Shown piece by piece: positions 1 to 34,797 of a DNA stretch of 34,797 nucleotides. Each line of letters opens with the position of its first letter. Positions within the stretch are counted from its first letter, which is position 1. The notes beneath the pieces are model-generated. The model was given only the letters and a program-made list of their open reading frames with translations, ran no database searches and was not told the DNA's origin. Source of the DNA: Acetobacter persici JCM 25330 (lineage in GTDB: Bacteria; Pseudomonadota; Alphaproteobacteria; Acetobacterales; Acetobacteraceae). The DNA lies in contig NZ_BAJW01000034.1 of NCBI RefSeq assembly GCF_000613905.1, forward strand, positions 1 to 34,797. Reading direction: 5' to 3'. The position numbers and the translations under genes were made by a program.

Positions 1-795
1 CAGCCCTGCCCCCGCGGCCCGTGCCCCGCCTGCACAGAGCCGGGCAGCCCCCGGCATGGACTGTCCGGCACAGAGGCTCACCACACCCCGTGTGTATTTA
101 TGGCTCTCCGGCCCCGGTTCCGGCAGGTTCCACAATCCCGGCTTGTTCTGCCAGATCCCGCACGGAACCTGCGCCAGCGCCTGCTCGGGCATGCTGATAT
201 CCGCCAGAACAAGCCGCCCCATAAAACTCCGCCCCGGATAAAGAAGGTGCCCGGGCTTGAAGCGACAAAATGTGACGGTCATCGCGGCGTGCGGCGCATA
301 TCCCCGCACCTGCCCTGTCGCACCGTCAATTCCGGACGGTGTATCAATAGCCACCACTTTACAGGCCGCTTTGAGCAGATCAGCCGCCAACCCGGTCACG
401 TCGCGGCTTAAGCCTGCGCCAAACACCGCATCAATCACCAGATCCGCGCGCTCTACTTCCGCCAGAGCAAATGGCACCCGAACCCCTTCAAACCGGGCAG
501 AGGCCTCCGCCGCAGGAGATCCCGCACGCGGCGCGGTCAGCTCGGCCACGGCAACCGGCCAGCCCGCCTCCGCGAGAAAACGGGCCGCGACAAATCCATC
601 CCCCCCGTTATTCCCCGGCCCGCACAGGACGAGAACACGGCAAGGCCGCATAAAGCGCCGCACCGCCCGCGCGACTGCACGCCCGGCATTCTCCATCAGT
701 GTCGCGACCGGGACGATTGCGGAGGCAAGGTGATCCACCTGCGCCATCTGTTCTGGTGTATAAAGAGCAAGGCCTGCATGCGGAGAAGCGGGCAT
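1..795 (-). CDS. nnr: Bifunctional NAD(P)H-hydrate epimerase / ADP-dependent NAD(P)H-hydrate dehydratase, C-terminus cut by window edge
   Basis: Repairs hydrated NADH and NADPH: the N-terminal YjeF domain epimerises NAD(P)HX and the C-terminal ribokinase-like domain dehydrates the S form using ADP. This open frame has no stop before base 1, so only about 265 residues are present. Visible motifs are LMENAG (33-38), the nucleotide-loop CGPGNNGGDG (58-67) and AIDTPSGIDG near 150. From HKYTRG at residue 232 the start of the dehydratase domain is seen (SMPGAARLCAGGARAAGAGL), so this is the fused form and most of domain two lies outside. The ATG at 795 is preceded by a perfect AGGAGG (802-807 on this strand) at six bases. 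It is divergent from the gene at 956. Confidence 0.9.
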   Translation of the reverse strand, partial: MPASPHAGLALYTPEQMAQVDHLASAIVPVATLMENAGRAVARAVRRFMRPCRVLVLCGPGNNGGDGFVAARFLAEAGWPVAVAELTAPRAGSPAAEASARFEGVRVPFALAEVERADLVIDAVFGAGLSRDVTGLAADLLKAACKVVAIDTPSGIDGATGQVRGYAPHAAMTVTFCRFKPGHLLYPGRSFMGRLVLADISMPEQALAQVPCGIWQNKPGLWNLPEPGPESHKYTRGVVSLCAGQSMPGAARLCAGGARAAGAGL

Positions 796-955
796 GAATA
801 TCCTCCTGATACGGGGAGCCGGGTGACTACCAGACGAATACTGACTTGCACCCGGCGCATCCCCTTGGCAATCAGGCATCCAGCACTGTGCGACGCAGAG
901 ACAGGCTGCCGTTCGCACGCCTTTTTTGAATTCGATTTTTCCAAGCGGAGTCTGC

Positions 956-1411
956 ATGCCTCATTCCATTCTCTGGAGCGTCATCCTCGCTTTCCATATC
1001 ATCAGCATCATGTTCTGGGTTGGTGGGACCGCTTATGCGGCCATCATCATGCGCCAGAGCCTCTCCCTGCTGGACCCCACGCAGCGCAACTCCGTGCAAC
1101 TGCAATCTCTGGGCCGTTTTTTCCGGGTCCTGATGCATGTCATCCCCACGGCCCTGATCACCGGCTGGCTGATGATCCTCCATGAAGGCGGTTTTGCGCA
1201 GGCACCATGGACCACCAACCTCATGCAGCTCCTCGGTATTATCATGGCTGTTCTGTATGTACGGGTGCTCACAGGCCCCTTCCAGAAAGCACGGCGCGCC
1301 CTGCGTCCGCAGCCAGCCCTGTTCGACTCGATCCGCAACCAGACTCTCGTCATCATGGCGCTTGGCCTGATTGCCATTCTGGCTGCCTCGCTTGGCCATC
1401 CATTCCTGTAA
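956..1411 (+). CDS. Four-helix integral membrane protein, CopD/HemJ-like
   Basis: A 151-residue protein with four hydrophobic segments, roughly 5-28, 52-72, 84-104 and 130-148. A histidine lies in the first helix (LAFHIISIMFWVGG) and another in the second (LMHVIPTALITGW). This layout resembles the CopD-domain and HemJ (protoporphyrinogen oxidase-like) membrane proteins, which bind copper or haem through helix histidines. I cannot decide between them by eye, so no symbol is given. The ATG at 956 was chosen over the in-frame ATG at 926 because GGAG (947-950) sits five bases before it and the earlier start would add a polar tail before helix one. It is inner-membrane by prediction. Confidence 0.7.
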   Translation: MPHSILWSVILAFHIISIMFWVGGTAYAAIIMRQSLSLLDPTQRNSVQLQSLGRFFRVLMHVIPTALITGWLMILHEGGFAQAPWTTNLMQLLGIIMAVLYVRVLTGPFQKARRALRPQPALFDSIRNQTLVIMALGLIAILAASLGHPFL

Positions 1412-1435
1412 AATAGACTACAAAGGGCGGGGAAA

Positions 1436-1474
1436 GCTTGCTTCCGGAGGCAAATGCCTTTAATCGCAGCAAGC
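1436..1474 (+). terminator. Two-tier hairpin between membrane-protein gene and helicase
   Basis: GCTTGC (1436-1441) pairs with GCAAGC (1469-1474), and inside it AGGC (1448-1451) pairs with GCCT (1456-1459) around AAAT. No clear T tract follows. It could be a weak terminator for the upstream gene or leader structure of the helicase transcript. Confidence 0.25.
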
Positions 1475-1578
1475 GCCTGACCGGCTTCAGCTTCTCTTCC
1501 TCCTCCGGCGTCCGGAGCATGGAAAATTCAGGGCCTGTCGGTCCATGCTATAACGACTGAAGTATCTCCGAGAGCATA

Positions 1579-3613
1579 TTGATAGCCAAAACGCCCACCC
1601 GCCCCCGCAAGACCACCACGCGCAGCCGTACAAAAACAGCTGCCACGGCTGTAGACGCAGCCGCAACGGAAACGGGTGCGGACGCGCTTGATGCTGTTCC
1701 TGCCGAACAGGCAGAGGCGCCCAAAAAGCCTGTGCGCCGCCGCCGGAAAGCCGCTGAACCGGCCCCGGTCGCTGCTGCACCTGAACCGACCGAATCTCAG
1801 GCAGATCAGACTGCCGAAGCGGACGTCGTGGCTGAAGAAACACCCAAGCCCAAACGCACGCGCCGTCGCGCGACCCCTGCCAAAAAAGCCGCACCGAAAG
1901 CTATTGCCAAAACAGCGCCAGAGCCGACCGAAGCTAAGCAGTCTGAGGCCGTTCCGGCGCAGGCAGAACCAGATGCTCCTGCTGTAGCCCCGGAGCCGGA
2001 AACGGCCGCCCCCATAGCATCGGCAACAGCAGATGTTCAGGCGCCGGCGGAAACCACGGCAGTCGAGAGCGCGAGTCCCGAAGCACGCGTTGAGGCTGAA
2101 ACAGACTCTGAGCCTAAAACGACGTTTGCTGATCTGGAGCTCTCCGGACCTCTTCTCCGCGCTGTAACGGAAATGGGGTACACGCATCCCACCCCCATTC
2201 AGGAACAGGCAATTCCCGCCATTCTGATGGCGAAAGACGTGCTGGGTGTTGCTCAGACAGGCACGGGGAAAACAGCGTCTTTCACGCTCCCCATGCTGGA
2301 AATTCTCTCTGGCTCACGTGCCAGAGCCCGCATGCCGCGCTCCCTGATTCTTGAACCCACACGGGAACTGGCTCTTCAGGTTGCCGAAAACTTTGTGAAT
2401 TACGGCAAGCACCTCAAACTGACCCATGCGCTGCTGATTGGCGGCGAAAGCATGGCGGACCAGAAAGAAGTGCTGAACCGAGGCGTAGATGTTCTCATTG
2501 CTACACCGGGCCGCCTTCTGGACCTGTTTGAGCGCGGTGGTCTGCTTCTTACCCAGACGCGAATTCTGGTGATTGATGAAGCCGACCGTATGCTGGACAT
2601 GGGCTTTATCCCCGACATTGAAAAAATTGTCGGGCTGCTGCCTGCCAACCGCCAGACCCTGTTCTTCTCTGCCACCATGGCGCCTGCCATCCGGCAACTG
2701 GCGGATGCCTTCCTGCAATCCCCCAAGGAAATTACGGTCAGTCGTGCCTCTTCCGTGGCAACCACCATCACCACCGGTCTGGTGATTGTGGATGAACACA
2801 GCAAGCGCGACACGCTTCGGAAATTGCTGCGTGACCCGACACTGCAGAACGCCATCGTGTTCTGTAACCGTAAGCGCGATGTGGATGTGCTGATGCAGTC
2901 CCTGCAGAAGCACGGTTTTTCCGTGGGCGCCTGCATGGTGACCTGCCGCAGTCCGTCCGGTTTGCGACCCTTGAAAAATTCAAGAATGGCGAGCTGAAAA
3001 TTCTGGTCTGCTCCGATGTGGCGGCACGCGGCATTGATATTGGCGGTCTGTCTCACGTCTTCAATTTCGATCTGCCTTTCCATGCAGAAGATTATGTTCA
3101 CCGGATTGGCCGCACGGGCCGCGCCGGGAAGGAAGGCCACGCCTACAGTCTGGCCACGCCCTATGACAAAAATCTGGCCGAAGCCATTGAGACACTGACG
3201 GGCAAACCCATCCCGCGCATCAGTCCTGAGGGTGTTGAAACGCTGGACTGGTCGGACGAAAAACGTCCGCCTCACGGTCGCCGCAAAGACAAGCCTGTGC
3301 CTAAAAATCAGGGCCGGACGCGCCCCGAAAAATCAGCCAGCACGCCTGCTCCGCAGCAGCAGAAGGCCGCAACGCCTAAATCTGTTCCGCCCGCAGCCGC
3401 ACCGCAACCCGCGCAGGATGGCCGGCGCTCCACTGGCCGCCTGCCGCGCCGCGATGAAGTCCCCCCATGCCCGCCGGGGATGTGGTCGGGTTTGGCAACG
3501 CTGCCCCTGCCTTTATGCAGTTGCCACGCCGTACAACCAATCTGGCCGATCTGCCCGTCCCGACAGCAGATGTATCTGTGTCTGAAGAAGAGGCAGCAAA
3601 GCACTCAACGTGA
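1579..3613 (+). CDS. DEAD-box ATP-dependent RNA helicase, reading frame broken twice as given
   Basis: An RNA-unwinding ATPase of the RhlE/DeaD type. The core runs from the Q motif (about 182-210, HPTPIQEQA) through Walker A AQTGTGKT (225-232), DEAD (333-336) and SAT (364-366). The second RecA domain follows, with SDVAARGID and [10 protein letters not shown]. About 180 residues of Ala/Pro/Glu/Lys-rich sequence precede the core, an unusual place for such a tail; a basic Gln/Pro-rich tail also follows it. The start is TTG at 1579 with GAGAG at 1570-1574. A frame stop at 1558 rules out earlier starts and no nearby ATG exists. The frame breaks near 2930 (CC where CCC restores it) and at the C run 3461-3466 (six where seven restores it). 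With both repaired the gene has exactly 679 codons and ends TGA 3611-3613, overlapping the next start as GTGA. Confidence 0.85.
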
Positions 3614-4938
3614 CAGCTCATTCTACGGAGCAGCACGCTTCAGACCTCCGCGACGTCACCATGACATATCTGGGTGCACAGGGGGACGGGGCCGCCGTTC
3701 TGGCTGATGGCCAGACACTGCATGTCCCCTACACCCTGCCCGGTGAAGTTGTGCGGGTCGCCCCGACAGACTCCGGCAAATGGACCGCCACAGAAATCCT
3801 CACCCCGTCACCAGACAGAACAGAGCCTCCGTGCTCTCTATTTGGTACGTGCGGTGGCTGCACGCTTCAGCAAATGGACCGCGCAGCCTTACTGGCCTGG
3901 AAAACAAACCGGGTCATGACAGCTCTCAAAAAAGCTGGTTTTTCTGATCTGCCAGAACCGCAGGCCTTTCAGGTGCCGCCACACAGCCGCCGCCGGGCTG
4001 ATCTGGCGATGCGCAGGAATGGCAAGGAAATCCTGCTTGGCCTGCATGCCCGTGGCAGCACGGACATTATTGACCTGACAACCTGCCAGGTTCTCCATCC
4101 GGCCATCATGGACTGCCTGCCTGCGCTGCGGCAGACGTTCAGAAGTCTGGAAGGTTTATACCGGGCCGGGGACGTACGGATTAATCTGCTCGAATCGGGC
4201 CTTGATATCCTTCTGGTCACCGATGGCCCGCTTTCCACCGCAGACCGGACCAGACTCGCCAGCTTATCCGCAGAACACGCGATTCCGCGTATCTGCTGGC
4301 AGCGGCAGGGTGATCAGGGCTTGCCGGAAACCGCGGCACAGACCCGCACGGTGCACCATACGCTGGCAGGCTCCACAGTCAGTCCGCCCACCGGGGCCTT
4401 TTTTCAGGCAACAGCAGAGAGTGAGACCCTGATTCAGCAGGCCGTGCTGGATGCCTTGCCTAAGCTGAACAAGCGCGATGTGGTGATTGAGCTATATGCG
4501 GGCTGTGGCACGCTCAGCTTTCCTCTGGCCAGCCGGGCACGGGTGCAGGCCTATGAAGGCTATCCGCCTGCCGCAGCAGCCTTAAAAAACGCCTCTGGCG
4601 GAACGCGACTGGAAGTTGCCTGCCGCGACCTGAACCGCCAGCCTATTATGGCAAAAGAGCTTGCTCAGGCAGGCTGCGTGGTGCTCGACCCGCCCCACAC
4701 CGGAGCCAAGCTGCAAATGAAGCAGATCGCGATGGGGAAGCCGCGCCATCTGATTTATGTAAGCTGTAACCCGGCCGCCCTGACCAAAGATGCCGCCGCC
4801 CTGCACGCCGCAGGCTATCGCCTGAGCAGCGTGACGGTGATTGACCAGTTCCTGTGGTCAGCCGAAGTGGAGGCCGTTTGCGGCTTCAGACATGAAAGCT
4901 CTCGCCGCAGCCGCACCGGCCTTTCTCATTCGGGTTGA
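3610..4938 (+). CDS. rlmD: 23S rRNA (uracil-C5)-methyltransferase, RlmD/RumA type, with TRAM domain
   Basis: An S-adenosylmethionine-dependent RNA methyltransferase of 442 residues. An N-terminal TRAM RNA-binding domain (about 16-65) is followed by Cys75, Cys81, Cys84 ([12 protein letters not shown]) and a later Cys near 160 (TTCQVLHP), the four ligands of the RumA [4Fe-4S] cluster. The SAM site is [13 protein letters not shown], then VLDPPHTGA, then the catalytic cysteine in [12 protein letters not shown]. The RlmD assignment rests on TRAM plus cluster; other members of the U5-methyltransferase family are possible. The GTG start at 3610 overlaps the helicase stop by four bases (GTGA), pointing to translational coupling of two RNA-acting genes. 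The last residues after VCGFRH look like read-on and overlap the opposing sufA by 53 bases. Confidence 0.82.
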
Positions 4939-5254
4939 GGAACACAAAGCCTTCCTCAAGCTCGGTCTGGTGGTAGTCCATCTGCGTTCCAATCAGGAAC
5001 AAGGTGGCCTTGCGGTCCACCAGTAGCGTGACACCTTTGTCTGACACCACCTCATCCCCATCCGTCGGGGCTTCAACAAACTGCATGTCATAGGCTTTGC
5101 CGGAGCAGCCTTTTGTGGTCACGCTGATGCGCAGCACCTGCCCGGCATGCGCCGTTTTATAAAGATGCTGAAGACGCTCCGCTGCTGCATCTGAAAGACG
5201 CATCAGCGGCGGCAGGGCATTTTTTGCGGGCGGCACAACACTGGTCTGAGACAT
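4886..5254 (-). CDS. sufA: A-type iron-sulfur carrier (SufA/IscA/ErpA family)
   Basis: A 122-residue carrier that receives Fe-S clusters from SufBCD and hands them to apoproteins. The three family cysteines are present: TKGCSGKAYDMQF and the C-terminal [12 protein letters not shown]. It is the last gene of the suf operon, 17 bases after sufT, with AAGGA about eight bases before the ATG at 5254. Its 3' end overlaps the tail of the converging methyltransferase gene. The C-terminal form is close to the IscA/Isa1 subgroup, so the exact subfamily name is uncertain; context favours sufA. Confidence 0.88.
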   Translation of the reverse strand: MSQTSVVPPAKNALPPLMRLSDAAAERLQHLYKTAHAGQVLRISVTTKGCSGKAYDMQFVEAPTDGDEVVSDKGVTLLVDRKATLFLIGTQMDYHQTELEEGFVFLNPNEKGRCGCGESFHV

Positions 5255-5271
5255 CGGTCCGTCCTTTCCGG

Positions 5272-5886
5272 TTAAAACATATTCAGGGCAAGGCGGGCTT
5301 CATCGCTCATGCGGGACATATCCCATGGCGGGTCCCACACGACCTCGACCTGCGCCGAGGCAACGCCTGATACTTTCTCGACAGCCTCTTTAACCTGCAC
5401 CGGCAGTTCCTGTGCGCTCGGACAGTTCGGCGCCGTGAGGGTCATTTCAATTTTAACGCGGCCATCGTCATACAGATCAATCGCGTAGATCAGACCAAGT
5501 TCATAAATGTTGACCGGTATCTCCGGGTCATGAACGGTTGCGATGGCTTCAATCACAGCATCTTCAGAGGCCGGACCCGTTGCAACGTCCCCGGCAGAAT
5601 CTGTCACAGCGCCGGTGGAGGCGCCCCCTGCGTCTGGAACAGCCGAGGCAGCATCCTCAGCCGGAGCACTGGCACTGGCACTGGCACTGGCACTGGCACT
5701 GGCACTGGCACTGGCACTGGCACTGGCAAGCCCTGCATTAGCAGAGTCCGGTGTCCAGCTTTCAACCCGAGCCGTGTCCGCCCGGTGCTGTGGTGCATCG
5801 GCATTCAGGATATCCGTTGCGGGATGCTGCGGCACTGTATCCTGTTCCTGCAATTCAGGAGCATGCACCTTTTCAGACGTCGACAT
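5272..5886 (-). CDS. sufT: SUF-associated DUF59/MIP18 protein (SufT) with Ala-Ser repeat linker
   Basis: A 204-residue protein. The C-terminal 100 residues are a MIP18/DUF59 domain (IATVHDPEIPVNIYELGLIY, MTLTAPNCPSAQ, VVWDPPWDMSRMSDEAR), a family that helps Fe-S cluster maturation or transfer in SUF systems. The conserved Cys is in APNCPSA. The N-terminal half is low-complexity and acidic, and contains an Ala-Ser tract encoded by ten perfect hexamers (see the repeat entry). The ATG at 5886 overlaps the end of sufU by 14 bases, so translation is probably coupled. The family core alone is about 100-120 residues, so the extension is an addition seen here rather than part of the fold. Confidence 0.87.
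   Translation of the reverse strand: MSTSEKVHAPELQEQDTVPQHPATDILNADAPQHRADTARVESWTPDSANAGLASASASASASASASASASASAPAEDAASAVPDAGGASTGAVTDSAGDVATGPASEDAVIEAIATVHDPEIPVNIYELGLIYAIDLYDDGRVKIEMTLTAPNCPSAQELPVQVKEAVEKVSGVASAQVEVVWDPPWDMSRMSDEARLALNMF
5668..5727. repeat. Hexanucleotide tandem repeat (ACTGGC x10) inside sufT
   Basis: Ten uninterrupted copies of ACTGGC on the + strand, read as GCCAGT (Ala-Ser) in sufT. The unit is a multiple of three, so slippage changes linker length without breaking the gene. All six frames stay open across it, which explains the spurious ORFs here. Confidence 0.97.
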
Positions 5887-6331
5887 GAGAAAGCGCCTCC
5901 TTCAAAGCAACCCAGGGCAATTCTGCACAGCGGATTCTGGCCCGGTGTGCGCGCAACGGGGCAAAGGCTTGCAGCGGCCCCAGTGCAGTTTTATCCGTAT
6001 TCGTATCCAGTGCGCTGGCGGGTTCTCCCACCAGCATGGCGGAAAACCGCTGGCTAAGGTCCCGTGCCTGCAACACGGTTTGCCCCGCAACACGCTCGGC
6101 CATCAGGTCCGCCGCGGCCAGACAAATGGCACAGCCGCGGGTCTGATGCCTGACTTCTCCGATATGGGTATCCGCCATCCGGAGTTCCACCCGGGTTTTA
6201 TCCCCGCAGAGCGGATTTTTCCCTTCACCCTGACCGTCAGCCTGTTCAAGCCGCCCGGCATATAAAGGCGTGCGGGCACGATCGACAATCAGCCGATCAT
6301 ACAACGCACCGCTGTCCGCCATGTTGTTCAC
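5873..6331 (-). CDS. sufU: SufU-type iron-sulfur scaffold / sulfur-transfer protein
   Basis: A 152-residue NifU-N-like protein that accepts sulfur from SufS. The zinc/sulfur ligands are all present: NPLCGD, RGCAICLAAAD and RIRCAELPW, i.e. the Cys, Asp, Cys, Cys set of SufU. The start chosen is GTG at 6331, which overlaps the sufS stop as GTGA; an ATG three codons later (6322) is an alternative. It lies between sufS and sufT, as expected for a SUF operon that uses SufU rather than SufE as the sulfurtransferase. Confidence 0.9.
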   Translation of the reverse strand: MNNMADSGALYDRLIVDRARTPLYAGRLEQADGQGEGKNPLCGDKTRVELRMADTHIGEVRHQTRGCAICLAAADLMAERVAGQTVLQARDLSQRFSAMLVGEPASALDTNTDKTALGPLQAFAPLRAHRARIRCAELPWVALKEALSHVDV

Positions 6332-7581
6332 ACAAAGAAGTTCCGGATACGCACCAGCGTTTCAGCCAGCGTGTCGATTTCTTCCGGCAGGGTGTAAATG
6401 CCAAAGCTGGCACGGGCTGTCGCGGTCAGGCCAAGGCGGCGCATGAGCGGCTCCGCACAATGATGCCCGGCCCGCACGGCAATGCCGTTCCGGTCCAGAA
6501 GCGTCGCGATATCATGCGGATGCACATCCTCCATTGTGAAGGAAATCACCCCGCCCCGCTCTTCAGGCTGACCAACAACCTTCAGCCCCGGAACATCCGC
6601 CAGACGAGCCAGAGCATGGGTTGTCAGAGCGGCTTCATGCGCGGCAATGGCCTCAAACCCGATCGCCTCGACCCATGAGATCGCTGCCCCGAGACCAATT
6701 GTCTCGATAATCGCGGGGGTGCCAGCCTCAAACTTATGCGGCACATTGGCCCATGTGGATTTTTCAAAGGAGACGGTGGAGATCATATCCCCGCCCCCCA
6801 GAAACGGCGGCATGGCCTCAAGCAGATCCCTACGCGCCCAGAGCACACCGATGCCAGTCGGCCCATACAGCTTGTGCCCGGTAAAAGTGTAGAAATCTGC
6901 GCCCAGAGCCTGCACATCCGTCTTGCGATGCACAACGGACTGGCTGCCATCAAACAGAACCTGCGCACCTGCGGAATGCGCCATATCAGCAATGGTTTTT
7001 GCCGGTGTCACCGTGCCCAGCACGTTGGACATATGGGTGATGGCAACCAGTGCGACCGCCCCGTCTGCCAGCAGGGCCTGCAACGCCTCAAGGTCAATAT
7101 CCCCGGCGTCCGTAATTGGGGCGACCCGTAATTCAATCCCGGCGCGGTCCCGCAGCATCTGCCAAGGGATCAGGTTGGCATGGTGTTCCATTTCTGAGAT
7201 CACCACGGCCTGCCCCGGCCTGAGCAGCGCGCCGAACGAGTGGGCCACCAGATTGATGGCCTCCGTGCTGTTACGCGTGAAGATGATTTCTTCACGCGAC
7301 GGCGCGTTGAGGAAGCGGGCGACCTGATCACGCACAGCTTCATACGCTTCCGTCGTGCGCTCACTCATCCAGTAGAGGCCACGGTGAATATTGGCATACT
7401 GGCTGCGCATGGTGTGCGCCATCGCGTCAATCACCGCATCCGGCTTCTGGGCGGACGCAGCACTGTCCAGAAACACGAGTGGACGATCATGCACTTTTTG
7501 AGACAGGATAGGAAACTGCTTGCGGATAGCCGCAACATCCAGATCCTGCTGCGTTTTTTCCTGAGCAAAAGCTGATGTCAT
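6328..7581 (-). CDS. sufS: Cysteine desulfurase SufS
   Basis: A PLP enzyme that removes sulfur from L-cysteine as a persulfide for cluster assembly. It has 417 residues, normal for group II desulfurases. The PLP lysine is K237 in TFTGHKLYGPTG, the cofactor-binding DGSQSVVH is at 211-218, and the active-site cysteine is C375 in RAGHHCAEPLMRR. The ATG at 7581 overlaps the sufD stop by four bases (ATGA), and its own stop overlaps the sufU start (GTGA). It acts in the cytoplasm with SufU and SufBCD. Confidence 0.95.
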   Translation of the reverse strand: MTSAFAQEKTQQDLDVAAIRKQFPILSQKVHDRPLVFLDSAASAQKPDAVIDAMAHTMRSQYANIHRGLYWMSERTTEAYEAVRDQVARFLNAPSREEIIFTRNSTEAINLVAHSFGALLRPGQAVVISEMEHHANLIPWQMLRDRAGIELRVAPITDAGDIDLEALQALLADGAVALVAITHMSNVLGTVTPAKTIADMAHSAGAQVLFDGSQSVVHRKTDVQALGADFYTFTGHKLYGPTGIGVLWARRDLLEAMPPFLGGGDMISTVSFEKSTWANVPHKFEAGTPAIIETIGLGAAISWVEAIGFEAIAAHEAALTTHALARLADVPGLKVVGQPEERGGVISFTMEDVHPHDIATLLDRNGIAVRAGHHCAEPLMRRLGLTATARASFGIYTLPEEIDTLAETLVRIRNFFV

Positions 7582-8855
7582 GCGTTCTCTCCTGCAACAG
7601 GGAAAGACCGGGCCAGCATCTGTGTGCAGACCGTACGGGCCACGTCATCCTCAATCAGACCCAGCGCTTCATCCAGAAAGGCATGAATCAGGATCTGACG
7701 GGCCTCGGCCTCCGGCACGCCACGGCTACGCAGATAGAAAAGCTGGTCATCATCCAGCGCGCCAACCGTTGCGCCGTGGCTGCATTTGACGTCATCCGCG
7801 TAAATCTCAAGCTCGGGCTTGGCGTCAATTTCCGCGTTTTCAGAGAGAAGCAGCGCCTGATTCATCTGATAGCCGTCTGTCTTCTGAGCGACCCGGTCCA
7901 CATAGACCTTGCCCTGAAACACACCGCGCGCATGGCCATCCAGCACGTTCCGCACGGTCTGGCGGGAGATGCAGTCCGGGGCTGCGTGTGTGATCACGCT
8001 GGTCACATCCCCAATCTGCCGACCGCCCAGCATCTGAGCCCCATTGACATGCACTGTGGCAAACGGTGCGGCCAGACGGGCGTGAATTTCCTGCCGGGAG
8101 AGCACGCCCCCCAGACCCAGCACAAAGCTGTTATAGGTGCCGCGCTCAGCAACCTGTGCATAGGTGGTCGCCAGACAGGCGGCTTCCTTGCCTTCCGTCT
8201 GAAGCGTGATGTGCCGGAGGTTTGCCTCAGCCCCGACGCTGACTTCCAGCACCGGATTATGCAGGTAACGCCCGCGACCGGCCTGAATGCTGATCAGCGT
8301 CAGGTCCGCGCCATCCTCCAGCGTCACGGAATGACGCGGATGGAAGGACACAGAAGCATCCGTCTGGCCAAGAGAGACAAGAAGAACGTCTCCCCCCTTC
8401 TTGCCAGCAGGCACGCGCACCTGCGCGCCATCGGCCGCCAGAGCCGTGTTCAGGGCTGTCAGAGGGTCACGATCCGGGCAGGAAAGCGGACCGAAGGTCT
8501 GCGTCTTTGCAAAAAGAGACACATCCACTTCGGCCGGAAGAACCGAAAATGCCTCGGCATAGCGCCCGTTGACAAAGACCAGACGCGGCAGATCCGCCAG
8601 CGGGCCATCCGTAAGTCCAAGCTCTTCAAGCTGCGCCTGAATCTGGGCGACGTCATAAACGTCGGCCGGAGCAGCCAGCGGCGTTTCCGCCAGAAAACGG
8701 AGGCTGGTATAGCGCCATTCCTCAACGCGGCGGTCAGGCAACCCACTTCTGTGCAAAGCGCCTGTCGCGGCCTTGCGCACCGGGTCTGTTACCCCATCCA
8801 GACGTGTGCCGAACGGAGCAAGCGTGTCTGACCGATCTTGTGTGATTGCGTTCAC
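7578..8855 (-). CDS. sufD: Fe-S cluster assembly protein SufD
   Basis: A 425-residue SufB/SufD-family subunit of the SufBC2D scaffold. The C-terminal part shows the beta-helix family signature, including EIYADDVKCSHGATVGALDD and LFYLRSRGVPEAEARQIL. SufD lacks the cluster-binding role of SufB but is needed for iron entry. The start is GTG at 8855, overlapping the sufC stop as GTGA; no ATG closer to the family start is available except deeper in the protein. The N-terminal part is more variable, as usual for SufD. Confidence 0.93.
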   Translation of the reverse strand: MNAITQDRSDTLAPFGTRLDGVTDPVRKAATGALHRSGLPDRRVEEWRYTSLRFLAETPLAAPADVYDVAQIQAQLEELGLTDGPLADLPRLVFVNGRYAEAFSVLPAEVDVSLFAKTQTFGPLSCPDRDPLTALNTALAADGAQVRVPAGKKGGDVLLVSLGQTDASVSFHPRHSVTLEDGADLTLISIQAGRGRYLHNPVLEVSVGAEANLRHITLQTEGKEAACLATTYAQVAERGTYNSFVLGLGGVLSRQEIHARLAAPFATVHVNGAQMLGGRQIGDVTSVITHAAPDCISRQTVRNVLDGHARGVFQGKVYVDRVAQKTDGYQMNQALLLSENAEIDAKPELEIYADDVKCSHGATVGALDDDQLFYLRSRGVPEAEARQILIHAFLDEALGLIEDDVARTVCTQMLARSFPVAGENA

Positions 8856-9628
8856 GCCGCCTCTGCCTCCGCAAGGAACCGGGTATAGCCTTCACGGTCA
8901 ATCTGCTGCGCCAGTTCCGGGCCGCCAGAATGGATAATCCGGCCCTTTGCCATCACATGGATGCGGTCGGGGACCAGATAGTCCAGCAGACGCTGATGAT
9001 GGGTAATGACCAGCGCTGAGAAGCTCGGGGACCGCAGGCGGTTCACACCCTCCGCAACAATACGCAGGGCATCCACATCCAGACCGCTATCCGTTTCATC
9101 CAGAATGGCGAAGGACGGCTCAAGGAGCGTCATCTGCAATACTTCGTTCCGCTTTTTCTCACCACCGGAGAAGCCGACATTCACGTTCCGCTTCAGCATG
9201 TCGGGCGCCATGGAAAGTTCCTTGGCGGCGGCGCGCGCTGTTTTCAGAAAGGTGACGGCATCCAGCTCGTCCTGCCCGCGTGCGCGGCGCACAGCATTAA
9301 CGGCGGTGCGCAGGAAGTTGGCATTGTTCACGCCCGGCAGTTCGATGGGCGACTGGAACGCCAGAAAAAGGCCCGCCGCAGCGCGCTCTTCCGGCTCCAT
9401 TTCCAGCAGATCCTTACCCTGAAAGTTGACGCTGCCAGCGGTAACTTCATAATCCTCACGCCCGGCCAGAACGTAGGACAGGGTGGATTTCCCTGAGCCA
9501 TTCGGCCCCATAATGGCGTGAACCTCACCCGGCGGAATGCTGAGATCCACGCCCTTGAGAATTTCCTTTTCCTGCCCGTCAGCATCAATCCGGGCGCACA
9601 GACCGGAAATATCCAAAAACTGGGTCAT
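8852..9628 (-). CDS. sufC: Fe-S cluster assembly ATPase SufC
   Basis: The ABC-type ATPase of the SufBC2D scaffold, 258 residues from the chosen start. Walker A is GPNGSGKST, the signature is GFSGGEKKRNEV with the SufC-specific lysines, and Walker B is FAILDETDSGLD, followed by the switch histidine in VITHHQRLL. The ATG at 9628 is preferred to the GTG at 9637 because AAGGGAG (9643-9637) stands eight bases before it, whereas it would overlap the GTG. The gene overlaps the following sufD start by four bases. Confidence 0.95.
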   Translation of the reverse strand: MTQFLDISGLCARIDADGQEKEILKGVDLSIPPGEVHAIMGPNGSGKSTLSYVLAGREDYEVTAGSVNFQGKDLLEMEPEERAAAGLFLAFQSPIELPGVNNANFLRTAVNAVRRARGQDELDAVTFLKTARAAAKELSMAPDMLKRNVNVGFSGGEKKRNEVLQMTLLEPSFAILDETDSGLDVDALRIVAEGVNRLRSPSFSALVITHHQRLLDYLVPDRIHVMAKGRIIHSGGPELAQQIDREGYTRFLAEAEAA

Positions 9629-9636
9629 GTCATGCA

Positions 9637-9643
9637 CTCCCTT
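9637..9643 (-). promoter_or_regulatory. Ribosome binding site that fixes the sufC start
   Basis: AAGGGAG on the minus strand, eight bases ahead of the ATG at 9628. It overlaps the sufB stop codon (9644-9642), so sufB and sufC translation are probably linked. Confidence 0.7.
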
Positions 9644-11131
9644 ACCCTACGCTGCCTTCGAGGCTGATCTGCAACAATTTCTGAGCTTCCACGGCAAACT
9701 CCATGGGCAGCTCTTTCAGAACGTCACGGCAGAAGCCGTTGACGATAAGCCCCACCGCATCCTCTTCAGACAACCCGCGCTGGCGGCAGTAGAACAACTG
9801 GTCTTCCGAGATTTTGGAAGTGGTGGCCTCATGTTCAATCCGCGCGCCCATATTGCGGTTTTCAATATAGGGCACGGTATGCGCGCCACACTGATCACCA
9901 ATCAGCAGGCTGTCACACTGTGTAAAGTTCCGCGCGCCGGAGGCCTTAGGCAGCACCCGCACCAGACCGCGATAGGTGCTGTCTGACTGCCCGGCGCTGA
10001 TGGTCTTGGCGATGATGGTCGAACGGGTATTGCGCCCGATATGGATCATCTTGGTGCCGGTATCCGCCTGCTGGTGGTTATTGGTCACTGCGACGGAATA
10101 GAACTCACCCACTGAGCCTTCCCCCTGCAGGATGCAGGACGGATATTTCCATGTAATGGCGGAGCCAGTTTCAACCTGCGTCCAGGAAATTTTGGAGCGC
10201 GCGCCACGGCATGCGCCCCGCTTGGTCACAAAATTGTAAATCCCGCCCCGGCCATTTTCATCGCCTGGATACCAGTTCTGCACCGTGGAATATTTGATGG
10301 AGGCGTCTTCCATCGCCACCAGTTCCACCACAGCCGCATGCAACTGGTTTTCATCCCGCATGGGGGCCGTGCAGCCTTCAAGGTAGGAGACGGAGGCTCC
10401 GTCTTCCACCACAATCAGCGTACGCTCAAACTGCCCGGTGTTTTTGGCATTGATGCGGAAATAGGTGGATAGCTCCATCGGGCAACGCACCCCTTTGGGC
10501 ACGAACACAAAGGAACCATCCGTAAACACGGCGGAGTTCAGAGCGGCGTAGAAATTATCGCCAACCGGCACCACGCTGCCCAGATACTGGCGGACCAGTT
10601 CGGGATGGTCCCGCACAGCCTCAGAAATCGGGCAGAAAATCACGCCCGCTTCTTCCAGCGTCTTACGGAACGTGGTGACAACGGAAACACTGTCAAACAC
10701 AGCGTCCACAGCCATGGGCGGACGGGAGGTCTCGCCTTCCGGCAGTTCCACACCGGCCAGCATCGCCTGCTCATGCAACGGAATGCCGAGCTTTTCATAG
10801 GTGCGCAGCAGTTCCGGATCCACTTCTTCAAGGGACTTCGGGCCAGGCTTCTTTTTGGGCGCTGCGTAATAATGCAGGTCCTGGTAATCAATCGGCGGGT
10901 GAGACACCTTGGCCCATTTGGCTCTGCCATTTTCAGCCAGGTGCGATACGCCGCCAGCCGCCACTCAAGCAGCCAGTCCGGCTCCTCTTTTCTGGCGGAA
11001 ATCAGGCGAATGGTATCTTCATTCAGCCCCTTGGGCGCGACGTCCATATCAATGTCCGTCTCGAAGCCCCATTTGTAGGAAGACTGACCGAGTTTTTCGA
11101 CTGCTTCACGCGTTTCGGTGACTGCTGGCAT
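9642..11131 (-). CDS. sufB: Fe-S cluster assembly protein SufB, reading frame broken once as given
   Basis: The cluster-building subunit of SufBC2D. From the ATG at 11131 the first 70 or so residues ([34 protein letters not shown]) are in one frame. From about 10917 the rest follows in the next frame ([20 protein letters not shown] to the end). Adding one base to the run at 10917-10919 (TTT on the + strand, restoring EPKWAKV) gives exactly 497 codons, normal for SufB. Late motifs include the invariant cysteine region [11 protein letters not shown] and the SufB tail [20 protein letters not shown]. It starts three bases after the regulator gene. A real frameshift would probably be lethal, so I infer a sequence error. 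Confidence 0.93.
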
Positions 11132-11134
11132 TGT

Positions 11135-11599
11135 TCAAGCCCCTTCGCGTCTCATGCTGGCGCTCATCAGCGCATTTTTCTTCGTCATGACTGCACCGCA
11201 TGCGCTCTTCTGGCGCATGATCTCCAGCGAAATACCTTCCAGCGTGTCCCGGATGGCTTTGTTGATGGTATCCCAGCTGCCGCACATGCCGCAGGACACG
11301 CCGGTATCACACTCTCCCCCATCCACACAGGCTGTGAGCGCAATCTTGCCATCCACTGCCGTAATAACGCTGGCCACGGAAATATCCGCCAGCGGACGCG
11401 CCAGCCGATACCCTCCCTTGGCCCCGCGCTGGGACAGCACAAATTTGTGAGCGGACAAAACCTTGAGGATTTTTGCCACGGTAGGTTCCGGCACACCTGT
11501 CTCGGCAGCCAGCGCGGGGGACGTCACCACGCCATCCTGCTCGCCAAGATTGACAAGTATGACAACCGCATAGTCCGCCAGACGGGAAAGTTTCAGCAT
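11135..11599 (-). CDS. Rrf2-family SUF regulator (IscR/SufR-like)
   Basis: A 154-residue winged-helix repressor that senses Fe-S status. It begins MLKLSRLADYAVVILVNL, with the recognition helix region GVPEPTVAKILKVLS and the wing QRGAKGGYRLARP. Candidate cluster ligands lie in ACVDGGECDTGVSCGMCGSW, a cysteine pattern typical of SUF-linked Rrf2 regulators rather than classical IscR. I start at the ATG at 11599, where family similarity begins; an in-frame start at 11674 would add 25 unrelated residues. It is the first gene of the operon, three bases before sufB, so it very probably autoregulates and represses suf. Confidence 0.88.
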   Translation of the reverse strand: MLKLSRLADYAVVILVNLGEQDGVVTSPALAAETGVPEPTVAKILKVLSAHKFVLSQRGAKGGYRLARPLADISVASVITAVDGKIALTACVDGGECDTGVSCGMCGSWDTINKAIRDTLEGISLEIMRQKSACGAVMTKKNALMSASMRREGA

Positions 11600-11614
11600 T
11601 ATCCTGCCATCAGG

Positions 11615-11631
11615 TGATTGGAGACCAGTCA
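11615..11631. promoter_or_regulatory. Imperfect palindrome, candidate operator of the suf regulator
   Basis: TGATTGG-AGA-CCAGTCA: two 7-base arms differing at one position, 16 to 32 bases ahead of the regulator ATG. A TTGACC at 11674-11669 (minus strand) could be a -35 element, with only a weak -10 near 11650. Position and symmetry suit autoregulation, but no binding motif was matched. Confidence 0.4.
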
Positions 11632-11716
11632 GGTCCTGTTTCAGACACATGGGGCGAAGCGCGCCAAAGGTCAACCCAAAAGCAACATGCCTGACCAGAT
11701 GGTTTTACGGGGCCAG

Positions 11717-13014
11717 CTACTGGGCATTCAGCCCAAACAGCAACCGCAGGACAGCAAACAGCAACGCGCCGACGCCAAAGCCCACCAGCGTTCCGTTAAA
11801 GCGCACATATTGCAGGTCCTTCCCCACGCGCAGCTCCAGCTTTTCCGCAATCTGCACCGCATCCCACCCCGCCACCACACGGGCGATAAACTCCGCCATC
11901 CGCTCCCGCACAAAGGCAGAGCACGGACAATAGCCTTGTCCACACTGTCCATAATCCGCTGGCGCATCATCGGGTCTTCCCGCAATTGTGCGGCAATATG
12001 GGTCAGGCCTTCCTGCACCAGAGAGGCGATGCGGCCATCCGGATCTTCCACATCCGCTTCCACCAGACGACGGAAGCGCTGCCAGATATCGGCCCACCAG
12101 CCCACAACACTTTCATGCGAGAGGACGCCCATAATGGCCTGAGAGATATCGCTCCCGCGCTCCGGATCTGTCTCGATCCGGTCAATCTGCGAACGAACCC
12201 ACGCCGTAAAGCCTTCACGCAGCGAGGAGTTCTGGGGATCAACCCGCTCCAGTTCCTTGCTGGCCGCAAGCAGCACCCGCGTAGCGATAGACCCCCCAAT
12301 GGCCCAGCCCAGCAGACGCCCGCCCTGCTCCCGCACACGTTCCTCAATCATGGTGCGCAGAGCCCCCTCCCGGGCCTGCAAACCATCCTTGATCTGCCCC
12401 AGCAGGAAGGAGAGTACTTCCTGATGCCGGTCATCATCCACAAGGCTGCGCAAAGCCCGGGCAACAATGGGCGCCAGATTGCTGTTGCCCAGCAGACGCG
12501 GGAAGATTTTCCCGATAGCCCCGCTGGCCCGGCCGTCTTCCAGCCGGTCCAGCATTTTGGGCATGGAGTCCAGCACCGAGCGCGTCAGCATCTCCCGTGT
12601 TGCAGGGTCATCCAGCATGTTGGCCAGAAAGGTGGAAATATCCACCTGCTCCAGCACGCGCCCGACTTCTTTCTCGGTAAAAACCTGCCCTGATACAAAG
12701 CGCCCCAGCGCCCGGCCCAGCCGTTCCTTCTGGGCTGGCAGAATGGCGGTATGGGGAATCGGCAGTCCCATCGGGTGCCGGAACAGGGCCACAACGGCAA
12801 ACCAGTCCGCCAGACCGCCCACAACGCCCGCCCGCGCACCCGCGCGCAGCATCTCCAGCCAGAAACCGTCCCGCACCCATCCGGCAGCCGGAGCCGCATA
12901 GCCTGCAACCGTCAGACCACCCATCCCGACCAGCAGGCCGGTTGCAGCACGCTTGTAGCGTTTAAGGGTTTTGCGGGCGGCAAGGTCGCCCTCACTTTCT
13001 GGATATGGCGTCAT
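11717..13014 (-). CDS. DUF445 family membrane protein, reading frame broken once as given
   Basis: A conserved protein of unknown function (DUF445, YjiN-like), 432 residues after repair. There is a hydrophobic segment near 23-42 (TGLLVGMGGLTVAGYAAPA), the family motif GGLADWFAVVALFRHPMGLPIPHTAI, a long helical middle, and a C-terminal membrane helix (FGVGALLFAVLRLLFGL). The frame breaks near 11916 (residue 366), where IVRAL is followed in the other frame by AFVRERMAEFIARVVAGWD. One added base in GGCAG (restoring GGCCAG or similar) gives exactly 433 codons. It sits upstream of suf on the same strand with 117 bases between, and is divergent from the PEP-carboxylase-like gene. Confidence 0.85.
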
Positions 13015-13144
13015 AATTTTTTAAATAGCACTCCCACTCCTGCCCCCCAAGAGTGCGTGAGCATGTTGCAGCAAAAGAGCAGACATGAAACTGTGTTGCT
13101 CCTTTCTATCCCGTCGCACGGCGAGCCCTGAACGAGGCGCATTA
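13015..13144. promoter_or_regulatory. Divergent intergenic region between DUF445 gene and ppc
   Basis: 130 bases that must hold promoters for both genes. An inverted repeat GCACTC (13028-13033) / GAGTGC (13051-13056) is visible. GAGG at 13134-13137, seven bases before ATG 13145, fixes the ppc start over upstream in-frame codons. No convincing -35/-10 pair was identified. Confidence 0.35.
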
Positions 13145-15934
13145 ATGGATTTTTCTACACTTTCTCCTGAGCTTCAGACCATTTTTGCACCCATCCTGCA
13201 GGATAAAAAATCTCCTCTGCCGGTTGAAGGCATCAATCCGGTTCTCTCCACAGCCCGTCGGCTGGGCGATGCGCTGGAAGAGGGGCAACTATCTCTCGCG
13301 GATGTGACGGCTCTGGTGCAGACACTCCGGGATTCCGCTTTTCTGCGCCGCGCCAGCCGCCTGCACCGGTACGTTGGCGGGGCGGAAACAGCCACAACCG
13401 CCAGACGACTGGCCGCCGTGACCCACCGTGTCATAGCGGCGCTGCCGGAGCCCACGCCGGAGGCGTTTCAGGCGGCTGTCAGCCCGGTGCGTTTTGCCGC
13501 AGTGTTCACGGCGCACCCGACATTTGCCGTAAGCAACCCGGTTTATGCCACGCTGGCCGAAAGTGCCTCGGAAGAAGTTCTTCCCGAAAGTGTGCCGTTT
13601 TTTGAAACCCATCGCCGGGATGAACCCCCGACACTGGAAGAAGAATTCACGCTGGCAACGCTGGCCATCAGCCGGGCGCGTGACGCGATGGACCAACTGA
13701 ACGGCGCTTTGCTGGAAACAGCGCGGGAGCACTGGCCGGACGCATGGACGTCTATCATTCCTCGGCCCGTCATTGCCACAAGCTGGGTGGGCTATGATAC
13801 GGACGGGCGCACCGATATCGGCTGGTGGGATACGCTCCGCCTGCGCCTGCGCATGAAGCTGTTTCAACTGGAACGTCTGGCACAGCAGATCAGCACAACG
13901 CAGGCCAGCGCTCCGGCGCTGATGGACCGCCTGCATCAGGCGATTGCCTGTGTCGAAGCGCAGATTAACGCCACACCCACCGGCCCGGATGCCGAGGCCG
14001 TGGCCCGGTTTGCCGATGTGCTGGTGAACAGCCACCAGACCGCCTTGCTGAACGCGGGTGATCTGGCGGACGATCTGGACGCCGCCATTCAGGCCGCTGA
14101 ACCTGCCGACCGCCTGCCACTGGCAATCGGCCGTGCCGGTTTTATGGCGCACGGGCTGGCGCTGGCGCATACGCATGTCCGCCTTAACGCCACCCAGATC
14201 CATAATTTTGTCCGTCAGAAGCTGGACATCCCGGATGATCCGGCCAATCCGTCTCACCGCCGGGCGGTACTGAACCGGCTGAATGACGCACTGGACACGG
14301 TGCAGGCTGTGCCGGTTGATTTCGGCGCTCTGATGAGTGACCCGTCCACAGCGGGCCGCCTGATGATGACGGTCGCGCAGATTTCCAAACATATTGATAA
14401 CGAGACCCCGGTCCGCTTCCTGATTGCTGAAACAGAAACAGGATACACGCTGCTGGCAGCCCTCTGGGCAGCCCTGCATTTTGGCGTGGCGGACAAAGTG
14501 GAAATCTCCCCGTTGTTTGAAACGGAAGAAGCCCTGAGCAACGGGGACCGGATTGTGGAAGAAGCTCTGCGCTCCCCCACATGGCGGGCTTATGTGCAAC
14601 GCACAGGGCGCATCAGCTTCCAGTTCGGGTATTCCGATTCCGGGCGGTATGTCGGGCAGCTAGCCGCGACCTACCTGATTGAGCGCCTACGCCTGAAAAT
14701 TCATGATCTGCTTGTGCGCTGGAACCTTCAGGACGTTACGGTCATTTTCTTTGACACCCACGGGGAAAGTATTGGCCGGGGCGCGCATCCGTTCCGCATG
14801 GCCGGGCGGCTGAGCTATCTTTCCCCTCGCCATGTCCGGGCCGAATTTGCCAGAACCGGCATTGCTTGCCGGGAGGAAACCGCTTTTCAGGGTGGGGATG
14901 GTTATGTGCTGTTCGGCACGCCACAGCTTGCAGGCGCCACACTGGCCACCATTGCGGAAAACCTGTTCAATCCCCTGCATCAGGAAGGCGACCCGGTTTA
15001 TGAACAGCCGGTCTTTTCCGCTGACTTTTTCTCCAGCATTTCCGAAGGCATGCAGGCACTGGTGGAAGACCCCGGTTATGCTGCCCTGCTCGGCGCGTTT
15101 GGCCCGGCCCTGATTGACCGGACCGGCTCACGCCCCCCGGCCCGCCAGAGCGCGGAAGCCGCGACCAGCACCCGGCTGACCCACCCCAGCCAGCTCCGCG
15201 CCATTCCGAACAATGCGATTCTCCAACAGCTCGGCTGGTGCGCCAACACCCTGCAAGGGCTGGGGGCTGCTGTGCGCCGCCACCCTGAAACCTTTGAAAT
15301 CTTCAACACCTCCAGCCCGCGCTTCCATCGCGCTCTGGATTTTGCGCGCCATGCCCTGAGCTGCTCGGATGATCGGGTGCTGCAATCCGTCATCAACCTG
15401 CTGGACCCCGGCTACTGGCTGGACCGCGCCACGGCCGAAGGCAAAGCCTCACGCCGGGCCGCGTTTCTCACACTGATGCATGATCTGGAAAAGCTGAACC
15501 TCTCGGCCGACCTGCGCACCCTGTTCCGCCGTATTCAGGCGGACCATCTCGCCCTGCGGGAAGCATGGGAAGATGCCCCGCATGGCGCCCCACTCAACCG
15601 GGCACTGCATGCCATCCGGATTGCGCTAATTGAGCGGATCTGGATTCTGGCCTGCCGGATCCCTTTCTTCATGCCGCGGGGTGGCTTTAACCGGGATATG
15701 ATGATGCAGCAGATCCTGCGTCTGGAAATTCCGGCTGTCCTGAAGGAAATGGTACATATTTTCCCATCCGGAACGGTTGCCTCCAACCTTGATTTCCATG
15801 AACCACGCGGCCCGCGTGAACAGGGAATTTATGAACGCGAACATCGGGAAATCTTCATGCCCATGCAGCAGATGTTTGCTCTGCTGCGCGAGATCAGTGT
15901 CGGGGTCATGCATGACATTGGAGCATTTGGCTAA
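13145..15934 (+). CDS. ppc: Phosphoenolpyruvate carboxylase family protein, divergent active site
   Basis: By family it carboxylates PEP to oxaloacetate, refilling the TCA cycle. It has 929 residues, close to PEPC length. Conserved by eye are the catalytic histidine H124 in VFTAHPTF, TSWVGYDTDGR, the metal ligands E459 (SPLFET) and D498 (GYSDS), the GRG arginine R545, and SRP/LRAIP later. However, the catalytic loop FHGRGGSIGRGG reads FDTHGESIGRGA (first Arg replaced by His539), the Lys after GYSDS is Arg501, and the usual C-terminal MRNTG is absent: the protein ends HDIGAFG. It is either a lineage-specific PEPC or a paralogue with changed activity. The start at 13145 is set by GAGG seven bases upstream. 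It is followed by a hairpin. Confidence 0.8.
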   Translation: MDFSTLSPELQTIFAPILQDKKSPLPVEGINPVLSTARRLGDALEEGQLSLADVTALVQTLRDSAFLRRASRLHRYVGGAETATTARRLAAVTHRVIAALPEPTPEAFQAAVSPVRFAAVFTAHPTFAVSNPVYATLAESASEEVLPESVPFFETHRRDEPPTLEEEFTLATLAISRARDAMDQLNGALLETAREHWPDAWTSIIPRPVIATSWVGYDTDGRTDIGWWDTLRLRLRMKLFQLERLAQQISTTQASAPALMDRLHQAIACVEAQINATPTGPDAEAVARFADVLVNSHQTALLNAGDLADDLDAAIQAAEPADRLPLAIGRAGFMAHGLALAHTHVRLNATQIHNFVRQKLDIPDDPANPSHRRAVLNRLNDALDTVQAVPVDFGALMSDPSTAGRLMMTVAQISKHIDNETPVRFLIAETETGYTLLAALWAALHFGVADKVEISPLFETEEALSNGDRIVEEALRSPTWRAYVQRTGRISFQFGYSDSGRYVGQLAATYLIERLRLKIHDLLVRWNLQDVTVIFFDTHGESIGRGAHPFRMAGRLSYLSPRHVRAEFARTGIACREETAFQGGDGYVLFGTPQLAGATLATIAENLFNPLHQEGDPVYEQPVFSADFFSSISEGMQALVEDPGYAALLGAFGPALIDRTGSRPPARQSAEAATSTRLTHPSQLRAIPNNAILQQLGWCANTLQGLGAAVRRHPETFEIFNTSSPRFHRALDFARHALSCSDDRVLQSVINLLDPGYWLDRATAEGKASRRAAFLTLMHDLEKLNLSADLRTLFRRIQADHLALREAWEDAPHGAPLNRALHAIRIALIERIWILACRIPFFMPRGGFNRDMMMQQILRLEIPAVLKEMVHIFPSGTVASNLDFHEPRGPREQGIYEREHREIFMPMQQMFALLREISVGVMHDIGAFG

Positions 15935-15955
15935 GGGGTAAGCCTTACCGCCCGA

Positions 15956-15991
15956 AACGCCCGCCCGGAACCAAACTCTCCGGGTGGCGTT
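15956..15991 (+). terminator. Hairpin downstream of ppc
   Basis: AACGCCCGCCCGGA (15956-15969) pairs with TCCGGGTGGCGTT (15979-15991) with one bulge and a nine-base loop. There is no T run after it, so it may be a Rho-assisted or weak terminator. Confidence 0.45.
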
Positions 15992-16099
15992 CAGTCTTGC
16001 AGGACTGTCACGAACTGCGAAACATTTTATGCCCCGAACGTCATATTCTTCCCCTGCGCTCTGCTTTTTTCTGATCTCCGATCAGGGGAGCGCGTTCTC

Positions 16100-18259
16100 A
16101 TGACCACAGCAACGCCGGACACACCTCCCCGCGCGAGACATCTCGGGTTAAAAATTTTTGGTGGCATTACGCTCGCCATCCTGCTCCTGATCCTGTTCTG
16201 GTCATGGGACTGGTTTGTGCCACTGGTCAATTCCCGGGCCACAGCACTCCTGCATCGCAAAACCACAATTGCGCATCTGCATGTACATCTGGGCCGCGTC
16301 ACCACCATCACGGTGGACGACCTCAAAATTGAGCAGCCCAAAACATTTGAAAAAGAAAAAAACCAGTTTGCGCAGGCCAAAAGCCTTAGCGTATCGGTTG
16401 ATGTCTGGTCTTACCTCTGGCACCGCACTCTGCGCCTGCCGCTCATTGCGCTGGAACAGCCGAGCGCAGACATCATTGCTCTTAAAAACAACCTGAATAA
16501 CTACACGTTTACCGAAGACGGCAAACCAGCCAGCACGCCTGCACAGCCAGATACCACCAGCAAAACAAACCTGCCAGATATCGGCGAACTGCGTATTACC
16601 GACGGCACGCTGCATGTAAAATATGACCCGCTTCAGGCTGATATGCAGGTTTCTGTGCAGACAACCCCGCCTGAGGGGACCAGTCGTGGCACGCTGCGTC
16701 TGGACGCCAAAGGGCGTTATGCGCAGCAGCCCATTACCGCACGCTTTATTGGCGGCGCGTTACTCTCTTTTGTTGCGGACAAAGACCCTTACCCCGTTGA
16801 CCTCAGCGTGCAGAATGGCCCCACCAACGCCACCCTGAAAGGGGATGTGGTGCACCCGATGAGCTTTGCCGGTGCTCACCTCAAGCTGCATTTTGCAGGA
16901 CCCGATATGTCCCTGCTTTATCCGCTGACCGGCGTGCCAATCCCGCGCACTCCGGCCTACACCATTACTGGCGATCTGGATTATAGCCGCAACCACATCC
17001 TCTTCAAGGACTTTGAAGGCAGGATGGGCACCAGTGATATTGGTGGCACCATTGAGGTTGACCCACACCAGAAGCCAATGTCTCTTCAGGCCAATCTGCG
17101 CTCAAAACAGGTTAATCTGGTGGATCTCGGTGGCTTCATCGGTGCAAAGCCGGCAAAAACGGCTGCTGAGAAAAAGCAGGATGCCAAAAGCAAGACAGTC
17201 CTGCCAGATACTCCCATCAATATTCCGCGCCTGAACGCCATTAATGCGCACGTCACATATCACGGCGCACATATCGAAAATAAGCAGCTTCCGCTTGATA
17301 ATATCGACACGGAGTTTTTCATCAACAATGGTGCAATTGACCTCAAACGGCTGAATTTTGCCGTTGGGAATGGCACACTGGCCAGTTCCGCAACGCTCAA
17401 GCCGGATGGCTCTCTGTTTGACACGACCGCACGGATTGACTTTGCGCGCATTGATCTGGCCCGCATCATGCAGGCCACAGCCAAATCCAAAGCGCGTGGG
17501 ATTATTGGTGGCCACATGACCCTGAAGGCAAAGGGGAACTCCATTGCCAGCCTGATGGCGGCGGGAAATGGCGGCCTGACACTTGTGCTGGATCAGGGGG
17601 GCGATATTACCGCCATTCTGCCGGATATTATGGGGCTGCAACTGGGCAATGCCATTCTGACAGCCCTCGGCCTTCCCTCCCACACCGACATCAAATGCTT
17701 TATTGCCGATATGCCGCTGAAAAACGGCATCGTCTCCACCAACACCCTGCTGCTGGAAACCGGTGAGGCCCGCACACTTGGCCGCGGCACGATTAATTTC
17801 AAAACCAATACTCTGGACTACTCCCTGACCACCCGTGCCCAGAACCCGACCATTGCGTCTCTGCCGGGAGCGTTCAACATCACCGGCCCCATCAAATCTC
17901 CTACCGTGTTGCCGGGTGCGGAAATTCTGGGGCGCGCCGCAGCCGCAGCGGGTCTCGGCTTCGTTTTCCCGCCTCTGGCTCTGCTGCCAACCATCCAGCT
18001 TGGTGTTGGTGATGATTCCCGCTGCTCCCGCGCGGTGCAGGCTGTCAACCAGAACCCCGCCGCAGGCATTGCTCCCGGTTCACTGTCCCATGCCGCAGGC
18101 ACCAGACGCAGTGTGTCATCCACGCACGCCAGTCGTCGCCCGCAGGGCAGCACCAAAAAGGGGACGGGCAAAACCGCCGCGCCCAAACAGCACGAAGGCC
18201 GTATGACGCCAGAAGAAGTCCGTGCGGCCTGGAATGCCAAGCTACACGCGAAGCACTGA
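16100..18259 (+). CDS. AsmA family protein
   Basis: A large envelope protein of 719 residues, anchored by one N-terminal membrane helix (about 17-36, LKIFGGITLAILLLILFW) with the rest predicted periplasmic. Repeated beta-strand segments and the AsmA features LRITDGTLHVKYDPL and GRGTINFKTNTLDYSLTTRA are seen. Related proteins (AsmA, YdbH, TamB-like) are thought to carry phospholipids between the membranes; the substrate here is unknown. The C-terminus is a basic, Ala/Thr/Lys-rich tail. AGGGGAG lies about nine bases before the ATG. It converges on the AT-rich cassette. Confidence 0.85.
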   Translation: MTTATPDTPPRARHLGLKIFGGITLAILLLILFWSWDWFVPLVNSRATALLHRKTTIAHLHVHLGRVTTITVDDLKIEQPKTFEKEKNQFAQAKSLSVSVDVWSYLWHRTLRLPLIALEQPSADIIALKNNLNNYTFTEDGKPASTPAQPDTTSKTNLPDIGELRITDGTLHVKYDPLQADMQVSVQTTPPEGTSRGTLRLDAKGRYAQQPITARFIGGALLSFVADKDPYPVDLSVQNGPTNATLKGDVVHPMSFAGAHLKLHFAGPDMSLLYPLTGVPIPRTPAYTITGDLDYSRNHILFKDFEGRMGTSDIGGTIEVDPHQKPMSLQANLRSKQVNLVDLGGFIGAKPAKTAAEKKQDAKSKTVLPDTPINIPRLNAINAHVTYHGAHIENKQLPLDNIDTEFFINNGAIDLKRLNFAVGNGTLASSATLKPDGSLFDTTARIDFARIDLARIMQATAKSKARGIIGGHMTLKAKGNSIASLMAAGNGGLTLVLDQGGDITAILPDIMGLQLGNAILTALGLPSHTDIKCFIADMPLKNGIVSTNTLLLETGEARTLGRGTINFKTNTLDYSLTTRAQNPTIASLPGAFNITGPIKSPTVLPGAEILGRAAAAAGLGFVFPPLALLPTIQLGVGDDSRCSRAVQAVNQNPAAGIAPGSLSHAAGTRRSVSSTHASRRPQGSTKKGTGKTAAPKQHEGRMTPEEVRAAWNAKLHAKH

Positions 18260-18374
18260 TACGCTCACTGGAGCACCAATCCGCATTTTTCGGCGAAGAT
18301 AAAAGTCACAACCCAGCTTCTGACCTCACCTGCTTTTGCAGCCAGAACACCCGGAAGACTGCTTTTTGAGAGTG

Positions 18375-18406
18375 GCTGGAAGCTACCCCGTTCTGGAGCT
18401 TCCAGC
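18375..18406. terminator. Perfect 10-bp hairpin between AsmA gene and the AT-rich cassette
   Basis: GCTGGAAGCT (18375-18384) pairs perfectly with AGCTTCCAGC (18397-18406) around 12 bases. It lies between convergent genes, so it can serve both, but a T tract is lacking on either side. The rest of 18260-18476 holds no gene that I can see. Confidence 0.5.
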
Positions 18407-18476
18407 CTTAATACCTTACAGCGGTCCCCGACCGTAAAAGTCTTCCCTCAGCCTGTCTCTGAAGAATGATTACGTG

Positions 18477-19742
18477 TCAGGAGGCTTGCATGAGCCTGTT
18501 CACCACACCGATGAAACCCTGAATTGTCTGCGTGTCATCAAAATCTTCTGCTGAGAGAGAGGTCTTAAAATGCTCTTCCACAGCCATAATAATATTAACG
18601 TGCTTCAGAGAGTCCCACCCAGAAATCTCAGCGGGGAACTGCACGCTGTCCAGTGAAAGGTTCGGAACATTGATTTGCTGGGAAACAAGTCTCGACAACA
18701 CATGTACAGCATCGTCCTGTTCTGACTGACAATCCTGAGGAAGAGCATTGATGTTCTGGCTTGCGACTGCGCCTGAAAAGCTATCAAGCTCCGGATACAT
18801 CTGAAGGGTGTTTTTCAGAAGCTCAAGCCAGTCCGCGTCTTCGCTCCAATGCCCTTTCCAGTGCTCGTTCGGCTTTTTGATGTATCCACACCACAAATCC
18901 GCGTCCAGCTTCTCTATTGTTCCTGGCGGATGGTCCTGGTCTGCGTTCTGGACCCATAAGAGCTTGTTGGGACCATAATTTTTCAAAATATCCAGAAGCT
19001 TTTTTATATTCACGAGAGAAGATGGAACACCGCTTTTCCATATCCAGACCTTGCGGCCAAGCTCCAGTTCTCTGAGGAACTGGCTTTTCATAAATTCAAT
19101 AACGACTGAAAAATCAGGTATTTTTTGACTAATCGTTTCTTTAGGAAAATTCTTTACGAGCAGACCGGTATGCGTGGACCATTTATACATTTTATGTCGT
19201 ATCCGCCATTCAGGATCGACATTGTTCCACTCCTCTTCTGGAAGAAACATGTCCAGAAAATCCGGCTTTTCCAGTTGATGAAGGCGATATTTAAGCAACA
19301 TCATTAAATGGGGCAGACGGTCTGCACTATTTTCCGACGCCGCTGAGAAGCGCAGAAGATGAGGGTGCAAAATACCCGCGCGTTGCTGCACCAGTCCAAA
19401 CTCACAATCTTCCCCAAGGCTTTCAAAATTACTAAAAACCCGCAGACGTTCTGATAGTTTTTTGGGTGCCGCGGCAGAAGATGTTTCTGGCGCCTGAGAG
19501 GCTTTTGTCACCAGATCATCAATCGTCACCACATCGTCCAGAAGTGTATCTGGCAGTTTGTGCAAGAGCTTTTTTTGTAATGCGACAACGGTGGAGACAG
19601 TCATGTTGTTGCCCCACCCGACAATGTCCGTAAATTTCAGATCAGAGTTCCACAAGGGGATGGAATGCCCCAATGTTTCTTCCATGATGTCCTTTACGCA
19701 TGACATCATGGAGCTTTTATCCATTTCAATTTTATGCAGCAT
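18477..19742 (-). CDS. Dual acyl/peptidyl-carrier-domain protein with central domain of unknown function
   Basis: 421 residues in three parts. Residues about 7-82 form an acyl-carrier-like helical domain whose phosphopantetheine site is degenerate (GWGNNM at 42-47 in place of GWDSL). After an Ala/Ser/Pro linker, 98-330 is a domain I cannot name; its start ESLGEDCEFGLVQQ (Cys113) and KLLWVQNADQDHPPGTIE recall uncharacterised alphaproteobacterial proteins and, distantly, DUF1796-type SLGxxC proteins. About 335-421 is an intact carrier domain with SGWDSLKHVN (Ser378). I infer that the adenylating enzyme two bases upstream loads this serine arm. The ATG at 19742 is chosen for its ribosome site; a TTG at 19748 would instead overlap the upstream stop. 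Base composition is AT-rich. Confidence 0.75.
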   Translation of the reverse strand: MLHKIEMDKSSMMSCVKDIMEETLGHSIPLWNSDLKFTDIVGWGNNMTVSTVVALQKKLLHKLPDTLLDDVVTIDDLVTKASQAPETSSAAAPKKLSERLRVFSNFESLGEDCEFGLVQQRAGILHPHLLRFSAASENSADRLPHLMMLLKYRLHQLEKPDFLDMFLPEEEWNNVDPEWRIRHKMYKWSTHTGLLVKNFPKETISQKIPDFSVVIEFMKSQFLRELELGRKVWIWKSGVPSSLVNIKKLLDILKNYGPNKLLWVQNADQDHPPGTIEKLDADLWCGYIKKPNEHWKGHWSEDADWLELLKNTLQMYPELDSFSGAVASQNINALPQDCQSEQDDAVHVLSRLVSQQINVPNLSLDSVQFPAEISGWDSLKHVNIIMAVEEHFKTSLSAEDFDDTQTIQGFIGVVNRLMQAS

Positions 19743-19744
19743 CT

Positions 19745-21229
19745 TCAAATTCTCCCTTCAATTGCCGTTTCTATTTTTTTTCGATCTACTTTGCCGTTTT
19801 CATTTCTCGGAAAAACATCAATATTGATGATGATATCCGGGATTGCATAAGGCTCCAGAGACTTAGAAAGCTCTTTTCTGATAAAAGACACGTCAGGATT
19901 CTGAGATGTCTCGATAACAACAACAATTTTTTGCTGCATATAGAGAACGCAGGATTTATCGTAGCCAATAGCACCAAGGGCTCCATAAATCTCTTCTATC
20001 TCTATCCTGTAGCCTTTATGCTTGATCTGGAAATCAAAGCGCTCAGCAAAATATATTTTACCGTTAATTCTGATACCGCGATCCCCGGTGAAATACCCCA
20101 GAACCGGCCCCTTATCCGTTTGCACGTCTCGGAAGGCCGCCTGTGTGGCCTCCGGATTACCCAGATATCCATCAGCCAGTTGTGGGCCAGTGATCACAAT
20201 TTCTCCGTCGTCAGGACTTTCCCCAACCAGATACAGAGCCATGTCAGAAATTGGGTTTCCCAGGGTCACAGATGGAAAGCTGGTTTCCTGTAAGAGCGCA
20301 TCTGTAACTTTGATATGTGTCATAGAAACGGTTGTTTCTGTGGGGCCGTATGTATTGAAAATATCAGACGCTGGCAGCGTTTGTCTGAGCATACGCGCCT
20401 GACTGACCAGCAAAGCCTCACCACAAAAGACGAATTGTTTGAGTGTTTTCAGATTTTCGAAGGTCAGTTCATTAGATTGCTGCATCAGGGTGATGGTACT
20501 GGGGACAGAAATCCAAACGCTTATCTGTTTGGCGGCAATCATACGAGCTGGCCGCATCCGATCAAAAAATGTCTCTATGGGGCAAAGAGCGGCACCGGCA
20601 CACAGCCCCCCGTAAATCTCCATAACACTCAGGTCAAAAGCAATATTGGCATACTGGCTGACCCGGTCCTGAGGCGTGATGAACAAGCACTCAGACATCC
20701 ACCCGACATAATGGTCCAGTGCCAGCCGCCCTATCACGACACCTTTGGGCAACCCGGTCGAACCGGATGTAAAAATAACATAAGCAGGCCGACTGGACGG
20801 CAGGATACGGATTTCTGTGTCTTTATACGTTTCAACAGAATTCTGTATGGTTTCTATAGAAAGAGTTTCACAAACAGAACTCTCTCCGCACAACGCCTCT
20901 ATTTCTTGCTGACTTCCTATAATGACATCAGGTTTGAAAATCTCGACTATTCTCCGCTTTTTTTCCAAAGATGAGAGAAGGTTGAGCGGAGCATACGTGG
21001 CATCACTCGCAAGGGATGCAAACATAGCGGCATACGCATATTCGCCTGCGGGGGCAGCAATAAGTATTTTCCTAAAATTGTTTTTTGTAAAAACTGCTGC
21101 AAACGCCTTCGTGATTTGAAGCAACTGAGAATAATTTATACTATTTTTTGCACGGTATACTGCCGTATTTTGCGGATATTCTTCGCAAATTGTGAGAAAT
21201 TTTCTCACTGTATCATTTTCTGACATCAT
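19745..21229 (-). CDS. DltA-like amino-acid adenylation enzyme (AMP-forming)
   Basis: A stand-alone adenylation domain of 494 residues that should activate an amino acid with ATP and load it on a carrier protein. Motifs: A3 FTSGSTGLPKG (153-163), FDLSVMEIYGG with Asp199 as the amino-group ligand, FVFCGEALL with Cys269, A5 NTYGPTETT (292-300), A7 TGDRG (381-385), ERFDFQIKHKGYR, and A10 NGKVDRKK with Lys480. The FCGE cysteine matches the residue that selects D-alanine in Bacillus DltA, so D-Ala or another small residue is the likely substrate (inference). No DltB or DltD is present. ATG 21229 or 21226 follows AGGA. It is AT-rich: 18 G+C in the 60 bases from 21061. The partner is the next gene. 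Confidence 0.82.
   Translation of the reverse strand: MMSENDTVRKFLTICEEYPQNTAVYRAKNSINYSQLLQITKAFAAVFTKNNFRKILIAAPAGEYAYAAMFASLASDATYAPLNLLSSLEKKRRIVEIFKPDVIIGSQQEIEALCGESSVCETLSIETIQNSVETYKDTEIRILPSSRPAYVIFTSGSTGLPKGVVIGRLALDHYVGWMSECLFITPQDRVSQYANIAFDLSVMEIYGGLCAGAALCPIETFFDRMRPARMIAAKQISVWISVPSTITLMQQSNELTFENLKTLKQFVFCGEALLVSQARMLRQTLPASDIFNTYGPTETTVSMTHIKVTDALLQETSFPSVTLGNPISDMALYLVGESPDDGEIVITGPQLADGYLGNPEATQAAFRDVQTDKGPVLGYFTGDRGIRINGKIYFAERFDFQIKHKGYRIEIEEIYGALGAIGYDKSCVLYMQQKIVVVIETSQNPDVSFIRKELSKSLEPYAIPDIIINIDVFPRNENGKVDRKKIETAIEGRI
19751..19758 (-). promoter_or_regulatory. Ribosome binding site that fixes the carrier-protein start
   Basis: AAGGGAGA on the minus strand, eight bases before ATG 19742 and inside the end of the adenylation gene. 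It is only two bases from the TTG at 19748, which argues against that start. Confidence 0.6.
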
Positions 21230-21276
21230 TTATGTCCTGAATTTTTATGTCATAGAAAATTGAGTAATCACAATTC

Positions 21277-21289
21277 TCTATCCAATAGA
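21277..21289. promoter_or_regulatory. Short palindrome upstream of the adenylation gene
   Basis: TCTAT-CCA-ATAGA, perfect 5-base arms, about 50 bases before the start at 21229. It could be a repressor site; by length it could also arise by chance in AT-rich DNA. Confidence 0.25.
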
Positions 21290-21312
21290 CATGTGTAATT
21301 TTTGAGTATTTA

Positions 21313-21344
21313 CCGGTAAAATCTCATTTATAAGATTTTATCGG
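21313..21344. promoter_or_regulatory. Long inverted repeat in the cassette leader
   Basis: CCGGTAAAATCT (21313-21324) and AGATTTTATCGG (21333-21344) pair at 11 of 12 positions around eight bases. It lies between the fusA terminator and the adenylation gene, so it is a candidate operator or leader hairpin of the cassette. Confidence 0.4.
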
Positions 21345-21376
21345 ATATCGCGAGGCAATTTAGATCTGGTAGCGAA

Positions 21377-21420
21377 GATACAAAAAAAGCCACCTCAAGA
21401 TGAGGAGGCTTTTCTGTATC
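21377..21420 (-). terminator. Rho-independent terminator of fusA
   Basis: On the minus strand AAAAGCCTCCTCA and TGAGGTGGCTTTT pair around three bases with one mismatch, followed by a run of T. The stem can extend to GATAC/GTATC at 21377 and 21420. It lies 25 bases after the fusA stop. Confidence 0.9.
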
Positions 21421-21445
21421 CGTAGATAATCCCGGAGAGGATGGC

Positions 21446-23533
21446 TTATTTGGACTGAGCCATGATCTCTTCTGCCACGTTGCGCGGCACGGGGTCATAG
21501 TGATGGAACTGCATGGTGAAGGATGCGCGGCCCTTCGTCATGGAACGCAGGTGAGAAATATAACCGAACATTTCCTTCAGCGGCACATGAGAGCGAACCA
21601 TAACCGTGGAACCGGAGGTTTCCTGGCTCTGGATCATGCCACGACGACGGTTGATATCACCCACAACGTCACCAACGTGATCGTTCGGGGTGGTCACTTC
21701 CACGTCCATGATCGGCTCAAGAATAACCGGACCAGCCTGTTTCATACCTTCACGGAAGCAAGCCTTAGCCGCGATTTCGAACGCCAGAGCGGACGAGTCA
21801 ACGTCATGGTACTTACCGTCAAGCAGCGTGAACTTGAAGTCCACTGTCGGGAAGCCTGCCAGCACGCCGGTAGAAGACTGCATGCGGATACCTTTTTCGA
21901 CCGCAGGAATATATTCCTTCGGCACGGTACCGCCAACAACCTTGTTTTCAAAGTGAATGCCATCGTTCCGCTCAACCGGCTCGAAAGCAATTTTCACTTC
22001 AGCGAACTGACCGGAACCACCAGACTGCTTTTTATGCGTGTAGGTTTCCGTGTGCGGCTTGGAGATGGTTTCACGATACGCCACCTGCGGTGCGCCGACG
22101 TTTGCATCCACACCATATTCACGACGCAGACGGTCGATGATGATGTCGAGGTGCAGTTCGCCCATGCCGGACAGAATGGTCTGACCCGTTTCCTGATCCG
22201 TCTTAAGTTGCAGGGAAGGATCTTCACTGGCCAGCTTCTGCAGCGCCAGCGTCATTTTTTCCACGCCGTCTTTGGTTTTCGGCTCAACAGAGATGTCGAT
22301 AACCGGAATCGGGAAGCTCATACGTTCCAGAACAACCGGATCGGCCGCATCAGCAAGCGTATCACCCGTCTGAGAGTCTTTCAGACCCACGAACGCAGCA
22401 ATATCACCAGCATGAACTTCCGTCAGTTCTTCACGCTTGTCAGCATGCATCTGGTAAATACGGCCGATACGTTCCTTGTGGCCCTTCGTGGTGTTCAGAA
22501 CCGTATCACCGGTCTTCAGCACGCCACGGTAGACGCGAACGAAGGTCAGCGTGCCGTATTTGTCGTTGATGATTTTGAAAGCGAGGCCAGCAAACTTACC
22601 GTCCGGATCAACCGGGATGATCGGCTGAGCGGCTTCATCGTCTTCTTCACCTTCCGGCGGAGCGCAACGGATGCCTTCAACGTCATTCGGAGCCGGCAGG
22701 TAATCGATCACGGCGTCGAGCAGCGGCTGAACGCCTTTGTTCTTGAACGCCGTGCCACACAGAACCGGGCGGAACTCACCGGAGATGGTGCCCTTCTTGA
22801 TGCAGCGCTTCAGCGTTTCAATAGAGACTTCGCCGTTTTCGAAATACTCTTCCATTGCCTTGTCATCGACAGCCAGAGCGGTGTCGAGCAGGTTCTGGCG
22901 GGCTTCAGCAGCCTTTTCTTTCAGATCGGCCGGAATTTCTTCATCGTGGAACTTCGCGCCCAGCTCACCGCCTTCCCAGACGATTGCTTTCATCTCGATC
23001 AGATCAACGACGCCCAGGAACTGATCTTCAGCGCCAATCGGCAGCTGCAGCGGGATCGCGACGATATCCAGCTTTTCCTTCAGCGTGTCGAATGCACGGT
23101 AGAAGTTCGCGCCGGTACGGTCGAGCTTGTTGATGAAGATGATGCGCGGAACCTTGTAGCGGTCAGCCAGACGCCAGTTGGTTTCAGACTGCGGCTGAAC
23201 ACCGGCCACACCTTCAATGATGAAGACAGCGCCATCGAGCACGCGCAGAGAACGGTTCACTTCGATGTTGAAGTCGATGTGTCCGGGGGTGTCGATGATG
23301 TTGATGCGGTGGTCGTTCCACTCACAGGTCACAGCAGCGGAAGTAATGGTAATACCGCGCTCACGTTCCTGCGCCATGTAGTCGGTCGTGGTGTTACCGT
23401 CGTGCACTTCACCAATTTTGTGAGACACACCGGTGTAGTACAGAATACGCTCGGTCGTGGTTGTCTTGCCCGCGTCGATATGCGCGGTGATCCCGATATT
23501 ACGGATCTTCGAAAGGTCGGATTTGGCGGACAC
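21446..23533 (-). CDS. fusA: Elongation factor G
   Basis: The translational GTPase that moves tRNA and mRNA after peptide transfer; 695 residues, full length. G1 is [10 protein letters not shown]2 lies in ERGITIT, G3 is DTPGHID and G4 is NKLD. Domain IV and the C-terminal [13 protein letters not shown] follow. The start is GTG at 23533 with GGAGG five bases upstream. It does not sit in a str operon here (no rpsL, rpsG or tuf next to it) and is closed by its own strong terminator, so it is a single-gene unit. Whether a second EF-G exists elsewhere cannot be told. The long open frame on the opposite strand is a coding shadow. Confidence 0.95.
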
Positions 23534-23659
23534 GAAAACCTCCAGAAAACAGGTCAGGCGCGACAGGGAACCCTTCGCGCCTGTGGCTACCGAACACCGT
23601 GCTGATCCCAGTTTTGTTTCAGGAAGCCCGGCTGCCGGAAACCGGCCGATAGACGAAAA

Positions 23660-23682
23660 GTGCCTGACACCCTGCCAGGCAC
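23660..23682 (-). terminator. Rho-independent terminator downstream of rpmB (second of two)
   Basis: GTGCCTG and CAGGCAC pair perfectly around nine bases; on the minus strand TTTT (23659-23656) follows at once. It ends rpmB transcription ahead of fusA. Confidence 0.7.
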
Positions 23683-23694
23683 CTGCACAGAAAA

Positions 23695-23724
23695 TCCGGA
23701 CCGTCAGATTTTGACTGGCCCGGA
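23695..23724 (-). terminator. Hairpin terminator downstream of rpmB (first of two)
   Basis: TCCGGACCGTCA and TGACTGGCCCGGA pair with a small bulge around GATTT; on the minus strand GATTTTC follows. It stands 26 bases after the rpmB stop. Confidence 0.55.
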
Positions 23725-23750
23725 CCCACTGCGGTTAGGAAACCCCTGAA

Positions 23751-24056
23751 TCAGGCGCCAGCGGCAGCCTGTTTTTTAGCCTGAGCGCGCAGCACGCGGC
23801 GCTTCACGGCCTGAGCTTCTTCCGGCAGCTTGCGGTTAGGCGTGCTGATCAGGAAGGAGTCCAGACCACCATTATGTTCAATGGTGCGGAGGCCACGGGT
23901 GCTGACGCGCATATGCACGGCGGCGCCCAGGATGTCGGACATCAGGGATGCTTCCTGCAGGTTGGGCAGGAAACGGCGACGGCTTTTGTTGTTGGCGTGA
24001 CTGACGTTGTTTCCGGTCAGAACGCCTTTGCCGGTAATCTGGCAGCGACGGGACAT
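23751..24056 (-). CDS. rpmB: 50S ribosomal protein L28
   Basis: A 101-residue large-subunit protein. It begins [20 protein letters not shown] followed by [14 protein letters not shown], the standard L28 start, and continues with [19 protein letters not shown]. The long alphaproteobacterial basic tail ends KKQAAAGA. The ATG at 24056 is preceded by AAGGATGAG; an earlier in-frame start at 24116 would add 20 non-family residues. Two hairpins follow, separating it from fusA. Confidence 0.96.
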
Positions 24057-24171
24057 TGTCTCATCCTTGTCTTTAGGTATCAAACAGAGGGCCGAGACAA
24101 TTTGCCCGGCGACCACATTCAGGATTGGCGCGGCTTATGGCTGAGCAAGCGCCTTCCGTCAAGGGTTGACC

Positions 24172-24474
24172 TCAGGCTTTCTCACTTTCCGGAGCAGTCT
24201 GTGCCTGTGTTGCGGCATGAATCTCGCCTGTACGCACGCTGTGCGCGGCAGAGTCGAGAATATGCAGGATGGTGTCTTTATCCATGCTCCGGGCCAGCAG
24301 CCCCAGAGAACCGCCCAGCAGGGCAGAGGCAATTGCCAGCGGCGGGTGATTCTCTTTAAGCAGGTGCTCCATCGCACTTTCGACCACCATGGCGCAGCGG
24401 GCCAGATCGTCCGGCACACCCGGCATTGCGTCTGATGTGGGCTCTGCGGGTGTATGTCCTGCTGTATCCGTCAT
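24172..24474 (-). CDS. Small conserved-looking protein of unknown function
   Basis: 100 residues that I do not recognise. A polar N-terminal tail (1-25) is followed by a mostly helical region with a mildly hydrophobic stretch (IASALLGGSLGLLARS, about 49-64). It has one Cys (ARCAMVVESA) and no signal peptide or catalytic motif. GAGGAAT stands about eight bases before the ATG at 24474, and base use matches the neighbours, so it is probably real. It lies between the ABC exporter gene and rpmB on the same strand, 93 bases after the exporter. Confidence 0.6.
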   Translation of the reverse strand: MTDTAGHTPAEPTSDAMPGVPDDLARCAMVVESAMEHLLKENHPPLAIASALLGGSLGLLARSMDKDTILHILDSAAHSVRTGEIHAATQAQTAPESEKA

Positions 24475-24567
24475 AATAATTCCTCTTCTTTCCTTGTCTC
24501 AGACACCGGCCCGCAGGCCAGTGCTTTATGCGATTCGCCAGAGATGACCGCCCGGACGCTCCTGCCG

Positions 24568-26394
24568 TTACCCGGCAAGACGTTCTGCCACGCTTTCTGC
24601 CCCCTGCGCCGCCCACATGGCGGCATACTGCCCACCAGAAGCCAGCAGAGCCTCATGCGTGCCACGTTCGATCACACGCCCCTGCCCCATCACCAGAATT
24701 TCGTCCGCGTCCACAATGGTGGACAGACGGTGCGCAATGACCAGCGTGGTGCGGGAGGCAGAAACGGCTTTCAGAGCCGCCTGAATCTCCTGTTCCGTAT
24801 GTGTGTCCAACGCACTTGTAGCCTCGTCAAGCACAAGAACACGGGGGTCTTTCAAAAGTGTTCGCGCAATGGCCACACGCTGCTTTTCCCCGCCTGAAAG
24901 CTTCAGCCCGCGTTCCCCCACCTGTGTCTGGTAGCCATCCGGCAGAGACATGATGAAGTCATGGATCTGCGCCTGTCGCGCCGCCTGCTCCATCTCCGCC
25001 GGGGTGGCTCCCAGACGCCCGTAGGCGATGTTGTAGCCTATCGTCTCGTTAAACAGCACGGTATCCTGCGGCACCACGCCTATGGCCGCCCGCAGGTCCT
25101 CCTGCCGGTAAGCGCGCACATCATGCCCGTCCACCAGCACCGCGCCGGACCAGACATCATAAAACCGGAACAGCAGGCGGCTGATGGTGGATTTACCAGC
25201 CCCCGTTGAGCCGACAATGGCGATCTTCTGGCCGGGTGCCGCCACAAAACTCACCCCATGCAGAATTTCACGCTCGGGCCCGTATCCAAACCGGACGTCC
25301 CGAAACACCACTTCCGCCGGAGCAGAATCCGCAAGCCGCGTGGCGATTGGCAGCGGGTTTTCCGGGTCCGCCACCTCCACATGTTCTTCAACCAGCCCGA
25401 ACATCTGCTCCAGATCCACCATGGCCGTGCGAATGGCGGAATAGACAGACCCCAGAAAATTAAGCGGCCCGTAAAGCTGAAGCAGGTAGGTGTTGATCAT
25501 GACGAACTGACCAACGCTGATCCGCCCGGCCTCAACATCCCGCCCGGCCAGCAACATGATGAGTGTGAGCGCCACGGCAATAATCGCCGCCTGCCCGAAG
25601 TTGAGCAATCCGAGGGAATACTGTGTTTTCCGTGCAGCCTGCTCATACCGGGCTTGTGCCGCATCATAGCGGGTCGCCTCATGCGCCTCGTTGCCGAAAT
25701 ATTTGACGGTCTCATAATTCAGCAGGCTATCCAGAGCCTTGCCGCTGGCCTCGGTATTGCTCTCATTCATCCGCCGCCGGATGCCCAGCCGCCATGAGGT
25801 GAACAGGACCGTAAAGCCGATATAGGCCGCAATCATCAGCACCATCAGGCTGACATAGCGCCAGTCAAACACCCGCCAGATCACCACCACAACCAGCAGA
25901 GCCTGCAAAATGGTGGGAGAGATGGACATGCCCATCCGCAGCAGGGTTTCCACCCCCTCCGTGCCACGCTCAATGGCGCGGGTCACCCCCCCTGTCCTGC
26001 GGTCCAGATGGAAGCGTAAGGAGAGTTTGTGCATATGCTGGAAACTGCGGAAGGCCGCCTGCCGCGCCACCCGGAACCGCACAGGCGCAAACAGGGAATC
26101 CCGCAAATTTGTCAGCGCGGCGGATACAAGCCTGACCAGCCCATACCCCAGAATGAGCGCAAACGGCGCCATGGCAAGGCTGCCGGGATGGGAGAGACGG
26201 TCCACCACGCGGCTGTAAGCCATTGGCACGGCCAGCGTGGCAAGCTCTCCGCCCACCAGCACAAACAGCACAAGCACAACACGCCACCTCAGCCCGCTGT
26301 TTTCACGCGGCCAGAGATACGGAAGAAGACGGGCAAGAGTGACTGAGGCAGGCTGTTTCAGCGCCCCGGACGGAGAACGATTACGTGGTGACAT
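24568..26394 (-). CDS. ABC exporter of the Atm1/HMT heavy-metal type (fused permease-ATPase)
   Basis: A 608-residue half transporter: six membrane helices in about 35-330, then the nucleotide-binding domain. Walker A is GSTGAGKST, the signature LSGGEKQRVAIAR and Walker B VLVLDEATSALD, followed by the H-loop IAHRLSTI. The intracellular stretch NESNTEASGKALDSLLNYET and VKYFGNEAHEA is typical of Atm1/ABCB7 proteins, which export glutathione-linked sulfur or metal compounds and support Fe-S and metal balance. It works as a homodimer in the inner membrane. It is divergent from the Nudix gene at 26522. Substrate is inferred from family only. Confidence 0.9.
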   Translation of the reverse strand: MSPRNRSPSGALKQPASVTLARLLPYLWPRENSGLRWRVVLVLFVLVGGELATLAVPMAYSRVVDRLSHPGSLAMAPFALILGYGLVRLVSAALTNLRDSLFAPVRFRVARQAAFRSFQHMHKLSLRFHLDRRTGGVTRAIERGTEGVETLLRMGMSISPTILQALLVVVVIWRVFDWRYVSLMVLMIAAYIGFTVLFTSWRLGIRRRMNESNTEASGKALDSLLNYETVKYFGNEAHEATRYDAAQARYEQAARKTQYSLGLLNFGQAAIIAVALTLIMLLAGRDVEAGRISVGQFVMINTYLLQLYGPLNFLGSVYSAIRTAMVDLEQMFGLVEEHVEVADPENPLPIATRLADSAPAEVVFRDVRFGYGPEREILHGVSFVAAPGQKIAIVGSTGAGKSTISRLLFRFYDVWSGAVLVDGHDVRAYRQEDLRAAIGVVPQDTVLFNETIGYNIAYGRLGATPAEMEQAARQAQIHDFIMSLPDGYQTQVGERGLKLSGGEKQRVAIARTLLKDPRVLVLDEATSALDTHTEQEIQAALKAVSASRTTLVIAHRLSTIVDADEILVMGQGRVIERGTHEALLASGGQYAAMWAAQGAESVAERLAG

Positions 26395-26521
26395 ACCCCC
26401 GCATGTGGCACGCCTCCATAATTTTGCAACCCCGCCGCACCTTGCCTCGCTCCGGTATCCGCCGGATAAACACAGACGCCTTGCGCGTTTATGGTCTCAT
26501 TCAAGCACGACAGGATTTCCG

Positions 26522-27420
26522 ATGCCTTCGGACGATACCGCCTTTCTTCGTCACCTCAGGCACTGCAACACCGCCGTCGTGCCCGGTGCGCGCTTCCCGT
26601 TTTCTCTGGACGGCAGGCCCGCGGGATGGATCACCCCGGACCTGACGGAGACTCTGGAACAGCGTGGCCTCGGCTCCCGCACGCAGGGCTTTAACCTGCC
26701 TGACCCGGCTGATCTGGAAGCACTGGGGGAAGATCTGGCGCGGAGCGGTATTTATCGCTCTCATCACGAACTGTTTGACGTCATGCCGGATGTGGACCAG
26801 CCCGTGCTGGCCCGGATTGACCGTGGCGCTCTGCCCCTGTTCGGCTGGTGGCCGCCGGGGTGCATCTGAACGGTCTGGTGCGCAAGGCAGACGGATTATA
26901 TCTGTGGACAGGCCGCAGAGCTGCCAACAAACGGCTGGACCCCGGCAAACTGGACCATCTGGTGGCAGGCGGTGTACCCGCCGAGCACACGCCGTGGGAC
27001 GCGCTGTTGAAGGAAGCGGCGGAAGAAGCCAGTATTCAGGAAGACCTTGCCCGGCAGGCGCAGCAGGTCGGGCGTCTTGTCTACGCGCTGGACCGGCCCG
27101 AAGGGCTGCGGCGCGATATTCTGTATTGCTACGACCTGTTCCTGCCCGAAAGCTTTGAGCCAGTTGCCGCGGACGGGGAAGTAGAATCCTTCCACCTGAT
27201 GCCGCTGAGCGATGTTTACAAGCTGGTGCGGGATACGGACGAGTTCAAATTCAACGTTAATCTCGTGCTGATTGATCTCTTTCTCCGCAACGGGCTGATT
27301 GACCCGCACTCCGCAGAAGGCCGCCAGTTGCGGGAGGGGCTGAACAACGGCCTGTCTGCCGCCAGCCCCGGCCACACAATTTCTGGCCACCAGACGGCTA
27401 TGGCACCCGCAACACTCTGA
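26522..27420 (+). CDS. DUF4743 / Nudix hydrolase, reading frame broken once as given
   Basis: A two-domain protein, 299 residues after repair. Residues 1-110 match the DUF4743 region found before Nudix domains (LRHCNTAVVPGARFPF, SHHELFDVM). The Nudix fold follows: KADGLYLWTGRRA, KLDHLVAGGVPA, and the Nudix box core KEAAEEASI. Relatives in plants and yeast act on thiamine diphosphate derivatives or similar nucleotides; the substrate here is unknown. The frame breaks near 26845, where FG and VVAAGVHLNGLVR are in different frames; one added base gives exactly 300 codons. ATG 26522 has AGGA about six bases upstream. It converges on glnD. Confidence 0.85.
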
Positions 27421-27433
27421 GGCGGCGCAGGGC

Positions 27434-27464
27434 CCCGCATTCCGGCTTCAGGCTGAAATGCGGG
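27434..27464. terminator. Hairpin between Nudix gene and glnD
   Basis: CCCGCATT (27434-27441) pairs with AATGCGGG (27457-27464); the glnD stop codon is in the loop. It could stop transcripts from both converging genes, but no T tract is seen. Confidence 0.45.
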
Positions 27465-30414
27465 CGTCCAGCAGGGCCTTGGCTTCCGCCTCGGCCTCTT
27501 TCATGCCTTTCAGCAAGTGTTCGCGGATTTCTTCCAGACGCTTCTTATCCGTGATTTTCAGCCCGAAAAGATCCTTCACGTAAAACACGTCCACCGCCCG
27601 CACCCCGTAGGTGGTAATGTGAGCTGAGGCGATCTGAAGGTTTTCTTCGCTCATGGCGGCTGTCACGTCATGCAGAAGGCCGGGGCGGTCACGTCCGTTG
27701 ATTTCAATCACCGTGTAGGTATTGGACGCCCCGTTATCAATCACCACACGCGGTGGCACATGAATCGCGCGCATCCGCATTGGCATATGCCCGAAGCCTG
27801 CCTGAGCAATTTCCGCACCAATATCAATCTGCCCGCTCAGTGCCTGCTCAATCAGCGAACAGAGCCGAGCCAGACGATGCGTTTCTTCATACGCGCTGCC
27901 AGCCGTGTCCTGAATCCAGAACGTATCCAGCGCCATGCCGTGCATCATGGTGTGAATACGCGCATCAACAATGGAGGCCCCGGCCAGCGCAAGCGCCCCT
28001 GCAATTTTGGAGAACAGGCCGGGCACGTCCACGGTATAAACCGTTACTTCCGTCACACCCCGCGCAGGCAGCGGCAGCACCTCCACCGTCAGTGGTGCAT
28101 CCCGCCCGTCCGCATCCCGGATCAGGCGGGCATGACGTTTGTGCGTTTCATGATCGAAGGACAGCCAGTAACCCGCGTAGCCCAGACCCAGGAAGCGGTC
28201 GATATCCTGCGGTGCAACGCCGTCTTCGGCCAGAATTTCAGACGTGATTTCCTTGGCGTGACGCACGCGCACGTCCCGCTCCGTCGTGGCAAGACCACCG
28301 GCCAGCACTTCCGCCACGCGCACATACAGCTCACGCAGCAATGTGGCCTTCCATGCGTTCCACACGCGGGAGCTGACGGCCCGCATGTCCACAATCGTCA
28401 GCAGCAGTAACAGACGCAGGCGTTCGGGAGACTGAACAATGTCCGCCACATCCAGAATGGTCTTGGGGTCATCAATATCACGCTGGAACGCCGTATGGCT
28501 CAGCAGCAGATGGTGCAGGACCAGCCATGAAACGGTTTCCGTCTCCTCACCCGACATGCCTAGTCTGGGGCAGAGATCCGCCGCAATTTCAGACCCGATT
28601 TCCGAATGGTCCCCTCCGCGCCCCTTGGCAATATCGTGCAGCAGCACGGCCATATACAGCGCCCGGCGGGAATGCAGACCTTTGACAAGCTCGTACGCTA
28701 CCGGGATTTCATCCGCCATGCGTCCGGATGCGACTTCATCCATAATGCGGATGGCTTCTATCGTATGCTCATCGACCGTGAACACATGATAGGTATCAAA
28801 CTGCATCTGGCCGACAATACGTGCCCAGTCCGGGATCAGCCGCCCAAAAATCCCTGTCTCGTTCAGGATATGCAGCCAGTGCGCGTGGCCGGGTGGAGTC
28901 TGCTGTTCATAGCCGGAATCGCGCAAGGGGAGTGCCGCAGCATCCTCCGGGGCAGGCACACTGGCATCGCGCCGACGGCGCGGGGGCAGGTCCTGCGGTT
29001 CCGTCTCACCACAGAGCAGATCGAGAAAAATCCGCGCGGCTTCCGGGTCATCCCGGAGTGCCACGGCCCTGCGCTCCCAGCGGATAAGCTGATGCCGCCC
29101 GAGCGGATGCAGAGGCCTGCGGCGCATCCGCGCCCAGTCCAGCAACTGCATCATCTTGATGGGTTCCTGATCAAACGAGATCCCGCGTTCCGGCAGGATC
29201 TGCCCGTCAACCAGTGTAAATCCGGCCTCCCGCATGGCCTCATCCGGCTTGACGGCCGTGGCGGCCGGCCCCTGCGCCTGCCGCAGCACGGCGGGTTCCA
29301 GCACATGCGTCAGGCGCATCACCTCACGCGCTGTCAGGAAGTAGTGGCGCATAAAGCGTTCCACACCATTCTGGCGGCCATGCCGGGTATAGCCCATGCG
29401 TGCGCCGATTACCGGCTGCATATCAAAGGTCAGGCGCTCTTCCGCACGCCCCGCGACGTAATGCAGATGCAGGCGCACCGTCCACAGAAAATCCCATGAC
29501 CGGCGGGCGCGCGCCGCTTCCTGCTCCGTCAGCAGGCCCATCCAGATAAATTCCGGCGCCAGAAGGTCCATGACATGGCGGGTGCCGAACGTGTTCCGGC
29601 ACATCCAGTACAGCGTCTGCAAATCCCGCAGGCCGCCGCGCCCTTCCTTGATGTTGGGTTCCACCAGATAGGGGCTGTCCCCAAACCGGCGATGCCGTTC
29701 CAGCCGCTCACGCCGTTTATCCTGAATAAAGCCGGGCGCTCCAGCCTCCACACAGGCCACAATGTAGCGCGCCTCAAACATGGCGAACAACGCAGCATCC
29801 CCGGCCAGCAGGCGGGCATCCAGCAACGCAGTGCGGACTGTGGTGTCCTTACGGGCTTCCTCAATACATTCATTGATGGTGCGCGTCGCGTGCCCGACTT
29901 TCAGGCCCAGATCCCACAGGAAATACAGCACATATTCCACCAGCCGGTGCGCGTTCTGGACATTCTCTTCTTCTGTCAGGAACAGCAGGTCAATATCGCT
30001 GAACGGGGCCAGCAGGCCACGCCCGTAGCCTCCGGTTGCCGCCACAACCAGCCGCCCTGCGGCAGGAGGCGCGCCCTCCCCGATCTGCCCGACACCTTCC
30101 GCCGTGCCGGTCGCACGCAACGCAAGGTCCACGATGCCCCGCAGCATCACGTCCGTGAACGCGGCAATCTGCTTGGCGGCTTTTGCGCCCTTCAGTTCGT
30201 GCGATTCAAACCGGCTGCGGACATCCGCCTGATACCGGCCTAGATGGCGGCGGAAGATCGCCACGGACTCATCCCGCTGCGGGATGGTCGCGTCTGCCGG
30301 TGTGGCGTCCCGGAGTTCCCGCGCAAGGCAGGCAGCAAGCCCCTCGGGGGTGAGGGACGCAAGGGCGGAAACATCGGGCTGCCCGGGGGCAGCATGTGCG
30401 GGGGAAATCGACAT
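27448..30414 (-). CDS. glnD: [Protein-PII] uridylyltransferase / uridylyl-removing enzyme
   Basis: The glutamine sensor that adds or removes UMP on PII proteins to set nitrogen assimilation. It has 988 residues, slightly long for the family. The nucleotidyltransferase site is GGYGRG (128-133) with SDID (139-142). The HD hydrolase domain has LLHDIAKGRGGDHSE near 590. Two ACT domains follow, starting at EVTVYTVDVPGLFSKIAG and VIEINGRDRPGLLHDVTAAM, and bind glutamine. The ATG at 30414 has CAGGAG about 12 bases before it. The gene follows mutS by 57 bases on the same strand, probably co-transcribed. Confidence 0.95.
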   Translation of the reverse strand: MSISPAHAAPGQPDVSALASLTPEGLAACLARELRDATPADATIPQRDESVAIFRRHLGRYQADVRSRFESHELKGAKAAKQIAAFTDVMLRGIVDLALRATGTAEGVGQIGEGAPPAAGRLVVAATGGYGRGLLAPFSDIDLLFLTEEENVQNAHRLVEYVLYFLWDLGLKVGHATRTINECIEEARKDTTVRTALLDARLLAGDAALFAMFEARYIVACVEAGAPGFIQDKRRERLERHRRFGDSPYLVEPNIKEGRGGLRDLQTLYWMCRNTFGTRHVMDLLAPEFIWMGLLTEQEAARARRSWDFLWTVRLHLHYVAGRAEERLTFDMQPVIGARMGYTRHGRQNGVERFMRHYFLTAREVMRLTHVLEPAVLRQAQGPAATAVKPDEAMREAGFTLVDGQILPERGISFDQEPIKMMQLLDWARMRRRPLHPLGRHQLIRWERRAVALRDDPEAARIFLDLLCGETEPQDLPPRRRRDASVPAPEDAAALPLRDSGYEQQTPPGHAHWLHILNETGIFGRLIPDWARIVGQMQFDTYHVFTVDEHTIEAIRIMDEVASGRMADEIPVAYELVKGLHSRRALYMAVLLHDIAKGRGGDHSEIGSEIAADLCPRLGMSGEETETVSWLVLHHLLLSHTAFQRDIDDPKTILDVADIVQSPERLRLLLLLTIVDMRAVSSRVWNAWKATLLRELYVRVAEVLAGGLATTERDVRVRHAKEITSEILAEDGVAPQDIDRFLGLGYAGYWLSFDHETHKRHARLIRDADGRDAPLTVEVLPLPARGVTEVTVYTVDVPGLFSKIAGALALAGASIVDARIHTMMHGMALDTFWIQDTAGSAYEETHRLARLCSLIEQALSGQIDIGAEIAQAGFGHMPMRMRAIHVPPRVVIDNGASNTYTVIEINGRDRPGLLHDVTAAMSEENLQIASAHITTYGVRAVDVFYVKDLFGLKITDKKRLEEIREHLLKGMKEAEAEAKALLDARISA

Positions 30415-30471
30415 TGCGGTCGGAATCTGCTCCTGAGGGTCGTCTGATAAAGAACCCGGTTTAACTCTGGC

Positions 30472-33120
30472 TCAACTCTGGGCCGGACATCCATCTTCCC
30501 GCACGGCCTCTTTATGAAGCTCGTACAGAATATCCAGTGCGGCACGCGGCGTCAGAGTATCCGGGTCTACCTCTAACAGTCGCTTCCTTAACGTATTTTC
30601 GTCTTCCTGCGGTAATATCTTCTGCGTGTCGAACAAAGGCAGCGGCTTGGGTCCGGTTGCGTGGTCGCGCTCCAGCTCCCGCAAAAGCCGCCCCGCCCGG
30701 TCCACGACTGAGGGGGGCACCCCGGCCAGTTTGGCAACATGCACCCCCCAGCTTTTCTTGGCGGAACCGGCCAGAACCTCATGCAGAAAGACAATCTGGC
30801 CCCGCCATTCCCGCACCGCCATGGTGTGCGGAGAAAGGCGCGGCAGAGTATCCACCAGTCCGGCAAGTTCATGGAAATGCGTTGCAAAAATTGCACGGCA
30901 GCGCACAGTTGAATGCAAAGCCTCCAGCACCGCCCACGCAATCGCCAGACCATCCAGCGTTGCCGTGCCACGCCCGATTTCATCCACCACGACCAGAGAA
31001 CGCGGGCCAGCCTGATTGAGAATAGCGGCGGTTTCCGTCATTTCCACCATAAAGGTGGAGCGCCCACGCGCCAGATCATCCGATGCCCCCACGCGGGAAA
31101 AGAGCTGATCCACAATGCCGATATGCGCTTTATCAGCAGAAACCGGAAAGCCCCCCTGCGCCAGCAGCACGGCCAGAGCCGTCTGCCGCAGGAAGGTGGA
31201 TTTACCGGCCATATTCGGGCCGGTCAGCAACATCACGCGGCGGCTGGCAGACAGATCACACCCGTTAGGCGTAAAGCGTGTGCCTTTTGGCAGAGCCGCT
31301 TCCACCACCGGATGACGGCAGCCTTCCAGCACAAAAGCCGTATCGTCCGTGACCACCGGACGGCACCAGCTCCCCCCCGCGGCCAGCAGAGCGCAGGATT
31401 GCAGCACGTCCAGCATCGCCAGTGCCCGTGCCAGAACCGGCAGCGCTTCCTCCGCCAGAATACGCTCAACCAGCGCGACAAAGACCGCTTTTTCACGCGC
31501 CGCAGCACGTTCCGCCGCCTCGGCAATCCGGGCATCCAGTGATGAAAGCTCCTCTGTAGAGAAACGGGCGTTACTGGCTGTGCCCTGCCGGAACATCAGA
31601 TCATCCCGGTCTTTAATGCGGGCGCTGGCAGCAACAGGCACTTCAATCACATACCCAAGCTGGGCGTGGTGTTTGATCTTGAGGCTCGCCACGCCGAATC
31701 GGCTGGCATACTCCGTCTGCAAACCGGCCACGATCCGCCGGGAATTGTCCCGGAGGCCTCTGTACCCATCCAGTTCGCCGTCATATCCGGCGGCAATCAC
31801 CCCGCCATCTTCCAGCCGGGCAGGCAGATCGTCCGCCACCGCCCGCACCAGTTCCGCTTCCAGTTCCGGCGCGGCCCCCAAGCTGGCCGCGGCACGCGCC
31901 AGATAGGCAGGCAAAGCGGTATGATCCGCCCCCAGAGCTGCGGCAGCGGCACGGGCGGCATGCAGGCCATCCCGCACGGCAGCCAGATCCCGCGGCTGAC
32001 CGCGACCAAGGGACAACCGCCCCAATGCACGGGCAATATCCGGCGCGCGCTTCAGCGCATCCCGCAGGGCCGCACTGCACGAGGGCGATTCGCGGAGCCA
32101 GCACCAGCCATCCTGCCGGGCGGCAATACGGGCCGGGTCCGTCAGCGGTGCGGCCAGCCACTCCGCCACCATCCGTGCCCCGGCAGAGGTGACTGTCTGA
32201 TTCATGGCGGAGAACAGGGTATGTTCCGTCCCGCCATCCCGTGCGCGCAAAATATCCAGACTGGCACGGGTGGCAGGGTCTATCCCCAGCACACAGCCTT
32301 CCATCTGCGGGCTTGGGTGCGCAAGGCGCGGCAGCTTCCCGGCCTGACTGCGCTGAACATAGTCCACAGCGACTGAGGCGGCGACGGCCTCTTCATCCGT
32401 AAAGGTGCCGAACGCATCCACACTGGCCACATCAAAAGCAGCCGCCAGACGCTGGCGGGCTGTTTCAACATTCGGGATCAGCACTTCGGGCGCGCGGGCA
32501 GAGTCATGCTCACCCAGCGCCATATCCGCCGGAGCCAGAATTTCCGCAGGGTCCAGCCGCCCCAGCAAAGCTGCCAGAGCGGCTGCCGAAACAGAAGCGG
32601 TTTCAAACAGGCCGGTCGAGACATCGATCCACGCCGCCCCGATCAGACTGTCAGCGTCCGCTGCCCTGCTTTTCCGGCCTCGCCCGCTGCCGGGCTGTTC
32701 GGCCAGCGCCAGAAGCAGGTTAGAACGGCCCGGTTCCAGCAATTCATCTTCCGTCAGGGTGCCTGGCGTCACCACACGCACCACGGCGCGCGCCAGTGGT
32801 CCTTTGGGTGCCCCTTTGCCTTTGCGCGGAGCTTCGGTCTGCTCCGCCACTGCGACACGGAACCCCCGGCGGATCAGCCGGGCCAGATACGCGGAGGCTG
32901 CCGCGACGGGCACACCGCACATCGAAATCGGGTCACCCGCGTGGGTTCCACGCGCCGTCAGCGCAATATCCAGTGCCGCGGCCGCAGCCGTGGCATCGTC
33001 AAAAAACAGTTCATAAAAATCGCCCATGCGGAAAAACAGCAGGGCTTCAGGATTTTCGGCCTTCAGCGCAAACCATTGCGCCATGGCGGGGGTGGCACCC
33101 TCGGGAGAATAACGCGTCAT
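30472..33120 (-). CDS. mutS: DNA mismatch repair protein MutS
   Basis: Binds mismatches and recruits MutL. It has 882 residues, full length. The mismatch-reading motif is in FRMGDFYELFFDDA (the Phe-Tyr-Glu loop), then the connector and clamp domains, then the ATPase: Walker A LLTGPNMAGKST near 630, SRVGASDDLARGRSTFMVEM and VVVDEIGRGTATLDG. The last motif is usually GRGTSTFDG or GRGTSTYDG, a mild change. ATHFHEL follows. The ATG at 33120 has a poor ribosome site. It lies between the TPR gene (46 bases upstream) and glnD. Confidence 0.96.
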   Translation of the reverse strand: MTRYSPEGATPAMAQWFALKAENPEALLFFRMGDFYELFFDDATAAAAALDIALTARGTHAGDPISMCGVPVAAASAYLARLIRRGFRVAVAEQTEAPRKGKGAPKGPLARAVVRVVTPGTLTEDELLEPGRSNLLLALAEQPGSGRGRKSRAADADSLIGAAWIDVSTGLFETASVSAAALAALLGRLDPAEILAPADMALGEHDSARAPEVLIPNVETARQRLAAAFDVASVDAFGTFTDEEAVAASVAVDYVQRSQAGKLPRLAHPSPQMEGCVLGIDPATRASLDILRARDGGTEHTLFSAMNQTVTSAGARMVAEWLAAPLTDPARIAARQDGWCWLRESPSCSAALRDALKRAPDIARALGRLSLGRGQPRDLAAVRDGLHAARAAAAALGADHTALPAYLARAAASLGAAPELEAELVRAVADDLPARLEDGGVIAAGYDGELDGYRGLRDNSRRIVAGLQTEYASRFGVASLKIKHHAQLGYVIEVPVAASARIKDRDDLMFRQGTASNARFSTEELSSLDARIAEAAERAAAREKAVFVALVERILAEEALPVLARALAMLDVLQSCALLAAGGSWCRPVVTDDTAFVLEGCRHPVVEAALPKGTRFTPNGCDLSASRRVMLLTGPNMAGKSTFLRQTALAVLLAQGGFPVSADKAHIGIVDQLFSRVGASDDLARGRSTFMVEMTETAAILNQAGPRSLVVVDEIGRGTATLDGLAIAWAVLEALHSTVRCRAIFATHFHELAGLVDTLPRLSPHTMAVREWRGQIVFLHEVLAGSAKKSWGVHVAKLAGVPPSVVDRAGRLLRELERDHATGPKPLPLFDTQKILPQEDENTLRKRLLEVDPDTLTPRAALDILYELHKEAVREDGCPAQS

Positions 33121-33166
33121 TGGCTTATCATACGGGCGTCACCCGGCGGGGCAACAGGCGTTGCGG

Positions 33167-34797
33167 TTACATCTTAACAAGTTTGCACAAAGCGTCCGCC
33201 ACAGCCTGCACTGGTTCTGCCCACGGCCCATTGCCCTCACCGTAAGCAGGCTGAGAAAATAGCCGCAGACTCGGATACCACAGGTTCTCCCTGCCTCCAC
33301 CGGGTACAGGCCGGAAAGACCCTTCCGCCCAGCGCCAGTCCCCGCCAAAGCGGTTCAGCAGCCAGACCGGCTTTCCGAGCACACCGGCCAGATGCGCAAT
33401 GACGGTATCAACCGTAATCACCACATCCAGTCCGGCCATCAGGCAGGCGGTGCTGAGCAGATCGCCCTCGGGCAGCGGGGCCGCCAGAAACGGCAGGTCC
33501 GCCACCGCATGATCGCGCTGAAGGGACTGAAACACCACACCGGACACGTCAGCCAGCGGCGCAAGGCAGGCAGGAGCAAGGGAACGACGGCGATCAAACC
33601 GATACCCCGGATTCCCCGCCCAGCAGAGACCAGCACGGAGGGGTTTTGACACTGGCGAAGCTTCGGGCGGGTCTCCCGGCCCTCCCGCTGAGAGTAAGCC
33701 ATTCGCTTCGGCCATACCCTCTCCTGCATCCGGCAGACACACCATCTGCCGCCAGGGATAAGGCTCAGGCAGCCCAAGGCACGCAGGCAAACTCAGCAGA
33801 GAACAGCACGCGACAGCCCCGACAGACCGCGCTGTCTGCCCTTTTTGCAGCAGCGTGACCCGTCCGCCATCGACAAACTCCATCCGTGCGACCAGAGAAC
33901 GCAGGGCCTCCGGCACAGCCAGCAGCACCGGCGCATGGTCCAGAGCAGGCTCAACATAACGCAAAAACTGAAGCGTATCGCCCAGCCCCTGCTCCGCATA
34001 AAGCAGGACCGGACTGCCGCCTGTAGCGGTGCCATCCCAGTGCGGCAGACCTTCCGTTTGGGATTCGGGCAGTAAACTCTGCCGGGCTTCAAACGCCTGC
34101 CAGCCTTCCTCAAAGCGCCCTTCCGCGAGCAGCACCGTGCCCAGATTGAAACGCGCCCTCGCCCGGTCCTGCTCCGGGGCCGGTCCGCTTTCAACCTGCC
34201 GGAAGAGGGCTTCTGCCTCCTGCCTGCGGCCAAGGTCTGCCAGCACCGTCCCGTAATTCACCGCCAACCGGGCGTCCTGCGGGCGGGCGGCAAGGGCTGC
34301 CCCCAGTTCCTGCTCTGCGGCATCCAGTGCGCCCAGCGCCATCTGCACAAGCCCCAGATTGGTGCGTGTTTCCGGTGCATCCGGCACGCGGCGGGCAGAG
34401 TCCTGCAAAACGACTCTGGCTTTTTCAAAAGCGCCTTGCGCAAAAAGGGCGCCCCCATAATTCGCCAGCGCCGCCGCGTCCTGCGGAAATGCCTCAGCCA
34501 CCACCGCAAAAATGGCGCAGCCTCCCGCATCCGCCCGGCCCGCTCCAGCAACAGGGCATGCTGGTTGTGGGCAAAAATAGTGTCCGGAGCCAGACGGAGC
34601 GCTTTTTCCGAGACGTGCAAGGCCTCTGCCACTTTCCCCTGCCGGGCGAGACAGGCGGCAAGGCTCAGATGTTTCTCACAATCCAGCGGCCGCAGCCTCA
34701 AGGCTGTGCGCAACGCCAGTTCCGCATCCTGCACGCGGCCAAGTGCCTCCAGACACGCCGCCATAACCTCATGCGCCCGCGGGTCACGCGGCGTCGC
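33167..34797 (-). CDS. TPR-repeat protein with glycosyltransferase-9-like C-terminal domain, N-terminus outside window, frame broken once
   Basis: At least 543 residues; the frame is open to the last base, so the true start lies beyond the window. The first part is a series of 34-residue TPR units (for example ALGRVQDAELALRTALRLRP and MREAAPF). The C-terminal half, from LLYAEQGLGDTLQFLRYV to CLMAGLDVVITVDTVIAHLAG and GKPVWLLNRFGGDWRWAEG, resembles the GT9/heptosyltransferase-type domain fused to TPRs in many proteobacteria. The sugar donor and target are unknown. The frame breaks in the A run 34508-34512; one more A joins MREAAPF to AVVAEAFPQD and restores one open frame. It ends 46 bases before mutS. 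Confidence 0.8.

Follow-up and report, generated by a model that had tools for sequence, protein, structure and literature searches.

A two-gene cassette of Acetobacter persici joining a DltA-like adenylation enzyme to a carrier protein with a DUF1796-related domain: a putative aminoacyltransferase module

The window analyzed here is a stretch of 34,797 nucleotides from Acetobacter persici JCM 25330 (contig NZ_BAJW01000034.1), within which two open reading frames on the minus strand form a compact cassette. Gene A (19745..21229) encodes a stand-alone, DltA-like adenylation enzyme of the ANL type with 494 amino acids, and gene C (18477..19742) encodes a protein in which a DUF1796-like domain lies between two carrier-type domains. 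The reading frame of gene C opens at a TTG at position 19748 and comprises 423 amino acids; the alternative ATG at 19742, giving 421 amino acids, is the likelier start, and residue numbers for C are counted here in the 423-residue frame from the TTG. Because the DNA at the junction of the two genes reads TGA-AG-ATG, an earlier note on this DNA, made from the sequence alone, was correct in placing them two bases apart.

As that note also saw, the cassette is richer in A+T than its surroundings, with a G+C content of 45.4% compared with 59.6% in the left flank and 61.1% in the right flank. Of all 2753-base stretches in the window, the one with the lowest G+C begins at 18651, which places it almost wholly inside the cassette. 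The neighboring genes are an AsmA-like gene on one side and fusA on the other, and no sugar genes were recognized beside the cassette in the A. persici genome. Close relatives possess the AsmA-fusA site without the cassette, and the segment from 18244 to 21381 has no counterpart in the spacer of the closest of them, making the proposed acquisition as a unit likely. The hairpins that had been taken to bound this unit do not mark its ends: the terminator-like hairpin at the right edge (21392..21409, minus strand) belongs to the fusA side, since relatives lacking the cassette have it too, and the left structure, absent from the computed hairpin list and found by direct reading of the sequence, is an inverted repeat of 10 bp (18374..18407) that lies beyond the 3' end of gene C and lacks a T-run. 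The distribution of the cassette is patchy, as it was found in one of 49 genomes of the genus at an E-value of 1e-60. The idea of a plasmid-borne cassette gained no support: among 72,556 plasmid records, none matched C at E 1e-5, and the 24 that matched A at E 1e-40 were each below 60% identity; the genome-contig scan likewise returned no relative of C.

The product of gene A matches PF00501 and contains the core motifs TSGSTG and NTYGPTE as well as the C-terminal Lys480. Its best NCBIfam model is DltA (PRK04813), for which it scores 300.7 bits against a cut-off of 476 bits, and it likewise falls short of the DltA model TIGR01734 (288.2 bits, cut-off 559.85 bits). Identity to the annotated DltA proteins of Staphylococcus aureus and Listeria is 31-32%, and the pocket motifs FDLSVM, FCGE, and NTYGPTE are identical to theirs. 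These motifs bear on the choice of D-alanine in DltA. Judging from this DltA-like pocket, A would act on a small amino acid, with D- or L-alanine as the likeliest candidate.

The C-terminal carrier domain of C (18480..18713, minus strand; residues 346-423) is a clear match to PF00550, with Ser380 (codon 18609-18611) present in a D-S-L type motif (GWDSLKHV). The view that a stand-alone amino-acid-activating enzyme is paired with a carrier protein is upheld. The further statement that C has a carrier at each end needs one correction. The N-terminal domain (19494..19718, minus strand; residues 11-85) is a carrier by alignment, but Asn47 replaces the serine that would hold phosphopantetheine, so that it is predicted to be unloadable, leaving the C-terminal carrier alone to be charged. 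Asn47 occurs in five of the six aligned rows (the window and P0001-P0004), with serine only in the metagenomic sequence P0006.

The central domain of C (18801..19433, minus strand; residues 106-316) is, on profile evidence, a divergent relative of DUF1796 (PF08795), a family described in Pfam as a "putative papain-like cysteine peptidase". No direct match of C to PF08795 was obtained at the 23-bit cut-off, and just one of 62 alignment members matched, at E = 0.11. Profile-profile comparison with the bridge sequence omitted gave P = 7e-9 over 142 columns, compared with 0.053 for a reversed control and 0.19 or worse for ten column shuffles; the bridge sequence itself (L110) exceeds the Pfam cut-off for PF08795, and a comparison with just four sequences gave P = 4e-4. 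Cys115 (codon 19404-19406) and His193 (codon 19170-19172) are conserved in the family, in 95 and 91, respectively, of the 97 distinct sequences that remain when duplicate loci are removed from the 112-row alignment used in the profile comparison. In the profile alignment, His193 lies three columns away from the histidine of DUF1796 itself, and the closest three-gene analogues (G135, G113, and G057) have glutamate at its position, which means that not every version of the module has a Cys/His dyad. Among solved structures, none matched the central domain by sequence, the hits to C being carriers and stray matches at E 0.08 or worse. The possibility that the domain is a homologue of the capsule enzyme WcbI (PF18588) is not supported by sequence, as the profile comparison gave P = 0.48, with no detectable similarity.

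Far from being an isolated unknown, as the earlier note had it, the central domain belongs to a family whose profile, which includes columns of an N-terminal domain, matches 88 of 347 Acetobacteraceae genomes, and in at least 73 of these the listed matches cover the domain itself. The matches in the other 15 are too weak for listed positions; G057 and G113 are among them and were confirmed separately. Two of 32 proteins in one comparison set are GT61 fusions, which branch beside the Acetobacter domains in the family tree. The copies linked to A require at least three label changes on this tree, in which the module label was given only to those copies and P0006, bootstraps had not settled, and a number of long branches come together; alternatively, a single gain with two losses could account for the changes.

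Gene neighborhoods in other genomes link the central domain to carriers and ligases. The outcome that would have refuted the earlier note, two genes that never occur together, was looked for, and the note was not refuted. A, a carrier, and a central-domain gene are adjacent as separate genes in four of the six other genera with full-length A, partial matches at 31-35% identity in G134 and G325 having been left out. Among 29 central-domain loci from 16 genera, which were the best-scoring ones with loci returned and not a random sample, a carrier gene was found within ~8 kb in 16 loci (from 11 genera), and in none of the 20 control regions (p = 2.5e-5); a ligase was found in nine loci versus one control region, and both were found in five versus none. 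Sixteen control regions came from the genomes of the 29 loci and four from G113 and G049, small open reading frames were called by script without a gene finder, and ten carriers, among them one DltC and the carrier from the window itself, went into the carrier profile. Within 1.5 kb, a carrier or ligase was present at 6 of the 29 central-domain loci but at none of the 34 DUF1796 loci or the 24 AsmA loci (p = 9e-4), with a ligase at three of the 29, or four at a looser threshold. Because carriers and ligases are missing from this distance at all 34 DUF1796 loci, the role of DUF1796 cannot simply be transferred to the central domain. Several family neighborhoods are of a polysaccharide type, with GT61, WcbI, Stealth, GDP-mannose dehydratase, or exopolysaccharide export genes. 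In G216, A adjoins two WcbI proteins, Stealth, and a glycosyltransferase, and no carrier was detected near A there or in G266. A polysaccharide enzyme of the WcbI type can, thus, occupy the slot of the central domain. WcbI and central-domain proteins have an N-terminal domain in common (E = 1.5e-25), and of 16 WcbI loci, four have a carrier no more than 1.5 kb away.

Several described or predicted routes resemble the cassette. In the Dlt system (DltA-DltC-DltB-DltD), which D-alanylates teichoic acid, a stand-alone DltA-type enzyme also charges a carrier, but in the cassette that carrier is fused to a DUF1796-like domain and to a second, serine-less carrier. In butirosin biosynthesis, BtrJ and BtrI are the ligase and the acyl carrier protein, and a papain-like transferase, BtrH, moves the acyl group to an aminoglycoside. 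BtrH is described as a papain-like ACP:aminoglycoside acyltransferase (PMC10318531); BtrH_N is taken here to be another papain-like family. A third route, for which aminoacylation of a sugar on the cell surface has been predicted (PMC2922099, note in proof), combines a SerRS-like amino acid:carrier protein ligase, an acyl carrier protein, and an Atu2574-type protein. As in the proposed working of the cassette, an amino acid would be activated, placed on a carrier, and attached by an uncharacterized linked protein to a surface sugar; however, the ligase is a homologue of class-II tRNA synthetases and not an ANL enzyme, and the transferase candidate, which we take to be DUF1839, is of a different family. 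The cassette is best read as resembling these three routes in its working while belonging to none. The earlier remark that the arrangement matches no described system, thus, needs qualification, since a ligase, a carrier, and a papain-fold transferase have known or predicted parallels. In the papers searched, no description of the ligase-carrier-central-domain module was recognized, none named DUF1796, and none joined Acetobacter, DltA, and acyl carrier protein.

With moderate confidence, the cassette is proposed to encode an aminoacyltransferase that works from a carrier and modifies a glycan. We infer its chemistry, amino acid, and acceptor from the domains and gene contexts described above. 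A would adenylate a small amino acid and load it as a thioester onto the C-terminal carrier, while the N-terminal carrier may serve for docking or be a structural remnant. The central domain, with a Cys/His center presumed to be of papain type, would take the aminoacyl group, possibly as a thioester on its cysteine, and attach it, through an amino or hydroxyl function, to a sugar of an extracellular or envelope polysaccharide or of its precursor. The central domain is the likely user of the loaded residue, one of the two destinations that had been envisaged.

An alternative that appears rather unlikely is that A and C make a secreted aminoacylated or amide metabolite, such as an aminoacylated sugar, in a manner like butirosin side-chain transfer. 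The BtrH precedent, an MFS transporter gene immediately before A in G135, and the lack of recognized sugar genes beside the window cassette are in its favor, while the polysaccharide-type neighborhoods and the lack of any condensation domain detected by Pfam in A or C argue against it. Less probable is an editing or hydrolytic role, in which the central domain would act as a cysteine hydrolase, either on the aminoacyl carrier, for release or proof-reading, or on a peptide that it trims, with the acceptor step located elsewhere; the Pfam description of DUF1796 would fit, but a hydrolase alone would make loading futile, and the fusions and neighborhoods favor polysaccharide assembly. Aminoacylation of a protein or phospholipid is slightly more doubtful again, as the gene contexts of relatives point to glycans. 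Given the DltA-like sequence and pocket of A, a reduced Dlt system, with A in the place of DltA, C in that of DltC, and a DltB and DltD encoded elsewhere to complete the job, was considered and is already unlikely, with very little probability left to it. The absence of a DltB-type partner was upheld, with no PF03062 (MBOAT) match in the genome (assembly 91% complete; 3 of 14 control genomes positive), and an annotated DltC (78 amino acids) is just one-fifth as long as C, which carries an extra domain; membership in the Dlt system was ruled out by this missing match and by the scores of A below both DltA cut-offs. It is equally improbable that the cassette is a decaying horizontally acquired remnant without function, as its low G+C, patchy presence, and serine-less N-terminal carrier might suggest, because both reading frames are intact, the proteins show 97% identity in near relatives and 76-80% identity in A. 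malorum and KSO5, the adenylation core, the C-terminal carrier serine, Cys115, and His193 are kept, and the serine loss, common to all five close copies aligned, is therefore not recent decay.

The glycan-decorating aminoacyltransferase proposed here might extend beyond Acetobacter. Tentatively, and with less assurance than for the cassette itself, the domain marked by FESLGxxCEFG may represent an entire uncharacterized family of carrier-protein-dependent (amino)acyltransferases that decorate bacterial glycans and are interchangeable with WcbI. The missing partner of WcbI-type enzymes would then often be a carrier protein charged by a ligase, and the window cassette would be a compact version in which carrier and transferase are fused. 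Aminoacylated surface sugars would alter envelope charge and the perception of the cell by hosts and phages. WcbI, like the central domain, has a Cys/His center, which in this CoA-binding capsule enzyme surrounds the pantetheine thiol, and enzymes of its type bind the pantetheine arm without activity on acetyl-CoA (PMC4104973). If the proposal is true, it would turn a hypothetical domain, present in 73 to 88 of the 347 Acetobacteraceae genomes sampled or about one-fifth to one-quarter, into a testable transferase family, offer a candidate answer to the question left by the WcbI structure paper as to the partner of that enzyme, and make the one-chain carrier-transferase a handy tool for attaching amino acids to sugars. 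A control scan with the A alignment, which captures patterns common to adenylation domains generally, returned 80 loci at 25-34% identity; central, DUF1796, or WcbI domains occurred in 0 of 81 loci when a Mesorhizobium locus was included. This Mesorhizobium locus adds to the glycan contexts, as A, an acyl carrier protein, and a GNAT protein are encoded there within an exopolysaccharide cluster, although the role of transferase might fall to the GNAT protein.

Gene A, encoding a stand-alone DltA-like adenylation enzyme (21229-19745, minus strand; 494 aa, PF00501), and gene C, which follows on the same strand from ATG 19742 after the TGA-AG of A, form a cassette that is a compact variant of a ligase-carrier-transferase module and has probably spread horizontally. 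The earlier note's observation of this gene pair is real, and the A+T richness that it described was borne out by a G+C content of 45.4% versus 59.6% and 61.1% in the flanks. The product of A shares 97% identity with an A. persici protein. Above the Pfam cut-offs, the only domains matched in the two products were PF00501 in that of A and, at the C terminus of that of C, a single PF00550 domain.

The same note pictured C with a carrier domain at each end. Both domains are present, but the picture of two loadable carriers needs correction, because the C-terminal motif (GWDSLKHV) has Ser380 at the pantetheine position, while in the N-terminal motif (GWGNNMTV) Asn47 replaces the serine (numbering from TTG 19748). 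The replacement is shared in alignment with homologs P0001-P0004, which include proteins of KSO5, A. cerevisiae and A. malorum. Serine is kept in all six stand-alone carriers aligned (from genomes G113, G135, G057, G136 and Mesorhizobium, and S. aureus DltC) and in the N-terminal motif (NWNSNKTV) of P0006, a more distant carrier-domain-carrier protein with 35% identity. Thus, the C chain is predicted from its sequence to have one working carrier. In P0006, a metagenomic protein of 608 aa, both carriers have serine, and an additional segment at the C terminus gives the impression of a degenerate sulfotransferase; a domain search of this protein gave carrier matches only.

The central domain of C (residues 106-316) has no Pfam model, and no description of it was found in the literature searched, where the name of its relative, DUF1796, was also absent. 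Among 347 Acetobacteraceae genomes, 88 gave a match to its family profile, and in at least 73 of these genomes the match covers the domain itself; the family motif is F-E-S-L-G-x-[ND]-C-E-F-G-x-V-Q. Profile comparison related it to DUF1796 (31 sequences; P=7e-9 over 142 columns; 0.053 for a reversed profile and 0.19 or worse for ten column shuffles) and gave P=0.48 for WcbI. A bridge protein (L110) exceeds the Pfam cut-off for DUF1796, labeled a putative papain-like cysteine peptidase, and is also matched by the central profile at 3e-7. Among 97 distinct sequences, Cys115 is conserved in 95 and His193 in 91; the occurrence of Glu at position 193 in G135, G113 and G057 counts against a simple Cys/His center. 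The domain is a transferase candidate. Short single-domain family members in other Acetobacter genomes (L012:8549-9175, L013:9297-10004, L014:8388-9050) lie among housekeeping-like genes in the ORF listing.

Outside the genus, full-length A relatives occur in six genomes of six genera (G057, G113, G135, G136, G216 and G266), and in four of these separate carrier and central-domain genes adjoin the A relative in varying orientations. In G216 it lies beside two WcbI proteins, a Stealth phosphotransferase, a methyltransferase and a glycosyltransferase, with no carrier detected within 18 kb; in G266, where the gene is 1 kb from a contig end, neither carrier nor central domain was detected beside it. 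Within about 8 kb of the 29 best-scoring central-domain loci, a carrier was found at 16, a ligase at 9 and both at 5, versus 0 and 1, respectively, for carrier and ligase in 20 control regions that were selected by position from the same genomes or from related ones. Within 1.5 kb, either gene was found at 6/29 central-domain and 4/16 WcbI loci, and at none of 34 DUF1796 or 24 AsmA loci. In a rough family tree with long branches, no fewer than three label changes are needed to account for the A-linked copies, suggesting that the domain joined ligase-carrier modules more than once; one gain with two losses is a possible alternative. A Pseudochrobactrum plasmid (L221:6001-8730) carries an A relative, a carrier and a 282-aa protein without a Pfam or NCBIfam match.

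Because no sugar gene was recognized beside the cassette in the window, a glycan acceptor is suggested by relatives only. In G049, an acyl-AMP ligase, a carrier and a central-domain protein cluster with two GDP-mannose dehydratase-type genes, and two GT61 fusions are found among proteins branching beside the Acetobacter central domains. An N-terminal domain found in 25 of the 29 central-domain loci also heads a G216 WcbI protein (E=1.5e-25). An exopolysaccharide cluster of Mesorhizobium contains the A relative, an ACP gene that overlaps it by 4 bases and, next to these, a GNAT protein (plasmid loci L138:11986-14388 and L220:7992-10388). At L011:10994-14549, two GDP-mannose dehydratase-type genes adjoin an acyl-AMP ligase, a carrier and a TPR/central-domain protein.

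A and two annotated DltA proteins have FDLSVM, FCGE and NTYGPTE in common, motifs whose residues line the D-Ala pocket of DltA. Asp199 and Cys269 of A are invariant in a 24-row alignment of its relatives; G136, outside that alignment, has Ala in place of Cys269. The best guess for the activated amino acid is alanine or another small residue. In the simplest use of A, carrier and central domain, A would load the amino acid onto Ser380, and the central domain would capture the loaded residue and transfer it to a sugar. A SerRS-like aa:CP system predicted by Iyer and colleagues offers a precedent for a ligase, ACP and linked protein joining an amino acid to a surface sugar, and BtrH of butirosin for papain-like transfer from ACP to an aminoglycoside. 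The two sources describe, respectively, predicted ligation to a cell-surface sugar by such a ligase, an ACP and an uncharacterized protein (PMC2922099) and a papain-like ACP:aminoglycoside acyltransferase (PMC10318531).

WcbI binds CoA such that the thiol lies at Cys14 and the acetyl carbonyl is close to His201; the enzyme showed no transferase activity and was proposed to require a partner presenting the acceptor (PMC4104973). A WcbI-type gene (PF18588) adjoins a carrier gene at 4 of 16 loci (L074, L080, L081 and L082), three of which have a ligase, and this adjacency is a possible lead on the missing partner. The donor side of WcbI may be a charged carrier protein, which differs from the acceptor-presenting partner proposed. 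At L241:600-4420, a carrier, two WcbI-domain genes and a central-domain gene stand in a row.

Homology of the window to G009 and G033 breaks at 18243-18244 and restarts immediately ahead of the fusA-side terminator, at 21382-21383, so that ~3.1 kb was either gained in the window or lost in these relatives; its low G+C favors gain. A was found in 1 of 49 genus genomes (E 1e-60), but Acetobacter sp. KSO5 and A. malorum each have relatives of the two genes, a distribution consistent with patchy transfer of A and C together. For the AsmA-like gene, 24 matches were found in 23 further genomes of the genus. At the six of these loci that inform the comparison, the fusA end lies 135-838 bases away, compared with ~3.2 kb in the window; at the other 18 it was not seen inside the 1.5-kb flank, and some of those flanks stop at a contig end. 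The empty AsmA-fusA spacer of a close relative (L113, about 3640-4070) contains a short GTGCCA tandem repeat.
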